From Myxococcus eversor (GTDB lineage: Bacteria > Myxococcota > Myxococcia > Myxococcales > Myxococcaceae), in the NCBI RefSeq assembly GCF_010894455.1, contig NZ_JAAIXY010000011.1, forward strand, positions 1 to 64,000: a stretch of 64,000 nucleotides of DNA, read 5' to 3'. This document shows positions 1 through 64,000 of the stretch, one piece after another. Position 1 is the stretch's first letter, and the number at the start of each line of letters is the position of its first letter. Under the pieces are notes generated by a model, which worked only from the letters and a program-made list of their open reading frames with translations, was not told the origin of the DNA and did no database searches. The translations under genes were made by a program, and so were the position numbers.

Positions 1-2426
1 ACGTGAGGGACGCCGTCGAGGAGGCGGGTCCAGAAGTCGAGTTGGGAGGAGAGGGTGTCGCCGGAGAGCCAGGTGCGCTGCCAGGAGGAGAAGTCGGCGT
101 ACTGGATGGAGAGCGGGGCCAGGGGAGAAGGAACACTCTGGAGCCGTGAGAGGTATTCGGCGGAGAGTTCCTGGTAGAGGACGCCGAAGGACCAGCCGTC
201 GGAGACGATGTGGTGGAGGTTGAGCAAAAGCAGATGCTCATGCTCCGAGGTCGTCACCAACAGCGCGCGAAAGAGAGGGCCGCGAGCCAGGTCGAACGGC
301 CGTTCCGCCGCCGCACGCAGCAGGGCCTGGGCCTGTTCGAGTGATGTCGCGGTCCTCAGCTCCAGCCTCACAGACACCGACTCAGCCACGTGTTGCACGG
401 GAGCGCCGTCACCCGGGAACGTCGTGCGCAAGGACTCGTGACGGTCGACCAGGGCCTGGAGGCTCTGCTCAAGGGCCGCGATATCGAGTGTCCCTTCCAA
501 GCGGAACGCCATGGGCAGCGAGTACACGGCCGTGTCAGGCATCCACCGGTCCAGGAACCACAGTCGCTGCTGCGCGAACGATGGACTCAGCCGAGCCTCG
601 CCCCGCGCTGGCCGGATGACGTCTTCGGCGAACGCGCTATCGCTCTCCTGGAGACTGGCGCACAGCTCGCGAAGGACGGGCCTGTCGAAGAGGGCGCGCA
701 GCGGAAGGTGGAGGCGGGTCACCTCGCGCATCCGGGTGATGACCTGCGTGGCGAGCAGTGAGTGGCCCCCCAGGTCGAAGAAGTTCGCGGTGGCGCTCAC
801 CGCTCCCACGCCCAGCACCTCCTCCCAGATGCGCGCGACCGCTGTCTCCAGGGCCGACTCCGGTGCGACGAAGTCCTCGGAGCGCGACTGGGGCGCGGGC
901 AGCAACGCGCGGTCCACCTTGCCGTTGGGCGTGAGTGGCAGTGCGTCCATCACCACGATGGCGGCCGGCACCATGTGATGGGGGAGCAGGCGCTGCAGGT
1001 GTTCGCGCAGCTCGATGGAGGTCGCTCGCGCGACGACGTACGCGACCAACCTCCGGTCTCCCGGCGAGTCCTCGCGCACGAGCGCGAGGGTCTCCAACAC
1101 CGAGGGATGCTGGCGCAGCGCGCTCTCCACTTCCCCCAACTCGATGCGGAAGCCTCGGAGCTTCACCTGATGGTCGCGACGGCCGATGAACGCGATGGCC
1201 CCATCGGCGCGCTCCCGCACCAGGTCTCCGGTGCGATACATGCGGCCACCGGGCGTCTCGCTCCACGGGTCCGGCAGGAAGCACTCACCCGTCAGGTCCG
1301 CGCGCTCCCAATAGCCCCACGCGAGGCCCTGGCCGCCCGTGTACAGCTCGCCCACCGCTCCCGTGGGAACAGGCCGCATCGCCTCGTCCAGCACATACAT
1401 CCGCGTCCCGGAGATGGCGCGGCCGATGGCGACGGCCGTGGTGTCCTCCGCCTCCAGTGCTCCTCGCATGGGATGGAAGCTGGTGAAGGTCGTGTTCTCG
1501 GTGGGGCCGTAGAAGTTGACGAAGCGAACGTGCGGAAGCTGCTCCAGCGCCTTGCGCGCATGGGGCACGGAGAGGACCTCGCCTCCCGTGAGCAGCTCGC
1601 GCACGCGGCCCATTCCGGGCAGGCCCAACTCGACGAGCTGATGGAAGAGGCCCGTCGTCACCCACACCACCGTCACGCCCTGGGCTTCCAGGAAGGGCCC
1701 CAGCTCGTCGAGCCCCGCCGCGCCCTGGGTGAACACCGCGAGCCTCGCGCCGTTGAGAAGCGAGCCCCAGATTTCGAACGTCGACGCGTCGAAGGCCACG
1801 GGCGCGAGCTGGAGCAGTACGTCGTCGGGGCCCACGTCCACGTAGTTGGCGCCCAGCACCAGTCGCAGCACGCCCCGGTGGGGAACACAGACGCCCTTGG
1901 GCTTGCCCGTGGAGCCCGATGTGAAGACGACATAGGCCAGGTCGTCCGGGCAGACCGCTCGCGAGGGTGGATGCGAAGGAAGCGCGTCCAGCTCCGCTTC
2001 CATCACATCCAGGCTCAGCGTGGGCGCACCGTCCGTGGGCAGTCGGGAGCGCAGGCGTGTCTGGGTGACGATGACGTGGACGCCCGCGTCCTCCGCCATC
2101 AGTTGCAGTCGCTCGGACGGATAGTCTGGATCCAGCGGAACGTAGGCACCGCCCGCCTTGAGAATGGCCACAAGGGTGACGAGCAGGTCCGCGGAGCGAG
2201 GCAGACAGACACCCACCCGCGGATGCTCCCGGCCGACGCCCATGGCTCGCAAACGCCACGCGAGCTGATTCGCCCGCGCGTCGAGCCGCTCATACGTCAA
2301 GCACACGCCGTCGCTGCTGACCGCGACGGCGTGTGGACGCAGCGCCACCTGGGCTTCGAATGCATCCGCGATGCTGGAAGGAAAAGAAGCCGGAGAGGGA
2401 GCCGACAAGGAGGGGGTGTCGAGCAT
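1..2426 (-). CDS. Non-ribosomal peptide synthetase, starter A-T-C, 3' end outside window
   Basis: The 808 visible codons run in order adenylation (about residues 15-500), carrier/T (about 520-590) and condensation (from about 610, cut by the window edge). Motifs seen: A3 FTSGSTGKPKG near residue 168, A10 NGK lysine, carrier site LGGHS with Ser556 for the phosphopantetheine arm, and condensation HHIVSDG at about 738-744. The protein starts directly with an A domain and no preceding C domain, which is typical of an initiation module, so this is probably the first synthetase gene of a cluster continuing leftward. Aligning by eye to GrsA gives a specificity code of about DAFWLGFTFK, close to branched-chain (valine-like) codes but with F where valine codes usually have G; that reading is inference. 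The ATG at 2426 was chosen because the A-domain frame opens there, after an in-frame upstream stop; the SD is weak. A promoter candidate lies at 2518-2546. Confidence 0.93.
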   Translation of the reverse strand, partial: MLDTPSLSAPSPASFPSSIADAFEAQVALRPHAVAVSSDGVCLTYERLDARANQLAWRLRAMGVGREHPRVGVCLPRSADLLVTLVAILKAGGAYVPLDPDYPSERLQLMAEDAGVHVIVTQTRLRSRLPTDGAPTLSLDVMEAELDALPSHPPSRAVCPDDLAYVVFTSGSTGKPKGVCVPHRGVLRLVLGANYVDVGPDDVLLQLAPVAFDASTFEIWGSLLNGARLAVFTQGAAGLDELGPFLEAQGVTVVWVTTGLFHQLVELGLPGMGRVRELLTGGEVLSVPHARKALEQLPHVRFVNFYGPTENTTFTSFHPMRGALEAEDTTAVAIGRAISGTRMYVLDEAMRPVPTGAVGELYTGGQGLAWGYWERADLTGECFLPDPWSETPGGRMYRTGDLVRERADGAIAFIGRRDHQVKLRGFRIELGEVESALRQHPSVLETLALVREDSPGDRRLVAYVVARATSIELREHLQRLLPHHMVPAAIVVMDALPLTPNGKVDRALLPAPQSRSEDFVAPESALETAVARIWEEVLGVGAVSATANFFDLGGHSLLATQVITRMREVTRLHLPLRALFDRPVLRELCASLQESDSAFAEDVIRPARGEARLSPSFAQQRLWFLDRWMPDTAVYSLPMAFRLEGTLDIAALEQSLQALVDRHESLRTTFPGDGAPVQHVAESVSVRLELRTATSLEQAQALLRAAAERPFDLARGPLFRALLVTTSEHEHLLLLNLHHIVSDGWSFGVLYQELSAEYLSRLQSVPSPLAPLSIQYADFSSWQRTWLSGDTLSSQLDFWTRLLDGVPH

Positions 2427-2517
2427 GTCAACGCGTCGCCCTCACAGGATGAGGAAGCGACACGGCTGCCGCGCGGGGGCACGGCAGCCGATGAGACGGG
2501 GCGGAACGCGTGAGGCA

Positions 2518-2546
2518 TATCTAGGAGGCTTGCCTAGACATGGCAA
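2518..2546 (-). promoter_or_regulatory. Sigma70-like promoter for the NRPS gene
   Basis: Read on the minus strand, TTGCCA (2546-2541) and TAGATA (2523-2518) are separated by exactly 17 bases, about 90 bases upstream of the NRPS start. The spacer contains a short inverted repeat, CTAGG-N7-CCTAG (2521-2537), that overlaps the -10 edge and could be an operator. The match is by eye only. Confidence 0.4.
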
Positions 2547-2605
2547 GATTGGCTGGACCTCCCCGCCCTGATGAGGCGGATCCCCATGAGCTGTGTTTCA
2601 GTTGA

Positions 2606-5401
2606 TTACGGGTGACTCGCCGGGTTCGCTGGATTCGTGCCTGCCGCCCGCTCGTCACCATCGAGGAAGCCGTCGAGGTCCCGGTCGATGCCGATGCGCG
2701 TCCCCGAGCCCTGGGGCACGCACGTGTACGTCAGCACGCCGTTGCTCGCGGTGACGGCCGCGCGGAGGTTCGCATCCGACACGCCTGGCACACCGTGTCG
2801 GTCGACGATGAACTGACCTCCTCCCACGTAGAGGAAGCCCGCATCGTGCGGGCCAACCCGGCCCTTGGCCACCAGCTCGCACTCACCCGCGTTCGCTCGC
2901 GCCACCAGCAGGTTGATGCGCGGTGCCACCACGCTGGCCCGAGCGGCCGTCAGCGTCACCTGCTGCCCGACGATGGGCGCCAGGTTGCTGTCGAAGACGA
3001 ACATGAACTGCTCCATGTTCCGCTTCGCGGCGATTCCCTCGGGCGTGTCGGGGATGCCCACCGCGTTGAAGATGGGGTGGAAGTCGAAGCCGCTGTTGAA
3101 GGCGAAGAGGGTGGGCACGGTGCCGTCGCTGTTGAAGCCGAAGCCGCGCACCTGGTCCCCGAGGAAGGGGTCCACGGGCAGGTTGCCGGTGGCGAAGGGC
3201 GCGCCGAACATTCCGACCTTCTGGTACAGGTTGCGCATGTGCGGCACCTTGGGGAACTGCGGCACCACGTCGAACGAGGACCGTCCGTCCGTGCCGAAGA
3301 AGCCCTTGAAGACGCCTTCGCCAGGGTTCGCGTTGGGGTCGAGCGTGTGGCATGAGCCGCAGGGACCGTGGAAGAACGTCGTCGTGTTCAGGAAGAAGTC
3401 CCGGCCCGCCTGCTGCGAGGGCGTGAGGGAGTTGTCCAGCTTGCGGATGGGGTTGGGCGGATAGACGACCTGCAGCGCGAAGTCGGTGAACTTCTGGAGC
3501 TGCTGGGGCGTGAGCTGCGAGCTGCGTCCCAAGAGGTCCATGAAGGCCGGGTTGAACTGCTTGAAGGCCGCCGACTCGTTGAACGTGCCGCTGTTGGGCT
3601 GGGCGTTCGCCGCGCTGTCGCCGCCGTTGCGATCTCCTCGCCAGTGCATGGGGCCGTGGTTGGCCATGCCCCGGAGGCTCTGCGTCGCCATGGGGCCCTT
3701 CAGCGGGTGGAAGGCCGTGCTCTGACCGAACGTCGGATCACTCCCGAACTCGGGCATGATGGGGACCACGGGAATGGGGTTGCTCTTCACCGCGCCGTCC
3801 GGGTTGCCCAGGTCCCAGGCCAGGCTGTCGAAGTCGCCGAAGATGTGGCAGCTGGCGCAGGACGAGTCACCGTGGCTGGAGCTGTTGCGCGCGTCGTAGA
3901 GGAACGGACGGCCCTCCACCACGCTCGCGGGCTCCGGGTTGTACATGGGCTGGTGGGCAATCTCCTGGCGCGTCGTCGTGTTGATGACGGAGATGGCGTT
4001 GTCGAAGCGGGTGAGCACGTAGAGCCGCCGCCGTGCCTCGTCCAGCACCAGGCCCGTGGGCCCGCCGCCGGTGAGCTGAATCTGATTCGAAGCGCTCGGC
4101 ACGAACGTATCCGCCTCCAGCGCGGCGGTGGAGTAGACGCCCAGCTTCGAGGAGCCGAAGGCCGCGACGAACAGCGTGGCGCCGTCGGACGTCACCGCCA
4201 TGCCCAGCGGCTGCGCCAGGCTCTTCTCGCTCTCCGGATTGGGCGTGGGCGCGCAGCAGGTGCCGTAGTCGATGTGCTTGTTGAGGTGGCGCGGCGTGAC
4301 GCTGGTGGGGCCGAGCACGGTGATGCGGCTCTCGTGGATGTGGCCGCGCAGCGTGGTGTTGGCGAACGAGCCGGGGCCCTCGAAGCGCAGGTCATTCCGG
4401 GCCTCGGTGTTGCTGACGTACACCTTCCCGTTGGCCGGGTTGACCACCATGTTGAACAGGATGGTGCCCACGCCCGCGTAGACGCTCCCGCCGCCGGTGA
4501 GCGGCGCGGGTGGGTTGGAGGTGGCGTCGATGGTGAAGACGTCCTTGTCCGGCAGCGAGAGGCGGACCTGCGACGTCCATGAGCGGTTCAGCACGTCCAC
4601 CCAGTCCTGCCCGTTGTACTTGACGAGGACGGAGACCTCCGGGGCGGGGACTCCCGCGAAGTTGGTGTTGGGGCCCGGAACGCCGCCCGCGGCCTCGCCA
4701 CCGTTGGGTACGGCCAACTCGTGCAGCACCGTGGTGCGATTGCCCGAGTGGAAGGCCGCCGCGTACACCCGCGAGCCGTCGGGCGTCGTCGCGAGGGCCC
4801 GGGGCGTGTCCGCGAACAGCGACAGGATGGTGAGCGGCGTGCCGCCCAGCGAGCTGCCCAATTGCTCCGAGTCGAAGACCCAGACGTCGGCCCGGCCCAC
4901 GCCCGGCGTGGTGAGCTGGGGGTCGAACGGCGCGTTCTGTCCGCGATGCGCCGCGGTGATGAACGCGCGCCGACGGCCATGGCCCGCGAAGACCAGGTCC
5001 CTGGGCTCGTCACCCACGAGCAGCGTGCGAGTCACGATGCCGCCCTGGCCCTCCGCGTCCACGCGCACGATGCTGACGCTGTCGGACAGATGGTTGACGA
5101 CCCAGACCTCGTCGTTCGTCCGCGCGGCGACCGCCACGGGCTCCAGGCCCACGGGCACCGAGCCCCGGTGGCTGAGCCCGCTGTTGCCGATGCGGAAGAT
5201 CTCCAGCCGGTTGTCCGGCGTGTTGACTGCGAACAGCAACCTGCCATCGGGGGAGAGGGCCAGGGGGCGCACCTGTCCGCTCTCGAAGAGGGTGAAGGGC
5301 GCCGCGGACGCTTCGCGGCCCGCCAGGACTCCAGCCAGTAGCAAGGTCAGGACAACGCATCTCACCGCAGCAGCTCGAACAGCCGTGCACGAGGCTTTCA
5401 C
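2606..5401 (-). CDS. Secreted di-haem c-type cytochrome with YVTN-like beta-propeller
   Basis: 931-residue exported protein. The GTG at 5401 is preceded at five bases by GGAGG and opens a signal peptide with a hydrophobic stretch (LTLLLAGVLAG) ending near an ASA cleavage site. Residues of about 45-480 show repeating SPDGRLLFAV-like blades of a beta-propeller (YVTN/cytochrome cd1 type). The C-terminal half carries two CxxCH haem c attachment sites, CASCH near residue 512 and CGSCH near 680, in a region resembling the di-haem cytochrome c peroxidase/MauG superfamily. It is therefore a periplasmic or surface redox protein; the substrate cannot be told from sequence. It is divergent from pirin across a 261-bp region with two inverted repeats. 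No cytochrome maturation genes are nearby. Confidence 0.85.
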   Translation of the reverse strand: MKASCTAVRAAAVRCVVLTLLLAGVLAGREASAAPFTLFESGQVRPLALSPDGRLLFAVNTPDNRLEIFRIGNSGLSHRGSVPVGLEPVAVAARTNDEVWVVNHLSDSVSIVRVDAEGQGGIVTRTLLVGDEPRDLVFAGHGRRRAFITAAHRGQNAPFDPQLTTPGVGRADVWVFDSEQLGSSLGGTPLTILSLFADTPRALATTPDGSRVYAAAFHSGNRTTVLHELAVPNGGEAAGGVPGPNTNFAGVPAPEVSVLVKYNGQDWVDVLNRSWTSQVRLSLPDKDVFTIDATSNPPAPLTGGGSVYAGVGTILFNMVVNPANGKVYVSNTEARNDLRFEGPGSFANTTLRGHIHESRITVLGPTSVTPRHLNKHIDYGTCCAPTPNPESEKSLAQPLGMAVTSDGATLFVAAFGSSKLGVYSTAALEADTFVPSASNQIQLTGGGPTGLVLDEARRRLYVLTRFDNAISVINTTTRQEIAHQPMYNPEPASVVEGRPFLYDARNSSSHGDSSCASCHIFGDFDSLAWDLGNPDGAVKSNPIPVVPIMPEFGSDPTFGQSTAFHPLKGPMATQSLRGMANHGPMHWRGDRNGGDSAANAQPNSGTFNESAAFKQFNPAFMDLLGRSSQLTPQQLQKFTDFALQVVYPPNPIRKLDNSLTPSQQAGRDFFLNTTTFFHGPCGSCHTLDPNANPGEGVFKGFFGTDGRSSFDVVPQFPKVPHMRNLYQKVGMFGAPFATGNLPVDPFLGDQVRGFGFNSDGTVPTLFAFNSGFDFHPIFNAVGIPDTPEGIAAKRNMEQFMFVFDSNLAPIVGQQVTLTAARASVVAPRINLLVARANAGECELVAKGRVGPHDAGFLYVGGGQFIVDRHGVPGVSDANLRAAVTASNGVLTYTCVPQGSGTRIGIDRDLDGFLDGDERAAGTNPANPASHP

Positions 5402-5483
5402 AACGTCCTCCAGGGGATTGGGACAGTTCCCTCCTCCCGTCGAGGGAGTGACGGAAAGAAGGGAATGCGGAATCATCCGTGGA

Positions 5484-5531
5484 TACGGTGTTAGCCGTAA
5501 ATGCTGGCATCTCCTTTTCTGGAAATGCCAG
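5484..5531. promoter_or_regulatory. Two adjacent inverted repeats in the cytochrome/pirin divergent region
   Basis: TACGG-N6-CCGTA at 5484-5499 is followed by CTGGCAT (5504-5510) pairing with ATGCCAG (5525-5531), with extra partial pairing inside. They lie roughly 80-130 bases upstream of the cytochrome GTG and 130-180 bases upstream of the pirin ATG. Neither is followed by a T-tract, so operators for a shared regulator are more likely than a terminator. The rest of the 5402-5662 gap shows nothing else I can support. Confidence 0.3.
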
Positions 5532-5662
5532 TCGTGATGAGGGGCTGAGCTTGACAACGCCTTTCTTCCGGCCTGAAGGGAAGCAGGGCGCATGGAGCTG
5601 GAGAGTCTGGGCCTGCCCATGGCATTTGCCGACGCGTCGTATTTTTACAGGAGTGTGTACGG

Positions 5663-6610
5663 ATGGCCTGGAAGATGCCCGAGGAACCCTATGTAGACGC
5701 GGAGCCTGGCTCCGCGCTGGAGACCGTCATCGTTCCGCGCACGCGGGACCTGGGGGATGGCTTCGAGGTGCGCCGGGCGCTGCCGTCGTCGCGGCGGCGG
5801 ATGGTGGGCCCGTTCATCTTCCTGGACCAGATGGGCCCTTCCGTGCTCCAGGCGGGCAAGGGGCTCGACGTGCGCCCCCATCCGCACATCGGTCTGGCGA
5901 CGGTGACGTATCTGTTCGACGGAGAGGTCCTGCACCGGGACTCGCTGGGCGTGGTGCAGACCATTCGTCCTGGCGCGGTGAACTGGATGGTGGCGGGGCG
6001 CGGCATCGTCCATTCGGAGCGCACGCCGCCGGACGCGCGCGTGAAGGCGAACCGGTTGTTCGGCATCCAGTTCTGGGTGGCGCTGCCCGGCTCGCATGAA
6101 GAAGTCGCTCCGTCCTTCGAGCACACGCCCGCGGAGGCGCTGCCCGTCATCAAGGACCATGGCCTGGAGCTGCGGCTCATCGCCGGGGAGCTGTTCGGGG
6201 AGAAGTCTCCGGCGCGCACCCAGTCGCCGCTGTTCTACGCGGACGTGAAGCTCGCCGTGGGCGCCCGGCTGCCCGTGCCCACCGTGCACGAGGAGCGTGG
6301 CCTGTTCATCGCGGAGGGCCAGGTGGAGGTCGGCGGGGAGAGCTTCGGCCCAGGTCAGCTCCTGGTGCTGCGTCCGGGCGCGGAAGTCGTCGCCCGGGGC
6401 GGCGGGGCCGCGCAATCCCGCCTGTTGCTCTTTGGCGGCGAGCCCATGGATGCGCCTCGGCACATCTGGTGGAACTTCGTCTCCAGCTCGAAGGAGCGCA
6501 TCGAGCAGGCCAAGGAAGACTGGAAGGCGGGGCGCATCGGCCAGGTTCCCGGTGAGACGGAGTTCATTCCGCTCCCCGAGCCCGAGCCGAACGTGCCCCG
6601 CTATCCCTGA
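5663..6610 (+). CDS. Pirin family protein
   Basis: 315-residue bicupin of the pirin family. The N-terminal cupin carries the classic metal ligands: His73 and His75 (RPHPHIG), His117 and Glu119 (IVHSER). The C-terminal cupin (about 180-290) lacks obvious metal ligands, as is usual in the family. Some bacterial pirins have quercetinase activity and others bind pyruvate-metabolism enzymes, so the exact role is open. The next gene downstream is a ThDP-dependent 2-oxo acid decarboxylase, but a strong hairpin lies between them, so co-transcription is doubtful. The ATG start has AGGAG ten bases upstream. The length is somewhat above the usual 230-300. Confidence 0.92.
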
Positions 6611-6630
6611 CACGCCCGCAGGTGAGGTGA

Positions 6631-6666
6631 GACAGCCCCGCAGAAGGCCCGTCTGCGGGGTGTGTC
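6631..6666 (+). terminator. Hairpin after pirin
   Basis: CCCCGCAGA (6636-6644) pairs perfectly with TCTGCGGGG (6652-6660) across a 7-base loop, with further pairing of GACA and TGTC outside. There is no clear T-tract. It lies 25 bases past the pirin stop. Confidence 0.6.
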
Positions 6667-6871
6667 TGTGATTGCCCGAGGCGCCCAATCACTTGTACGA
6701 AGGTGCTATCGCTCGAGCACGTGTCGCTCGGATTGATGGGAAGCTGACGGGCGGGGGAGGGCAGGGGTTCCCCGGATTGAGTCGTCGGGATTTTTCATGC
6801 AATTCCTTTCGTATCAATCCAGGGCGTCTGGGGATGCCCGGCTGTATCCGCTGTGCGGGGAAGGAATTGCC

Positions 6872-8638
6872 GTGAGTCATGTTTTCATGAAGTCGAGTGG
6901 AGCGTCGGTCTCCGTCGGAGACTATCTGCTGTTCCGCCTGTGCGAGCTGGGCATCCGTCATGTCTTCGGGGTGCCGGGGGACTTCAACCTGGGTGTGCTG
7001 GAGCAGTTGCTCAAGCATCCGGAGCTGCGGTGGGTGGGGTGCTGCAACGAGCTCAATGCCGCCTACGCCGCGGATGGGTATGCCCGCATGAGAGGGGCTG
7101 CCGCGCTGCTCACCGCGTATGGCGTGGGGGAGCTGAGCACCGTCAATGGCATCGCGGGCGCATATGCGGAGCGCGTGCCGGTGGTGGCCATCACCGGGGC
7201 GCCGCCGCTGTCCCATCTCCAGAAGCGCTCGGCGCTCCACCACAGCCTGGGGGATGGGGACTTCGGCAACACGCTGGCGAGCATGGCGCCCTTCACCGTG
7301 GCGCATGCGGTGCTGACGCAGGCGAATGCGCCCCATGAGATAGATCGGGTGCTACGCACGTGCCTCCGGGAGCGGCGGCCCGTGTATCTCCAGCTCCCCA
7401 CCGACGTGACGTTCCAGCACGTCCCCGCGCCCGAGGGACGGCTGGTGCGGGAGGAGCCTCGGAGTGATCCGGACAGTCTCCGGCTGCTCCTGGCGGAGCT
7501 GGTGCCCAGGTTGCGAGGTGCCCGTCGCTGCGCGCTGCTGGTGGACAGCGACATCCAGCGCTTTGGCCTCGCGCCGAAGGTGCTCGCGTTGGCGGAGGCC
7601 GCCAGTCTTCCCATCGCCCTGCTCAGCTCCGCGCGGGGCCTGGTGGACGAGGGACATCCGGCGTTCCTCGGCTTCTATGGCGGGCGTCTGGCTGACCCAT
7701 ACGTGCGGGACTGGGTGGACGGCGCCGACTGCGTGGTGGGGCTGGGCGCGCGCTTCACGGACCTGAACACGAACTCGTTTACGCTTCGCCTGGAGCCGTC
7801 GCGACTGGTGGACCTTCAGCTCTCCAGCGCCGCGCTCGGGCAGGGCACCCAGGGCGTGCCGCCCTCGCTGTATAGCGGCCTGGTGTTGAGCGAGGTGCTG
7901 GAGGCGCTGAAGGAGGCGCTGGGCGAACGGAGGGCCCAGGACTTTGTTCCGCGCTCGGCGCGGTTGCGAGCCATGGCGGCGGCCCGGGCGCCGGTGCCCA
8001 TCACCAAGGCCGGGACGTCGCTCACGCACTCGCAGCTCTGGCCCGCGCTGGCGGGGTTGCTGGAGCCGGAGGATGTCCTGCTCGTCGAGGCGGGCAGCCC
8101 CATGGTGGGCTTCGCGTCCGCGCAGCTGCCCCGAGGCGTGAGCTGGGTGGCCCAGCCGCTGTGGTGCTCCATCGGCTACACACTTCCGGCGGTGCTGGGG
8201 ACCAGTCTGGCGACGGTCCCGGAGCGGCGCCACCTGCTCTTCATCGGAGACGGTTCCTTCCTCATGACGGCGCAGGAGCTGTCCACGCTGCTTCACCTGA
8301 AGCTCAAGCCCCTCGTGTTCCTCATCAACAACGCGGGCTACACCATCGAACGACTCATCATGGGGCCGGAGTCCGTCTACAACGACATCCCCCGGTGGAA
8401 CTACCCGGCCGTCTGCGATGCCCTGGGCGTGCCGGGGCAGTCGTTGACCTTGCTCATCGAGAAGCCGGAGCAGCTTGGGCCTGTGCTGGCCGAAGCGGTG
8501 CGGGCCCAGCGTGACGGACGATTGGTGTTCGTGGAGGTTCGACTGGCTCCACTGGATGCCCCCGCTGGGATGGCCCAGATGGGAGCCTCCGTCTTTTCTT
8601 TGTCATACCGGGAGGACAGCGGACTGCCTCGTTTCTGA
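6872..8638 (+). CDS. Thiamine-diphosphate 2-oxo acid decarboxylase (pyruvate/indolepyruvate decarboxylase family)
   Basis: 588-residue ThDP enzyme that non-oxidatively decarboxylates a 2-oxo acid to an aldehyde. All residues that mark the decarboxylase branch are visible: Asp37 (VPGDFNL), the cofactor Glu60 (CNELN), the His123-His124 pair (ALHHSLG), the ThDP motif GDGS from residue 459 to an NN pair, and the catalytic Glu493 in GYTIE. This separates it from acetolactate synthase, which lacks the HH pair. The substrate could be pyruvate, indolepyruvate, phenylpyruvate or a branched-chain keto acid. The GTG at 6872 was chosen because AAGGAA lies five bases upstream; an ATG at 6887 in the same frame is the alternative. 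It is probably transcribed alone. Confidence 0.88.
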   Translation: MSHVFMKSSGASVSVGDYLLFRLCELGIRHVFGVPGDFNLGVLEQLLKHPELRWVGCCNELNAAYAADGYARMRGAAALLTAYGVGELSTVNGIAGAYAERVPVVAITGAPPLSHLQKRSALHHSLGDGDFGNTLASMAPFTVAHAVLTQANAPHEIDRVLRTCLRERRPVYLQLPTDVTFQHVPAPEGRLVREEPRSDPDSLRLLLAELVPRLRGARRCALLVDSDIQRFGLAPKVLALAEAASLPIALLSSARGLVDEGHPAFLGFYGGRLADPYVRDWVDGADCVVGLGARFTDLNTNSFTLRLEPSRLVDLQLSSAALGQGTQGVPPSLYSGLVLSEVLEALKEALGERRAQDFVPRSARLRAMAAARAPVPITKAGTSLTHSQLWPALAGLLEPEDVLLVEAGSPMVGFASAQLPRGVSWVAQPLWCSIGYTLPAVLGTSLATVPERRHLLFIGDGSFLMTAQELSTLLHLKLKPLVFLINNAGYTIERLIMGPESVYNDIPRWNYPAVCDALGVPGQSLTLLIEKPEQLGPVLAEAVRAQRDGRLVFVEVRLAPLDAPAGMAQMGASVFSLSYREDSGLPRF

Positions 8639-8710
8639 CGCCCTGCTTCATCCCCTCTCAGGAATGGTGGAATGGGTAAATCAATCTCAGTGTGCTAACC
8701 TGGGAAGGCC

Positions 8711-8873
8711 GTGCAACCCATAGGCAGTCCCTGGAGGCATGAATGCAGGCTGGAAATTTCGTCAGCGGTGCGTTGCTTGCAGTGGGGTTGATGTTGGTTG
8801 GTTGCGGTGGTCCCACGGTGGAAGACACTGGGGCACAGGACCTGACCTCGCGTGAGGCCCTGGTTCCCAACTG
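8711..8873 (+). repeat. Direct repeat copy 1 (leader plus N-terminus of lipoprotein)
   Basis: About 163 bp, strongly similar to 9063-9225, exactly 352 bp downstream. It includes the untranslated leader with GGAGG, the start codon, the signal peptide and the first roughly 40 codons. Similarity is lost downstream. Confidence 0.8.
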
Positions 8874-9036
8874 TTCAGACACCACCGAGGGGTTCATCTC
8901 CTACTCCAACGCTCAGTACACGCAGATCGTGGGATACAGCGGCTGCGGTTGCGGGCGTTGGACGAGATGGGGCCAGTCGACCCAGTACTCCATCGTTACG
9001 GATCTGTGTGTCCCGCCGCAGACTCCCGAGGCCTGA
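8743..9036 (+). CDS. Small secreted lipoprotein, tandem paralogue 1
   Basis: 97-residue protein with a lipoprotein signal peptide (LMLVGC lipobox, lipidated Cys near residue 21) and a short mature domain. After the lipid Cys the mature part has a PNC cysteine, a CGC pair and one late cysteine, suggesting a disulfide-held minidomain. ATG at 8743 is five bases after GGAGG; the overlapping ATG at 8739 reads another frame. I do not recognise a functional family. The gene is duplicated immediately downstream. The N-terminal half is nearly identical between copies while the C-terminal half has diverged, so the variable part is probably the exposed functional surface. Confidence 0.75.
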   Translation: MQAGNFVSGALLAVGLMLVGCGGPTVEDTGAQDLTSREALVPNCSDTTEGFISYSNAQYTQIVGYSGCGCGRWTRWGQSTQYSIVTDLCVPPQTPEA

Positions 9037-9062
9037 ATGGGCAGACGTCGTCTGGAAGAGTC

Positions 9063-9225
9063 GTACAACCCATAGGCAGTCCCTGGAGGCATGAATGCAG
9101 GCTGGAAGATTCATCAGCGGTGCGTTGCTCGCGGTGGGGTTGATGCTGGCTGGCTGCGGTGGCCCCGTGGTGGAGGACACCGAGGCACAAGATCTCACCT
9201 CGCGAGAGGACTCCATCCCCAACTG
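9063..9225 (+). repeat. Direct repeat copy 2 (leader plus N-terminus of lipoprotein)
   Basis: Partner of 8711-8873, with the same leader, ribosome binding site and signal-peptide coding sequence. It marks a recent tandem gene duplication. Confidence 0.8.
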
Positions 9226-9370
9226 CGATGGGGTGTACTACGAGCACACGTATTACAGCGACGCGACGTACACCACGATCGTGGGCACGCGGGACTGTGA
9301 CTGTCTCAACTGGGCGACCTGGGGTCGGACTACGGCGTTCCGCCAGTCCTACTTCGGGACCTGTCGGTAG
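9095..9370 (+). CDS. Small secreted lipoprotein, tandem paralogue 2
   Basis: 91 residues, paralogous to the gene just upstream. It has the same MQAG start and GGAGG ribosome binding site, a LMLAGC lipobox and an acidic spacer with EAQDLTSRE. The C-terminal half is Tyr/Thr-rich with the same cysteine layout (PNC, CDC, final C) but different side chains. No enzymatic motif is visible. It is likely anchored in the outer membrane or periplasm. A strong hairpin shared with hutH follows the stop codon. Confidence 0.75.
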   Translation: MQAGRFISGALLAVGLMLAGCGGPVVEDTEAQDLTSREDSIPNCDGVYYEHTYYSDATYTTIVGTRDCDCLNWATWGRTTAFRQSYFGTCR

Positions 9371-9397
9371 CACGCGCTCCGCATCACGTTGAATGAA

Positions 9398-9435
9398 GAC
9401 GGCCCGCCCCGGAGTACTCCCGGGAGCGGGCCGTC
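9398..9435. terminator. Bidirectional terminator between lipoprotein pair and hutH
   Basis: GACGGCCCGC (9398-9407) pairs perfectly with GCGGGCCGTC (9426-9435). It sits between two convergent genes and can serve both strands. Confidence 0.75.
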
Positions 9436-9457
9436 GCACTTCAGTCAGGCATTGTGC

Positions 9458-10984
9458 TCAGGCGGTGGCGGAGCGCACGGCCGCGAGCAGCTCGCCAGAG
9501 TCGACCAACTGGCTGACCGCCTCGATGTCCTTATGCAGCTCCCGGTCCCTGTCCATGTGCGGCACCTTCGTGCGGATGAGCTCGTAGGCCGCCAGCGCGC
9601 CCTTGCCGGGCTTCCCAGGCAGGCGGAAGTCCAGGGCCTGCGCGGCGACCAGCAACTCGATGGCCAGACACGAGCGGGTGAAGTCACTCACCTGCCGGCC
9701 CTTGAGCGCCGCCGTCATGCCCATGGACACGTGGTCCTCGCGGCCCGCCGAGGACGGAATCGAGTCCACCGACGCGGGGTGGCTGAGCACGCGCGACTCG
9801 GCCACCAGCGCCGCGCTCGTCACCTGGGCAATCATGAAGCCCGAGTTGAGCCCGGAGTTCTTCGCCAGGAACGCGGGCAGACCCGACAAGGACGGGTTCA
9901 CCAACTGCTCCACGCGCCGCTCGCTGATGGAGGACAGCTGCGTGAGCGCCATCGCCACCACGTCCATCGCCAGGGAGATGGGCTGGCCGTGGAAGTTGCC
10001 GCCGGAGACGATGCGCTCCGTCTCGGTGAAGACGAGCGGGTTGTCCGTGGCGCTGTTGACCTCCACCTCGAGGATGCGCCGGGCGAAGGACAGGCCCTCG
10101 CGCGCCGAGCCGTGCACCTGGGGCATGCAGCGCAGCGAGTAGGGGTCCTGCACCTTGCTGCAGTTGACGTGCGTCTCCACCAGCTCGCTGTTGACCAGGA
10201 TGCGCCGCAGGTGCGCCGCACAGGCCTTCTGGCCCGGATGGGCCCGCACGTCGTGAATCTCCGGGATGAACGGCTTGTGGCTGCCGAGCAGCCCTTCCAG
10301 CGTCATCGCGCCCGCGACGTCGGCCAGCTCCGCGAGGGACTCGGCGCGAAGCTGCAGGAGGGTGCCCACCGCGCACATGGCCTGGGTGCCGTTCACCAGC
10401 GCCAGGCCCTCCTTGGCCTCGAGGACGACGGGCTGGAGTCCGGCCATCTCCAGCGCCTTGCGCGCGGGCAGCCGCTGCCCCTGGTGGAAGGCCTCACCCT
10501 CGCCGATGAAGACGAGCGCCAGGTGCGCCAGCGGGGCCAGGTCACCGGAGGCGCCCACGCTGCCGCGCTCGGGGACGACGGGGATGACGCCCCGGTTGAG
10601 CATCTCCAGCGCCAGCGTCAGTGTCTCCGAGCGGATGCCGGAGTATCCCTTCGCCAGCACGTTGCAGCGCAGCAGCAGCAGCGCGCGGGCCTCGGGGAGG
10701 GGCAGGGGCGTGCCGACGCCACAGGCGTGGGAGAGGATGAGGTTGCGCTGGAGGTCGCGCAGGTCCTTCTTGTCGATGCGGACCTCGGCGAGGGTGCCGA
10801 AGCCGGTGTTGATGCCGTAGGAGGGCGTGTCTCCGGCGGCGACCCGGTCCACGAGCGCGCGGGCGGCTCGGACTCGGGTGGCGGCCTCGGGGGCCAGCTC
10901 CACGGTGACCTCGTTCCGAGCGACCTGGAGAATCTGCTCCAGCGTCAGGGTGTCTCCGTCGATGAGGATGCGGGGGCGCGACAT
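9458..10984 (-). CDS. hutH: Histidine ammonia-lyase
   Basis: 508 residues, the normal length for HutH, which removes ammonia from L-histidine to give urocanate, the first step of histidine catabolism. The MIO prosthetic group forms from Ala145-Ser146-Gly147 within [20 protein letters not shown] near residue 56 is the other family signature. The ATG at 10984 has GGAG six bases upstream. hutU, hutI and hutG are not adjacent, so it stands alone here. Tyrosine or phenylalanine ammonia-lyase and aminomutase relatives share the fold and occur in natural-product pathways, but the overall match by eye is to HutH. It is divergent from lysC. Confidence 0.93.
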
Positions 10985-11033
10985 TGGGGCTCCAACAAGG
11001 GGTGGCGGATTCAGGAGTCTTCCGCAGCGGGGC

Positions 11034-11062
11034 TTTACACCCGGGAGCCGTGCTCGTATAGC
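11034..11062 (+). promoter_or_regulatory. Sigma70-like promoter for lysC operon
   Basis: TTTACA (11034-11039) and TATAGC (11057-11062) are separated by exactly 17 bases, 33 bases upstream of the lysC GTG. This predicts a leader of about 25 nucleotides containing the AGGGAGG ribosome binding site. Confidence 0.6.
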
Positions 11063-11094
11063 TCCGCCGACTGAAGAGGGAGGTCACGGACTCC

Positions 11095-12372
11095 GTGGCG
11101 CTGATCGTCCAGAAGTATGGCGGTACCTCCGTGGGTGACACCGAGCGGATGAAGAACGTCGCTCGCCGCTGTCTGGCCGCGCAGGGTGCGGGGCATGACG
11201 TGGTGGTGGTCGTCTCCGCGATGTCGGGAGAGACCAACCGGTTGCTCAAGCTCGTGGCGCAGATCACCGACCGGCCAGACGAGCGGGAGCAGGACGTGGT
11301 GGTGGCCACCGGCGAGCAGGTCACCATCGGCCTCGTCGCCATGGCCATCCATGCGCAGGGCGGTAAAGCGACGAGCTTCCTGGGGCATCAGGTGCGCATC
11401 GTCACCGACAGCACCTTCTCCAAGGCGCGAATCAAGAGCATCGACGCGCAGCCCATCCGCGCGGCCCTGTCCAAGGGCCACATCGTGGTGGTGGCGGGCT
11501 TCCAGGGCGTGGACGATGCGGGCAGCGTCACGACGCTGGGACGCGGCGGCTCGGACACCACGGCGGTGGCGGTGGCGGCGGCGCTCCAGGCGGATGCCTG
11601 TGAAATCTATACGGACGTCGACGGCGTCTACACCACGGACCCGAACATGGTCCCCGCCGCGCGCAAGCTGGACCGCATCTCCTACGAGGAGATGCTGGAG
11701 CTGGCGAGCGTGGGCGCGAAGGTGTTGCAGATCCGCTCGGTCGAATTCGCCATGAAGTACAAGGTGCCGCTCTGGGTGAAGTCGTCCTTCTCCCAGGACC
11801 CGGGCACACTCGTGTGTGAGGAGGACAAGTCCATGGAGGACGTGCTGGTCCGCGGCGTGGCGTATGACCGGAACGAGGCGAAGATCACCGTGTGTGGCGT
11901 GCCGGACGTGCCGGGTGTCGCCGCGAAGATCTTCGGGCCGCTCGACGAGAAGAACATCGTGGTGGACCTCATCGTCCAGAACCCGTCGCGGGATGGGCGC
12001 ACGGACCTGACCTTCACGGTGGGCAAGTCGGACTTCCTCAAGGCGCAGGAGGTCGTGCGCGAGGCGGTGAAGGAGATTCACGCCGCCGGCATCGAGACGG
12101 ACGAGAACATCGCCAAGGTGTCCATCGTCGGCGTGGGCATGCGCAACCACTCGGGCGTGGCGGCGCGGATGTTCACGGCGTTGTCGTCCGAGGGCATCAA
12201 CATCCAGATCATCTCCACCTCGGAGATCAAGGTGTCCTGCGTGGTCCACGCCAAGTACACGGAGCTGGCGGTGCGGGCGCTGCACACGGCGTTCGGGCTG
12301 GATCAGCCGCTGCCCCCCGAGGGCGTGGCGACCGTGTCCGAGACGGCCGCGCTCAAGGGCGAGAAGGTCTGA
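11095..12372 (+). CDS. lysC: Aspartokinase
   Basis: 425-residue aspartate kinase, which phosphorylates L-aspartate at the head of the Lys/Thr/Met/diaminopimelate pathway. The KYGGTSVG nucleotide/substrate motif lies at residues 7-14 and the amino acid kinase domain runs to about 240. Two ACT domains occupy about 265-420 ([15 protein letters not shown] and [15 protein letters not shown]), the usual site of allosteric feedback by lysine and/or threonine. The length fits the aspartokinase class with C-terminal ACT pairs. The GTG start follows AGGGAGG by about 11 bases. The next gene begins 4 bases after the stop, implying one transcript. Confidence 0.95.
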
Positions 12373-12376
12373 GCGG

Positions 12377-12796
12377 GTGGCTGCGGGGCGCACCGCGGCG
12401 CTCGCCGTCGTCGCCCTGTGTGTCATCGGGTTGGGGGCGATGGCTCGCTGGCGTTGGCCGGATTCCGAGCCAGCGCTGGATTGTCCTCCGGAGGCCGTGC
12501 GGCTCCGCTCCGACGGTGTGGCCACGTGTGGTGAGGGCGAGGTGCCCACGGGGGCCACGGCGTTGGCGCTGGGGCGGCGGCTGGACTTGAACGCCGCGAC
12601 GGAGGAGGAGCTGGCGCTGTTGCCGGGAGTGGGCAAGTCCCTGGCACGGGGGCTGGTGGAGGCCCGCGAGGCGGCGGGCGGCTTCGCGAACTGGGACGCC
12701 GTGGACGAGGTGCCTGGGGTGGGTGCTGCCCGGTTGAAGACCCTCCAGGCGGCCACGGTGTTGGGGCCGGCTCCGGATGCCGGGCCCGTGTGGTAA
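12377..12796 (+). CDS. ComEA-like helix-hairpin-helix protein
   Basis: 139 residues. An N-terminal membrane segment (about 8-23) or signal anchor is followed by a short Cys-containing spacer and then a C-terminal helix-hairpin-helix pair (about 68-128) with DLNAATEEEL, LPGVGKSLA and VPGVGAARL. This is the layout of ComEA-type DNA-binding proteins, which hold incoming DNA at the cell surface during uptake. Only the HhH part is certain; a competence role is inference. It starts at GTG 12377, four bases after lysC, and the zinc-ribbon gene follows after 9 bases, so the three are probably co-transcribed. Confidence 0.8.
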   Translation: MAAGRTAALAVVALCVIGLGAMARWRWPDSEPALDCPPEAVRLRSDGVATCGEGEVPTGATALALGRRLDLNAATEEELALLPGVGKSLARGLVEAREAAGGFANWDAVDEVPGVGAARLKTLQAATVLGPAPDAGPVW

Positions 12797-12805
12797 GCAC
12801 GCGGC

Positions 12806-15127
12806 GTGCAGATCGCCTGCCCTCAGTGCTCGATGCAGTATGTCCTCGACCCCCGCCTGCTGCCGCCAGGAGGGGCTTCGGTCCAGTGCACGCGCTGTGG
12901 CCATGTGTTCATGGCGTCGCCGCAGGCGGAGGCTCCGCGTCCTTCACTCGCGGAACCCGGTGGGCCACGCACGCCGAGCGGCTCGTGGCCCTCCGCCCCG
13001 ACACCCGCGGCCTCGAGCATGCTGCGCACGCAGATCTTCGGTGCCGGTGCGTCCAGTGGAGCGGTGCCGCCCGTTGAGGGCGGGGCTCGCACGGGCGAGG
13101 GTCCGCGGGGCGGGGTGCCGAATACGACGCAGACGTTCGGCGCGGTGCCGCCGGTGCGCCAGGGTTCGAGTACGTACACCGCTGTTCCCGATACGACGCA
13201 GACGTTCGGAGCGGTGCCTCCGGTGGGCCAGGGGGCGAGCGCTCAGGGCGCGGTGCCGAATACGACGCAGACGTTTGGCGCGGTACCTCCGGTCGCCTCG
13301 GATTCAGGGCCGCACGGCGCGGTGCCGAATACAACGCAGACGTTTGGCGCGGTGCCTCCGGTCGCCTCGGGTTCAGGGCGGCACGGTGTGGTGCCGAATA
13401 CGACGCAGACGTTCGGCGCGGTGCCGCCGGTCGCCTCGGGTTCAGGGCCGCAGGGCGCGGTGCCGAACACGACGCAGACGTTCGGCGCGGTGCCTCCGGT
13501 GCGCTCCAGTGCGGGCTCGCAGGGCGCGGTGCCGAACACGACGCAGACATTTGGCGCGGTGCCTCCGGTGCGGTCCGGTTCGGGCTCGCAAGGCGCGGTG
13601 CCGAACACGACGCAGACCTTCGGCGCGGTGCCTCGCGTGCGGACGGATTCCGGCCCACAAGGCGCGGTGCCGAACACAACGCAGACGTTCGGCGCGGTGC
13701 CTCCCGTGCGGTCCGATTCGGGCTCACAGGGCGTGGTGCCGAACACGACGCAGTCCTTCCAGGTCTTCGGAAACACGAGCCAGGGCAGCTCCGTGCCGCC
13801 CACGATTGCTCCGGTGACGGGGAGCCTGAAGCAGCCTGTCGGTGCCACCGAAGGCCTCGCGCCCCTGGGCCGGACGCTGACCTTCGGCGCGGTGGCCGAG
13901 CAGTCCGCCCCCACGGGTGACGCGTCCGCGTTCCCCGGCGAGACCCAGACCCGTGTCTACGGAGCGGGCTCGGCGGGCGGCACCCAGAGCTTCGGGGCCG
14001 TCGACTCCGACGCGTCACCGGTGGCTCGCAAGACGTCGCTGTATGGGGCTCCCCAGGATTCCGACGGAGGCGTGCGGTTGCCCCCAGAGGAGCTTCCCGG
14101 AATCGGTGCCTTCGGAGCGCAAGGGCCCTCGGGTTCCTCCGCCTCGCCGTCGCCGCGACGGCCCAGCGTCTCCCTTCCTCCCGAGCTGCTCGCGGCGGGC
14201 CGAGACCGCCCCGAGTCTCCCGGGTTGGAGCCCTCGAGCAGCGCCTCCCGTCTGTGGATCGGCCTGCTGGTGGGGGCGGGAGTGCTCCTGGCGGGCGTGC
14301 TCGCCTATCCGGCATGGAGGGACCGCGACGCGAACATGCCCGCGGCGGCGGTGGCCGACAAGGACCGCGCGGTGGCGTCGCTCCGCAAGGATGATGCGGT
14401 CTCAAGGGACCAGGCCATCGCGAGCCTCAGGGCCCTGACGGCGACGCATCCCAAGTACACCGAGGCGCAGGCCGAGCTCGTCGGCGCGCTGTCCCTGCGC
14501 CTGGGTGAACTCCAGGCGGAGGCGGATCGCCTGCGCATGCGGAACGAACACGTCCAGCGGGAGATCTCCGCCTACCAGAAGAACCAGCTGCCGGTGGACT
14601 GGCCCAGTCGGGTCAACGTGCTCCAGGAGGAGAGCGACGGCCTCGCTCGTGTCAGCGCCCCGCTGAGGACGGAGGTCGACAAGCTCCGCAAGGAGCTGGA
14701 CGTCCTCGCCGCCGCGCTGAAAGCCGCGCCGGAGGTGGAGCCCGCTCCAGCCCTGGCCGCCCGGGTGAAGGCCCTGGCCCTGCACGCGGGCGTGACGGCG
14801 GCGCCGGACGCCCTGGCCCTGGCGGAGCGCCTGCGCAACGTGGAGAGCGCTCCGAAAATCTGGAGCACGGTGGCACGGGCCGAGTACGTGCTCAGCTCCG
14901 GTTCTCCTCCGGACTCCGTGGCGCAGTCCGCGAACGAGCTGGAGAGGCTGCGCCAGGCGGACGGCACGCTCCTGCGCGCCCACGTCCTCGGGGCTCGCCT
15001 GGCCCTGCGCATGAAGGACCCGAAGATGGCGCGTTCACTGCTGGACGAAGTGCGGGCCCTCAACCCGAACCATGAGCTGGCGCGCAAGCTGCTCGAGCAG
15101 CTCGACAAGGGCGGCTTCCAGCCCTGA
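12806..15127 (+). CDS. Zinc-ribbon membrane protein with 23-residue repeats
   Basis: 773 residues. It begins with an MJ0042-type zinc ribbon (Cys5, Cys8, Cys28, Cys31). A low-complexity region follows, dominated by nine full and one partial 23-residue repeats (consensus GAVPNTTQTFGAVPPV plus a variable 7-mer, about residues 102-315), with degenerate TFGAV copies beyond. A single transmembrane helix sits near residues 485-505 (GLLVGAGVLLAGVLAY). The remainder is alpha-helical and Ala/Leu/Glu-rich with coiled-coil and TPR-like character. This ribbon/linker/TM/helical design recurs in myxobacterial proteins of unknown role. The start is GTG 12806. No catalytic motif is seen. Confidence 0.8.
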   Translation: MQIACPQCSMQYVLDPRLLPPGGASVQCTRCGHVFMASPQAEAPRPSLAEPGGPRTPSGSWPSAPTPAASSMLRTQIFGAGASSGAVPPVEGGARTGEGPRGGVPNTTQTFGAVPPVRQGSSTYTAVPDTTQTFGAVPPVGQGASAQGAVPNTTQTFGAVPPVASDSGPHGAVPNTTQTFGAVPPVASGSGRHGVVPNTTQTFGAVPPVASGSGPQGAVPNTTQTFGAVPPVRSSAGSQGAVPNTTQTFGAVPPVRSGSGSQGAVPNTTQTFGAVPRVRTDSGPQGAVPNTTQTFGAVPPVRSDSGSQGVVPNTTQSFQVFGNTSQGSSVPPTIAPVTGSLKQPVGATEGLAPLGRTLTFGAVAEQSAPTGDASAFPGETQTRVYGAGSAGGTQSFGAVDSDASPVARKTSLYGAPQDSDGGVRLPPEELPGIGAFGAQGPSGSSASPSPRRPSVSLPPELLAAGRDRPESPGLEPSSSASRLWIGLLVGAGVLLAGVLAYPAWRDRDANMPAAAVADKDRAVASLRKDDAVSRDQAIASLRALTATHPKYTEAQAELVGALSLRLGELQAEADRLRMRNEHVQREISAYQKNQLPVDWPSRVNVLQEESDGLARVSAPLRTEVDKLRKELDVLAAALKAAPEVEPAPALAARVKALALHAGVTAAPDALALAERLRNVESAPKIWSTVARAEYVLSSGSPPDSVAQSANELERLRQADGTLLRAHVLGARLALRMKDPKMARSLLDEVRALNPNHELARKLLEQLDKGGFQP
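13109..13729 (+). repeat. Nine tandem 69-bp coding repeats
   Basis: Nine in-frame 69-bp units encode 23 residues each, with a partial tenth unit after 13729. The first 16 residues of the unit are almost invariant and the last 7 vary. The first two units are the most divergent. Confidence 0.9.
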
Positions 15128-15295
15128 AACGACGTCCGTCGTGTCCACCGTGAGGCTGGAGAAAGTCCAGTCCCACCGTGGCGTTGATCCTCATCCCGCC
15201 GGGTTTCCACGGGCGGAACGCGCGGCGGTGCGCGGGGCATGCCTCTTGCTGTCACCCGGGCGGAGTCGGGGACTGGGTCTTGGGAGGCATGGTCG

Positions 15296-16480
15296 ATGGC
15301 GGAGGTCTTCTTCTGGTGTTCCGCGCTGCTGCTGGCGCACACGTACTTTCTCTACCCATTGAGCCTGTTCGTGCTGGATGGCGCCGCGCAGGTGGCGCGC
15401 AACGTCCGGTCGATGCGGGGAGGGGAGCCTCGTCGGAGCCTTGCGGCCGCTCGAGGGCCGGCTCCCTCGGTGAGCCTCGTCGTGGCCGCGTACAACGAGG
15501 TGACCTGCATCGAGCAGAAGCTGGAGAACAGCCTCGCGCTCGACTATCCGGCGGACCGCTTCGAGGTGGTGATTGGCTCGGACGGCTCCACGGATGGAAC
15601 CAACGAGCGGGTGCTCCAGTGCCATGATGAGCGGGTGCGGTTGTCGCCGGCGCCGCGCGCGGGCAAGACGACGGTGCTCAACCGCTGCATCCCGACGGCG
15701 AAGGGCGACATCGTGGTCCTCTCGGACGCGAACACGATGATTGAGCCGGAGGCCATCCAGAAGCTGGTGCGCCACTTCGAGGATCCAGAGGTCGGCGCCG
15801 TCTGCGGCAAGCTGCGGCTCTACAATCCGACGAAGCAGGACTACGAGGAGAGCGCGTACTGGAGCTACGAGTCCCTCATCAAGATGTACGAGGGGCGCCG
15901 GGGCGCGGTGGTGGGGGCCAACGGTGGCCTGTACGCCATCCGTCGCACGCTGTTCACGGAGCTGCCCGCGTCCACCATCGTCGACGACTTCGTCATCCCG
16001 CTGCGCATCCTGGAGAAGGGCTACAAGGTCTCGTACGAGGAAGAGGCCGTCGCCCACGAGGAGACGACGGAGGACTACGGCAAGGAGTTCGGCCGCCGCG
16101 CGCGAATCGCCGCGGGCAACTTCCAGAGCCTCCGCATGGTGCCGGGCCTGCTGCTGCCCACCGCGGGCTTCCCCGCGTTCGCGTTCTGGTCCCACAAGCT
16201 CTTGCGCTGGTGCGCGCCCGCGCTGATGGGACTGGCTTTGATTGCCAACCTGTTCCTGCTCGACAGCGTGTTCTACCGCTTCACCCTCCTGGGGCAGGGG
16301 CTGTTCTACGCCCTGGCGTACCTGGGGAAGGTGGGGGTGCTGAAGCGTGGCGCGGTGAAGCGGGTCGCCTCCGTGGCCTACTACTTCACCACCATGAACC
16401 TGGCCATCGTCGTGGGCTTCTGGCGCTTCCTGCGCAACTCGCAGCGCGCCGCGTGGGACCGCACCGCTCGCGCGTCCTGA
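15296..16480 (+). CDS. Membrane glycosyltransferase, family 2
   Basis: 394-residue GT2 enzyme. An N-terminal membrane segment (about 5-25) precedes the cytoplasmic GT-A domain, with the VVAAYNE start, DGSTDGT, the SDANT metal/sugar-nucleotide motif and VDDFVIPLRI. Two or three membrane segments follow at the C-terminus (about 290-385). The layout matches membrane GT2 enzymes that build polysaccharide or transfer sugar to a lipid carrier. A clear QxxRW is not present, so a non-processive enzyme is possible. The ATG at 15296 was chosen for GGAGG eight bases upstream; an in-frame ATG at 15239 lacks one. The 168-bp gap upstream shows no gene. Confidence 0.85.
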   Translation: MAEVFFWCSALLLAHTYFLYPLSLFVLDGAAQVARNVRSMRGGEPRRSLAAARGPAPSVSLVVAAYNEVTCIEQKLENSLALDYPADRFEVVIGSDGSTDGTNERVLQCHDERVRLSPAPRAGKTTVLNRCIPTAKGDIVVLSDANTMIEPEAIQKLVRHFEDPEVGAVCGKLRLYNPTKQDYEESAYWSYESLIKMYEGRRGAVVGANGGLYAIRRTLFTELPASTIVDDFVIPLRILEKGYKVSYEEEAVAHEETTEDYGKEFGRRARIAAGNFQSLRMVPGLLLPTAGFPAFAFWSHKLLRWCAPALMGLALIANLFLLDSVFYRFTLLGQGLFYALAYLGKVGVLKRGAVKRVASVAYYFTTMNLAIVVGFWRFLRNSQRAAWDRTARAS

Positions 16481-16500
16481 GTCACGCGCACGTCGTGCGT

Positions 16501-16540
16501 CCCGGCGCTCGGTCCCTCTGGGGGCCGGGCGCTTCTTCTT
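16501..16540. terminator. Terminator between convergent genes
   Basis: CCCGGC (16501-16506) pairs with GCCGGG (16524-16529), followed on the plus strand by a pyrimidine-rich stretch with several T residues. Confidence 0.45.
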
Positions 16541-16555
16541 TCCACCGCCTGCCGT

Positions 16556-17431
16556 CTACCGAAGAGAAGCGACGGGGACGGGCGCGGCCTTCTTCGCCGC
16601 CGGGCTTGGGGGCAGCACGCTGCCGAACGAGGCGAAGAGCTGACCGGTGAGGACCGGGTCCTTGTTCGGGCCGGCGTGGCGAAGCAAGTCATTGAGCACC
16701 TCCCCCGTCTTCGGATCTCTCGGCAGGTGGGGGCGGGCCAGGTTCATCCGGTAGCGCACGACGCCCCGGCGCACGCGGTGGATGACGGTGACGGTGCCCT
16801 GGGCGTCCACCGAGTCGACGATGCCCACGTGCGTGAGGCCGTCGTTGCGGCGGCCGTCGCGGTTCTGGTCATACGTCTCGTTGAAGAAGACCAGGTCTCC
16901 AGGCACCGGGCGCCCCTCCGTGTACACGCGGCCATTCGCGCGGGCGTAGCGGTAGAGGGCGGTGACGCCGTTGTCGCCGGGCTTGAGCGTCCCCCGGAAG
17001 GACAGCCCCGCCTGGGCATGGACGCCCTCGATGAGTCCCGTGCAGTCCGCCGGGTACTTGCGCCCGTCGAGCGTCACCTGCGGCTTGCCCACCAGCGAGC
17101 GGGCCGCGGCGAGCACCTTCGCGCGCGCATCCGCGGAGACGGGCCTGGCGTGGGTGCTCGCCTGCGTGGTGGCGGGCTTGCCCGGCTTGTCCTTCGACGG
17201 ACGCGCGGCGGTGGCGCGCGGGGGCGTGCGCTTCGCGGGGGTGGCCTTGCGCTCGGCTGTCTGGGCCTTGGGCGCCACGGGGCTGGAGAGCGACTCCCGG
17301 GGAAACGCGGGCGGGGACGCGGAGCGGTAGCGCACGGCGTAGGAGTCCAGCCACGGCTCCAGCCGGTTCGACGGGGTGGCGCAGCCCGTCGCCGCCATCG
17401 CGAGCATTCCCATCAGCGTGAGCCACCGCAT
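16556..17431 (-). CDS. NlpC/P60-like (CHAP-like) cysteine peptidase lipoprotein
   Basis: 291 residues starting at ATG 17431 with GGGAGG seven bases upstream. A lipoprotein signal (MAATGC, Cys17) leads into a basic Lys/Pro/Thr-rich linker (about 45-110). The C-terminal domain has a catalytic-type Cys in ADCTGLIEG, followed by the THVGIVD histidine and GDLVFFN strand, the pattern of NlpC/P60 and CHAP cell-wall amidases. It probably cleaves or binds peptidoglycan stems from an outer-membrane or periplasmic anchor. The usual third polar residue after the His is not certain, so a non-catalytic member cannot be excluded. It is divergent from the lipoprotein at 17568. Confidence 0.75.
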   Translation of the reverse strand: MRWLTLMGMLAMAATGCATPSNRLEPWLDSYAVRYRSASPPAFPRESLSSPVAPKAQTAERKATPAKRTPPRATAARPSKDKPGKPATTQASTHARPVSADARAKVLAAARSLVGKPQVTLDGRKYPADCTGLIEGVHAQAGLSFRGTLKPGDNGVTALYRYARANGRVYTEGRPVPGDLVFFNETYDQNRDGRRNDGLTHVGIVDSVDAQGTVTVIHRVRRGVVRYRMNLARPHLPRDPKTGEVLNDLLRHAGPNKDPVLTGQLFASFGSVLPPSPAAKKAAPVPVASLR

Positions 17432-17567
17432 GCGCGACCTCCCTGTAGCGTCCTGAGGCACCCATGCTCGCCCCGGTGGTTTGTGTCGTCAAAAAACCTA
17501 CCCAGGCAGCCGTCCGTGGCGGCTCGGGTTTCCGGGGGGGCCGGGGTGCGGTATTGCTGCGAGGAGA

Positions 17568-19262
17568 ATGGTCGCCCTTCGCCGAGCCCTCGCCGTCCTC
17601 CTGCTGGCCGCTGCTGGCTGTCTGCCGTCGCCGTATGACCGCGCCGCAAGGACTGACACCGTGGAGGGCTACCGCGCCTTCCTGCGTGACAACCCGACCC
17701 ACCCGGACGCGGACGCCGCCGAGTCACGGCTGGAGGAGCTGGAGTTCGAGGACGCGAAGAAGCTGCACACGGTGCTCGCCTACAAGCGCTTCCTGGAGGT
17801 GTATCCGGACGCGCCGCATACGCGCACCGCGAAGACGCTGCTGGAGGGCCTGCGCTTCAACGCCGCGAAGGAGGCCGCCACGGTGGCCGCGTGGCGCCAG
17901 TTCCTCCAGGAGCACCCGGATGGCCTGCAGCGCGACGAGGCGCGGCGGCTGATGGCGGAGGTGGAGACGCAGGAGCTGGCGACGACGCAGGACCCTCGGC
18001 GCCTGGCCGAGTACCTGCGCGAGAAGCCGGATGATCCGCGCCGCCTGGAAGTGGAGTCGCGGCTGGACGGACAGGCCTTCGAGCAGGCCAAGGCCGGCGG
18101 CGCGGCGAAGCTGTTCGCGTACCTCAAGGACTTCGCGGCCGGCGCGCACCGCGAGGAGGCGCGCACCCTCCTGCTGGAGCTGGAGGTCGAAGGGCTGCTC
18201 GTCTCGGGGCTCGTGGACGAGGCGGAGGCGCGGGTGAAGGCGCATCCCCTGGGGCCCAAGCTCACCGGCTTCCCGGCGCGGCTGGCTCGCGCCCGGACGG
18301 AGCGGGCGGCGCTGGCCCAGCCGGAGCCGCTGGTGCAGGCGTCGTACGTGGGGCACTACCTGCGGGATTTGGAGGACCTGAAGCGCGCGATGGTGGCGCC
18401 GGATGCGTTGGACCGGTGGCAGGCCGCGGAGGAGATGGGCCAGCACGTGTCGGTGCGCGCGTTGGACCCGTTGCTGGACGCGCTGCGCTCCGCGCGCAAT
18501 CCGCTCATCCGCCAGAACGCGCTGGAGTCGCTGCGCACGGTGCTCTCCTCTCTGCCGCGTCCGGTGGCCGAGTACGAGGTGGCCTCGCGCCTGGATGCCC
18601 TGCGTGAGCGGGCCAGCAGCGCGGAGATGTACCTCACGGTGGCGGTGCTGCTGGACCTCTCCGGTCAGCTCGGTCAGGCGTCCACCGAGTACCAGCGCGC
18701 CTTCGACTCCGGCGTGCCGGACCCCGTCGTCCTGAGGCGCTGGGCGGACATCCGCGAGGCGCGCAAGCAGCCCTTCTCCGCGGCGGTGGCCGCGCGGCAG
18801 CTCGCGGTATGGGCGCTGGGCGTGGCGCGCGAGGAGACGGTGACGGCCGAGGGCCGCGTGCCCCTGGCGTCCGCGCGGCAGCTCTGCGCGGCGGCCGTCA
18901 ACGCGCGCTTCGCCGCCGGAGTCATCGCCCGGGCCCGCGCGGCGTCCAGCGAGTTCCCCGAGGACCTGGCCGAGTTCGAGCGCCGGGCCGAGGAGGCGCG
19001 GAGGCTGACCGAGGCGCGGCTGGCGGACGCGGAGCTGATGCTGCGCGAGCAGAGCCCGGGCATCCGCACCTGCTCGGACCGGGGCGTCGCCGAGCGGCTG
19101 GAGGGTGGGGTGAAGGATCGCACCGCCGCGCTGGCGTCGGTGGGCACGAAGCTGCCGCAGCTGGGGCGGCTGCTCCTGGAGCTGGCGCGGGAGAGAGACC
19201 CCTCGCCCCAGGTCCGCGAGGCCGCCTCCGCGCGGCTGACGGCGCTCAAGCCCGTGCCCTGA
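17568..19262 (+). CDS. Helical (HEAT/TPR-like) lipoprotein
   Basis: 564 residues from ATG 17568 (GAGGAG just upstream). The lipobox is LAAAGC with Cys18. The mature protein is almost wholly alpha-helical. Repeated YRAFLRDNP, YKRFLEVYP and WRQFLQEHP units at about 35-200 look like tetratricopeptide-type outer-membrane repeats, and a segment near 290-340 (ALDPLLDALRSARNPLIRQNALESL) is HEAT-like. No catalytic residues are seen, so a scaffold role at the periplasmic face is likely. The helicase gene follows after 53 bases and may be on the same message. Confidence 0.7.
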   Translation: MVALRRALAVLLLAAAGCLPSPYDRAARTDTVEGYRAFLRDNPTHPDADAAESRLEELEFEDAKKLHTVLAYKRFLEVYPDAPHTRTAKTLLEGLRFNAAKEAATVAAWRQFLQEHPDGLQRDEARRLMAEVETQELATTQDPRRLAEYLREKPDDPRRLEVESRLDGQAFEQAKAGGAAKLFAYLKDFAAGAHREEARTLLLELEVEGLLVSGLVDEAEARVKAHPLGPKLTGFPARLARARTERAALAQPEPLVQASYVGHYLRDLEDLKRAMVAPDALDRWQAAEEMGQHVSVRALDPLLDALRSARNPLIRQNALESLRTVLSSLPRPVAEYEVASRLDALRERASSAEMYLTVAVLLDLSGQLGQASTEYQRAFDSGVPDPVVLRRWADIREARKQPFSAAVAARQLAVWALGVAREETVTAEGRVPLASARQLCAAAVNARFAAGVIARARAASSEFPEDLAEFERRAEEARRLTEARLADAELMLREQSPGIRTCSDRGVAERLEGGVKDRTAALASVGTKLPQLGRLLLELARERDPSPQVREAASARLTALKPVP

Positions 19263-19315
19263 AGCGACTGATCCGTTCGTCCCTGGAGGGCGGGGCGGTT
19301 AGAGTTCGCCGCCCC

Positions 19316-21397
19316 ATGGCCTCCCTCCCCATCCCTCGGACAGTCGCTCCGACGAGCGCCTCGTCGCGCATCGACTACGCCGGCCTGCTCAACGAGGAGC
19401 AGCTCCGGGCGGTGGAGGCGGAGGCCGGGCCCGTGCTGGTCATCGCCGGGGCGGGCTCCGGCAAGACGCGCACGCTCACCTTCCGGGTGGCCCGCCTGCT
19501 GGAGCGGGGCGTCGCGCCGGAAAACCTCCTGCTGCTGACCTTCACCAACAAGGCCGCGCGGGAGATGACCCGGCGCGTGGCGGACCTGGCGGGCTCCTTC
19601 GCGGACGTGCGGCGCATCCTCGGTGGGACCTTCCACCACGCGGCGCACCTGCTCCTGCGCCAGCATGCGGGAGTGCTGGGCTACTCGGACCGCTTCACGG
19701 TGTTGGACCGGGAGGACGCCCGGGACTTGATGGTCACCTGCCTGGCCGAGCGCAAGCTCAAGAGCGACAAGCGCTTCCCCCGGCCGGAGCTGGTGTTGGA
19801 GCTGGTGTCGCTGGCCACCAACCTCCAGCAGGCCGTCTCCGAGGTGCTCTTCGACCGGAGGCCCCAGTTCCTGCCCCTGGCCCCGGAGATTCTCGCGACG
19901 GCGGCGCGCTACCGGCAGCGCAAGGCGCAGCTGCACCTGATGGACTTCGATGACCTGCTGCTCAACCTGAAGCGGCTGCTCACCGAGCACTCCGCGGTGC
20001 GTGAGCAGCTCACCGAACGCTTCCACACCGTCCTCGTGGACGAGTACCAGGACACCAACAAGCTCCAGGGAGAGATTGTCGATCTGCTCGCCGGAGAGCG
20101 CCGTGACTTGACGGTGGTGGGGGACGACTGCCAGTCCATCTACAGCTTCCGGGGCGCGGACTTCTCCAACATCATCGGCTTCCCCGAACGCCATCCCGGC
20201 TGCGCTGTCTTCACGCTCACGCGCAACTACCGCTCCACCCCGGAGGTCCTCCAGCTCGCCAACGCGGCCATCGCCCGGAACGAGCGGCAGTTCCCCAAGG
20301 CGCTCGTCGCGGAGCGTCCCCCCGGTGCGCGCCCCGTCGTCGTCCCCGCGCTCGACGCCGCCGACCAGGCCCACTGGGTGGCGAGCCGCATCCAGGAACT
20401 GCGCGACGGAGGCCTGCCGCTGGAGTCGATGGCCGTCCTCTATCGCGCGCACAACCACTCGCTGGAGCTGCAACTGGAGCTGACGCGCCGGGGCCTGCCG
20501 TTCCGCGTGCGCTCCGGGGTGCGCTTCTTCGAGCAGCCCCATGTCAAGGATGTGCTGGCGCACCTGCGACTGGTGAACAACCCCGGCGACGAGCTCGCCT
20601 TCAAGCGGGTGGTGCGCGCGGTGCCCGGGGTGGGGCCGATGACGGCGGAGCACCTGTGGACGTCCCTGCGGGCGCTGCCGGAGGGGTTGTCCCTGGCGGA
20701 GGGCCTGGAGCGCGACGAGGTCCGCACCCACCTGTCGCGCAAGTCGAAGCCGGGCTTCGAGCGCTTCGCGAAGTTGATGGGTCTGCTCGGACGTCCCGAG
20801 GCCGCCGCCGACCCGGGTCGCCTCATCGAGGACGTGTTGGAGGGCGGGTACGCGGAGGTGCTCGCGGCGGAGTCCTCCCCCGAGGAGGGCCGGGAGGATG
20901 ACCTGCGCCAGCTCGCCGAGTACGCGCGCCGGTTCGAGGACCTGCCCCGCTTCCTGTCGGAGCTGGCCCTGGTCGCGGAGTTCGCCGCGAAGGAGGCCCT
21001 GGGGGCCGAGGCCGCCGGGGACGTCCTGACACTCACCACCGTCCATCAGGCCAAGGGGCTGGAGTGGCGCGCTGTCTTCGTCCTCTGGCTGGTGGACGGG
21101 CGCTTCCCCATGTCCCAGGCCGCTCGCTCGGTGGAGGAGGAAGAGGAGGAGCGGCGCCTCTTCTATGTCGCCACCACCCGGGCGCGGGACTCCCTGGCGC
21201 TGGTGTACCCCCTGTCCGTGCTGCCCCGGGAGGGAGACCGCATCCTCTTGAGGCCGTCCCGGTTCCTGGAAGAGCTGCCAGCCGGGGAGGGGGCTCCCTA
21301 TGATCGGCTGGTCCTGGCGTCCGCCGAGGGGGTCCTGGGCGGACTCCCCCTGGGGTCGCCTGGCCCGGGGCCGACGGGGTCCGAATCAGGGGACTGA
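19316..21397 (+). CDS. ATP-dependent DNA helicase, UvrD/Rep/PcrA superfamily 1
   Basis: 693-residue SF1A helicase, the standard length. Motifs in order: Walker A GAGSGKT (residues 45-51), motif Ia LTFTNKAA, Walker B DEYQDTN, motif III GDDCQSIYSFRGA, motif IV LTRNYRS, motif V TVHQAKGLEW and motif VI YVATTRAR. It unwinds DNA 3'-5' in repair and replication restart. The ATG at 19316 is weakly supported by ribosome-binding sequence, but upstream frame content is poor. The C-terminal tail after residue 660 is Gly/Pro-rich and variable. Whether it is UvrD, Rep or PcrA cannot be settled here. Confidence 0.93.
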   Translation: MASLPIPRTVAPTSASSRIDYAGLLNEEQLRAVEAEAGPVLVIAGAGSGKTRTLTFRVARLLERGVAPENLLLLTFTNKAAREMTRRVADLAGSFADVRRILGGTFHHAAHLLLRQHAGVLGYSDRFTVLDREDARDLMVTCLAERKLKSDKRFPRPELVLELVSLATNLQQAVSEVLFDRRPQFLPLAPEILATAARYRQRKAQLHLMDFDDLLLNLKRLLTEHSAVREQLTERFHTVLVDEYQDTNKLQGEIVDLLAGERRDLTVVGDDCQSIYSFRGADFSNIIGFPERHPGCAVFTLTRNYRSTPEVLQLANAAIARNERQFPKALVAERPPGARPVVVPALDAADQAHWVASRIQELRDGGLPLESMAVLYRAHNHSLELQLELTRRGLPFRVRSGVRFFEQPHVKDVLAHLRLVNNPGDELAFKRVVRAVPGVGPMTAEHLWTSLRALPEGLSLAEGLERDEVRTHLSRKSKPGFERFAKLMGLLGRPEAAADPGRLIEDVLEGGYAEVLAAESSPEEGREDDLRQLAEYARRFEDLPRFLSELALVAEFAAKEALGAEAAGDVLTLTTVHQAKGLEWRAVFVLWLVDGRFPMSQAARSVEEEEEERRLFYVATTRARDSLALVYPLSVLPREGDRILLRPSRFLEELPAGEGAPYDRLVLASAEGVLGGLPLGSPGPGPTGSESGD

Positions 21398-21478
21398 GTC
21401 GGACGCCCAGAAACGCGCGCGCGAAGTCGCGACGTGATACAGAGTGGGACGAGGGCGTGCGTCTTGTGACCCGCGCCT

Positions 21479-23110
21479 GTGAACTTCATGGCGGACAGAC
21501 CTCGCATCGTCGGGATTGACCTGGGCACCACCAACACGCTGGTGGCGTCCGTGCGCAACCGCATCCCGAAGATTGTCCCCACGGATCGCGGCAATCTCAT
21601 CCTCCCCTCCGTCGTCGCCCTGTCGTCCAAGGGCGACCTGCTGGTGGGAGGCGTGGCCAAGGACCAGATGGTCACCAACCCCCGCAATACGCTGTGGGGG
21701 ACCAAGCGGCTCATCGGACGGAAGTACCATTCCAAATCCGTGGAAGACCTCCGCGGTGCCTTCCCGTACGACATCGTCGAGGGCCCCGGTGGCGACGCCG
21801 CGGTGATGATGGGCGGCAAGCTCTACTCGCTGCCCCAGGTCTCCAGCTTCGTGCTGTCCCAGCTGAAGACCATCGCCGAGCAGTTCCTGGGCGGCCCCAT
21901 CGACGCGGCCGTCATCTCCGTCCCGGCCTACTACAACGACAACCAGCGCCAGGCGGTGAAGGAGGCGGGCCGGCTGGCCGGCTTCGACGTCAAGCGCATC
22001 GTCAACGAGCCGACGGCGGCGGCGCTGGCCTACGGCTTCAACCGGGGCCTGGACCAGAAGATCCTCGTCTATGACCTGGGCGGCGGCACCTTCGACGTGT
22101 CCGTGCTGCACCTGTCCGGCAACGTCTTCGAGGTGCTCGCCACGGGTGGCGACTCCTTCCTGGGTGGCGCGGACTTCGACAACCGCATCATGGAGTACGT
22201 GCTGGAGCGGTTCCGCGAGGAGGCGAAGATCGACCTCGCCGAGAACACCATCGCGCTCCAGCGCATCAAGAACGCCGCCGAGGCGGCGAAGATCGACCTG
22301 ACGCTCATCCCCAACGTCGTCATCGACCTGCCCTTCATCGACGAGCGCAAGGGCAAGCCGTTGGACCTGCGCATCCCGCTGACGCGCGAGTTCCTCAACA
22401 GCCTCACCGGCGACCTGGTGGACCGGACGTTCGAAATCTGTGATCGCGTCCTGGCGGAGAAGGGCATCGCCCGCTCGGAGATCGACGAGATCATCCTCGT
22501 CGGCGGACAGAGCCGGATGCCGCTGGTGCAGCAGAAGATCCAGGCGCACTTCGGCAAGCCGCCCCGCAAGGGCGTGCACCCCGACGAGTGCGTGGCCCTG
22601 GGCGCGGCGCTCTTGGGCGACTCGCTGGGCAGCATCGACGCGGTGACGCTGCTGGACGCGCTGTCCATGCCCATCGGCTACGCGCTGCCCAACGGCCGCG
22701 TGAAGCGCATCATCGAGAAGAACTCGCTCATCCCCATGGTGAAGAGCTTCCGCCTGCCTCCGCCCAAGGAGCCGAGCGCGCAGTTCATCGAGCTGGACAT
22801 CTTCCAGGGTGACAGCGACCTGATGGTGGACAACGAGTACCTGGGCACCGTGCGTGTTCCTTCCGCCGCCGCCGGGCGGAAGATCGACTTCCGCCTCACC
22901 GAGGAGTGTCTGCTCCAGGTGGAGGTTGAAGAGGCCAGCGGCGTGCCGCGGAAGGTGGACCTGGCCACGCGAGACACCCCGGAGCAGCTCAAGAAGGCGC
23001 TCCAGGAGGTCGTCATCAAGCGCGAGAATCAGCCGGTGGCCAGCTCCAGCGGCACCAGCGATGACCGGGGCCTCTTCTCCAGCATCAAGAGCATCTTCCG
23101 GAGAGGGTAG
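21479..23110 (+). CDS. Hsp70/DnaK-family chaperone, short form
   Basis: 543 residues. The actin-like ATPase domain is complete: GIDLGTTNT (about 11-19), VPAYYND, NEPTAAALAYG, DLGGGTFDVS and VGGQSRMP. The C-terminal part is about 150-160 residues and keeps a beta-sandwich-like substrate domain but lacks most of the helical lid of classical DnaK (about 640 residues). It ends in a basic SIKSIFRRG tail. No dnaJ or grpE is nearby, so it is a specialised Hsp70; myxobacteria have several, some tied to motility. The start is GTG 21479 or ATG 21488, neither with a clear ribosome binding site. It heads a three-gene operon. Confidence 0.9.
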   Translation: MNFMADRPRIVGIDLGTTNTLVASVRNRIPKIVPTDRGNLILPSVVALSSKGDLLVGGVAKDQMVTNPRNTLWGTKRLIGRKYHSKSVEDLRGAFPYDIVEGPGGDAAVMMGGKLYSLPQVSSFVLSQLKTIAEQFLGGPIDAAVISVPAYYNDNQRQAVKEAGRLAGFDVKRIVNEPTAAALAYGFNRGLDQKILVYDLGGGTFDVSVLHLSGNVFEVLATGGDSFLGGADFDNRIMEYVLERFREEAKIDLAENTIALQRIKNAAEAAKIDLTLIPNVVIDLPFIDERKGKPLDLRIPLTREFLNSLTGDLVDRTFEICDRVLAEKGIARSEIDEIILVGGQSRMPLVQQKIQAHFGKPPRKGVHPDECVALGAALLGDSLGSIDAVTLLDALSMPIGYALPNGRVKRIIEKNSLIPMVKSFRLPPPKEPSAQFIELDIFQGDSDLMVDNEYLGTVRVPSAAAGRKIDFRLTEECLLQVEVEEASGVPRKVDLATRDTPEQLKKALQEVVIKRENQPVASSSGTSDDRGLFSSIKSIFRRG

Positions 23111-23116
23111 TTGGTC

Positions 23117-23542
23117 ATGGCGAAGTTCCCGTCGAAGGAGTGGCTGGACGAAGCGGTCCGGCTCACGAACGAAGATCCCGAGTGCGCCGTGGCCGGCCGA
23201 GGCTGGAAGGGCGACTTCGGGGCCATCATCGACGCCGAGCCCGGAAAGCTGGCGAAGTCGTTCGTCATCCACGTCGTCCCCGGTGACTGCCGCATCGAGA
23301 AGGCGCGCGTGCTCGCGGACCCGGATGACCTGGACGAACTGGAGCCGGTGTACCTGGCGCGTGCGCCGTACACCGTCTGGAAGCAGCTGCTCCTGGGCAC
23401 GTTGGATCCGGTGGAGGCGGTGCTCAAGCGCCGCATCTCCATGAAGGGCGACCTGCAGCCGCTCATCGAGCGCATGAAGTACAAGGGCATCGCGGACCGC
23501 GTCTTCGCGAAGCTGCAGACGCAGTTCGTCGACGAGCCGTAA
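23117..23542 (+). CDS. SCP2 sterol-carrier-like protein
   Basis: 141-residue protein whose layout fits the SCP2 sterol-binding fold: W/F-rich N-terminus, an IDAEPGKLAKSF central strand pair, LADPDDLDEL, and a C-terminal KGDLQPLIERM helix. SCP2 domains bind lipids or long acyl chains in the cytoplasm. The ATG at 23117 lies 6 bases after the Hsp70 stop, so the two are translationally linked. An acyl-lipid related client for the Hsp70 is a reasonable but unproven inference. Family assignment is from pattern only. Confidence 0.7.
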   Translation: MAKFPSKEWLDEAVRLTNEDPECAVAGRGWKGDFGAIIDAEPGKLAKSFVIHVVPGDCRIEKARVLADPDDLDELEPVYLARAPYTVWKQLLLGTLDPVEAVLKRRISMKGDLQPLIERMKYKGIADRVFAKLQTQFVDEP

Positions 23543-23558
23543 GGCCGGGGGGACAATC

Positions 23559-23828
23559 ATGGGTATCCGCGACGACTTGAAGAAGCAGGCGTTGGAGCTC
23601 TCCAGCAAGGCGGTGGAGAAGCTGATGGCCGACGAGAAGCGGGCCATGGCCATCGCCAACGCCATTGGCAAGGCTCAGCGCGGGAAGCAGGCGCTGGACA
23701 AGGGCCAGGAGGGCCTGATGAAGGCGTTCCACTTCGCGCCGCGCAGCGAGTTCAAGGCCGTGGGCAAGCAGCTCTCCGGCCTCAAGCGTCGACTGCGTGA
23801 ACTGGAAGAAAAGCTGGATGGCTTGTAG
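23559..23828 (+). CDS. Small helical coiled-coil protein
   Basis: 89 residues, highly charged and helical. A repeated KQALELSSKAVEKLM-type heptad pattern and a C-terminal LKRRLRELEEKL coiled coil are visible, with no signal peptide, cysteine or catalytic motif. The ATG at 23559 lies 16 bases after the SCP2-like stop with GGGGGG before it. It is the third gene of the Hsp70 operon. I do not recognise a family; it may be an oligomerising partner. Confidence 0.7.
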   Translation: MGIRDDLKKQALELSSKAVEKLMADEKRAMAIANAIGKAQRGKQALDKGQEGLMKAFHFAPRSEFKAVGKQLSGLKRRLRELEEKLDGL

Positions 23829-23839
23829 TTGAAATTGCG

Positions 23840-23868
23840 TTGACACCCACGGGGGCAGATGGCATTTA
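23840..23868 (+). promoter_or_regulatory. Promoter of tRNA-Val
   Basis: A perfect TTGACA (23840-23845) is followed after 17 bases by CATTTA (23863-23868), about 34 bases before the mature tRNA 5' end. The -10 is weak but the -35 and spacing are good. Confidence 0.5.
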
Positions 23869-23902
23869 CCCCCTCGTCGCGTCTCGGTCGCACACGAAGC
23901 GC

Positions 23903-23974
23903 GGGCGCATAGCTCAGTGGTAGAGCACTGCCTTCACACGGCAGGGGTCGCAGGTTCAAGCCCTGCTGCGCCCA
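23903..23974 (+). tRNA. tRNA-Val (anticodon CAC)
   Basis: The cloverleaf can be drawn by hand. The acceptor arm is GGGCGCA/TGCGCCC and the D arm is GCTC/GAGC. The anticodon arm is CTGCC/GGCAG with loop TTCACAC, so the anticodon is CAC. The T arm is GCAGG/CCTGC with loop TTCAAGC. The discriminator base is A; the 3' CCA is not encoded. No tandem tRNA follows. Confidence 0.95.
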
Positions 23975-23980
23975 ACAGAA

Positions 23981-24031
23981 GAGGCCGTGAATCCAAGGGG
24001 AAACCCAAGGGTTCACGGCCTCTTCGCTTTT
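23981..24031 (+). terminator. Rho-independent terminator of tRNA-Val
   Basis: GAGGCCGTGAA (23981-23991) pairs perfectly with TTCACGGCCTC (24012-24022), followed by a T-rich tail (TTCGCTTTT). Confidence 0.85.
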
Positions 24032-24071
24032 CGGCTCAGGCAGTGCCGGAGGTCTCTTCGGAGCGTCGGTT

Positions 24072-24104
24072 CGGCGCGCCTGGAGGCGACTCCCAGGCGC
24101 GCCG
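24072..24104 (-). terminator. Terminator of the TerC gene
   Basis: A perfect 12-bp stem, CGGCGCGCCTGG (24072-24083) with CCAGGCGCGCCG (24093-24104), and a 9-base loop. It lies 11 bases past the TerC stop on the minus strand. Confidence 0.7.
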
Positions 24105-24115
24105 CGAGGCGGGCT

Positions 24116-25102
24116 TCAGCTCTCCGACGGCTTGGCGAGCGGCTCGGCGCCGGGCGCCACGGGCGCGTGCGGCGGCGTGTGTCGCGACTTGATGAGCGAC
24201 GCGATGATGCTGGCCCCCAGCAGGCCGGCGATGACGCCCAGGGACACCGCGGGGTGGATCTTCACGAAGTCGATGATGGCCATCTTCGTGCCCACGAAGA
24301 TGAGCACGCCCGCCAGGCCCACCTTCAGGTAGCTGAACTTCTCCACCGCGCCGGCCAGGAGGAAGAACAGCGAGCGCAGGCCGAGGATGGCGAAGATGTT
24401 GGACGTGAAGACGATGAATGGATCCCGCGTGACGGCGAAGATTGCGGGGATGGAGTCGAGCGCGAAGAGGATGTCCGACGCCTCCACCAGGATGAGCGCC
24501 ATGAGCAGCGGCGTGGCCAGCTTGCGGCCGTTCTCCATGGTGAAGAAGTGGTGCCCGTCGAAGCGCGTGGTGGAGGGGATGCTCTTGCGGGCCATCCTCA
24601 TCATCCACCCGTCCTCCGGATGGTCCTCCTTGTTGCGCTGGAAGAAGAGCTTCAGGCCCGTGAGGATGAGGAACGCGCCGAAGACGTAGATGAGCCAGTG
24701 GAAGCGCTCCAGCATGGCCACGCCGGCGAAGATCATGATGGCCCGCAGCACCAGCGCGCTGAGGATGCCCCAGAAGAGCACCCGGTGCTGGTACAGCGCG
24801 GGGATGCGCAGCGCGGAGAAGATGACGACGAAGACGAAGATGTTGTCGACGGAGAGCGACTTCTCGATGAGGTAGCCGGTGAGGAACTCCACCGCCGGAC
24901 CTCCGCCGAACTTCCACCACAGCCCCGCGTTGAACACGAGCGCCAGGCTGATCCACACCGAGCTCCAGCCCAGGGCCTCCTTGAAGCCGACCGCGTGGGC
25001 CTTCCGGTGGAAGACGCCCAGGTCCAGGGCGAGCATGGCGATGACGAAGGCAATGAAGCCGCCCCACAGGACGGGACTGCCGACGGTTTGTAAGGGTTCC
25101 AT
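24116..25102 (-). CDS. TerC/Alx family integral membrane protein
   Basis: 328 residues with about nine hydrophobic helices. The family marks are the LDLGVFHRKAH loop near residue 26, SLSVDNIFVF near 83, and the second-half mirror VEASDILFALDSIPAIF near 205; the conserved acidic residues in the membrane suggest divalent metal handling. Relatives include Alx (manganese efflux) and the tellurite-resistance-associated TerC. The start is ATG 25102. No ribosome binding site is visible and the likely -10 element ends about 11 bases upstream, so the message may be almost leaderless. I looked for a yybP-ykoY riboswitch upstream and did not see its core. Terminated by the 24072-24104 hairpin. Confidence 0.92.
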   Translation of the reverse strand: MEPLQTVGSPVLWGGFIAFVIAMLALDLGVFHRKAHAVGFKEALGWSSVWISLALVFNAGLWWKFGGGPAVEFLTGYLIEKSLSVDNIFVFVVIFSALRIPALYQHRVLFWGILSALVLRAIMIFAGVAMLERFHWLIYVFGAFLILTGLKLFFQRNKEDHPEDGWMMRMARKSIPSTTRFDGHHFFTMENGRKLATPLLMALILVEASDILFALDSIPAIFAVTRDPFIVFTSNIFAILGLRSLFFLLAGAVEKFSYLKVGLAGVLIFVGTKMAIIDFVKIHPAVSLGVIAGLLGASIIASLIKSRHTPPHAPVAPGAEPLAKPSES

Positions 25103-25112
25103 AGGTGGATTT

Positions 25113-25141
25113 CAGATAAGAGCGCCCACTCTCTTCGACAA
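25113..25141 (-). promoter_or_regulatory. Promoter of the TerC gene
   Basis: On the minus strand, TTGTCG (25141-25136) and TATCTG (25118-25113) are separated by 17 bases, immediately before the ATG at 25102. The rest of the 25142-25454 gap shows no gene or further element I can support. Confidence 0.4.
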
Positions 25142-25454
25142 ATAGGGATTACGGCTGCTCTCCATCCAGAAAACCGAAGTGAAGCCGCGGGAGCGGATGG
25201 AGGCCTGTCCCGGGAGGGGCCAGCCCGAGGGGGGCTGGTGCGGGCGACACTGGCTGGGGAAGGGTTGCGGGACGTGGTGGGTTTCGGCCCGTCCGGTTGG
25301 AACTCGACAGTCACCGGGCCACTGAGACCAACCAGGCGTCGGCGCTCGGAGGCATTCCTGGCCTCCGGGGCGGTGGGCGCGGCGAGGGCTCGCAGGGCGA
25401 TCGGCGTCCGCGGCTCCTGTCACTCGAGTGGCCCCTCGAAGAAGGACCGCCTTT

Positions 25455-26492
25455 TTGACCCGGAACCGTCTTCTCTCCTCGATTTGCGGGGCGCTGTTGG
25501 CCCTGACCGCCACGGGCTGTGGCGCGGACTCCTCTGGCACGACGTCTCCCGGTGGCACCGAGCCGCCTTCCGAGCAGCCCCAGGTCCCCACGCCGGTGCC
25601 AACGCCAGACCCGACGCCCACGCCGGTGCCGACTCCCACGCCTGACCCCACGCCGGTGCCGACGCCAGACCCGACGCCCACGCCCACGCCGGACCCCACG
25701 CCCACTCCCGAGCAGCCGGGCGTCGACAAGTTTGGCGTGACGATGCTCCATCCCTCCAAGTCAGGGGGCGAGGCCTGGGCGCTGGCGGACAACCCCACCT
25801 CCGACTCGCGGTTCGATCCGCAGGGCACCATCACCCGCAACGCGGATGGCTCCTGGAAGATGAAGAGCGGTCAGGTGCGCATGGGCGTCAGCACGTCGAC
25901 GGGGTACTCGGCGGCGAAGATTCCCACCTATGACAGGGATGTGCTGGCGAGCCGGGGCTACATGCAGGCGGCCAATGACTGGCGCAACGTGGAGATGACG
26001 GGCTTCGTGAAGCTCAACTCCGCGTCGGACGGCTCCGACAACTTCGACTGGTACGCGCGCGGCGGCAAGCACAACGACAGCAGCTCCGGCTGCGAGGGCA
26101 GCAGCTACAAGGGTGGCTTGCACTACGACGGCCGCGCGCGCTGGCAGAAGGAGACGTGGCACGTGTCCTACGAGCAGGCGCCGTACAAGCCGGCCACGTC
26201 CCCGTTGAAGGGCCGCTGGGTGGGCTTCAAGGCGGTGATGCGCAACACCCCCGTGAGCGGCAAGGAAGCCGTGAAGCTGGAGCTGTACGTCAACGAGAAC
26301 GCGGACAAGGTGACGTGGAAGAAGGTCCACGACATGGTCGACGCGGGGGACTGGGGCGGTGACGCGCAGCACTGCGGCGGAACTGTCGGTGCCATGCCGA
26401 TTACGTGGGGCGGCCCCATCGCCACGTTCCGCTGGGACAACGCGGAGGACGTGGACTTCAAGTGGCTGACCGTTCGTGAAATCCAGCCGTAG
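25455..26492 (+). CDS. Lipoprotein with Pro-Thr linker and polysaccharide-lyase-like domain
   Basis: 345 residues if started at TTG 25455, which has AAGGA eight bases upstream; a GTG at 25428 in the same frame is the alternative but lacks one. A lipoprotein signal (LALTATGC) is followed by a short Ser/Gly spacer, then about 42 residues of PTP/DPT repeats (25584-25709), then a C-terminal domain (about 115-345). That domain is rich in Trp/Asp/Gly with WRNVEMTGFVKL, GGLHYDGRARWQKE and GRWVGFKAVMRN, resembling secreted jelly-roll glycan-binding or polysaccharide-lyase-like domains. The assignment is tentative and no catalytic residues are claimed. It is followed by a strong terminator. Confidence 0.72.
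   Translation: MTRNRLLSSICGALLALTATGCGADSSGTTSPGGTEPPSEQPQVPTPVPTPDPTPTPVPTPTPDPTPVPTPDPTPTPTPDPTPTPEQPGVDKFGVTMLHPSKSGGEAWALADNPTSDSRFDPQGTITRNADGSWKMKSGQVRMGVSTSTGYSAAKIPTYDRDVLASRGYMQAANDWRNVEMTGFVKLNSASDGSDNFDWYARGGKHNDSSSGCEGSSYKGGLHYDGRARWQKETWHVSYEQAPYKPATSPLKGRWVGFKAVMRNTPVSGKEAVKLELYVNENADKVTWKKVHDMVDAGDWGGDAQHCGGTVGAMPITWGGPIATFRWDNAEDVDFKWLTVREIQP
25584..25709 (+). repeat. Pro-Thr-Pro/Asp-Pro-Thr coding repeats
   Basis: Degenerate CCNACG/GACCCG-type repeats encode a rigid PT-rich linker between the lipid anchor and the secreted domain. Confidence 0.85.
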
Positions 26493-26522
26493 TCGGGGCT
26501 GAGTCGCGGACCGTGTGTGCCG

Positions 26523-26557
26523 GGGCGCGGAGGGCAGAGGCCTTCCGCGCCCTTTTT
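26523..26557 (+). terminator. Rho-independent terminator
   Basis: GGGCGCGGAGG (26523-26533) pairs with CCTTCCGCGCCC (26541-26552) with a small bulge, followed by five T residues. It ends the lipoprotein transcript. Confidence 0.8.
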
Positions 26558-26732
26558 CGTGCGCCGGGCGCGGGCTCGTGTCGCCACGCGAACGAGGAGG
26601 GGGACTCCGAGGCAGGTGGCCGGAGTGTCCGGGAGCGCGCAGCCTTCTTCGCACCCCTGCGGGAGCGGGAGGCACATCCGAGCATGTGGGCGCGGCGCGT
26701 CGCTGGCCTGCTTCGGGCGAAGGGCGGCGTTG

Positions 26733-28349
26733 ATGCGAATCACCTTCCTGGGCCATGCGGGTTTCGCGGTGGAGACCGAGCGGAGCGTCGTCGTCATGGA
26801 CCCGTGGCTCACCGAGCGGGGAGCCTTCGACTCGGCGTGGATGCAGCTTCCGCGCAACCACCACGTGGCCCCGCGCGTGCGGGAGCTGCTGGAGACGCCG
26901 GGCCGGGAGCGCTTCCTCTACGTCAGCCACGAGCACAAGGACCACTTCGACCCGGAGTTCCTGGCCACGCTCCAGCGGCGCGACTTCACGGTGGTGATTC
27001 CGCGCTTCCTGCGCTCGGAGCTGCAGGACATCTTCGCGAAGTACGGCTGCAAGCGCGTCATCGCCTGCGAGGACGGACGCGAGGTCCCCTTCAAGGGCGG
27101 CTACCTCAAGCTCTTCGTGTCGGAGCAGGGCACCAACCGGGACTCGGCCATCATGGTGCGAGGAGACGGCCAGTGCTTCATCAACCTCAACGACTGCAAG
27201 CTGCATGACCGCCTGGCGCGCATCACCGAGGAAGAGGGGCCCATCGACATCTTCACGGCCCAGTTCTCCGGCGCCATCTGGCACCCCACCTGTTACGAGT
27301 ACTCGCCGGAGACCTACGCGGCCATCTCCCTGAAGAAGCGGGAGAGCAAGTTCGAGGCGGTGGCGCGGGCGCTGGAGGTGGTGAAGCCGCGGGCATACCT
27401 CGCGTCAGCGGGGCCCGCGTGTTTCCTGGACCCGTCCCTGTTCCACCTCAACTTCGAGAAGGTGAACATCTTCCCCAACGCGACCACGCTGTTCCGCTTC
27501 CTGGAGCAGCGCCTGCCGGGGGCCGCGTCGAAGTACCTGGAGCCGATGCCGGGAGACGTGCTGGACGTGGGCTCGCTGGACTTCGTCTCGCTCGAGGCGG
27601 AGCGGGTGACGGCGGAGGGCATGGAGGCGTACCTCCGGACGTACGCGGCGGACATGGCGCCGCTGTTCCGGGAGCGGCGCCGCAACATGCTGCGCGCGGA
27701 GGCGGATGAGATTCATGCGCGGCTGCGCGTGGAGCTGCAACGCAAGCTGGACCTTTTGGACCTGCACGAGCGCGTGGGCATGCCGCTGTACGTGGAGCTG
27801 ACGGAGCTTCCAGAGCGGCTGCTGCGGGTGGACTTCAAGGGCCGGCGCGTGGACGAAGTCACGGAGGTCCGCGAGACGACGCGCTACGCGATGAAGGTGT
27901 CCGCGGCTGACATCGTTCGGGTGTTGGACCGGAAGCTGACGTGGGAGGACTTCCTGCTGTCCTTCCGGTTGCGGCTGAGCCGGTCTCCGGACGTCTACGA
28001 GCCCATCCTCCACGGCTTCCTGGGCGTGGAGATTGAAGACATGCGCGCCTTCTGCGAGGGCGTGCGCTCCACGGAGTCCCAGCGCGAGCGGACCGTGGTG
28101 ACGGTGGGACAGAAGCGCTTCTCCGTGCAGCGCTTCTGTCCGCACCAGGGCGCGGACCTGGCGGAAGGCTGGGTGGAGGAGGGGCGCTACCTCGTCTGCC
28201 CTCGCCACCGCTGGCAGTTTGATCTGGAAGACGGTGGGCGCTGCCCGGTGAACGGCTCCACGCTCTGCGCGGAGCCTGTCACCGATACCGTGCCCGAGGA
28301 GACGGAGAAGCCCTCCGCCCCCGCGACGGTCATCGAGCCACGCGCGTAG
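26733..28349 (+). CDS. Metallo-beta-lactamase fold protein with C-terminal Rieske [2Fe-2S] domain
   Basis: 538 residues. The N-terminal UlaG-like metallo-beta-lactamase domain starts MRITFLGHAGF and has the metal motif SHEHKDH near residue 70. A helical middle region follows (about 330-450). The C-terminal Rieske domain has the cluster ligands Cys469 and His471 (CPHQG) and Cys489 and His492 (CPRH). CMP-N-acetylneuraminate hydroxylase combines the same two folds with the Rieske domain at the N-terminus; here the order is reversed. A redox enzyme or oxygenase is likely, substrate unknown. The ATG at 26733 was chosen because the fold begins exactly there, although the frame stays open upstream. 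Its stop lies one base from the stop of the convergent LamG gene. Confidence 0.88.
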   Translation: MRITFLGHAGFAVETERSVVVMDPWLTERGAFDSAWMQLPRNHHVAPRVRELLETPGRERFLYVSHEHKDHFDPEFLATLQRRDFTVVIPRFLRSELQDIFAKYGCKRVIACEDGREVPFKGGYLKLFVSEQGTNRDSAIMVRGDGQCFINLNDCKLHDRLARITEEEGPIDIFTAQFSGAIWHPTCYEYSPETYAAISLKKRESKFEAVARALEVVKPRAYLASAGPACFLDPSLFHLNFEKVNIFPNATTLFRFLEQRLPGAASKYLEPMPGDVLDVGSLDFVSLEAERVTAEGMEAYLRTYAADMAPLFRERRRNMLRAEADEIHARLRVELQRKLDLLDLHERVGMPLYVELTELPERLLRVDFKGRRVDEVTEVRETTRYAMKVSAADIVRVLDRKLTWEDFLLSFRLRLSRSPDVYEPILHGFLGVEIEDMRAFCEGVRSTESQRERTVVTVGQKRFSVQRFCPHQGADLAEGWVEEGRYLVCPRHRWQFDLEDGGRCPVNGSTLCAEPVTDTVPEETEKPSAPATVIEPRA

Positions 28350-28350
28350 C

Positions 28351-31300
28351 TCAGGGCTCGAAGCCCGCGCCACCGTTCCACAGGCGCTGGCTCTCGGCCT
28401 CGGTCAGCACGCGCTTCCAGTAGCCGACGGCATCCAGCGTGCCGTGCAGGTGGGCGTCCTCGCAGGTGTTGTGGGCGCCCAGGTTCAGATCGCCGGATGT
28501 CACCTGGACGCCCGTGGACCAGGGGGCGGACACCACCGTCCCACGGTCCGCCGTCGTCCCCACGCGCAGGTGGATGCTTCCCGCGAGCGCGTCGTGCCAG
28601 GCCTCCAGGAAGTAGAACGTGTCCAGGCTCACGGGCGCGGGGTGGATGACGCCGCCCAGCTCTCCAGGGCCCGCGTCTCCGGTGCTCGACACCTGGAATT
28701 CGAAGTGCTGAAGCGCGGCGTTGTACCAGACGCGGTACTCGCGTCCGCCGGCCTCGTTGTTCCATTTACCGACGAGGGTCTGGTTGTCGTAGAACGAAGA
28801 CATCCGCATCCAGCCCGCCCACGTGAAGCTGCCTCGGCCGTGGCTCATGGTGGAGACGTTGGGTCGCCAGAAGTGGTAGCCGTTGGGGCCGTTGATCTGC
28901 TGTCCCATGCCCTGGATGGCGGGCACGCGCGTGATTCCGACCGCGTCCTCGGGGAAGGGGCCCACATCCATGCCGCTCGCCGCGTCGACGCGGTCCTCGG
29001 TGCCCGTCTCCTCCAGCTTGAAGAACATCACCGCGGACTCGGCCAGCGAGGTCGCCGGGTCCACGGGGACGCGGACGCACGAGGTCAACCCGTACTTGGC
29101 CGCGAGGTAGTCCTCGATGGCCTCCCGCTCCGAGGGCGCAAGCGCGCGGTGGTAGACGATGACCTCCGAGATGAGCCCCGCGAACGGATCTCTGGACTGG
29201 TCGCTCTGGGCGCCGTCGCTCGCGCCCAGCGTGGACCTCCCGTAGGCGTAGGCGTTCGTCGTGGCGGTGGAGGAGCCCTTCGCGGCGCAGTTGACGAACA
29301 GCCGGCTGTTGCTGGATTGAGCCACCGCGCTCAGCACGCGGAGCGCTCCGTCGTGAGCCGTCGTAGGGGAGGACAGGTACAGGCCGCTGCCGTTCGAGTT
29401 GGCCTTCACCGTGGGCTTCCCTCCGACGAAGGCCAGGGCGCCGCCGTAGGTGGTGAGGAAGCCCGCGGAGGAGGAGCCGGTGCCCAGCACGTGGCCCTCG
29501 GTGTCGTTCGTCTGGAGCACGGCGAAGACGGTGACGGGGAAGTCGCCAGTGGCGAAGGTATTGGCGGTCAGGTCGAGCCGGTCATTGGCGCCGTCGAACT
29601 CGACGGCCGAGTGGCCCGCGAGGGCGGAGCGTCGCAGCACGGGCTGGAGGGCAGGGGCAGCCTGGGTGGCATGGTTCGTCTGGCCGGAGGTGTCCGGCCA
29701 CAGGCCCACCGTCGCGCCATTCGCCCCCTGCAGGTCATCCGCGCGCAGCCACAGCGCGCGTCCGCTGGTGATGACGGCCTCGTCGGCGCAGGTGCTGTTG
29801 TCACCTCCGCACACGCCGCATGCATCGATGACGGCGCCGCTGCCTGGCACGCCATCACAGCCCGGAGGAAGGGAGAGGCCCACGCCATACTTCGCGCCGA
29901 GGTATTGCTCGATGTGGAGCCGCTCGAACTCGCTGAGCGCGCGCTGGTAGACGATGACCTCGGCCAGCTCACCGGCGAAGGGGTCCTGGGACGCGGAGGT
30001 GTTGCCGCCGTCGCTGGCGCCGAGCGTGGACTTTCCATAGGCGTACGCTCCGAGCGCCGTATACGACAGCCCCGCGACCTGCCCATTGACGAACAGGCTG
30101 CTGGGGCCTCCGTGTGCCACGGCGGAGAGCACGCGGGGCTGTCCATCGTGGATGACGGGGCCTTGGAGGAGCAGGCCCGCGCTGTTCGAGTTGGCCTTGA
30201 GCGTGGGCTTCCCGGCCGCCAGGGCAAGGCCTCCACCGTAGGTGGTGAGGAAGCCCGCGGATGAGGAGCCCGTCCCCACCAGATGGGCGTTCGCGTCGGT
30301 GGTCCGGAGCACCGCGAAGACGGTGAGGGGAAACTGACCGGGCGCGAAGACATTCGTGGTCAGGTCGAGTCGGTCATTGACCCCGTCGAACTGGAGCACC
30401 GCGTGGCCGGAGAGCTGGTTCCGCCTCACCACGGGGCGGGCACCGGCGACGCCCTGGAGGGCGTGGTTGCCCAGTCCGGAGGCATCCCGCCAGCTCGCCA
30501 CGGCCGAGCCCTCCGTCCCGTCCAGGTCATCCGCGCGCAGCCACAGGGCGCGACCGCTGGCGATGACGGCTTCGTCGGCGCAGGTGCTGTTGTCACCTCC
30601 GCACACGCCACACGCATCGACGATGGCGTGACTGCCTGGCACGCCGTCACAACCCGGGGGCAGGGTGATGGTGAGCTGATACTGGCTCCCCAGGCACAGC
30701 TCCAAGGCGTTGCGCTCCGCGTCGCCCAGCACTCTGTCATAGACGAGCAGCTCCGCCAGTCGACCCGCGAAGGCATCGCGCGAGGCGTTGCTGCTGGCAC
30801 CGTCGCTGGCGCCCAACGTGGCCTTGCCATAGGCGTAGGTGTTGAGTGCCGCGCTCGACGCGCCCATGGCCTGTCCATTGACGAAGAGGGTGGTGCTCCC
30901 GCCTTGCAGGACGGTGGAGAGGAGCCGTGGCTGCCCGTCCGCGATGGAGCCGGGGCTGCTCAGCAGAAGGCCGCTGCCATTCGAGTTGGCCTTCACCGTG
31001 GGCTGGCCCGCGACCAGCGTGACGCCCTTGCCGTAGGTGGTCAGGAACCCCGCGCTGGACGAGCCGGTGCCCGCCAGGTGGGCCTGCGTGTCATTCGTCT
31101 GGACCACCGCGAGCACCGTGAGCGGCGCGTTGCCGGCGAAGAGATTGTGGGTCAGGTCCAGCCGGTCATCGACGCCGTCGAACTCGATGGCGGCCCGCCC
31201 GCCAATCGCGCCGTGACGCACCACGGGTCGCAGGCCCGCCGCCGTCTGGACGGCATGAAGGCCTTGTCCGGAGATATCCGCCCAGCTCGCCAGCGGGGCT

Positions 31301-31515
31301 CCCTCCGCATGGGTGAGCTGACCGGCGCTGAGCCACAAGCGCAGTCCCACGGTCGGGGGCCCGCACTCACTCGACTCCGTGGAGACCCGCGGAGTCGCGA
31401 GCGATTCGGCGGTGCGTCCGGAGTCCGAGCAGGACCACCAGACCGGACTCAGGAGCAGCACGGCGGCCAGGCATCCGGAGACCGGCGTCACACCGAAGGA
31501 CAAGAAAGGGCGCAT
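28351..31515 (-). CDS. Secreted protein with four LamG-like domains
   Basis: 1054 residues with a signal peptide (about 1-29, possibly a lipoprotein at SC29). Three very similar concanavalin/LamG-type repeats follow, each starting RALWLRAD or equivalent and containing VEFDGVNDRLDL, GSSSAGFLTTYG and TLGASDG. They are joined by a Cys-rich hinge, GCDGVPGS then DACGVCGGDNSTC. A fourth, different LamG domain (about 830-1050) ends the protein. The period is 264 residues (792 bp). LamG domains bind glycans or protein partners, so adhesion or matrix binding is likely. It is probably monocistronic; the convergent neighbour is one base away. Confidence 0.85.
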   Translation of the reverse strand: MRPFLSFGVTPVSGCLAAVLLLSPVWWSCSDSGRTAESLATPRVSTESSECGPPTVGLRLWLSAGQLTHAEGAPLASWADISGQGLHAVQTAAGLRPVVRHGAIGGRAAIEFDGVDDRLDLTHNLFAGNAPLTVLAVVQTNDTQAHLAGTGSSSAGFLTTYGKGVTLVAGQPTVKANSNGSGLLLSSPGSIADGQPRLLSTVLQGGSTTLFVNGQAMGASSAALNTYAYGKATLGASDGASSNASRDAFAGRLAELLVYDRVLGDAERNALELCLGSQYQLTITLPPGCDGVPGSHAIVDACGVCGGDNSTCADEAVIASGRALWLRADDLDGTEGSAVASWRDASGLGNHALQGVAGARPVVRRNQLSGHAVLQFDGVNDRLDLTTNVFAPGQFPLTVFAVLRTTDANAHLVGTGSSSAGFLTTYGGGLALAAGKPTLKANSNSAGLLLQGPVIHDGQPRVLSAVAHGGPSSLFVNGQVAGLSYTALGAYAYGKSTLGASDGGNTSASQDPFAGELAEVIVYQRALSEFERLHIEQYLGAKYGVGLSLPPGCDGVPGSGAVIDACGVCGGDNSTCADEAVITSGRALWLRADDLQGANGATVGLWPDTSGQTNHATQAAPALQPVLRRSALAGHSAVEFDGANDRLDLTANTFATGDFPVTVFAVLQTNDTEGHVLGTGSSSAGFLTTYGGALAFVGGKPTVKANSNGSGLYLSSPTTAHDGALRVLSAVAQSSNSRLFVNCAAKGSSTATTNAYAYGRSTLGASDGAQSDQSRDPFAGLISEVIVYHRALAPSEREAIEDYLAAKYGLTSCVRVPVDPATSLAESAVMFFKLEETGTEDRVDAASGMDVGPFPEDAVGITRVPAIQGMGQQINGPNGYHFWRPNVSTMSHGRGSFTWAGWMRMSSFYDNQTLVGKWNNEAGGREYRVWYNAALQHFEFQVSSTGDAGPGELGGVIHPAPVSLDTFYFLEAWHDALAGSIHLRVGTTADRGTVVSAPWSTGVQVTSGDLNLGAHNTCEDAHLHGTLDAVGYWKRVLTEAESQRLWNGGAGFEP
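29781..30670 (-). repeat. 792-bp internal repeat with Cys-rich hinge
   Basis: The hinge coding sequence begins at 29781 and again at 30573 in near-identical form, 792 bp (264 codons) apart, within three tandem LamG units. Near-identity at DNA level points to recent duplication or gene conversion. Confidence 0.75.
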
Positions 31516-31696
31516 GGCCCGATGCTAGCCTTTCTTTCCAGAAAACAGGAATTCCATGTTCGGGAGGGCTCGCAAGGGATGTCTGTCTATGTCTCGGAAT
31601 GGAGCCGGGGATTCGCGGAAGCCGGCGGAATTCTCAAGGGCCCAGGCTGAAGAATGCGGAGACCTGGCGCTGTGTGGGCGATACCTTCGGGCCGAC

Positions 31697-32971
31697 ATGT
31701 CTCGTGCCCCTCAGCCCCCGAAGAAAGTGGACGTCACCCGATTGATGAAGAAGGTGGACGCGCTGCTCGATGAGTCACCGCCTCGATTGGATGACGCGAT
31801 TCCCCTCCTGCGCCAGGTGCTGGAGGCGGAGCCGGAGCGGCTGATGGCGCTGCATTCGCTGAGCTGGGCGCTGGATGCCTCGCGCCGCGCGGCCCCTCAT
31901 CACTGGGAGCGGGAGCTGAAGGCGGAGCACTGGAAGGCCAGGGACCGCATCCTCGAGCTGACGCGAGGCACCCGCCCCGGAGGAAAGTTGAGTGATGCCC
32001 AGCGGGCGCGCTCCCTGGCCCTGAGCCTCTGGGCGGAGGAGGTCATCCTCGGCGCTCCCACGGACGCCCGACTCGACGCCGTGGAGGCCGCGCTGGAGGA
32101 GGCGGAGGGACTTCGCCCGCTGCCCGACCACGGCCGCGCCCGTCGGGGGCTCGAGGCCTGGCGCGCCGTGCGACAGGGCCCCGGGAAGGAGGGCTACCCG
32201 GTGCTGCTCGCCCAGGTGGAGGCGTCGCCCGAGCAGGGCTTCCTCGACGTGGAGGACGACGGCCCGGAGTGCTTCAGCGGCCTGCAGGGCGCATTCTCCG
32301 ACGAGGGTTTCGTGGCGTGGCTGCGGAAGCAGAAGCCAGCGGCGCGTCCCAAGGGGAAGAAGGCCAAGGCACTCGACGCTGGAGTCCTGCTCGCGGCGGG
32401 ACAGGACACCGCCCCGTTCTTCGGCCCGGGTTTCGGAGGAGGGCGGGTGGGCCGGGTGCTGGCCTTGCGTGCGCTGGGGGCGGACCTGGAGGCCCGGAAC
32501 GATGATGAACGAGGGCTGCTCCACCTGGCCGCCATGGTGGATGACGCGCTGCTGGTGAAAACGCTGCTCGACCTGGGGCTCTCCACCTCGGAGGTCGACG
32601 GCGAGTCAGCCACGCCGCTGCACCTGGCCGCCGACCACGGCGCGGTCTCCTGCATTCCCGTGCTCGTCGAGGGTGGCGCCCTCATCGATGCGCTCGACGA
32701 GAATGGCCGGACTGCTCTCTTCAACGCGCAGTCACCAGACGTGGTGCAGGCACTGCTCGACGCGGGCGCCGACCCCAACGCGGGCGACGGCTGGACGCCG
32801 CTGCATCAGCACGTGTGCTTCAAGGAGCGGGGCCCGGTCATCGAGGTCCTCCTTCGCGCCGGCGCGGACGTCACCCGGAAGGACGCGGGGAACAAGACCC
32901 CGGCCGAGGAGGCGCTGAGCCACGAGAACCCGCACCTCGCCGAACTGCTGGGCTGGCGACGGGGAACCTGA
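31697..32971 (+). CDS. Ankyrin-repeat protein
   Basis: 424 residues from ATG 31697. The N-terminal half is helical and TPR-like (LDDAIPLLRQVLEAEPERLMALHSL). The middle (about 185-260) is linker-like. The C-terminal third has four or five ankyrin repeats (GLLHLAAMVDDALLVKTLLDLG, TPLHLAADHGAVSCIPVLVEGG, ALFNAQSPDVVQALLDAG, TPLHQHVCFKERGPVIEVLLRAG). No signal peptide, so it is cytoplasmic and probably a protein-binding scaffold. In-frame ATGs at 31556 and nearby lie in poor coding sequence and were not used. It is divergent from the LamG gene. Confidence 0.82.
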   Translation: MSRAPQPPKKVDVTRLMKKVDALLDESPPRLDDAIPLLRQVLEAEPERLMALHSLSWALDASRRAAPHHWERELKAEHWKARDRILELTRGTRPGGKLSDAQRARSLALSLWAEEVILGAPTDARLDAVEAALEEAEGLRPLPDHGRARRGLEAWRAVRQGPGKEGYPVLLAQVEASPEQGFLDVEDDGPECFSGLQGAFSDEGFVAWLRKQKPAARPKGKKAKALDAGVLLAAGQDTAPFFGPGFGGGRVGRVLALRALGADLEARNDDERGLLHLAAMVDDALLVKTLLDLGLSTSEVDGESATPLHLAADHGAVSCIPVLVEGGALIDALDENGRTALFNAQSPDVVQALLDAGADPNAGDGWTPLHQHVCFKERGPVIEVLLRAGADVTRKDAGNKTPAEEALSHENPHLAELLGWRRGT

Positions 32972-33071
32972 CGGTGGAAGGGGGGTCTTCCCAACGCGGG
33001 GCGGAGGACCTGCTCGTGGTGGGAGGCTCGCGCTGACGCGGTTCGCCCGCATGGGTGGAGCCTCCCCTGGC

Positions 33072-33090
33072 CCCTACGGGATTCCCGTAG
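33072..33090 (+). terminator. Hairpin after the ankyrin gene
   Basis: CCTACGGG and CCCGTAGG form an 8-bp stem with a 3-base loop about 100 bases past the stop; there is no T-tract. Confidence 0.4.
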
Positions 33091-33112
33091 GCGCCGGGCT
33101 CCAGACCGAGAC

Positions 33113-33133
33113 TTGTGACATTCCTGGTCACAA
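33113..33133. promoter_or_regulatory. Palindromic operator-like site
   Basis: TTGTGAC-N7-GTCACAA is a perfect 7-bp inverted repeat in the 376-bp gap before the lipoprotein at 33348. It is reminiscent of, but not spaced like, a CRP site. Beyond it and the hairpin at 33072-33090, the gap shows no gene. Confidence 0.4.
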
Positions 33134-33347
33134 TACCCAGTCATGAGGCATTGTTTTGTAGCGCTTCATGTCACGTGCGAGGTCCCGTCAGCCTTGGGTC
33201 GCTGGTGACGTGTTTGTGTTTGAATGGATATTGACGCCGGGACTGAAACACTGGTGTCGGCCCTGGAAACGTCAGACGAATCACATACCATGTGCGCGGT
33301 GCCATCGGTCCCGATGTCACCACTCTCTTCTTCCTTTGAGGTGCGTG

Positions 33348-34601
33348 ATGTCTCTGTCGAGAATCGCTGGAAAGCAGTGGCTGTGGTTGTGCGGACTTCT
33401 CGGAGGCGCGGTGGCGCTCGGTGGCGGCTGTGGCGCCCCTGACACCGAGGTCGAGCCTCAGCCCTCCGTGGAGCAGTCGCGGCCGCTCGCCACGTGTAAT
33501 CCGACTTCGACTGGTATCACCATCTGTGGCGTCGTCACGACGGCGACGGGCTCGCCCGTCGGGGGGGCGCGCGTGGACCTGCGTGGCACCGTGACGACGA
33601 CGGGCGCGGATGGCTCGTTCGCCGTCTCCGCGGCGGTCCCCATGGGCTCCGCGCTGAGCATCACCTCTCCGGGGTACATGCCGCACGTGGGCGCCGTCAC
33701 GCGCAACGTGCTCGGGGCCCGGTTCGTGCTCCATACGCTCCACACGCAGTCCTTCACCCAGGGCGTCGCCAACGTGGTGGACCCGCGCAGCGGCGCCTCC
33801 ATCCAGGTGAACCTGGGCGCGCTCCAGGGCCCGGGCGGTGCGCAGCCCCTGCCGCCGTTCACGGTGGGCGTGCGCTACATCGACACGGGCCTCTTGGCGA
33901 TGCCGGGCGCGGATGCCGCCATCAACCGCTCGGGCCAGGCCGTCTTCCTGGAGTCGCGTGGCGCCATCTACACGGAGGTTCGTGACTCCAAGGGCACCGT
34001 GCTCACGCTGCGCCCCGGCGCGACGGCCCGGGTCTTCATCCCGCTCACCAATGACATGGCTGGCACGGCCCCGGGCAGCATCGCGCTGTGGTCCATGGGC
34101 GCGGGCTCCAACGTGTGGAACCAGCAGGCCGCCACCGCCACGCGCGCGCCCAACCCGGTGCAGTGCTCCGTGCGCGAGACGATGACGTGTGATCCGAACG
34201 ACTGTGCCCGCATCTCCACCAGCGGCTTCGCGGGCAACACCAGCGAGATTGGCTTCGTCAACGCGGACATCGAGAAGACCAACCCCGGCTGCCTCCAGGT
34301 CGTGGTGAATGCCGCGGCGCTGCCGCCCGGCACCGTGCTGCCCATCTGCCTGGAGATCGAGATTCCGATTCCCTCGGGCGGTACCCAGACGCGCAACCTG
34401 TGCGTGGGCGCTGGCACGGATGTCCTCTACAACATTCCGGCCAACGTCAACCTCACCGTCCGCCAGGCCTCTGGCTTTGGCTGCCCGCCGCCGCCCAGCA
34501 CCAGCGTGACGGTGAACACGGGAGCTCCGTGGGGCGGCACCGGCGTGCCCTCGAGCCCCGGCCAGTGCAATGGCGTGCTGACGCTGCCGCCGCTGCCCTG
34601 A
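33348..34601 (+). CDS. Lipoprotein with carboxypeptidase-regulatory-like domain
   Basis: 417 residues from ATG 33348 (GAGGT five bases before). The lipobox region is VALGGGC. Residues of about 45-115 are a CarboxypepD-regulatory/CnaB-like beta-sandwich (VTTATGSPVGGARVDLRG, TGADGSFAVS). The following part (about 120-300), with LRPGATARVFIPL and SIALWSMGAGSNVW, resembles the extracellular region of CILP/FAM171-type proteins. Several Cys pairs in the C-terminal third suggest disulfides. It is probably a surface or periplasmic structural or binding protein; no enzyme motif is seen. It ends at a good hairpin. Confidence 0.75.
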   Translation: MSLSRIAGKQWLWLCGLLGGAVALGGGCGAPDTEVEPQPSVEQSRPLATCNPTSTGITICGVVTTATGSPVGGARVDLRGTVTTTGADGSFAVSAAVPMGSALSITSPGYMPHVGAVTRNVLGARFVLHTLHTQSFTQGVANVVDPRSGASIQVNLGALQGPGGAQPLPPFTVGVRYIDTGLLAMPGADAAINRSGQAVFLESRGAIYTEVRDSKGTVLTLRPGATARVFIPLTNDMAGTAPGSIALWSMGAGSNVWNQQAATATRAPNPVQCSVRETMTCDPNDCARISTSGFAGNTSEIGFVNADIEKTNPGCLQVVVNAAALPPGTVLPICLEIEIPIPSGGTQTRNLCVGAGTDVLYNIPANVNLTVRQASGFGCPPPPSTSVTVNTGAPWGGTGVPSSPGQCNGVLTLPPLP

Positions 34602-34610
34602 TTCGAGCGT

Positions 34611-34650
34611 GACAAGGGACTCCGGCGTGCTCTCGCGCCGGAGTCCTGTC
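34611..34650 (+). terminator. Terminator
   Basis: GACAAGGGACTCCGGCG (34611-34627) pairs with CGCCGGAGTCCTGTC (34636-34650) with one bulge, just after the lipoprotein stop. Confidence 0.65.
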
Positions 34651-34900
34651 ATTGCGGGCTCATGTTCGTCCGCTCCCGGACACGGGGTCGTCGTCGTCCA
34701 ACTTCCGACACCCATCCGCGACTGACAGGCGATTACGAGGCCCCGCTTGACCGGAGACCATCGCGGCCTCCGAATGCATGCCATTTCAAAAAGGGCGAAC
34801 CCCCGTCCGCCGCTGCCGCCCGACTGTCATTGGCGCGGGCACGCTGGCCAGGGGCTTCGTGCTCTTCCTTCGCGGCTGGAGTCCCGCGTGGCTCTTCTTG

Positions 34901-34921
34901 CCGGACCGCATGACGGTCCGG
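34901..34921. promoter_or_regulatory. Perfect inverted repeat upstream of NTF2-like gene
   Basis: CCGGACCG-N5-CGGTCCGG ends 40 bases before the next start codon. There is no T-tract, so an operator or 5'-UTR hairpin is the better reading. The rest of the 34651-34961 gap shows nothing I can name. Confidence 0.3.
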
Positions 34922-34961
34922 ACTCGACGCAGCTTCACCACCCCCGTTGGAGGTCGCCCGT

Positions 34962-35552
34962 ATGAGGGATGTCGCGCAGTCCCCCCTGTCTCTCCAGATG
35001 TCTCGTGGCAGTGCCGCGGAGCTCGTCCGGAGCATCCTGCCCATCCTCTACGGCGTCGACGAGCGCTCACCCCGGGCCGCCGCGACGAAGCACTACCATC
35101 CCGAGGCCACCTTCCAGGACCCGTTCATCGCCGTGCAAGGCGTGGAGCGCATCAGGCGGGTCATCTACGTCGGCCGGGCCTTGCTGTCCGGGTGTCGCAT
35201 CGAGTTCGGTGATGTGGCGGAGACCGTCCGCCCGGATGGCTCGCACGTCGTGCTGGCCGACGTGACGTGCACGCTGGTCTTCAAGCACTTCCTCGCGTGG
35301 CGCCCCTGGCAGCTGCTGGTCGGGGACTCCTTCACCTATCGAGCGGTGCACAAGCTCGTCCTCGACGAGGACCTCAAGATCACCTCCCACGAAGAGCATC
35401 TCAGCGTGCGCTCCGTCCTCGAGGCCGTCCCGGTGGTGCGCGCGCTGTACGCGCTGATGGTGAAGACGGGTTCCTCCGGCTGCACCTCGGACTCCGGCTA
35501 CACGCTGAACCAATACATCGCGGGCGACCGGACGATTCGAACGGTGCTCTGA
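34962..35552 (+). CDS. NTF2/SnoaL-like protein
   Basis: 196 residues from ATG 34962, eight bases after GGAGG. The pattern of an N-terminal helix, then HYHPEATFQDPF, a beta-rich core with VLADVTCTLVF and a DEDLKITSHEEHLS strand fits the NTF2/SnoaL-like cone fold, used for small-molecule binding, cyclisation or as a scaffold. There is no signal peptide. No neighbour gives a pathway. A convergent hairpin follows. Confidence 0.65.
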   Translation: MRDVAQSPLSLQMSRGSAAELVRSILPILYGVDERSPRAAATKHYHPEATFQDPFIAVQGVERIRRVIYVGRALLSGCRIEFGDVAETVRPDGSHVVLADVTCTLVFKHFLAWRPWQLLVGDSFTYRAVHKLVLDEDLKITSHEEHLSVRSVLEAVPVVRALYALMVKTGSSGCTSDSGYTLNQYIAGDRTIRTVL

Positions 35553-35575
35553 CAGGGCGCACCGGGTGTGGGCCG

Positions 35576-35597
35576 CGCGGGGCCGGGTGGCCCCGCG
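35576..35597. terminator. Bidirectional terminator
   Basis: CGCGGGGCC (35576-35584) and GGCCCCGCG (35589-35597) form a perfect 9-bp stem with a 4-base loop between convergent genes. Confidence 0.65.
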
Positions 35598-35620
35598 ACT
35601 TGCCCTGGAGCGGTGGCCCG

Positions 35621-37204
35621 TCAGGGGGGCTGCGTCAGCACCAGCTCGTTGAGGAGTCCCAGGTCCGTGAGTGCCCCGGGTTTGATGACGAAGCGGTGCT
35701 GGCCGTAGTGGCCATCCATTCTCAGGACGTGCTCGCCCGGCGTCAGTCCCGCGACGATGAAGTGACCATCCGGCTCGCGGATGCTCAAGGGGTGGTAGAT
35801 CCGTTTGTCGATAGTGAACGGCATCCCCTCGCCCTGGCCGCCCTTCGAGGTGACATCGATGCGGCCCACGACGGCGCCGGTCTCCTCCAGGTGGATGTCG
35901 GCGACCACACGCTGACCCTTTGTGCCCGTGACGGTGACTTCGCCGGCGCGGCCGTCCTCCAGCCAGGCCTGGATGGTCCCCGTGCCCTCCGGGAGATTCA
36001 CCACGAAGGCCGAACCCTCGAATCGGATGTGGTCGTAGTCAACGGGGCCGTTGCCGCACCACTGCCAGTACCGCGAGGGCCTCACCAGGGCGATTCGAGC
36101 GCCGGGAGCGGGAGTCCCATCGGGCAGAAAGACATGGCCAGCGACCTCGAAGGGCTCACGCTCCTCGCGTCGGGGCGGTTCGACGATGATGTCTTCCTCG
36201 TCCGTGTCGTAGGGCACCTTGATGAACGCGGGGACGCCGGGAGACAGCTCCACCTCCACCTCTCCATAGAGCGAGGTCCGGCCATTGAGGCCAGACACGG
36301 AGGCGGTGCGGCTTCCCGCTTCGACCGTCCCGGTCCAGGTCCCATTCTCCTGCCGGCGCAGTGGGAGGGAGACGACGACAAAGTCCATGAGGTCCTTGTC
36401 GCGGGACTTCTTGATCCGGGCCCCCCGTCGATGGCGGTCGCGGAGCGGTTGGACCGTCACGTGTGTGAAGCCCGCGAGCTGGATGTCCAGCCGGGCTTCT
36501 TCGCCTTGCCGGACGTCGACGGTGCGAGTCGCTCCCCGTCCCTCGGACGTGAAGGGATGGATTTCATTGGACCCCGGTGACACCCCATCCAGCACGTAGT
36601 GGCCCTGGGCGTCAGTGATTGCCTGGGTGGGCATCGCGCGGTGTGAGGAGGCCATCAGGCGGACCCCCTGGGCGGGAGTCCCATCGTGCTGGAGGACCGT
36701 GCCGGTGACGACGGCGCCGGGAGGCAGCGACAGCGTCGCGGTGATGGTGCCTCCGGCGACGAGCCCAAGGTCCAGCGAGCAGCTCTCACCATGGCCCGCG
36801 CCGCGCGCGCACAGATAGAAGCGGCCCGGGCCCGCGGTGGGAAAGAGGGCGACGCCCCGCGCATCTGTCGTCGCGGATTCCAGGGGCTGAGCCAGGTCGA
36901 GGGTCTTTCGAATGATGGCGACCATGACTCCGGCGAGGGGACGTTGGTCCTGGGCGGAGACGACGTGGACCTCGGCGAGGCCTGTCCCATGGAGGGTGGG
37001 CGGCCCCGTGGGCATGCGTGGCTTTGGCGCGGGAGGCGGAGGCGCGGGAGCTTGAGGCACGGGCTCGCTCGGGGCGGGGGACAGGAGGATGGCGGGAGAG
37101 GGGCCCGCGATGACGGTCCGCGGTGCCATCAATTGCTGGCGCAGCAGCGCGCCGAGACCGAGGACGACTCCCGCGGTTGCGACCCATCCAGCTCCTGCTC
37201 GCAT
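35621..37204 (-). CDS. Secreted carboxypeptidase-regulatory-like repeat protein
   Basis: 527 residues from ATG 37204, preceded by GGGAGG. An N-terminal anchor (AGWVATAGVVLGLGALL) leads to a Pro-rich linker (about 45-75). Three or four CarboxypepD-regulatory-like beta-sandwich units follow (PLAGVMVAI ... TDARGVALFP; GTPAQGVRLMAS ... TDAQGHYVLDGV; GTPAPGARIALV; GAVVGRIDV ... PDGHFIVAGLTPGEH). Such proteins are periplasmic or surface exposed and bind ligands. No peptidase residues exist. It is divergent from the PIG-V-like gene. Confidence 0.75.
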   Translation of the reverse strand: MRAGAGWVATAGVVLGLGALLRQQLMAPRTVIAGPSPAILLSPAPSEPVPQAPAPPPPAPKPRMPTGPPTLHGTGLAEVHVVSAQDQRPLAGVMVAIIRKTLDLAQPLESATTDARGVALFPTAGPGRFYLCARGAGHGESCSLDLGLVAGGTITATLSLPPGAVVTGTVLQHDGTPAQGVRLMASSHRAMPTQAITDAQGHYVLDGVSPGSNEIHPFTSEGRGATRTVDVRQGEEARLDIQLAGFTHVTVQPLRDRHRRGARIKKSRDKDLMDFVVVSLPLRRQENGTWTGTVEAGSRTASVSGLNGRTSLYGEVEVELSPGVPAFIKVPYDTDEEDIIVEPPRREEREPFEVAGHVFLPDGTPAPGARIALVRPSRYWQWCGNGPVDYDHIRFEGSAFVVNLPEGTGTIQAWLEDGRAGEVTVTGTKGQRVVADIHLEETGAVVGRIDVTSKGGQGEGMPFTIDKRIYHPLSIREPDGHFIVAGLTPGEHVLRMDGHYGQHRFVIKPGALTDLGLLNELVLTQPP

Positions 37205-37401
37205 GGTGTGGACCTCCCTGGGGCCTCGCGCCACGAGGTCTGGGCGAGAGGATGGAGATTAGCATTCCAGCTCGGGACGGGTCAGGGCGGGTTTCCGTTC
37301 AGACGGGCCCGAGTGGTCGCGAGCACCCCTTCCTCGCTGTGAAGGACGCGGGAGTAGGGTAGGGTGTCCGCCCTTCTCGCACCTCTGGATTCAGCCACCG
37401 C

Positions 37402-38547
37402 ATGTCCACCGATGTTCCTGTTTCAGGAGAGACCCAGTCGCCGCCATCGCTGGGGGCGCGGCTGCGCGCGCTGGGGGCGGAGCTGGCGTTTCCCGTGGGG
37501 CTCTTCTTCATCAGTCGGCTGGCGCTGTTCCTGCTCGCGCGCGTGTCGCTGGTGTTCGACAACAGGCTCCACCGTGCGCCCTTCCAGCAGACGAGCCTCG
37601 CGGGGTTGGATGCGTTTTGCCGGTGGGACTGTGGTTGGTACACGGAGATTGCCCAGCAGGGCTACGCGCGGCCGCAGGCCACCAACTTCTTCCCGCTCCT
37701 ACCGGTGTTGGGACGCCTGGTGCAAGAGACCACGGGCCTGAGCATCCAGGTCTCACTGGTGCTGGTGGCGAATATCGCGGGGCTGCTGGGGCTCATCGTC
37801 CTGTATCGGCTGTTTCGCATGTTGGAGGGCGAGGACACGGCGCGTGTTTCACTGCTGCTCTTCACCGCGTATCCCTTCGCCTTCTTCCAGTCCGCGGGCT
37901 ACCCCGAGTCCTGGATGGTGTTCCTCACCGCGCTCGCGCTGCTCTTGAGCGTGCGAGGGCGGCACTGGTGGGCGGCGCTCGCGCTGGGCTTCGGAGGGCT
38001 GGCGCGCCACCTGTCACTGGTGGCGGGCCTGTCCCTGTTGTTCCAGCAGCTTCGCTCGCGCGGAGGGGGGCTGAAGGCGTGGTTCCACCGCGACATCCTC
38101 GCGCTGGCGATTCCGTTGGTGATGACGTCGCTCTACTTCGTCTTCCTCTGGCGGAAGTTCGGAGACCCGCAGATCTGGTGGAAGGTGCGCGGGGGCGAGT
38201 GGGCCGGTGCCTGGGCGGGGCTGGCGACCTGGTGGAAGGGCGACTGGGCGCCCGAGGTCAGCCTCTACGTGGCGCTCTCCTTCATCCCCGGCGTGGGCGC
38301 GCTCCTTCTCACGACGCGGAGGCGCTGGTGGACGCTGGCTGTCTTTGGCCTGCCGTTGATGCTCGTGTTGTGGACGGTGGGGCTGGTGGGCCTGGGACGC
38401 TACAGCGCGGCCGTGTGGCCCGCCTTCCTGCCCCTGGGCGCCTGGCTCAGCCGGCACCCCGCGCTGCGAGGCCCCGTGGTGCTCGGCTGTGCGTTGTTCC
38501 AGGGCATGCTTGTCTTCCTCTTCGTCCACGCATACCCTATCAATTGA
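37402..38547 (+). CDS. PIG-V-like membrane glycosyltransferase
   Basis: 381 residues, about nine transmembrane helices. The first periplasmic loop carries RWDCGWYTEIAQQGY, the signature of bacterial PIG-V/mannosyltransferase-like GT-C enzymes (RWDxxWY), with the acidic residue expected to be catalytic. It probably uses a polyprenyl-phosphate sugar to modify a lipid or protein on the outer face of the membrane; the acceptor is unknown. The ATG at 37402 is the first in-frame start. The stop abuts the stop of the convergent small lipoprotein with no gap. Confidence 0.8.
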   Translation: MSTDVPVSGETQSPPSLGARLRALGAELAFPVGLFFISRLALFLLARVSLVFDNRLHRAPFQQTSLAGLDAFCRWDCGWYTEIAQQGYARPQATNFFPLLPVLGRLVQETTGLSIQVSLVLVANIAGLLGLIVLYRLFRMLEGEDTARVSLLLFTAYPFAFFQSAGYPESWMVFLTALALLLSVRGRHWWAALALGFGGLARHLSLVAGLSLLFQQLRSRGGGLKAWFHRDILALAIPLVMTSLYFVFLWRKFGDPQIWWKVRGGEWAGAWAGLATWWKGDWAPEVSLYVALSFIPGVGALLLTTRRRWWTLAVFGLPLMLVLWTVGLVGLGRYSAAVWPAFLPLGAWLSRHPALRGPVVLGCALFQGMLVFLFVHAYPIN

Positions 38548-38877
38548 TTAGCAGTTATCCCACTTCGCGCCCACGAAGGCCAGACGACGCTGCTTGCAGT
38601 AGTATTTCCCGTAGTTCGTGCAGTTGCCAGCCGCGACGTTCGGGAAGGGACCCCTCCACACCGTGTCGGTCGCGCAGATGGCGTAGCAGCAGGCCTTGAA
38701 CTCTCCCACGGGGATGTCTTCGTTGAAGACAGTTTCGTCCTGTCCGATATACTCCTCGGGAATGGCGGTTGGCGCAGGGCTGTCGCCATCGAGCGGCTCG
38801 TTCGCGCTGCCACCACAGGCCAGGAGGAGGGTGGCAGCCAGGGAAAGCAGCCATGCGTTCTTGAATCGAGTCTTCAT
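38548..38877 (-). CDS. Six-cysteine small lipoprotein, paralogue B
   Basis: 109 residues from ATG 38877. A lipoprotein signal (LLLACGG) leads to an acidic, Pro-rich spacer and a C-terminal 50-residue domain. The domain has six cysteines in the pattern CC-x3-C, then C, C and a terminal C, plus GPFPNV, NYGKYYCKQ and a Trp near the end. It matches the upstream gene cysteine for cysteine. The layout suggests a knotted, extracellular minidomain. I do not recognise a family. The gene lies 28 bases downstream of its paralogue, so they form an operon. Third-position GC is lower than in the neighbours. Confidence 0.75.
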   Translation of the reverse strand: MKTRFKNAWLLSLAATLLLACGGSANEPLDGDSPAPTAIPEEYIGQDETVFNEDIPVGEFKACCYAICATDTVWRGPFPNVAAGNCTNYGKYYCKQRRLAFVGAKWDNC

Positions 38878-38905
38878 GGGTGTGTCCTTGAGTGATTGAA
38901 GATGA

Positions 38906-39229
38906 CTAGCAGTTCTTCCATGCGTAGGTCTGATAGGTGAGTCCCTTTTGCTTGCACTTGTACCTTCCGTACTCAGCGCAATTGTTGTATTGGACGGACG
39001 GGTAGGGGCCATACCAGTTATTTGAACACTTGATGTTGCAGCAGATGGCACTACTTCCCACCTCCCCCTGGACCGCCTCTTCGTCCTCGGTGCCGAGGTA
39101 CTCAGAAGGGATGGCCACCGACGAGTCGCTGTCCTGGGGCTGCGTCTCTTCCTGGGGAGCGCCACCACAACCCACGGCAAGCATTGCTCCAAATGCAAGC
39201 AGGCACAGACCTCTGAGACTGTTCTTCAT
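38906..39229 (-). CDS. Six-cysteine small lipoprotein, paralogue A
   Basis: 107 residues from ATG 39229. The lipobox region is LAVGCGG. The C-terminal domain has the same six cysteines as paralogue B (CC-x3-C, NNC, YKC, final NC), with GPYPSV and EYGRYKCKQ conserved. Codon use is markedly less GC-biased than in surrounding genes, suggesting recent arrival or weak expression selection. The upstream 386-bp gap (39230-39615) contains an AT-rich patch at about 39290-39350, where the promoter probably lies; I could not fix a convincing -35/-10 pair. Confidence 0.75.
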   Translation of the reverse strand: MKNSLRGLCLLAFGAMLAVGCGGAPQEETQPQDSDSSVAIPSEYLGTEDEEAVQGEVGSSAICCNIKCSNNWYGPYPSVQYNNCAEYGRYKCKQKGLTYQTYAWKNC

Positions 39230-39615
39230 GGGGACCTCTTCGAAGGCTCTGGGGGTCGATGCGGAGACCGCGAGCCGGTGTCTCCCAGAGGGTTTATCTT
39301 CATCTTGGTTATTATGGTCTAGCTTGATTTGCGTGTTTTGTGTGCGGGTTGGACAGTCGTGACTGTGTGGCGTGGGAAAAGAGTCAGACGCATGTGCGGA
39401 ACGGATGGCGCGATTGATTGAATGGTAGATGTTGGGAATGGCAATCGCGCAGGATGTTCCAAGGTTGTCGGAAGCATGCCCTGGAGCGCCAGAGACGCGA
39501 GCGAAGACGCTTCTAGAGTCGCTCGTCGTCGCCCATCGTGACGCTGCGCCAGTTGCCGGACGCGGCCTGCGTCCAGTTCAAGCGCAGCTTGGACCGCCTG
39601 TGGTGCACCGGCAGG

Positions 39616-41496
39616 TCAATCGAGGGGCAGGAAGTCCGGCTGGGACGCGCTCTTCGACATGGGCCCGGTGGGCCCGTCGTTGAGGATGCACTCGCCAGCG
39701 ATGGGCTCGGAGACTTCGCAGCCCGACTTCGGGTTGCCCCAGCGCTCGGTGCGGTTCAGCCAGGACAGGCTTCCCGTGAAGGTGCCCGGCGTGCGCCAGT
39801 CGAAGGGCACCAGCGCGCTCCACGTGTCCCAGGCGATGCCGCGTCCGGTGTCATCCGCCAGGAAGTCGCCGTTGGGGAGGTTCTGGTAGATGTGCCGTGC
39901 GGCATCCGCGTAGACGCCGTGCGAGCCCTGGGCGGAGAAGAGCTCCGGTCGCCAACCCAAAAGGCCCATGCCCTTGTCGCCATAGGTGAACGTCTGCCCG
40001 CTGGCGTGCTGGCTCAAATAGACCTGCGACGGACGGCCCTCCACGAAGCGCACCGTGGCGTGCTCCCAGTCCCCCACGTGATTGCCAAAGGTGGAGTACC
40101 CACCCACGCAGCCCCAGGGCGAGTACCAGCCGATGCAGACGCGCTTGCCATTGTTGTACGGATAGAACATCCAATACACCACGTCCGTCGTCGACGTGGG
40201 CTGCCCGTTCGCCGTGCGCGTGATGAGCTCCGCATAGACAGGCACCGGCGTCTGGTTCGGCCGCTGCCCATCCAGGAACTGCGGGTCCGTGCAGGAGTCA
40301 CAGCCCAGCGCCTGGTTCGTCACCTGATGACCGCCCTCCACGTGCACGTTGGCGAGGTGGAACTCGGTGGATGAGGGGAAGTAGGCCTCGCCCGGGTGCA
40401 TCCACACGCGAGGAGCGAAGGCGGCGGCCGTGGCGGCGCTCACGGGCAGCCCCTGAAGCTCGGGGTTCGCCGTCGCGCTCTTGTTGATGGCCCAGTAGCG
40501 GCTGCCTCCCGTGTCGGAGTGACTGGGGCGCGCGACGAAGGTGGTGGCGGGAAGTCCCCGATGATCTCGAACCAGCGGCTGCCAGAGGCCCACGTCGTTG
40601 TTCGCGCCGGAGCCGCTGTCATTCCACAGCGCGCTCGGGTTGGCTGCCACCAAATACTCATTCTTGACGCAGCGGATGAGGTCCGTGGAGGGCTTGCCGT
40701 AACCCAGCACGCCCACCGCGCCCAGGCAGGTGTAGCCCGCGGGCGCGACGGGTTCCCAGAACGAGCCATCGTGCGTTCCGCCCGAGCCCTTGTCGTCCCA
40801 CACCCAGACGTAGTCCACGGGCCGCGCGAGCAGGTCCCCCTCGCCCTGAACCACCAGCGCCGTCGAGGGCGCGGGGCCTCCTCCGCCGTTGGGCATCGCG
40901 ACATCGCCCAGGGAGTAATAGCCCGGCGACTGGGCAAGGTTGGGGCGCCAGATGGAGACGTCGTCGTTCGAGCCCGTGCCGCTGTCGTCGTAGACCCACT
41001 GGAACGTGGACACGGGCTTGACGAGCAGTCGCTGGCTGAAGCGCAGCGGCGCCCTGTCGGAGACGAGGGTGAGGTCCGCGCTCTGTCCCGGTGAGGCCGT
41101 CGCCGCGACGAGCTTGTACGTGCCGGGAGCCAGCGAGACGGAGAGCCGCGCGCCCAGGTTGCCCGCGCTGTTGTCGTCCTCGGCGAGCACGTTGCCGCTC
41201 GCGTCGAGCAGATAGAGATAGGCATCCACGGTCGAGGTGAGGGTGAACGTCACCGTCGCGGTGGGGCCCGCGTGGTCGACGATGAACGTGCGATTGCCGG
41301 GGTGCGTGGGACTCCGGCCGCCCGAGCCGAGCCAGCGCCCATACACGGTGTTGCCCTGGAGCCCCGCGAGGGACGCTTCCGTGTCGCGGAGCGCCGTGTC
41401 CTCCACGGCCTCCAACGAACCACCACATCCCAGAGCGCCCACCCCCAGCGATGACAACACGAGCCAGCGGAGTGAACCCAGACGTCCAGCGAGCAT
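39616..41496 (-). CDS. Vps62/DUF946-family lipoprotein, probably frameshifted at the 3' end
   Basis: 626 residues from ATG 41496, five bases after GAAGAGG. An ALGC lipobox (Cys24) precedes a pre-peptidase C-terminal (PPC)-like beta-sandwich at about 50-145 (TVDAYLYLLDASGN). A large Vps62-like region of about 150-620 follows, with repeated VYDDSGTGSNDDVSIWRP-type motifs and GNHVGDWEHATVRF. The role is unknown; Vps62-like domains occur in secreted bacterial and fungal proteins. Oddity: immediately after the stop, a +1 frame continues for about 35 codons to a stop at 39513-39515 with nearly all third positions G or C. This implies one extra base near the CCCC run at 39624-39627. Confidence 0.8.
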   Translation of the reverse strand: MLAGRLGSLRWLVLSSLGVGALGCGGSLEAVEDTALRDTEASLAGLQGNTVYGRWLGSGGRSPTHPGNRTFIVDHAGPTATVTFTLTSTVDAYLYLLDASGNVLAEDDNSAGNLGARLSVSLAPGTYKLVAATASPGQSADLTLVSDRAPLRFSQRLLVKPVSTFQWVYDDSGTGSNDDVSIWRPNLAQSPGYYSLGDVAMPNGGGGPAPSTALVVQGEGDLLARPVDYVWVWDDKGSGGTHDGSFWEPVAPAGYTCLGAVGVLGYGKPSTDLIRCVKNEYLVAANPSALWNDSGSGANNDVGLWQPLVRDHRGLPATTFVARPSHSDTGGSRYWAINKSATANPELQGLPVSAATAAAFAPRVWMHPGEAYFPSSTEFHLANVHVEGGHQVTNQALGCDSCTDPQFLDGQRPNQTPVPVYAELITRTANGQPTSTTDVVYWMFYPYNNGKRVCIGWYSPWGCVGGYSTFGNHVGDWEHATVRFVEGRPSQVYLSQHASGQTFTYGDKGMGLLGWRPELFSAQGSHGVYADAARHIYQNLPNGDFLADDTGRGIAWDTWSALVPFDWRTPGTFTGSLSWLNRTERWGNPKSGCEVSEPIAGECILNDGPTGPMSKSASQPDFLPLD

Positions 41497-41581
41497 ACGG
41501 GCCTCTTCATGTCCCTGCGTGGACGCGCAGGATGCCCTCAAGTCTCTTCAAGACACCAGTCTGGCGTCTGGAAGGAATGCG

Positions 41582-42259
41582 TCACGACGGCGGAACCGCG
41601 AGCTGGAACGTCAACCGCACATTGTCCGAGCGCAGTCCCAAGGGGCCTTCGAGCGCGAGGGCCTCCGGGGGAAGGTCGCCCTCCCACGTCAGCGCGTCAT
41701 CCGTCCACACGCGCAACGTCACGCCTCGCAACTCCGTGCGCAGGGTGTGCTCCTTGCCCCAGGAGGGCGCGCTCACCGCGCCGCGTCGAAAGGGGGGGAC
41801 GGTGACATAGCCCCGGTTGCCACAGTCGCTGCTCTTGTCCTGGTCGGGATTGCGCTTGTAGTTGACGACGACGCCTGCCTTCGGAGCGAAGCGCCACATC
41901 ACATACAACACGTTGCAGCCGTCCCGCGCGCGCAGCTTGAGACCCACCTGCTGACGCTGCTCACCGGACTGCAAGGCCCGCTGCTCGTCGGTGGGCGCTC
42001 GAGGCAGGAAGCGCAGCTCGGCGCGGGCCGCGATGTCCGTGCCGGGCACGAAGGCTCGCAGTCGCGCTCCATCCACGTCGAGCCACCCATCGGGCCGCTC
42101 GCGCAGCGCGCCCTGCGTCACCTTCAGCTTCGACAAGGGCACCGGGGCGAGCGTCGTCATGGGTTTCCTCGCCGGAGGAGGTCGCCCCCACCCGAGGCCC
42201 AAGAGCGCGCCCAGGCCCAGACAGGCCACGAGGACTCGACTCCGGGCCATGGTGGACAT
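41582..42259 (-). CDS. Secreted carbohydrate-binding-like (DUF1080/LamG-like) protein
   Basis: 225 residues. The ATG at 42259 overlaps the TGA of the upstream gene (TGATG), so translation is coupled; an internal ATG at 42250 is an alternative. A signal peptide (VLVACLGLGALLGLGWG) is followed by one beta-sandwich domain with LRAFVPGTDIAARAELRFL, KLRARDGCNVLYVMWRF and WGKEHTLRTELRGVTLRVW. This resembles the 3-keto-disaccharide hydrolase-like/LamG jelly roll. As last gene of the GT2 operon it may bind or trim the exported glycan. Confidence 0.7.
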   Translation of the reverse strand: MSTMARSRVLVACLGLGALLGLGWGRPPPARKPMTTLAPVPLSKLKVTQGALRERPDGWLDVDGARLRAFVPGTDIAARAELRFLPRAPTDEQRALQSGEQRQQVGLKLRARDGCNVLYVMWRFAPKAGVVVNYKRNPDQDKSSDCGNRGYVTVPPFRRGAVSAPSWGKEHTLRTELRGVTLRVWTDDALTWEGDLPPEALALEGPLGLRSDNVRLTFQLAVPPS

Positions 42260-43389
42260 CAGGGACGGGGCGTCCCGAGGAAGGCCGTGAGCGCCTCCAG
42301 GTGGGCCGTCAGGTAGGCCTGTTCCGCGCGCAGCCGAGCCAGCTCCAGCAGGAGGTAGTCCCGGAACCGGCGAATCTCTCGCGTCTGGAGCGCCTCCACT
42401 TCCTTGAGCTGGCCCTCCAGGTCCGACACGAGCGCGGACACCTCCCGCAGCCGGGCCTCCTCCGTGCGGTGTCGCGAGCGCAGCTCCACCAGCAGCTCGG
42501 AGACCTCCTGGTGCACGCCCTCCACCTCGTGCAGCGTCGAGCGGCGGCGTCCCTCGCGCGCCCGGGCATTCGCCTTGCCCTGCCACAGGTGCCCCAGGTC
42601 ATACGTCAACATGACCTGCCCGAAGAGGGGGACGTCCTGGTCCAGGTCGAAGACCTCGTCATAGCCTCCGCGAACGCTCAGCTCCCAGGCCTTGGCCCGG
42701 CGCAGGCTCCCGGTGGCGACCTCCACCGCGTCATCCGCCGCGCGCAGCTCCTCCAGCAGTGATTCCAACCGCTGGCCCTGGGGGAAGGCGGGACGCGAGG
42801 CGAGCCGCTCGCGCGCCAGCGTCGTGTCCGTGTTCAGCGAGCGCAGGTTGTCCAAGCGCACCTGCACCGCGTTGAGTTCTTCCAGCGTCGCCCGGCCATC
42901 CTTGAGGTCCGCGCGCAGGGCGGTGACGAGCGCCTCAGCGCGGGGCAGGGCGTCCTGGAGCACGCGCGCCCGAGCCTCCAGCGCGGAGTCCTCGCCCAGC
43001 CCCGTGCCCTGTCGGACGGCGGCCTGGAGCGAGGAGAGGGCTTGGTGACGCCGGCATTCGGCCGCGGCGCGGCGGTGGATCTTGTGTCCCCGGTACAGGC
43101 CGACGAAGTCGTAGCTGAGGCCCGCCGTCACGCGCAGCTTGGGCTTGCCCAGGGCGGTGCCACCTTCGGCCTCACCGGTGTTCACCGCGCCGAACGCGCC
43201 GAACACCTCCGGGGCCAGCTCCAGCGCGGCCTCCGCCTCGCCCAGGCCCCGCACCCAGTCGCAGTAGCCCGCGGCGCGCCCTTCAACGCGTGCATCGGGA
43301 GGAGAGGGGGCGTCGGGTGGCGCCGCGAGGGCCGCCGGGGTTCGCGCGGCGAGGCACAGCAGCACGCCGCAAGTGAGGGTCTTCCGCAT
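42259..43389 (-). CDS. TolC-like outer-membrane efflux protein
   Basis: 376 residues from ATG 43389 with GGAG seven bases upstream. A signal peptide ends near ALAAPP. The mature part alternates beta-type segments (LRVTAGLSYDFVGLYRG; WELSVRGGYDEVFDL; PLFGQVMLTYDLGHLWQG) with long helices full of charged heptads, the two-fold layout of outer-membrane factors of the TolC family. It is a little short (TolC proteins are usually 420-480). Placed between an HlyD-like adaptor and a secreted protein and downstream of a GT2 synthase, it is the likely outer-membrane exit duct. The stop overlaps the next ATG. Confidence 0.72.
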   Translation of the reverse strand: MRKTLTCGVLLCLAARTPAALAAPPDAPSPPDARVEGRAAGYCDWVRGLGEAEAALELAPEVFGAFGAVNTGEAEGGTALGKPKLRVTAGLSYDFVGLYRGHKIHRRAAAECRRHQALSSLQAAVRQGTGLGEDSALEARARVLQDALPRAEALVTALRADLKDGRATLEELNAVQVRLDNLRSLNTDTTLARERLASRPAFPQGQRLESLLEELRAADDAVEVATGSLRRAKAWELSVRGGYDEVFDLDQDVPLFGQVMLTYDLGHLWQGKANARAREGRRRSTLHEVEGVHQEVSELLVELRSRHRTEEARLREVSALVSDLEGQLKEVEALQTREIRRFRDYLLLELARLRAEQAYLTAHLEALTAFLGTPRP

Positions 43390-43422
43390 GGGGCTTCTCC
43401 ACGTCTTCATGGGCGCCTGCAC

Positions 43423-44523
43423 TCACAGCACCAGGGGCGCGCGGCCCAGGTGCAGCAGGTCCTCGCGAGCCGACGCGGAGTCCGTGAGCTTCACCTCCAC
43501 CATCACCCCGCGCAGCATGTGCTGACGGATGGGGTGCTTGATGGAGACCTCGCCCTCCAGCACGCGGCCCACCACGCCCACCTCGCGGCACCAGACGACC
43601 TTCGCGGCGCACGCGAAGAGGGGCGTGCCCACCGCCGCGTTGTTCAGGTTCTCGTACGGCACGAAGGCCACCGTCAGGTCCTTCTCGATGGCGCGCAGAT
43701 AGGGTGAGGCCCGCAGCGACGCGATGAGCGCCTCGTAGCGCTGGGCCACGTCCTCGAGCGCCTTCAGGTCCTGCTCCAGGCTGCGCAGCGTCGCCTCCGC
43801 GCGCGCCTGCTCCAGCACCGAGTGCGTGTACTCGCGCTCCAGGAGGAGCACGTCCGGGGTGATTCCCGCCGGCGTGCCGTCCTTGCCCATCCCGTCCTGC
43901 ACCGCCGTCAGCCCCGCGAGCTCCCGGTGCAGCGAATCCACTCGCGTCTCTAGATCCACGGTGGTCTGCGCGAGCGACAGGTTGCTCTGCGCCAGCTGCG
44001 CCAGGTGGTGGTTGATGGTGAGCTTGTCCTCCTGCTGGAGCAGCCGTGCGCCGTACATGGCATCCGTGCGCGCGCGCGACAGCCCCGCGTAGGCGCGGTT
44101 GGATTGGAGAATCTCGGCGCGCGCCCGGCTGTACTCCTGGCGCAGGGAGGCCAGCCGCTTCGCGACGCGGTCCTTGGACGCGCGCTCACTTCGCAAGGCC
44201 ACGAGGAAGCGCTGTTGGAACGCGTGCTCCGAGGACACGGTGCGCTCGGCGTCCTCGATGCGATTCTCCACCGAGCGCCGCTCGGCGACGACGTGGTCCC
44301 TGGAGGACGTCTGCGCCGCCAGCTGCGTGTTCAACGAGAGGATTTGAGGGTCCGTGGGAGACACCACCGTGGGCGTCACCCAGCCGTGGCTCAAGAGGAA
44401 GAAGCCCTGGACCGACAGGAAGGACACCAGCGCCGCCAGGATGAGCCCCAGGAGCACCGAGCCCAGGAGCTTGTACGTGGACACGGCGATGGCGTTGATG
44501 CGGTTCGCGACGCGTTGGTTCAT
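43423..44523 (-). CDS. HlyD-like membrane-fusion (adaptor) protein
   Basis: 366 residues. The ATG at 44523 overlaps the TGA of the GT2 gene (ATGA), a sign of coupling. One transmembrane helix lies at about 18-40 (LLGSVLLGLILAALVSFL), followed by a long periplasmic coiled-coil hairpin (about 75-270) with many Arg/Glu/Leu heptads. The C-terminal beta-rich part (about 285-366) has AFVPYENLNNAAVGTPLFAC, GRVLEGEVSIKHP and GVMVEVKL. This is the architecture of periplasmic adaptors that bridge an inner-membrane machine and a TolC-like duct; Alg44-type polysaccharide adaptors are the closest functional analogue. Confidence 0.75.
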   Translation of the reverse strand: MNQRVANRINAIAVSTYKLLGSVLLGLILAALVSFLSVQGFFLLSHGWVTPTVVSPTDPQILSLNTQLAAQTSSRDHVVAERRSVENRIEDAERTVSSEHAFQQRFLVALRSERASKDRVAKRLASLRQEYSRARAEILQSNRAYAGLSRARTDAMYGARLLQQEDKLTINHHLAQLAQSNLSLAQTTVDLETRVDSLHRELAGLTAVQDGMGKDGTPAGITPDVLLLEREYTHSVLEQARAEATLRSLEQDLKALEDVAQRYEALIASLRASPYLRAIEKDLTVAFVPYENLNNAAVGTPLFACAAKVVWCREVGVVGRVLEGEVSIKHPIRQHMLRGVMVEVKLTDSASAREDLLHLGRAPLVL

Positions 44524-45770
44524 GGAGAACCCTCTCCGGCGGGGTTGGGCGGCAGCCCACCGCGGTTGTCCGCGGTGGAAGGTGCCGGGGCGGCGCTGGG
44601 ACTGCCCCGGGTCTCCCAACTGCCGGAGTCCAGCGTCAGCAGCGCCAGCGGTGTGAACAGCGCGTACGTCACCGGCATCAGCAGGGCCATGGGCAGGAAG
44701 CACGCCCCATGCACCCGCCGGTCCTCGGGCAGGTGCCGGGTCTCCATCCGGTAGATGATTCCCAGGAGGCCGATGACGAGGAAGTGGAACGAGAGGATGT
44801 CCAGGAACTCCCCGGTGAGGACGTTGTGGACGATGACGACGGGGTAGGCGAGCAGCAGCGCGAGCTGGGACACGTAGTGGACGGTGATGACCGGATGCAG
44901 GCGCCACGCGTGGGACAGGCCGCCGAGCAGGTCCACCAGGTTGGAGCGCCGCCACCGCAGCTGCTGGGAGAAGTAGCCGGCCAGGGTCGCGGGCGCGGCG
45001 GTGAAGCAGAACGCGTCCAGCGTGTAGACGGTTTCATAGTCGTGCTTGACGATCTGCCGCGTGAGGAACCGGTCCTCGCCGTACTTGATGGGGATGCCGG
45101 CGATGGAGCGCGCCTCCAGGATGGGCTCCAGCTCCAGGAGCACGTGGCGGCGATACGCGGTGAGGCAGCCGGACAGGCACATCACCTGTCGGAAGCTGCG
45201 CTCCAAATCCTTCAGCCACTGCTGGGCGAAGTGGAATTTGATCTCCACCATGCGCGTCAGCCAGTTCTGGTGGCGGTTCGTCACGAAGGTGCGACCACCC
45301 ACGGCGGCGATGCGCGGACTGACGAATCGGCGGACGAGGTTGCGCACCGCGCTCTTATCCACGATGACGTCCGAGTCCACCGAGACGATGATTTCCGCGT
45401 CGACCGCGGCCTGGACGCCTCGGTTGATGCCCTTGCGCTTGCCCAGGTTCTCCGGGTTGCGCATGACGAGGACGTTGGCGTGGCCCTCCGCGGCCTTCAT
45501 CGCCCACGCGTAGCTGTCATCCTTGGAGCAGTCGTCCACCACCACGATTTGCAGCAGCTCGCTGGGGTAGTCCTGCTCCAGCAGGCTGCGGATGGCGTGG
45601 AAGATGCCCTTCCCCTCGTTGAAGAGGGGGATGACGATGGCGACACGAGGCCGGTACGTGTCGTCCGCGCGGTCGATGCTGGGCCCTCGCAGGCGCCGCA
45701 GGAACGGACCGAGGATGTAGCGGTTCATCAACACGACGATGAACAGCAGATGGATGGGAAACAGCTCCAT
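44520..45770 (-). CDS. Processive family 2 glycosyltransferase (polysaccharide synthase)
   Basis: 416 residues with two N-terminal membrane segments at most, then a GT-A domain: VIPLFNEG, DDCSKDDS, VDSD (metal), the acceptor-site motif YGEDRFLT and QQLRW. The last is the QxxRW signature of processive synthases such as cellulose, chitin and hyaluronan synthases. Three or four C-terminal membrane helices (about 295-390) fit a translocating synthase. The product is a beta-linked polymer by analogy; sugar identity is unknown and no PilZ domain is present. It is the first gene of a four-gene overlapping operon with adaptor and outer-membrane duct. The ATG at 45770 has only a weak ribosome binding site. 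Confidence 0.88.
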   Translation of the reverse strand: MELFPIHLLFIVVLMNRYILGPFLRRLRGPSIDRADDTYRPRVAIVIPLFNEGKGIFHAIRSLLEQDYPSELLQIVVVDDCSKDDSYAWAMKAAEGHANVLVMRNPENLGKRKGINRGVQAAVDAEIIVSVDSDVIVDKSAVRNLVRRFVSPRIAAVGGRTFVTNRHQNWLTRMVEIKFHFAQQWLKDLERSFRQVMCLSGCLTAYRRHVLLELEPILEARSIAGIPIKYGEDRFLTRQIVKHDYETVYTLDAFCFTAAPATLAGYFSQQLRWRRSNLVDLLGGLSHAWRLHPVITVHYVSQLALLLAYPVVIVHNVLTGEFLDILSFHFLVIGLLGIIYRMETRHLPEDRRVHGACFLPMALLMPVTYALFTPLALLTLDSGSWETRGSPSAAPAPSTADNRGGLPPNPAGEGSP

Positions 45771-45855
45771 CAGGTCCCGTCCCCGCTCACGCCGCCACCC
45801 CTTCCCCTGACGGCCCCGACGCCGCCCCCATTCTCCCGTGAGGGAGCGGTGGGAA

Positions 45856-45884
45856 AGTTGGCGGGGAATGGGCTCGCGCCAACT
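45856..45884. promoter_or_regulatory. Inverted repeat upstream of the polysaccharide operon
   Basis: AGTTGGCG (45856-45863) and CGCCAACT (45877-45884) form a perfect 8-bp inverted repeat with a 13-base spacer, 86-114 bases upstream of the GT2 start in the 239-bp gap. It is a candidate operator; no clear -35/-10 pair was found. Confidence 0.35.
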
Positions 45885-46009
45885 GCCCCGAGGGACGGTG
45901 GAAGGGGATTGCTCACCCAGGCGTCATCGCGCGACGGGTGCCGTCCGGAACACGTCAGCCCCAGGGCCCGGAGGGCACCCTCGACTTCTCGCGCTCGACG
46001 CCCGTGGGC

Positions 46010-47224
46010 TCAGTGCGCGGCGGGAGGCGACGGCGATGTCAGCGCATCCGCGCGCTGGAGGTCCCTGAGCAGCTCCGCCTTGCGGGCATCTCGCTGGGCC
46101 GCGGAGGTGAAGGCGATGCCCTCCATCGACTCGCGCGCGCCGATGGCCACCCGCGCCAACCCGTCGCGGGAGATGAGGCCCAGCGCGAAGGCCTCCACCG
46201 CGGCGCCCACGTAGGTGTCGAAGAAGTGGATGCGCTTCTCTCGCCAGGCGCGGCGGGTCGTCTCTGGCGTATCCACCACGTCATGGATGAACACGGCGTG
46301 GACGGCCTGCGGGGCGGCGGTGAGCATCTTGTCGCCGAACTCCACGTCGCCCTGGCCGCTGTCGCCGACGAAGACGAAGCCGTACTCCGGGAACACGCGC
46401 ACGTAGCGCTGGAAGTTGTCGAACTTCTTCGCGGCGATGCGGGAGTTGCCCAGCAGGTGGGTGAGGCTGCCGGAGAGCACGGCATGCGCGGGGACGCCGT
46501 GCTTCTTCAAGGTGTCGAACGTCATGTTCTCCACCGCGCCCAGCGGGTCCATGGGGCGCGCGGTGACGAACGTGAGGTCGCCCTCGCGGCCGGGGATGAT
46601 GCCGGGCCCGCGGTCCAGCTCCGCGTAGAAGGCGAGCACACCCGGGTACACCGTCTTGGACGGGTAGCGCGTGTCCTTGAGGTTGGCGAAGAAGGTGTCG
46701 TCGATGTCGCTGAGGACCTTGTTCTCTCCGCTGGGCGCTGCCTCTCCCTCGCGGAGGATGTGCGCGAGAATCTCTTCCCGCAGCGCCGGGTCGTCCACGT
46801 CGTCGAAGAGGAGCTTCTCCAGGTCCTGGTGGTTGTTGCCCGCGTCGAGGAGGTTCTTGAAGGCGGTCAGCTCGCGGCCCTTCACGCTCAGGAACATGTC
46901 GCGCAGGGCCCGCTCGGCGGTGGCCGGAGTCCCTCCTCGCTGGAGCGCCGTCACCAGGCTGGCGCGCACCGGCAGGGCGAGCTGCGGGGCACGCTCCCGA
47001 CAGAGCATCGTCAAGAGGGCGGTATGGTGGTCTGGCCCGAAGATGCGGTCGTCCATGTCCCCGAGCAGGGACTCGAGGTCGACATTGGCCAGGAGGTAGT
47101 TCAGCTCGGAGGCGGTGGCGTCCCGCAGGAGGTCCAGGATGCGGCGCTCCTCGCTGGTGTCGGTGTGGCCGGCCATGAGCGTGCGCAGCGTCTCCAGCTT
47201 CTTCGTCGCGGCGTGCGGATCCAT
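46010..47224 (-). CDS. App1-like phosphatidate phosphatase domain protein
   Basis: 404 residues. A helical N-terminal region (about 1-160) precedes the App1/DUF2183 HAD-like catalytic domain, with the nucleophile motif SDIDDT near residue 170, the KTVYPGVLAFY cap entry, FVTARP and VFVGDSGQGD. Eukaryotic App1 dephosphorylates phosphatidate; bacterial members are cytoplasmic and poorly studied. There is no signal peptide. ATG 47224 is 83 bases from the divergent PPTase start. A lipid or polyphosphate ester substrate is plausible but unproven. Confidence 0.82.
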   Translation of the reverse strand: MDPHAATKKLETLRTLMAGHTDTSEERRILDLLRDATASELNYLLANVDLESLLGDMDDRIFGPDHHTALLTMLCRERAPQLALPVRASLVTALQRGGTPATAERALRDMFLSVKGRELTAFKNLLDAGNNHQDLEKLLFDDVDDPALREEILAHILREGEAAPSGENKVLSDIDDTFFANLKDTRYPSKTVYPGVLAFYAELDRGPGIIPGREGDLTFVTARPMDPLGAVENMTFDTLKKHGVPAHAVLSGSLTHLLGNSRIAAKKFDNFQRYVRVFPEYGFVFVGDSGQGDVEFGDKMLTAAPQAVHAVFIHDVVDTPETTRRAWREKRIHFFDTYVGAAVEAFALGLISRDGLARVAIGARESMEGIAFTSAAQRDARKAELLRDLQRADALTSPSPPAAH

Positions 47225-47307
47225 GTTGCTCCCCCCATCCCGGCGCGGGGCCGGACTTGGACGTCCGAGCCTACGCGGGGTGCGGTCCGCCGTGGTAGAG
47301 GAGAGGC

Positions 47308-48084
47308 ATGTCGACTGTCGCGGGTCCGCTGGAGCTTCGTCCGGACGAAGTCCATGTATGGATTGTCGAGCCCGAGCGCATCCTGGAACCGAAGCTCCTG
47401 GATGCCTACTGGGGGCTCTTGGACGCGGATGAGCGCGCGAAGCAGAAGCGCTTCCGCTTCGAGCGTCACCAGAAGCAATACCTGGTGAGTCACGCGCTGG
47501 TGCGACTGACGCTGTCGCGTTACGCGCCGGTGGCGCCCTCGGCGTGGAGCTTCTCGACCAACGCCTACGGGAGGCCGGAGGTGAAGGGCGAGTGGGGCGC
47601 GCACCTGCGCTTCAACCTGTCGCACACCGACGGCATGGCGCTGGTGGCGGTGGGCCTGGACGCGGAGCTGGGCGCGGACGTGGAGGACGCGGAGCGACAC
47701 GGCGAGACGGTGGAGATCGCCGACCACTTCTTCGCGAAGCCAGAGGTCGCCGCGCTCCGGGCCCTGCCCGCGGCCGAGCAGCGTGGGCGCTTCTTCGAGT
47801 ACTGGACGCTCAAGGAGTCCTACATCAAGGCGCGCGGCGCGGGCCTGTCCCTGCCGTTGGACCAGTTCGCCTTCCACCTGGAGGCCGGCAAGGAGCCGCG
47901 CATCTCCTTCGATGCGCGGATGGTGGACACGCCGGAGACGTGGCGCTTCATGCAGCTGCGCCCGTCCACGCGGCACCAGGCCGCCGTGGCCATGCGGGGG
48001 GCCCGGGACAGGCCCTTCCGCGTGAGCTGGCGGTTCACCGTGCCGCTGGAGTCGGACGGGCCGCCTCGCGTCGAGGATGCCTGA
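47308..48084 (+). CDS. 4'-phosphopantetheinyl transferase, Sfp type
   Basis: 258 residues, two tandem half-domains as in Sfp/MtaA. Visible motifs: LRFNLSHTDG near residue 110, the magnesium-binding GADVED near 127-132, and WTLKESYIKARG near 165-176. It transfers phosphopantetheine from CoA to carrier proteins and would activate the T domain of the NRPS at the left edge and others. The ATG at 47308 has GAGGAGAGG before it. It is convergent with a type II thioesterase gene 3 bases away and divergent from the App1-like gene. Confidence 0.93.
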   Translation: MSTVAGPLELRPDEVHVWIVEPERILEPKLLDAYWGLLDADERAKQKRFRFERHQKQYLVSHALVRLTLSRYAPVAPSAWSFSTNAYGRPEVKGEWGAHLRFNLSHTDGMALVAVGLDAELGADVEDAERHGETVEIADHFFAKPEVAALRALPAAEQRGRFFEYWTLKESYIKARGAGLSLPLDQFAFHLEAGKEPRISFDARMVDTPETWRFMQLRPSTRHQAAVAMRGARDRPFRVSWRFTVPLESDGPPRVEDA

Positions 48085-48087
48085 GCC

Positions 48088-48873
48088 TCAGGCCGGCGCG
48101 GCCATCCACCGGGTGAGGTCCTCGCGCAGGGCGGCGAGCATGGCGTCCTGCTGCTTGCGCAGGAAGAAGTGGCCTCCCTCGAAGTGGCGGATGCGGAAGT
48201 CGGGGTTGCGCGTCTCCTCGCGCCACGTCTCCAGGCGCGCCAGGGACACGTGCTTGTCCTCGGTGCCGCCCATGACGGAGATGGGCACGTCGAGCTTCAC
48301 GGGCACCGGGCCGTTCTCCCACCACGCCAGCGCGAAGTCCGCGCGCAGGGTGGGCACCAGGAGCTCCAGCAGCTCGCGGTGCTGGAGAATCTCTTCGGGC
48401 GTGCCGTCGTAGCGCCGCAGCTCGGCGATGAACTGCTCCTGCGGCAGGTGGTGGATGGGCTTGCGGTCCGACTCGCGAGGCGCGCCGGACGCGGCCAGCA
48501 CGAGGCCTCGGGGCAGCGGCCCGTTGCGCGCCTGCAGCCGGCGGGTCAGCTCCAGGGAGATGCGCGAGCCCATGCTGTAGCCAAAGAAGGCGAACGGCTT
48601 GTCCAGCAGCGGAGCGAGCACCGGCAGCAGCGCGTCCATCAGCGTGGGCAGGCTGTCGAAGGGCTTCTCCATCAACCTCCGCTCACGGCCAGGGAGCTGC
48701 ACCGCGCACAGCTCCACGCCCGGCGGCAGGCCTCCCTGCCAGGCGCTGTAGATGGAGGCGCTTCCCCCGGCGAAGGGCAGGCAGAACAGCCGCAGGCGCG
48801 GGTCCGGCAGCGCCTTCCGGGAAGGAAACCAACGTTCGGGGGAGTTCGGGTTCGAGGTGGGAGCACTGGGCAT
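48088..48873 (-). CDS. Type II thioesterase (NRPS/PKS editing)
   Basis: 261 residues of alpha/beta-hydrolase fold. Visible marks are LFCLPFAGGSAS at the oxyanion region, nucleophile Ser100 in GYSMGS, the catalytic Asp in GTEDKHVS and His in EGGHFFL. These external thioesterases remove wrongly loaded acyl groups from carrier proteins in NRPS/PKS systems. The start is uncertain: ATG 48873 or GTG 48894, neither with a clear ribosome binding site. There is no megasynthase adjacent, so it probably serves a cluster elsewhere. Confidence 0.9.
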   Translation of the reverse strand: MPSAPTSNPNSPERWFPSRKALPDPRLRLFCLPFAGGSASIYSAWQGGLPPGVELCAVQLPGRERRLMEKPFDSLPTLMDALLPVLAPLLDKPFAFFGYSMGSRISLELTRRLQARNGPLPRGLVLAASGAPRESDRKPIHHLPQEQFIAELRRYDGTPEEILQHRELLELLVPTLRADFALAWWENGPVPVKLDVPISVMGGTEDKHVSLARLETWREETRNPDFRIRHFEGGHFFLRKQQDAMLAALREDLTRWMAAPA

Positions 48874-49036
48874 GGCGGTATGGTTCTGTCGCACAGCCGA
48901 GGAAAACGGGTCAAGGCCCCGGCGCTTCGAGCAGGTTGAAGACTTCCACCCATCATACAGGGATGACTGTCAGCGCCCGGTATTCTTGGATGAGTGGACT
49001 GGCGGGGCTCCTGTCGAGGCGTGCTAGCGTTTTCGG

Positions 49037-49942
49037 GTGAGCTACGAGCTGTCGCACCTGGACGCCCTGGAGGCGGAGTCGGTCTTCATCATCCGGGAGG
49101 TGGTCGCCGAGCTGGACAGCCCGGTGCTGCTGTTCTCCGGAGGCAAGGACTCCGCGGTGATGCTGCACCTGGCGGTGAAGGCCTTCGCGCCCGCGCCGCT
49201 GCCCTTCCCGTTGATGCACGTGGACACGGGGCACAACTTCCCGGAGGTGCTCCAGTACCGCGATGAGCGAGTGGCGGAGCTGGGCGCGCGGCTGCACGTG
49301 GCGTCCGTGCAGGAGGCCATCGACCAAGGTCGGGTTGCGGAGGAGAAGGGCCCGCGCGCCTCGCGCAACCGCGCGCAGACGGTGCCGCTGCTGGAGGCGA
49401 TTGAGAAGCACCGCTTCAACGCCGTCTTCGGTGGGGCGCGCCGCGACGAGGAGAAGGCGCGCGCGAAGGAGCGGGTGTTCTCGTTCCGCGACGAGTTCGG
49501 CCAGTGGGACCCGAAGAACCAGCGCCCGGAGCTGTGGAACCTCTACAACGGCCGTCACCGCCGGGGGGAGCACCTGCGCGTCTTCCCGCTGTCGAACTGG
49601 ACGGAGCTGGACGTGTGGCAGTACATCGCGCGGGAAGGCGTGGCGTTGCCCTCCATCTACTTCAGCCACAGGCGCGAGGTGTTCCGTCGGGACGGCATGC
49701 TGATGGCGTGGTCGCCCTACCTGCCGCTGTTGCCGGGCGAGGAGGTCACCACGGCGTCGGTGCGCTTTCGCACGGTGGGCGACATGACGTGCACCGCCTG
49801 CGTGGAGTCCGGCGCCGTCACGGTGTCGGAGGTCATCACCGAGATTGTCGCCTCGCGAGTCACCGAGCGGGGCGCGAGCCGCGCGGATGACAAGTTCAGC
49901 GAGACGGCGATGGAAGACCGCAAGCGCGAGGGGTACTTCTAG
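49037..49942 (+). CDS. cysD: Sulfate adenylyltransferase subunit 2
   Basis: 301 residues, the usual CysD length. The N-type ATP pyrophosphatase loop SGGKDSAVM is near residue 34, with MHVDTGHNF and GGARRDEEKARAKER downstream. With CysN it makes adenosine 5'-phosphosulfate from sulfate and ATP. The GTG start at 49037 has no ribosome binding site in its short leader. The stop overlaps the cysN GTG by one base, so the subunits are made together. Confidence 0.96.
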   Translation: MSYELSHLDALEAESVFIIREVVAELDSPVLLFSGGKDSAVMLHLAVKAFAPAPLPFPLMHVDTGHNFPEVLQYRDERVAELGARLHVASVQEAIDQGRVAEEKGPRASRNRAQTVPLLEAIEKHRFNAVFGGARRDEEKARAKERVFSFRDEFGQWDPKNQRPELWNLYNGRHRRGEHLRVFPLSNWTELDVWQYIAREGVALPSIYFSHRREVFRRDGMLMAWSPYLPLLPGEEVTTASVRFRTVGDMTCTACVESGAVTVSEVITEIVASRVTERGASRADDKFSETAMEDRKREGYF

Positions 49943-51198
49943 TGGAACTGCTTCGTTTCGCGACCGCGGGCTCGGTCGACGACGGGAAGAGCACGCTCAT
50001 CGGCAGGTTGCTGCATGACACCCGCTCGATTCTGGAGGACCAGCTCGCCGCGGTGGAGCGCACCAGCCGCGCGCGAGGGGACGAGTACGTCAACCTGGCG
50101 CTCCTCCTGGACGGCCTGAAGGCCGAGCGCGAGCAGGGCATCACCATTGACGTGGCGTACCGGTACTTCGCCACGGCGCAGCGCAAGTTCATCATCGCGG
50201 ACACGCCGGGGCACCTCCAGTACACGCGCAACATGGTGACGGGCGCGTCCACGGCGGACCTGGCGCTCATCCTGGTGGACGCGCGCAAGGGCGTGCTGGA
50301 GCAGACGCGGCGCCATGCGTTCCTGGCCTCGCTGCTGCGCGTGCCGCACCTGGTGCTGTGCGTGAACAAGATGGACCTGGTGGGCTTCGACGTGGCCGTC
50401 TTCGAGCGCATCCGCGAGGAGTTCCGCCAGTTCTCCATGAAGCTCGACGTGGCGGACCTGTCGTTCATCCCCATCTCCGCGCTGGGTGGGGACAACGTGG
50501 TGACGCGCTCGGAGCGGATGCCCTGGTACCAGGGGTCCACGCTGTTGCACCACCTGGAGAACGTGCACATCGCCTCGGACCGCAACCTCATCCACGTGCG
50601 CTTCCCCGTGCAGAGTGTCATCCGGCCCATGTCGTCGAAGTTCCCGGACTACCGCGCGTACGCGGGGCAGGTGTTGGGCGGCGTGCTGCGGCCGGGTGAC
50701 GAGGTCATGGCGCTCCCCTCCGGCTTCACCACGCGCATCCGCGAACTGGACCTGGCGGGGCGGCCGGTGGCGCAGGCGTTCCCGCCCATGTCGGTGAATG
50801 TCTCGCTGGCGGACGAGCTGGATATCAGCCGGGGCGACATGTTGTGCCGGCCGGGCAATCCGCCCCTGGTGGGGCAGGATCTGGATGCCATGGTGTGCTG
50901 GCTGGCGGAGGGGGTGTCACTCCTGCCGGGGGCCCGGTTCGCGCTCAAGCACACCACGCGCTCGGCGCGGGCCCAGGTGAAGCAGCTGCACTACCGGCTG
51001 GACGTCAACACGCTGAGCCGGGACGAGACGAGTCCCCGGCTCGGGCTCAACGAGATTGGCCGGGTGACGTTGCGCACCACGGTGCCGCTCTTCTTCGACG
51101 AGTACCGCCGCAACCGCCACACGGGCAGCTTCATCCTCATTGACGAAGCCACGAACGCGACGGTGGGGGCCGGGATGATCAACGGCCCCGCTGTCTGA
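49942..51198 (+). CDS. cysN: Sulfate adenylyltransferase subunit 1 (GTPase)
   Basis: 418-residue elongation-factor-like GTPase: G1 GSVDDGKST (about 10-18), G3 DTPGHLQYTRN, G4 NKMD, followed by two beta-barrel domains. It drives APS synthesis through GTP hydrolysis. The length is that of CysN without a fused APS kinase; cysC is a separate gene directly downstream. It starts at GTG 49942, overlapping the cysD stop by one base. Confidence 0.96.
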   Translation: MELLRFATAGSVDDGKSTLIGRLLHDTRSILEDQLAAVERTSRARGDEYVNLALLLDGLKAEREQGITIDVAYRYFATAQRKFIIADTPGHLQYTRNMVTGASTADLALILVDARKGVLEQTRRHAFLASLLRVPHLVLCVNKMDLVGFDVAVFERIREEFRQFSMKLDVADLSFIPISALGGDNVVTRSERMPWYQGSTLLHHLENVHIASDRNLIHVRFPVQSVIRPMSSKFPDYRAYAGQVLGGVLRPGDEVMALPSGFTTRIRELDLAGRPVAQAFPPMSVNVSLADELDISRGDMLCRPGNPPLVGQDLDAMVCWLAEGVSLLPGARFALKHTTRSARAQVKQLHYRLDVNTLSRDETSPRLGLNEIGRVTLRTTVPLFFDEYRRNRHTGSFILIDEATNATVGAGMINGPAV

Positions 51199-51205
51199 GG
51201 TGCGC

Positions 51206-51763
51206 ATGAATCGGCAAGGCTCCGGGTTCATCCTCTGGCTGACGGGCATGTCGGGCGCGGGCAAGAGCACGCTCTCGCGGGCGCTGCGCTCGAAGCTGGA
51301 GCCGCTGCGTCCGGTGGAGGTGATGGACGGTGATGAGGTGCGCACCTGGCTGACGCGCGGCCTGGGCTTCACGCGCGAGGACCGCGAGGAGAACGTCCGG
51401 AGAATCGGCCACGTGGCGCGGCTGTTGGCCCGGCACGGCGTGGGCGTCATCGTCGCGGCGATTTCGCCCTACCGGAGCTCCCGGGCGGAGGTGCGCGGGC
51501 TGGCCGAGGAGGTGGGGCTGCCCTTCGTGGAGGTCTACATCGAGGCGCCGCTGGACGCGCTCATCGCTCGCGACGTGAAGGGGCTCTACAAGAAGGCGCT
51601 GGCGGGGGAGCTGCCACACTTCACCGGCGTGTCGGACCCGTACGAGGCCCCCGAGGCCCCCGAAGTCACGGTGCGCTCGGACTCGGAGGCGGTGGAGGTG
51701 GGGCTGGAGCGCGTGCTGGCCGCGCTCCAGGCCCGGGGCCTCGTGGCGCCGCGCGCCGCCTAG
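51206..51763 (+). CDS. cysC: Adenylylsulfate kinase
   Basis: 185 residues. The P-loop GMSGAGKST is near residue 16, with DGDEVR, the FTREDREENVRRIGHVA stretch and the RDVKGLYKKALAGEL motif that marks APS kinases. It phosphorylates APS to PAPS, the sulfate donor for sulfotransferases and an intermediate of assimilation. ATG 51206 follows GAGG; a GTG at 51200 is possible. Seven bases separate it from cysN. Its TAG shares the CTAG palindrome with the stop of the convergent hydroxylase-like gene. Confidence 0.95.
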   Translation: MNRQGSGFILWLTGMSGAGKSTLSRALRSKLEPLRPVEVMDGDEVRTWLTRGLGFTREDREENVRRIGHVARLLARHGVGVIVAAISPYRSSRAEVRGLAEEVGLPFVEVYIEAPLDALIARDVKGLYKKALAGELPHFTGVSDPYEAPEAPEVTVRSDSEAVEVGLERVLAALQARGLVAPRAA

Positions 51764-53346
51764 AGCACCCGCTCCATGCGCACGTAGGGCCGCTCGGCAT
51801 GCATGCCCTTGGAGCGGCAGTGCTCGATGAACTTGTTCGACTCGATGAGCTGCGGAGTCGTCTCGTTGTAGACGAGGATCATCACGTGGCGCAGCCACGG
51901 CTCCTGGCCCATGGCGTAGACGTAGACCTCCTTGGGCGTCAGGTGGTTCGTTATCTCCATGGCGCGGTTGCAGTCGGAGCCGTTGAGGCGCCGCGCCTGG
52001 TCCATCTTCCGAGGCAGCGGGTTGGACAGCAGCGGTCCGTACATCCAGCTCATCGGGCCGCCCTCGCACTCCATGCCGAGGAACAGGATGTCGATGGAGC
52101 CGATGATGTCGCGCAGGTGCTGATACATGCGCGGCTCAATCGCGTTGGAGTCCGCCGCCATCAGGATGGACTTGCCACCCACGCGCACCAGGTGGGCCGT
52201 CTTGGCCTGGATGGCCAGGTCACTGTGCTCGCCGAGGAAGGGCAGGCCGGTGATGGAGCCGCCGGGGATGGCGATCTCCTGGAGGTCGTCGATCTCCACC
52301 ACGTTCTTGAAGCCCGTGTGGTGGAGCATCAGCCGCAGGGACGGGTCCGCCAGCGAGTTGCCGTTGTTGCGCGGGACGATGATGGTGCCCACGCGGTGAC
52401 GCAGCTGGAGCAGCGTCTCCATCATCAGGTGGTCGGCGTGGCCGTGGGTGAGGACGACGTAGTCCACGTGGTCGGGCAGGTCCGCGTGCGTGTAGCGCGG
52501 CAGGTCCGTGGGGAACTCGTAGCTGATGACGGGGTCGGTGAGGATGCTGACCTCCTTCGTCTCCAGCAGCACGCAGGCGTGGCCGAAGTAGCGCACCCGC
52601 ACGCCCTCGCCGTCATAGCGAGGCGCCTTGCGAGGCACGACGTCGGTGAACAGGTCGGCGAACGCGGCGGCGGCGGTGGACGGCACGCCGAGCATCTCCG
52701 CCACCTGGCCCGGTGAGCCCGGGGTGTGGCGCATGCGGAACAGCGCGTCCAGGCCCTCGTGGCGGTAGGGGACCTTGAGGTGGACGGGCATGTCCTCCTC
52801 GAGGCGCGGCGTGCTGAAGATGTACGGGCGCCAGTCGCCGTCCACCTGCATCAGCGTCACGCTCTGCGAGGACTCTTGATAGAAGCGGCTCTTGTACAGG
52901 AGCGGCTCGATGAAGCGCGCGCTGGCGCGGTTGCTGAGGTCATACGTGAGCTCCACGTAGCCGCGCAGCAGGTCCGGGACCTTGGGGTAGAGGGCCTCCA
53001 GGGAGCCGCCGTTGTTCGGAGCCATCAGCTGCTCCAGCTCGGCCACCGCCTTGGTGTACGCGAGCATGTGCGCCTGTTCCTTCTGGTTCCGCTCCAGCAG
53101 CTCCTTCACCTTGCCCGCGCGCGCGGTGGGGTGGTTGATGAACGGGCCACCCATCAACATCGGGTTCTTCAGCGCGGCCACGTGCACGTCGGGGTTGGCG
53201 ACGAAGGACTGCATCAGCTTCTGGTGCAGGTTCGTCACGAACAGCGGCGCGGTGGCGGGAGACAGCAGGTACCACCAGGCGTACCACTGGTTGTACAGTG
53301 GCTCGAGCGCCACGTTGGGCTTGAGGTACATCGGTCGGTCCAGCAT
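51760..53346 (-). CDS. CmlA-type di-iron beta-hydroxylase candidate (metallo-beta-lactamase fold)
   Basis: 528 residues, against about 532 for CmlA, the di-iron enzyme that beta-hydroxylates an amino acid held on an NRPS carrier in chloramphenicol synthesis. The N-terminal domain (about 1-245) is followed by a metallo-beta-lactamase domain (YFGHACVLLE onward). Candidate ligands are His301, His303, Asp305, His306, Glu373 and Asp399. Compared with the CmlA ligands as I remember them (305, 307, 309, 310, 377, 403), all six are offset by exactly four. Glu373 where hydrolases have His is the CmlA hallmark. The last ligand (His468 or His487) is uncertain. ATG 53346 follows GGAG. It is convergent with cysC and divergent from an aminotransferase. 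Confidence 0.72.
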   Translation of the reverse strand: MLDRPMYLKPNVALEPLYNQWYAWWYLLSPATAPLFVTNLHQKLMQSFVANPDVHVAALKNPMLMGGPFINHPTARAGKVKELLERNQKEQAHMLAYTKAVAELEQLMAPNNGGSLEALYPKVPDLLRGYVELTYDLSNRASARFIEPLLYKSRFYQESSQSVTLMQVDGDWRPYIFSTPRLEEDMPVHLKVPYRHEGLDALFRMRHTPGSPGQVAEMLGVPSTAAAAFADLFTDVVPRKAPRYDGEGVRVRYFGHACVLLETKEVSILTDPVISYEFPTDLPRYTHADLPDHVDYVVLTHGHADHLMMETLLQLRHRVGTIIVPRNNGNSLADPSLRLMLHHTGFKNVVEIDDLQEIAIPGGSITGLPFLGEHSDLAIQAKTAHLVRVGGKSILMAADSNAIEPRMYQHLRDIIGSIDILFLGMECEGGPMSWMYGPLLSNPLPRKMDQARRLNGSDCNRAMEITNHLTPKEVYVYAMGQEPWLRHVMILVYNETTPQLIESNKFIEHCRSKGMHAERPYVRMERVL

Positions 53347-53571
53347 CGGGTTCTCCAGGCGAGCGTCGATTATCTGGGACGACGTGGAGACAGGGAAGCC
53401 CCTGTTGACGATCGCCTGCCTGCTGGAGGCGTGGGGCAGGTCCCTCGGTCCACACGGGGAGTCTCTCCCTCTCCCGGCTTTTCACCCTCGGGGCTTTCTC
53501 CTGCGCTACGATTGCGTCGGACTTTCAAGGGTGCGCATGTTTTGCGCGTCGAATTCCGGAGGTATCTCCCC

Positions 53572-54774
53572 GTGACGGCCTCTTCGACCTCCTCCGAGTT
53601 GCCGCTGGCGTCCTGGGCCCGGCGCCTGGCGCCCTCGGCCATCCAGGACATGTTGCAGAAAATCACCCGGCCCGGCGTGTTCTCGCTGGCGCTGGGGCTT
53701 CCCGCCGCGGAGCTGTTTCCCACGCAGGGCATGGCGGAGGCGGCGGCGCGGGTGCTGGCGGAGCAGGTGGGGGCGTTGCAGTACTCGGCGACGCTGGAGC
53801 CGCTGCGCGAGCAGGTGGTGGCGCTGATGGCGAAGCGCGGGGTGCGGTGCTCGACGAGCCAGGTGTTCCTGACGACGGGGGCGCAGCAGGGGATGAATCT
53901 GCTGACGCGGCTCTTGCTGGAGCCGGGGCAGGCGGTGCTGCTGGAGGACCGAGTGTATTCGGGGTTCCAGCAGGTGTTGGACCCGTTCCAGGCGCGGCGG
54001 CTCACGGTGAAGCGGGATGGGCGGACGGGGTTGGACCTGGAGGGGATGGCGTCGCTGCTCAAGTCGGGGGAGCGGCCGGCGTTCCTGTACACGATGAGCG
54101 ACGGGCACAATCCGCTCGGGACCAGTCTCGCGATGGCGGAGCGGGAGCGCCTGGTGGAACTGGCGCGGGAGTACCGCATGCCCATCATCGAGGATGATGC
54201 GTACGGCTTCCTGCACTACGAGCAGGGTGGGGCGCTGCCTCCGCTGCGCTCGTTGGATGCGCAGTGGGTGTACTACGTCGGGTCGTTCTCGAAGATTCTG
54301 GCGCCGGCGCTGAGGGTGGGCTGGGTGGTGGTGCCGGAGTCGATGGTGTTCCGGCTGGCGACGGTGAAGGAGTCGAGCGACATCGACACGGCGACGTTCA
54401 CGCAGCGGATGGTGCTCGCGTTCCTGGAGTCGGGGAGGTTGGACGCGCATCTGGATCGGCTGCGCGGGGAGTACCGGCTGCGGCGGGATACGTTGCTGCG
54501 CGCGCTGGAGGAGCATCTGCCGGAAGGGGCTTCGTGGACGAAGCCCACGAGTGGGATGTTCGTCTGGGTGGAGCTGCCGGAGCGGTTCGACACCACGGTG
54601 TTGCTGGCTCGGGCGCTGGAGACGCAGCAGGTGGCGTTCCTGCCAGGGCAGGCTTTCGCGGTGAGCGGTGGGCGCTCGGCGTCACATGGCCTGCGTCTGA
54701 ACTTCTCCCACTGCGAGCCTGCGCGCATCCAGGAAGCCGTGCGCCGGCTGGGCACGGTGCTCCGGGCGGGTTGA
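53572..54774 (+). CDS. PLP-dependent aminotransferase, class I/II fold (2-aminoadipate/MocR-like)
   Basis: 400 residues from GTG 53572, with CCGGAGGT upstream at normal spacing. Fold type I marks: TTGAQQGMNLL, SDGHNPLG, EDDAYGFLHY, and the PLP lysine in GSFSKILAPALRVGW. C-terminal RLNFSHC contains the carboxylate-binding Arg. The sequence most resembles the aminotransferase branch that includes 2-aminoadipate aminotransferase and the catalytic half of MocR regulators; there is no DNA-binding domain. It lies 225 bases divergent from the CmlA-like gene and could supply or recycle an amino acid for it; that link is inference. Confidence 0.9.
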   Translation: MTASSTSSELPLASWARRLAPSAIQDMLQKITRPGVFSLALGLPAAELFPTQGMAEAAARVLAEQVGALQYSATLEPLREQVVALMAKRGVRCSTSQVFLTTGAQQGMNLLTRLLLEPGQAVLLEDRVYSGFQQVLDPFQARRLTVKRDGRTGLDLEGMASLLKSGERPAFLYTMSDGHNPLGTSLAMAERERLVELAREYRMPIIEDDAYGFLHYEQGGALPPLRSLDAQWVYYVGSFSKILAPALRVGWVVVPESMVFRLATVKESSDIDTATFTQRMVLAFLESGRLDAHLDRLRGEYRLRRDTLLRALEEHLPEGASWTKPTSGMFVWVELPERFDTTVLLARALETQQVAFLPGQAFAVSGGRSASHGLRLNFSHCEPARIQEAVRRLGTVLRAG

Positions 54775-54878
54775 GTCAGCGAGCCCAACGTCTCGTCATG
54801 GGTGGTGCTCTGTCAGCTCACCCGTGTGCGCATTGCATGTTTGTCCTTTCTTTATTTTTTCCCATGATTTCAGGGGCC

Positions 54879-55060
54879 ATGTCCCAGCCCCGTCGACGGC
54901 TCCCTCGTCGGTGGTTCAATGAGACTGTGCCTGGGTTTGACCGGACTCGCATGCTCGACAATCTCGTGCTTTTCACCAGATGTACGAGCCGAAAGCTCTC
55001 CTGGATGGATGCGAGCTGCTGGCGGTCGTTGCGGCAGTCAATGAATGCAGTGGCAACTAA
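54879..55060 (+). pseudogene. Possible short gene broken by a single-base deletion
   Basis: In the 381-bp gap 54775-55155, ATG 54879 opens a frame reading RRWFNETVPGFDRTRMLDNL. At the TTTT run near 54970 the sense moves to another frame reading MYEPKALLDGCELLAVVAAV and ending at the TAA at 55058-55060. Adding one T would join them into a 60-residue protein. Third-position GC is modest and the region is less GC-rich than its flanks, so it may instead be non-coding. No family is recognised. The T-rich stretch at 54842-54862 may end the aminotransferase message. The rest of the gap shows nothing. Confidence 0.3.
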
Positions 55061-55155
55061 AAGTGCCCTTGAATCCAGTATTCGACATGACGCATGGTGA
55101 GCGTCTCGAAGTGCAGCTCACCAGGTTTGATGTGCAGAGGGGGAGTCGTCCTCAA

Positions 55156-56055
55156 ATGAAGATTGGGAGCGGAAGCGCCGCGCTGGTTGCGTGGGTGCTC
55201 TGGTGTGGCTGCACGAAGCCCGCGCAGGAGACCCCGGCTGGGGTGGCGTCCCCGGGTAGCGGTCGGGTGGTAGGTCGCTATGACGGTGGGGTCATCACGG
55301 AGGCGGAACTCATCGAGGAGTCCGCCAGGCTGCCATCACCCTTGAGAGAGCAGTTCGAACGACCCGCGGGACAGCGCGAGTTCGTGCGGTCAATGATTGA
55401 CAAGCGACTGTTGGTCCAGGAAGGCCTGTCTCGAGGACTCCACCAGCAGGCGGATATCCAGAAACAGGTGCGGGCGCTGGAGGAACGGCTGGTCATCCAG
55501 GAACTGCTGGCCGCCGAGGAGAAGGCGGCGGGGCGGCCTGGCGAGGCGGAGCTGCGCGAGTACTACGGGCAGCATCGGGCGGATTTCACTCAGCCGGAGC
55601 GCTTGCGACTCTCGCGGGTGCACGTCTCCGTTCAAACAGGGGCGACGGCGGCGCAGCGAGCCCAGGCGAAGCAGCGGGCGGAGCGGCTGGCGCAGAGGCT
55701 CAAGGCAGGAGAGGCCCTGGCGAAGGTGGCGGCGGAGGGGGATGGGGCGGAGCACGGGCGGGGTGGAGAGCTTGGCTGGGTGGCGCGTGGAGACCTTCCG
55801 GACCGCGAGCTGGAAGCGGCGGCCTTTGGGTTGAACAAGGCAGGAGACACGAGCGGAGTCGTGGCGGAGGCGCGCGGGTATTCGGTGCTGCGGTTGCTGG
55901 AGCGCAAGGATTCGAGGGTTCCTGCGTTTGAGGAGGTGCGGGCGGAAGTGGAAGGCCGCGCGCTACCGCAGTGGAAGAGGAAGGTCCTCGAAAGTTTGTT
56001 GGCCCGGCTACGTGAAGCGGGCTCGGTGGGAATCGACGTGCCGGGAACGCCCTGA
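55156..56055 (+). CDS. Parvulin-type peptidyl-prolyl isomerase lipoprotein 1
   Basis: 299 residues from ATG 55156, with a weak ribosome binding site. The signal leads to a Cys in WCGC. A SurA-like N-terminal helical region (about 45-135, including IDKRLLVQEGLSRGL) precedes the parvulin domain (about 150-260) with RLSRVHVSVQTGA, ERLAQRLKAGEALAKVA, GGELGWVARG and a late GYSVLRLLER strand. It is an exported foldase or holdase for envelope proteins. A second, distinct parvulin gene begins 20 bases later and a giant secreted protein follows. Confidence 0.85.
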   Translation: MKIGSGSAALVAWVLWCGCTKPAQETPAGVASPGSGRVVGRYDGGVITEAELIEESARLPSPLREQFERPAGQREFVRSMIDKRLLVQEGLSRGLHQQADIQKQVRALEERLVIQELLAAEEKAAGRPGEAELREYYGQHRADFTQPERLRLSRVHVSVQTGATAAQRAQAKQRAERLAQRLKAGEALAKVAAEGDGAEHGRGGELGWVARGDLPDRELEAAAFGLNKAGDTSGVVAEARGYSVLRLLERKDSRVPAFEEVRAEVEGRALPQWKRKVLESLLARLREAGSVGIDVPGTP

Positions 56056-56075
56056 GGGCGGAGTCGGGAGGGGTC

Positions 56076-57050
56076 GTGCAGCTCAGTGGCTTGAATGGCG
56101 CGCGTGCCGTGGCTGGAGTCGTGTGTTCGAGGGGCGGCGTTGTTCCAGGGGAGGTGTTTGGACAACGCCTGGTCGCTCGGCTCATTCCCGCGCCGCTGGC
56201 CCTGGTCTTGATGTCACTGACACTCGTCGCATGTCGCGATGACGGCGTGGTGGCCGAGGTTGGGAAGCGGAAGGTGCTGAAAGAGGACGTCACGGCCTTC
56301 ATCGCGGCGCGCAGCTCACGGGAGCGACCGACCTCCATGGAGGCACTGGACGTGTTGGTGGGACGGAGCTTGCTCGCGGAGGAGGCCCGTCGCGCGGGGC
56401 TGGACCAGAACCCGGCGGTCCAGTCGCGGCTGAGGGCGGCGGAGCGAGAGCTGTTGGCCCAAGCGCTCCTGGATCAGCGACTGTCGGAGGCGACCTCGGG
56501 CGCGAAGCTGCGCGAGCGCTACGATGCGGCTCGCGAGTCCCTGGGGCGGCGCGAGGTCCATGTCCGGCAGATCCTGATCCGTCTCCCCCCTGGAGCCGAT
56601 GAGCAGGCGCGGGCCCAGGCGCAGTCACGCATGAACGGGCTGTTCGCGCGGCTGGCGGGTGGCGAGCCGTTCGAGAAGGTCGCGCGGGAGGGCTCGGAGG
56701 AACCCATCAGCGCGGCGCGCGGTGGTGACCTGGGGCCGGTGCTGGAAGGGCAGGTCGACGACGTCTTCTTCACGGAATCCGCGCGGCTCACCAAGGGGGA
56801 GCGCTCGCGTCCGTTCGCGACGCCCTACGGCTTGCATCTGGTGGAGGCGGTGGATGGGGTGAAGACCGTGGTGCCGACCTTCGAGGAGGCGCGCGGGAAG
56901 TTGGAGGCGGAGGCTCATCGCGAGGCGCAGGCGGGGTTGATGAAGGAGCTGCGTGAGCAGATCCCCGTGAAGACCTACCCGGAGCATCTTGAGACGGGGG
57001 CCTCCGTGGGTGGTGGGGCGGGACGGCTGGACCAGGGGCCGCATCCATGA
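56076..57050 (+). CDS. Parvulin-type peptidyl-prolyl isomerase lipoprotein 2
   Basis: 324 residues if started at GTG 56076 (GGGAGGGG just before); a GTG at 56154 gives a more ordinary signal peptide, with lipobox SLTLVAC. The helical N-domain holds ALDVLVGRSLLAEEARRAGL, and the parvulin domain (about 165-270) has VHVRQILIRLPPGA, LFARLAGGEPFEKVA, GGDLGPVLEG and PYGLHLVEAVDG. It is only distantly similar to its neighbour, so this is not a recent duplication. It probably acts in the periplasm with the upstream isomerase. It lies 115 bases before the giant lipoprotein gene. Confidence 0.85.
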   Translation: MQLSGLNGARAVAGVVCSRGGVVPGEVFGQRLVARLIPAPLALVLMSLTLVACRDDGVVAEVGKRKVLKEDVTAFIAARSSRERPTSMEALDVLVGRSLLAEEARRAGLDQNPAVQSRLRAAERELLAQALLDQRLSEATSGAKLRERYDAARESLGRREVHVRQILIRLPPGADEQARAQAQSRMNGLFARLAGGEPFEKVAREGSEEPISAARGGDLGPVLEGQVDDVFFTESARLTKGERSRPFATPYGLHLVEAVDGVKTVVPTFEEARGKLEAEAHREAQAGLMKELREQIPVKTYPEHLETGASVGGGAGRLDQGPHP

Positions 57051-57164
57051 GTCGCCAGAGGAGTGTGTTCCCGTGAGTCGCTTTCCCGAATGGCGTGGTT
57101 CCCTCGGGGGGTTGGTCGTGGATGCAACTGGATGTCGCGGGGTTGAGGGATGCGTGGGGGAGTC

Positions 57165-60100
57165 ATGAGAATCTGGTCGAGACAGCTCCTCGCGCTCATG
57201 GTCGTCGCGACCATCGCGGGTTGTCGGACGAAGTCGGAGCCGCAAGAGCAGGCGTCGAAGGCTCCGGGTGAGTCGCTGGGCTCGTCACGCGCGAGGCTCC
57301 CCGTGGAGGACCTCGCGCCCGCCTGCAATGGCGTGTTGCCCGAGACGGTCAATTCGGCCTGGCGGCTGGGAGGGCTCTCGGTGGCTGGAGGCGCGACGCA
57401 CACCGAGACCTTCGCTGCCTCGAATGACTCGGACGCGCTCCTCGTCATCCAGAACGGCGATGGGCGGGGGACGGGCGAGGCCCAGTCCGCGACCGTATCG
57501 CTCAATGGGATGGCGGCGGGAGGCCTCTCCACGGGCCAGAGATTGAGCGTCTCCCGCGTCACGCTCTCCGCGACCAATCAGCTTTCTGTCGAGGCGCAGG
57601 GAGCTGGGCGGGTTCGTGTCTCCGTCGCGGAGCTGGGCACGCTTCCCTGCGTGATGGCGGATACGGGCTACCTCCAGCCGGGGCAAACGCCGGCTCCCGC
57701 GGTGTTCGACTTCGAGCCCAAGGGAGAGGGCACCCTTGGCGTCCTGCTGGTGGACATGATGGGAGCGACCCCTGATGCCCAGGTCCTCCTGAACGGAGTC
57801 GATGTCCTGTCTGGAGTCGCTTCGGCGCAGCGCCGCGTCTATGCCACGGCCATTGCGCTGAATGCCACCAATCACCTGGAGGTCCTGGCGCAGGGAGGAC
57901 CGGATTCCAACGTGCGTGTCGCGATCTTCGACGCGGACACGCTGCCCACCAGTCTTTCCATCACCGAGCCAGAGGCCGGCGCCTACTTCACCAGCTCCCC
58001 GATTGCTGTCGCGGGCAAGTACGGGCGCGACGGGAGGTCGCTGACGATCAATGGAGTCCCAGCCTGGCTCGTGGGGTCCGACGGCTACAACTCGCCAGTG
58101 CCGCTCGTGGATGGAGTGAACTCCGTCACGGCTGTCATGGCGGACTCTTGCGGCAACGTCTCCCGGGTGTGTCGGGCCGTCGTGCTGGATCTCCATGCTC
58201 CGGTCATCACGGTCAGTGGAGTGTCCGAAGGTGATGTGACCCAAGGACCGGTCACCGTGGGATGGGACGCCGTGAGTCCCTACGTGGTCACCACCGTGGC
58301 GACACTCAATGGCACCCCTCTCCAGAACAACACGACGGTGTCGGCGGAAGGTGAGTACGACCTGCTCGTCACCGCCGAGGATCCCGAGGGTCGGGTGGCG
58401 ATGAAGCGGGTTCGCTTCACGCTCTTGCTGAGAGCACCGCTCATCGAGGTGACAGGCGTCTCCGAAGGGGAGTTCGCGCCAGGGTGGGTGACGCCGTCCA
58501 TCCAGGTCACCAGCCCCTATCTGGAGGTGCTCAACATCACGGTGAATGGCGTGGGGCACGAGAACAACACGCCCGTCACCCAGGAGGGGACACACACGCT
58601 CTACATCGTCGCCAAGGACCGCGCTGGCAACTATGGCCTCGCCTCGGTGACTTTCACCATCGACTGGACCTATCCGGTGGTGACGTTGTCGGGCGTCGTC
58701 GATGGCGCCTACGTCAACGCGCCTGTCGTGGTGAGCTACACGGCCACGGACAGCCACATGGCTCCGGATGGAGTCCAAGCCCTTCTGGACGGTCAGCCCT
58801 ATCTCGGCGGAGACACCATCTCCGCCGAGGGGCTTCACACCGTGAAGGTCGTCGCGCGTGACAAGGCGAACAACCGCACCACTTCGAGTGTGTCCTTCAC
58901 CCTGGACTACACGCCGCCGCTCCTCACGGTCACGGGAGTTCCAGAAGAGAGCCCGGTGGCCCAGGTTGTCACTCCTACCTTCAGTGCAACCGACACGAAT
59001 CTTGGGGGCGTGAGTGCGACGCTGAACGGCGAGCCTTTCGTTTCAGGCACGGAGGTCGCCGACGATGGCTCCTACCTGCTGGAAGTCCAGGCGGAGGACC
59101 GTGCTGGAAACGCGACGAGTACCGTCAAGCATTTCGTCGTGGATCGTTCGCCACCTCTTGTCTCCGTGACGGGCATCCAGGAGGGAGAGCTGCGCAGGAC
59201 TCCGACGACGATCTCCTGGACCGTGGAGGATGCGCATCCCGGGACGGTCAGCGCCACGTTGGATGGGATGCCGTTCACGAGCGGAAGCACGGTCTCCGTC
59301 GAAGGGGCGCACCTTCTCATCATCACGGCCACGGACCGCGTCGGAAATGTCCGTGAAGCGCGGCGACACTTCACCATCGATGTGACGGCCGCGGAAGTGA
59401 CCATTCGCAAGCCCACGTCCGGCCTGGTGACACGTGAGTCCCAGGTGGAGGTGGAGGTCGAGGTGGTGGATGCCAGCCCGGTCGACCACGTGGAGGTGGG
59501 TGGGGAGCTGTTGAGCAAGGGCGCCGATGGTCGGTGGCGGCGAGCGGTCCCGGTGCTCGAAGGTTCCAATCTCCTTGTCGTCACGGTCGTGGACGCGGCG
59601 GGGAATACCTCCACGCGAAGTGTGTCGGTCGTACGGGATTCCACGAGCCCGGTGCTGACCGTGGCGGAGCCCCAAGAAGGGGCCCGCATCCCAGGGCTCA
59701 CGGTGACAGTGCGGGGCGTCGTCACGGACGCGACAGCCGTGGCTCTCAAGCTGAATGGGACTCCGGCGGCGCTGGGGGCCGACGGCTCGTTCAGCCTCGA
59801 GCGAGCGCTTTCTCCGGGAGCGACTGCGCTGGAGCTGCGCGCGACAGATGCGGCCGGCAACGAAACCGTACGGACGTTGAATGTGCGGGCGAACGCGACG
59901 CAACCGACCCTGACCCTCAGTGAGCCGCAGGATGGCCTCGTGACGGAGGCCGGCTCGGTGATGGTGCGTGGCACGGCCTCGTCGGCGGACAGCTCGGATT
60001 CCGTCACGGTGACAGTCGACGGTGTTCTCGTGGAGGTCGATGCCTCGGGGCACTTCTCACGAGCCATCTCCCTGTCCGTGGGGGAGACCCACGCCCTTTC

Positions 60101-63100
60101 AGTGGTGGCCCGCGACGGCTACGGCCTGACGAGGGAGGTTTCGAGGACCCTCCGTCGGACGCAGGGCGTCGACGGCGGCATTCCAGACGGTGGATCGGAG
60201 CAGGACGCGGGGACGCCTTCCCAGGATGCGGGCACCCCCTCTCAAGACGCTGGGACTCCTTCACAAGACGCGGGTACGCCTCCACGGGACGCGGGCGAAT
60301 CGGGCGGGAGCGACGCGGGGGCTGGCTCGAGTTCGGATGCGGGAGCGAACGAGGGGGCAGCCCCGGTCCTGGTGGTGGAGGCTCCGCTCGAAGGGGGTGT
60401 GTATGGCGGCGCCCACTTCGTCGTCAGCGGACGCATCGAGGGCGGAACGCTTCCGCTGAGAGTCACCGTGCAAGGCGTGAACATGGCGGTGAACGGTCGT
60501 GAGTTCACCGGGGCGCTGGCACTCGCCGAAGGGGACTACTCTCTCCAGTTCCGGGTGACGGACGCGCGAGGAAGGACGCATGCGCGGACGCGGGCCGTGG
60601 TGGTGGACCACAGCCCGCCGCAGCTCACCCTCACGCCGCCCACTCCGCCGCAGAGCTGGGAGCGCGTTTCACAATCGCCCTACCTGCTGACGGGAACCGT
60701 GGGAGATCTCCACCTGTCGGAAGTGCAGGTGGATGGATTTCCGGCGCGGGTGGTCGCGGGCACGTTCAGTGCTTATGTGGCGCTGCCTCCCCAGGTGCCC
60801 ACGCAGGTCGTCGTCACGGCCCGCGACGTGGCGGGCAATCGCACCCAACGGACCGTCACGCTCACGCTGCGTGGCAGCGCCCCCCAGGTCACCATCCTCG
60901 AGCCCTTGGACGGCTTCGAAGCCACGAAGCCCGAGGTGATGGTCCGTGTGCGCGTCATCAGCGCCGCACCCTTGCGGAGTCTTCGGATTGGCACGGAGTC
61001 GATCGAGCTGTCTCCGGCGCGAGAGGAGTACACCGCGAAAGTCCACTTGAGCCTGGGGGGAAACGTCATCCAGGTCATCGCGGAGGACACACAGCTCTCC
61101 GAGGGTGAGCCGGGGGGAATGGTGGGCGCGGACAGTGTCACCGTGCGCTACCGCGACGCGAATCAGGAGCCTCTCTCCGTGACGGGTGTCTCGCCACGGG
61201 CCGGCGAGCAGGGCGTGGAGCCGGACTCGCTGGTGAGTGTGTCCTTCAACAAGCCGATCCGAAGCACGGCGCTGGCGGATCGCTTCACGGTCCAGGTGGC
61301 TGGTGAGGGAGCCCCCCTTCCTGGTGGCTACTCGGTGGCCCCGGGGGGGCAGACAGTGTCCTTCATCGCGAGGGATCCGCTGCCGGAGGGCGCTCGTCTG
61401 ACGGTGAGGGTGAAGGACTTCGAACCGGTAACAGCCCCGGGAATGGGGAGTGGGGAGTTCTCCAGTGAGTTCACGGTGCGCCGGCCCCTGACGCGGGTGC
61501 GCGGGTACGTGGTGGACGCGGACTACCGTCCCCTGCCGGGAGTGAAGGTGTCGGTGGAGGGTACGGCGCTGTCAACCCTGAGTGGCCCGGATGGCAACTG
61601 GACGCTCTTCACGCCGCGCGGCGGCGAACGGGTGCTTCGCTATGAGGGGGGCCTGACGTCCGAGGGACAGGCGTTCCCCACGGTGCGCCGTCGCCTGTTC
61701 GTCAACGAGGAAGGCGACACGCTGGATGCACCGCTGGCGCTCACGGCCGTGGATACGGCCTCCGCCCAGGGGGTGGATTCGCTGCGCCGCATGGAGCTGG
61801 ACTTCGCCGGGCGTCATCCGGGCCTGCGCGTCGACGTGCCGGCGGACGGCCTCTTCTTCGAGGATGGGACCACGCATGGGCTTGTCACCGCGACGGAGAT
61901 TCAACCGTATGCGCTGCCTCTGCCCATGGAAGGGCGCGCGGGGCTCGGTGCGTTGTGGCAGGTGGGCCCGGCGGGCCTGAGACTCCAGAAGTCTGTCTCC
62001 GTGACGTTCCCCAACCGGTCGAATCTGCCCGCGGGTCGGTTGGTGATGGTCCTCGGGCATGACCCTCAGCGCCACCAACTCAAGCGCGTGGGCTTCGCGC
62101 GGGTGAGCGCGGATGAGACCGTGTTGTCGCCCGTGAGTCCCCTGGGGCTCACGTCGCTGGAGTTCCTGGGCTACGTGCCGCTCAATGAGACCCAACATGA
62201 GGCGGTTGCCACGGCATTGGGGTTGGGAACCGGTGATGGAGGAGCGGGAGCGCCGGCGGATGGGGGAAGTGGGCTTCAGGGGTTGCGCGAGCGGGTTCGC
62301 CCTTCGCATCCGTCGGAGCCGTTGTGGAGGAAGTTCCTGGCGAACTTCACGGTGACGGAGGCGCACGCCCAGCTGGGTGGAGGGCTGACGCAGGCCGCAT
62401 ACAACGCCTTCGACACCCTCGCGCGGCAGGCCGTACCGGGAGCGGTGACGGGCTCGGTGCGTGCGCCGCTGGAGCGACAGCTCGAGCTGGATGTGAGCAA
62501 GCCGATCATCCCCAAGCAGGGCATGCCCGCGGTGGAGCGGATCGTCACGCTGCCCTATACGCTGGCGCTCGACTTCCGGTCCCGCTTCGTGTCGGCGGAT
62601 CCCTACGACGTGGCGAATCCCGAGACGGTTCTCGTGAAGCTGACGGCGGAGGGGCCCCACGGACCGCTGCCGGAGCCAGCTCCTGGGGTCTGGCAGTCGC
62701 AGGGGGTGGGTGAGGCCGCCGTGGTGCAGGACCTGGCCCTCCCCGAAGGTCGGACGGAGCTGATCCTGTCCGCGCTGTCGAAGTCCACGCATCGCTCCCT
62801 GAAGCTCGAGGCGGAGCTGGTTCCGGAGCCAGGGGACGGCGGTCCTCCTCGGGCGAAGCTGCGGCTGCGCACGGTGGAGGACACCTTCAGCGAGCTGGGA
62901 GACGAAGCCGTCCACAGTCCGATTCGCTTCAAGAACCTTCGGGTGACGGTGACCGGCCCTGGAGGAGGCTCGGTCGGGATGACGGGAGCATCGGGCGGGT
63001 ATGGCATCCCCGTGACGGGGCTGACGGGCGGGGAGATGGGAATTGCCTGCACGGAGGTGCCCACGGGCCCCCGGCTCGTGGAGCGGGTGGGGGAGGATGG

Positions 63101-64000
63101 TGTGGTCCACTACACGCCCACGCTCAACCAGTTCCCCATCTGCTCCCAGACCTTCCAGGTGAACCCCGGGAGCACCACGCGCGCGGACATCCAGGTGGAC
63201 GTACGGATGCTCCATGGCGCGCTGACCTTCGTGACTCGGCGGGGGGAGCCGCTCGCGCTGAACTGTGAAGAGGACGCTCACAGCGAGAAGGCGCAGACGC
63301 CGGGGGAGTTCGCGGATATCGCGCTGCGAGACGTGAAGACGACGGAGGTGCACTTCTTCCGGGAGGACGACCTGGAGCACCCCATCGCCACGTTCGCGGC
63401 GGGGACGCCCAATGGAACCGTGTGCTCTCAGGGGACGTATCAGCTGGGAGATCCGCACGGGTATTACACGCGAGTGAGGACGGGACCAGCGGCGCGCATC
63501 CGTCAGGTGGCGCGCGAGCGGTGTCGAGAGTTGGAGCGGGAGCGGGGGGCGTCCGACGGTGGTGGCCTGAGTGACGCGGACCAGGGGTATTACGATGGAA
63601 ACTGCCGCGACAACCGGACGAATCACCTTCGGCTGAGCCCGGGGGATCGCCTGGTTGTGTTCGCGGTGAATCACGCAACGGGCTACTCGGGGATGACGCG
63701 CGTCACGGTGCCCGCCGTGAATCGCGCTGAGCGCACCTCGACGGGCGCGTGCCAGGCGGACGACGACGCGGGGGGGCCGCTCCAGGTGACGGAGCTCGGC
63801 GAGACGATGACGCTGTCGCGGTGCACCCAGGCGGAGCTGGGGATTCCCGCGGACCTCCAGCTCTTTCCTCCGGAGCTCGACATCCGCGTGTCCCGGCGCA
63901 TGACGCCAGAGGGCGTTCAAGTGGCGGCGCGGCCCAGCCTCATCCGCCACGGAGGGGCAGGGACGACGCGGGACGATTTCCTCCAGCTCGACACGCACTG
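57165..64000 (+). CDS. Giant Ig-like repeat lipoprotein, 3' end outside window
   Basis: At least 2278 codons, open to the right edge. The ATG at 57165 follows a G-rich ribosome binding site. Lipobox IAGC gives Cys20. Two pre-peptidase-like beta-sandwiches (about 60-265) come first, then some nine Ig-like repeats of 75-90 residues (about 270-1000) with TVTGVSEG-type starts and DRAGN loops. A QDAGTPS linker (1013-1040) follows, then more Ig-like units (about 1065-1330), a Big_5/SbsA-like domain (about 1335-1435) and a carboxypeptidase-regulatory-like domain (about 1443-1520). The remaining 750 residues contain AHAQLGGGL and Cys-containing segments I cannot classify. It is probably a long cell-surface filament or adhesin. 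Two foldase lipoproteins precede it on the same strand. Confidence 0.85.
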   Translation, partial: MRIWSRQLLALMVVATIAGCRTKSEPQEQASKAPGESLGSSRARLPVEDLAPACNGVLPETVNSAWRLGGLSVAGGATHTETFAASNDSDALLVIQNGDGRGTGEAQSATVSLNGMAAGGLSTGQRLSVSRVTLSATNQLSVEAQGAGRVRVSVAELGTLPCVMADTGYLQPGQTPAPAVFDFEPKGEGTLGVLLVDMMGATPDAQVLLNGVDVLSGVASAQRRVYATAIALNATNHLEVLAQGGPDSNVRVAIFDADTLPTSLSITEPEAGAYFTSSPIAVAGKYGRDGRSLTINGVPAWLVGSDGYNSPVPLVDGVNSVTAVMADSCGNVSRVCRAVVLDLHAPVITVSGVSEGDVTQGPVTVGWDAVSPYVVTTVATLNGTPLQNNTTVSAEGEYDLLVTAEDPEGRVAMKRVRFTLLLRAPLIEVTGVSEGEFAPGWVTPSIQVTSPYLEVLNITVNGVGHENNTPVTQEGTHTLYIVAKDRAGNYGLASVTFTIDWTYPVVTLSGVVDGAYVNAPVVVSYTATDSHMAPDGVQALLDGQPYLGGDTISAEGLHTVKVVARDKANNRTTSSVSFTLDYTPPLLTVTGVPEESPVAQVVTPTFSATDTNLGGVSATLNGEPFVSGTEVADDGSYLLEVQAEDRAGNATSTVKHFVVDRSPPLVSVTGIQEGELRRTPTTISWTVEDAHPGTVSATLDGMPFTSGSTVSVEGAHLLIITATDRVGNVREARRHFTIDVTAAEVTIRKPTSGLVTRESQVEVEVEVVDASPVDHVEVGGELLSKGADGRWRRAVPVLEGSNLLVVTVVDAAGNTSTRSVSVVRDSTSPVLTVAEPQEGARIPGLTVTVRGVVTDATAVALKLNGTPAALGADGSFSLERALSPGATALELRATDAAGNETVRTLNVRANATQPTLTLSEPQDGLVTEAGSVMVRGTASSADSSDSVTVTVDGVLVEVDASGHFSRAISLSVGETHALSVVARDGYGLTREVSRTLRRTQGVDGGIPDGGSEQDAGTPSQDAGTPSQDAGTPSQDAGTPPRDAGESGGSDAGAGSSSDAGANEGAAPVLVVEAPLEGGVYGGAHFVVSGRIEGGTLPLRVTVQGVNMAVNGREFTGALALAEGDYSLQFRVTDARGRTHARTRAVVVDHSPPQLTLTPPTPPQSWERVSQSPYLLTGTVGDLHLSEVQVDGFPARVVAGTFSAYVALPPQVPTQVVVTARDVAGNRTQRTVTLTLRGSAPQVTILEPLDGFEATKPEVMVRVRVISAAPLRSLRIGTESIELSPAREEYTAKVHLSLGGNVIQVIAEDTQLSEGEPGGMVGADSVTVRYRDANQEPLSVTGVSPRAGEQGVEPDSLVSVSFNKPIRSTALADRFTVQVAGEGAPLPGGYSVAPGGQTVSFIARDPLPEGARLTVRVKDFEPVTAPGMGSGEFSSEFTVRRPLTRVRGYVVDADYRPLPGVKVSVEGTALSTLSGPDGNWTLFTPRGGERVLRYEGGLTSEGQAFPTVRRRLFVNEEGDTLDAPLALTAVDTASAQGVDSLRRMELDFAGRHPGLRVDVPADGLFFEDGTTHGLVTATEIQPYALPLPMEGRAGLGALWQVGPAGLRLQKSVSVTFPNRSNLPAGRLVMVLGHDPQRHQLKRVGFARVSADETVLSPVSPLGLTSLEFLGYVPLNETQHEAVATALGLGTGDGGAGAPADGGSGLQGLRERVRPSHPSEPLWRKFLANFTVTEAHAQLGGGLTQAAYNAFDTLARQAVPGAVTGSVRAPLERQLELDVSKPIIPKQGMPAVERIVTLPYTLALDFRSRFVSADPYDVANPETVLVKLTAEGPHGPLPEPAPGVWQSQGVGEAAVVQDLALPEGRTELILSALSKSTHRSLKLEAELVPEPGDGGPPRAKLRLRTVEDTFSELGDEAVHSPIRFKNLRVTVTGPGGGSVGMTGASGGYGIPVTGLTGGEMGIACTEVPTGPRLVERVGEDGVVHYTPTLNQFPICSQTFQVNPGSTTRADIQVDVRMLHGALTFVTRRGEPLALNCEEDAHSEKAQTPGEFADIALRDVKTTEVHFFREDDLEHPIATFAAGTPNGTVCSQGTYQLGDPHGYYTRVRTGPAARIRQVARERCRELERERGASDGGGLSDADQGYYDGNCRDNRTNHLRLSPGDRLVVFAVNHATGYSGMTRVTVPAVNRAERTSTGACQADDDAGGPLQVTELGETMTLSRCTQAELGIPADLQLFPPELDIRVSRRMTPEGVQVAARPSLIRHGGAGTTRDDFLQLDTH
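60201..60284 (+). repeat. Four 21-bp QDAGTPS coding repeats
   Basis: Four in-frame 7-residue units (60201-60221, 60222-60242, 60243-60263, 60264-60284), the last ending in P for S, form a flexible linker between two Ig-like blocks of the giant lipoprotein. Confidence 0.9.

What the first reader, a model, noticed from the sequence alone, without database searches (positions are those of the whole stretch)
41582..45770. Four-gene synthase-adaptor-duct operon for a secreted polysaccharide
Seen: a processive GT2 (VDSD, YGEDR, QxxRW), an HlyD-like coiled-coil adaptor, a TolC-like protein and a secreted jelly-roll protein. Three of the four junctions are tight: ATGA and TGATG overlaps and a 33-base gap. 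Known: cellulose and alginate synthase systems use BcsC or AlgE/AlgK ducts, not a TolC factor; tripartite HlyD/TolC export is known for proteins and small molecules. Inference: this operon may push a polymer straight from a synthase through an adaptor and a TolC-like trimer, an uncommon arrangement.
Basis: partly seen in the sequence, partly recalled or inferred. Interest (0 to 1): 0.7.

Follow-up and report, generated by a model that had tools for sequence, protein, structure and literature searches.

The report
Polysaccharide synthase with its own duct
Myxobacteria carry a conserved four-gene unit that couples a sugar-polymer-making enzyme to a membrane-anchored coiled-coil protein, a TolC-type outer-membrane channel and a small fourth protein, which may be a self-contained way to make a polysaccharide and push it out of the cell; the polymer and its function are untested.

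Summary
The four genes are real and lie together in the same order in 40 of 40 genomes with GT2 and adaptor orthologues (the window's and 39 others). Among 100 genomes, both occur in 40, GT2 alone in 1, adaptor alone in 0 (one divergent adaptor set aside). The GT2 is NodC/hyaluronan-synthase-like. The third protein has a TolC fold (Foldseek 3.5e-9). The adaptor has one membrane helix, a predicted long coiled-coil hairpin and two invariant cysteines, but 0 of 14 members match an HlyD model, while a BgsB control does; 'HlyD-like' is open. The fourth protein is not DUF1080. Adaptor and channel recur together, beside a nucleotide-sugar dehydrogenase and a GT2 or GT2-like gene, in Paraburkholderia and another myxobacterium. 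In 13 of 39 relatives a GlxA-like oxidase gene sits divergently beside the GT2; in 27 of 39 a Rieske/metallo-beta-lactamase-like gene lies beyond the fourth gene, and the window has it 13 kb away. Best reading: synthase-dependent secretion with a dedicated TolC-type duct, a variant of BgsBA and the proposed XcsAB-TolC. A 2020 paper reported no synthase-dependent pathway in M. xanthus. Substrate and export are inferred.

The parts
44520..45770 (-). Processive family-2 glycosyltransferase, NodC/hyaluronan-synthase type, 416 aa; UDP-sugar polymerase and inner-membrane translocase (inferred)
   Evidence: Pfam Glyco_tranf_2_3 2e-30 and Chitin_synth_2 3.7e-17; NodC model 165 bits, under its 550 cut-off; PDB: a family-2 glycosyltransferase (6yv7, 3.1e-16) and hyaluronan synthases (4.3e-16 to 8.8e-15); catalytic motifs conserved
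43423..44523 (-). Adaptor: one N-terminal membrane helix, predicted coiled-coil hairpin with about 100 residues per arm, C-terminal domain with two invariant cysteines (C305, C312); family without a Pfam model
   Evidence: AlphaFold2 model, pLDDT 69.9, pTM 0.42, helices mostly confident, C-terminal domain not; hydropathy; C305 and C312 in 50 of 50 distinct sequences
42259..43389 (-). TolC-type outer-membrane channel protein, short (376 aa with signal-like N-terminus)
   Evidence: Pfam OEP just above cut-off; Foldseek 38 PDB chains at E<=1e-3, all channel entries (31 by title, 7 with generic titles), best 3.5e-9; VIA rows 1-29 all such entries, Z 13.8-9.8, row 30 at 8.0
41582..42259 (-). Small protein with signal-like N-terminus (by eye); family unknown; always the fourth gene
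   Evidence: Conserved family, 40-59% identity to the window across 11 relatives; no Pfam family above cut-off, no PDB match
26733..28349 (+). Rieske protein with a metallo-beta-lactamase-like N-terminus; in 27 of 39 relatives its homologue lies convergent beyond the fourth operon gene (within about 300 bases in 25); here 13 kb away
   Evidence: 80% identity to the relatives' neighbour; Pfam Rieske 3.9e-10, Lactamase_B_3 23.2 bits, just under its cut-off of 24. Link to the operon is inferred from synteny
45771..46009 (.). Intergenic region upstream of the GT2; presumed promoter region (no sigma-70-like site found)

Best explanation
The operon encodes a complete synthase-dependent polysaccharide secretion system. 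The GT2 polymerises a UDP-sugar, probably giving an N-acetylhexosamine-containing chain or a glucan, and passes the growing chain through the inner membrane. The adaptor, anchored in the inner membrane beside it, spans the periplasm with a long coiled-coil hairpin and docks onto a trimer of the TolC-type protein, which forms the outer-membrane exit. The fourth protein binds or trims the chain. Shown here: gene identity, motifs, TolC-type fold of the model, strict co-occurrence. Inferred: the physical complex, the polymer, the direction of transport, the role of the fourth protein.
For: GT2 class and motifs. TolC-type fold. Four genes in order in 40 of 40 genomes with both orthologues (the window and 39 loci, tblastn); the GT2/adaptor junction is a 4-base overlap in 34 of 38 loci where it could be measured. 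Co-occurrence in 100 genomes (own plus 99 relatives): 40 both, 1 GT2 only, 0 adaptor only, 59 neither, with the divergent adaptor of G057 set aside. Adaptor and channel families recur together in Paraburkholderia sp. PGU19 (L092) and in G057 (L041): hhalign 99.7 and 99.1% for the adaptor, 96.7 and 98.2% for the channel, negative controls 0.1-2.2%. Both carry a nucleotide-sugar dehydrogenase (TIGR03026 above cut-off); L092 also has a GT2 of the same class, L041 a GT2-like protein. GlxA-like oxidase beside the GT2 in 13 of 39 loci.
Against: No experiment. The adaptor has no firm sequence match to a known adaptor family; its C-terminal domain was modelled at pLDDT about 40 and the packing of its helices was not inspected, so docking is unproven. 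The model matched generic coiled coils, none at E<=0.001; the one membrane-fusion protein that I saw listed, LipC, had Z 10.8 at rank 45, not above unrelated rows. The channel matches have low TM-scores (0.31-0.43) and rmsd of about 9-11 A over 322-339 residues in VIA rows 1-26, and the best Z barely passes the tool's caution line of about 13 for helical proteins. The channel homologues of L092 and L041 have no Pfam OEP match. In L037 the channel ORF is only 255 aa. GT2 genes of this clade occur without a visible adaptor in G038 (draft; one copy at a contig end, one beside tat-like ORFs recognised by eye) and as a second copy at a contig end in G061. Co-occurrence is not corrected for relatedness.
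Confidence: 0.66

Rival explanations
1. The GT2 makes a short oligosaccharide or glycolipid (NodC-like signal) rather than a long polymer, and the adaptor and TolC-type protein export that small molecule.
For: Best curated profile is NodC, a chito-oligosaccharide synthase (165 bits); TolC-type channels are best known for small molecules and proteins (general knowledge).
Against: None of the four genes is an ABC, MFS or RND pump; flanking ORFs were judged mostly by eye, so a separate pump is not excluded. The NodC score is far below its 550-bit cut-off; the operon GT2 rows are separate from NodC in the tree.
Confidence: 0.15
2. The adaptor is not a duct part but a chain-length or assembly co-polymerase of the synthase (PCP-like), and export uses the TolC-type protein more loosely.
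For: Adaptor lacks HlyD profile matches; a membrane helix plus long coiled coil also recalls Wzz-type co-polymerases (recalled, not tested); the two invariant cysteines have no counterpart tested here.
Against: The hydropathy scan gives one membrane segment, at the N-terminus, where a co-polymerase would be expected to have two (recalled); linkage to a TolC-type gene holds in 40 of 40 genomes and also in L092 and L041, in L041 with a different gene order.
Confidence: 0.13
3. The four genes are neighbours without a joint machine; the TolC-like protein serves other exporters of the cell.
For: TolC itself serves many pumps (general knowledge); no biochemical link.
Against: Gene order kept in 40 of 40 genomes with differing flanks, overlapping start/stop codons, and joint recurrence of adaptor and channel in two distant loci.
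Confidence: 0.06

Closest known systems
BgsBA mixed-linkage beta-glucan system of Sinorhizobium and Rhizobium
   Same: GT2 synthase and a periplasmic adaptor gene side by side, overlapping in R. etli; [quoted passage not shown]
   Different: BgsB matches Pfam HlyD_3 at 1.9e-15 and BgsB-type adaptors match EmrA-type by profile at 98.9%, the window adaptor does not; no TolC-type gene in the stretches fetched; BgsA falls with cellulose synthases, the window GT2 does not; gene order reversed
Proposed XcsAB-TolC cellulose export of cyanobacteria (Maeda 2018, seen only through the review PMC12430437)
   Same: Synthase, HlyD-like adaptor and TolC-like channel proposed as one tripartite duct
   Different: [quoted passage not shown] synthase and HlyD-like genes are together in two cyanobacteria and scattered in T. 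vulcanus. Cellulose-synthase type with PilZ domain; here no PilZ domain was found and a channel gene is in the operon
CslA-GlxA cellulose synthase complex of Streptomyces
   Same: GT2 beside a GlxA-like radical copper oxidase gene, as in 13 of 39 relatives of this locus (PMC11022532, abstract and section list)
   Different: Gram-positive; the window itself has no oxidase gene beside its GT2; the relatives' oxidase scores 212 bits against the GlxA cut-off of 800
Bcs, Alg and Pga synthase-dependent systems
   Same: Membrane GT2 that polymerises and translocates, linked export genes
   Different: They use TPR scaffolds and a beta-barrel porin (PMC9603273, passages); here a TolC-type channel
Type I secretion and tripartite efflux (HlyD/TolC)
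   Same: Inner-membrane-anchored protein with long coiled coil, and TolC-type fold
   Different: No ABC, MFS or RND pump among the four genes; the synthase would supply the driving force (inferred)

Membership tests
Processive GT2 polysaccharide synthase | D, DxD, (T/G)ED and QxxRW motifs plus membrane segments | tested here: met
   VDDCS, VDSD, GEDR, QQLRW, WETR aligned with NodC and Paraburkholderia; four hydrophobic segments. Processivity itself not testable here
NodC (NCBIfam TIGR04242) | Score above the curated cut-off of 550 bits | tested here: not met
   165 bits
Cellulose or mixed-linkage glucan synthase (BcsA/BgsA) | Groups with BcsA/BgsA in a tree | tested here: not met
   BcsA, BgsA and an A. 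fabrum cellulose synthase form a separate group at 100/100; 11 of 11 operon GT2 rows lie outside it (long branches flagged by the tool)
TolC outer-membrane factor family | OEP profile match | tested here: met
   23.6-23.7 bits, cut-off 22, for the window protein; 5 of 14 aligned members at E<=0.01; homologues in L092 and L041 have none
TolC outer-membrane factor family | TolC fold with two beta-hairpins and long helices | tested here: met
   pLDDT 74.9, pTM 0.63; Foldseek best 3.5e-9, TM 0.31-0.43 for the 38 chains; VIA best Z 13.8, rmsd 9.2, 330 aligned
TolC outer-membrane factor family | Trimer in the outer membrane | not testable with these tools
   Single-chain model only
HlyD / membrane fusion protein family | Match to a Pfam HlyD model | tested here: not met
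   0 of 14 members at E<=0.1; positive control BgsB HlyD_3 1.9e-15
HlyD / membrane fusion protein family | Profile-profile similarity to known members | tested here: inconclusive
   BgsB-type: 9.4% (14 sequences), 27.6% (50), 8.7% (without L041 and L092), C-terminal part alone 0.5%; EmrA-type 0.2-0.7%; positive control 98.9%, negative controls 0.1-2.2%
HlyD / membrane fusion protein family | Single N-terminal membrane helix | tested here: met
   One segment, 20-38, in the hydropathy scan; helix 2-44 in the model
HlyD / membrane fusion protein family | Long antiparallel alpha-hairpin | tested here: inconclusive
   Helices 59-161 and 164-211/223-271 around a turn; packing not inspected; SMC coiled-coil fragments are the top match at E 0.0085
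HlyD / membrane fusion protein family | Lipoyl and beta-barrel domains | tested here: inconclusive
   Residues 284-366 modelled at pLDDT about 40
CslA-GlxA type | GlxA-like oxidase gene beside the synthase | tested here: not met
   Not beside the window GT2; present in 13 of 39 relatives
DUF1080 (fourth protein) | Profile match | tested here: not met
   0 of 12 members
Jelly roll fold (fourth protein) | Fold | not tested
   No model was made; one Laminin_G_2 hit at E 0.032 in 12 members

The most novel reading that the evidence does not exclude
The adaptor and TolC-type protein form a transferable 'polymer duct' module of a new adaptor family that different GT2 synthases plug into, and the cargo is a C6-oxidised amino-sugar polymer: oxidised at the precursor by a nucleotide-sugar dehydrogenase (closest to TviB, under its cut-off) in the Paraburkholderia and G057 versions, or on the chain by a GlxA-like copper radical oxidase in many myxobacterial versions, with the linked Rieske/metallo-beta-lactamase-like protein altering the N-acyl group (as recalled for the Rieske hydroxylase NamH).
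Probability: 0.2. Interest if true: 0.8.

Novelty: new variant of a known kind. Interest (0 to 1): 0.6.

Why it matters
Synthase-dependent export through a TolC-type channel has been proposed for cyanobacterial cellulose, but a 2025 review says the model is unvalidated and its parts are not in one operon (PMC12430437, passages). This operon puts synthase, candidate periplasmic bridge and channel in one gene unit in a group that can be worked with genetically and that includes Myxococcus xanthus (L048, strain AM003), so the idea can be tested directly. [quoted passage not shown] xanthus after BLASTP with known components (PMC7484181, passages). The repeated GlxA-like neighbour suggests that coupling of a GT2 with a copper oxidase, known from Streptomyces, may also exist in Gram-negative bacteria.

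Tried and rejected
Adaptor as HlyD by Pfam, PDB sequence profile, Foldseek (PDB and viral) and hhalign: no firm match; the weak BgsB signal (8.7-27.6%) is above the negative controls (0.1-2.2%) but far below the positive control (98.9%). The VIA second look listed mostly unrelated coiled coils, LipC among them at Z 10.8; the absence of other membrane-fusion proteins there excludes nothing.

Fourth protein as a relative of the Paraburkholderia GH16-like protein: hhalign 0.7%, rejected.

Lone GT2 genes with about 30% identity in other myxobacteria as part of such operons: in seven loci (L110-L116) tblastn found neither adaptor nor channel; four of the seven were also listed as ORFs. Three further loci (L107-L109) hold GT2 genes of the operon clade without adaptor; L108 and L109 end at a contig edge by the GT2.

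Wider search for the adaptor: with the window query 1 of 72,556 plasmid records, with the Paraburkholderia query 2 (itself and a Caballeronia partial match), with the G057 query 1; the Paraburkholderia channel query found only itself. In the phylum 61 of 195 genomes match, each in the window's own order.

No sigma-70-like promoter was found and terminator-like sites were about as many as in shuffles. An ORF chooser of mine failed to give the channel or fourth gene in a number of loci; the 40 of 40 count rests on tblastn.

Literature: searches for a Myxococcus synthase-HlyD-TolC or NodC-like system listed no paper that describes it by title or opening of abstract; one search found none, and of the others only PMC7484181, PMC9603273 and PMC12430437 were opened (passages). 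The library holds open-licence papers only.
Full report
Observation. The window holds four minus-strand genes between 45770 and 41582. The junctions are an ATGA overlap, a 33-base gap (from the start codon conserved in relatives) and a TGATG overlap. Codon-position GC is that of coding DNA. The description is accurate as to anatomy.

Synthase. The first protein matches Glyco_tranf_2_3 (2e-30), Glycos_transf_2 and Chitin_synth_2. The best curated profile is NodC at 165 bits, far under its 550-bit cut-off. The closest solved structures by sequence are a family-2 glycosyltransferase (6yv7) and hyaluronan synthases. VDDCS, VDSD, GEDR, QQLRWRRS and a C-terminal WETR align with NodC and a Paraburkholderia homologue. 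In a 25-row tree the 11 operon GT2 rows stand apart from cellulose/mixed-linkage glucan synthases (100/100) and from NodC plus a Lactococcus GT2 that is encoded beside a nucleotide-sugar dehydrogenase. Deep branches are long and partly unresolved, so the substrate cannot be read off.

Channel. The third protein passes the OEP cut-off narrowly (23.6 against 22); 5 of 14 aligned members match at E<=0.01. The AlphaFold model (pLDDT 74.9, pTM 0.63) shows, after the signal-like helix, helix, two strands, four helices, two strands, three helices. Foldseek lists 38 PDB chains at E<=0.001; 31 are named as outer-membrane channels or efflux systems with them, 7 have generic titles (5azo, 5azp, 5azs, 5ng5), best 3.5e-9. 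VIA rows 1-29 are such entries (Z 13.8 to 9.8), row 30 has Z 8.0. TM-scores are modest (0.31-0.43) and rmsd is about 10 A, so this is a shared fold with a short, diverged chain.

Adaptor. It has one hydrophobic segment at 20-38 and helices 59-161, 164-211 and 223-271 around a turn at 162-163, mostly at pLDDT 70-95. Residues 284-366 are poorly modelled, yet the C-terminal part (274-339) holds 11 of the 15 invariant columns of a 14-row alignment; C305 and C312 occur in 50 of 50 distinct sequences. No HlyD model matched in any of 14 members, whereas R. etli BgsB matches HlyD_3 at 1.9e-15. Profile comparison with seven BgsB-type adaptors gave 9.4% with 14 sequences, 27.6% with 50 and 8.7% when L041 and L092 were left out; the C-terminal part alone gave 0.5%; EmrA-type gave 0.2-0.7%. 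The positive control BgsB-EmrA gave 98.9%, negative controls 0.1-2.2%. I call it adaptor-like by topology, not a shown member of HlyD.

Fourth protein. Signal-like N-terminus by eye, conserved family (40-59% identity to the window), no Pfam family above cut-off, no DUF1080, no PDB match. A carbohydrate-binding or trimming role is a guess from its position.

Conservation. Among 100 genomes (the window's own and 99 relatives) the adaptor query matched 41, including 27 of 27 of the genus. One match (G057) is a divergent form and was set aside. GT2 orthologues at 50% identity or more occur in 41 genomes. The overlap is 40 both, 1 GT2 only (G038), 0 adaptor only, 59 neither; outside the genus 13, 1, 0, 59 (its Fisher values ignore relatedness). 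All 39 orthologous loci fetched plus the window have the four genes in order by tblastn; flanking genes differ among them. In L037 the channel ORF is cut to 255 aa. Of 38 measurable GT2/adaptor junctions, 34 are the same 4-base overlap. Of 21 loci from named genomes, 19 have all four and two end at a contig edge after the GT2; these overlap the 39 in species.

Wider kin. In Paraburkholderia sp. PGU19 the adaptor homologue (24% identity, 2e-8) is followed by a channel homologue, a nucleotide-sugar dehydrogenase, a GH16-like protein (22.4 bits against 22; EIDIE motif by eye) and a GT2. In G057 the order is nucleotide-sugar dehydrogenase, channel, adaptor and a 601-aa GT2-like protein that has no Pfam match at 0.01 and only a partial PgaC match, 3.6e-7. 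Both dehydrogenases pass the TIGR03026 cut-off; their best match is TviB, under its own cut-off. Adaptor and channel kinship is firm (99.7/99.1 and 96.7/98.2%). The Paraburkholderia GT2 is of the same class (100%), the G057 protein only distantly related (71%), and the GH16-like protein is not related to the fourth gene (0.7%). So adaptor plus channel may be a module used with more than one kind of synthase; that rests on G057.

Neighbours in relatives. In 13 of 39 loci, one of them in another family (G064), a gene with Glyoxal_oxid_N, kelch and GO-like E-set domains lies divergently upstream of the GT2. Its best NCBIfam match is radical copper oxidase GlxA (1.2e-62; 212 bits, cut-off 800), and the alignment to chain 4unm, which I recall to be Streptomyces GlxA (the tool names it only 'secreted protein'), keeps the FC, RWYPT, YH and TH blocks (that these hold the copper ligands is recalled). 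In Streptomyces, GlxA and the GT2 CslA form a cellulose synthase complex (PMC11022532, abstract). The window lacks the oxidase beside its operon; its genome has homologues at 41-55% elsewhere. In 27 of 39 loci a Rieske/metallo-beta-lactamase-like gene lies convergent to the fourth gene, within about 300 bases in 25 and about 1.2 and 4 kb away in L034 and L083. The window's homologue (80%) is at 26733-28349, next to a lipoprotein-like gene (74%) that also flanks it in the two relatives looked at, L087 and L074, so about 13 kb was probably inserted or rearranged in the window's lineage.

Mechanism. The most likely reading is that the GT2 makes and translocates a polymer, the adaptor bridges the periplasm and the TolC-type protein is the exit. 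It works like the proposed XcsAB-TolC duct and like BgsBA, without being shown to be a member of either. Shown: gene identity, channel fold of the model, strict linkage. Inferred: hairpin packing, complex, polymer, export.

Known literature. BgsBA: PMC9495663 and PMC7902896 (passages). XcsAB-TolC: PMC12430437 (passages). M. [quoted passage not shown] PMC9603273 (passages) describes porin-type export. HlyD-type adaptor genes directly followed by a GT2 gene occur in 5 of 6 further BgsB-type plasmid regions fetched (not in Fischerella). The finding is a new variant of a known kind.

Noticed in passing
L087:2500-5268 (minus), and 12 further of the 39 loci: GlxA-like radical copper oxidase gene divergently beside the GT2 in 13 of 39 relatives.
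   Followed up: partly
window 26733-28349 (+): Rieske/metallo-beta-lactamase-like protein whose homologues lie beyond the operon in 27 of 39 relatives; one relative (L037) also has a match below cut-off to an Rv3818-like SCP2 domain.
   Followed up: partly
L041:680-6006: Genome G057 (same family) has a divergent adaptor-channel pair with a nucleotide-sugar dehydrogenase and a GT2-like protein.
   Followed up: partly
L092:6449-13388: Paraburkholderia sp. PGU19 megaplasmid carries an EAL-domain gene, then adaptor, channel, nucleotide-sugar dehydrogenase, GH16-like and GT2 genes in a row.
   Followed up: partly
window 39616-41541 (-): Protein with Vps62 (7.7e-34) and a PPC-type match just under cut-off directly downstream of the operon; found by tblastn at this place only in the closest loci, L042, L061, L063 and L064.
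   Followed up: no
window 28351-31515 (-): 1054-aa protein with several Laminin_G_3 stretches, next to the Rieske gene on the operon side.
   Followed up: no
L123-L127: HlyD-type adaptor directly followed by a GT2 or cellulose-synthase gene, twice with a GH8 gene nearby, on plasmids of Agrobacterium, Pacificitalea, Sinorhizobium, Palleronia and Bradyrhizobium; no TolC gene is listed in these stretches.
   Followed up: partly
L107:10434-11681 (-): In G038 a lone GT2 of the operon clade (68% identity) sits without adaptor beside ORFs that look like tatA and tatC by eye.
   Followed up: no
L047: A record titled Comamonas sp. KCTC 72670 carries the operon with a GT2 87% identical to the window's; the organism name looks wrong for a Myxococcus genome.
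   Followed up: no
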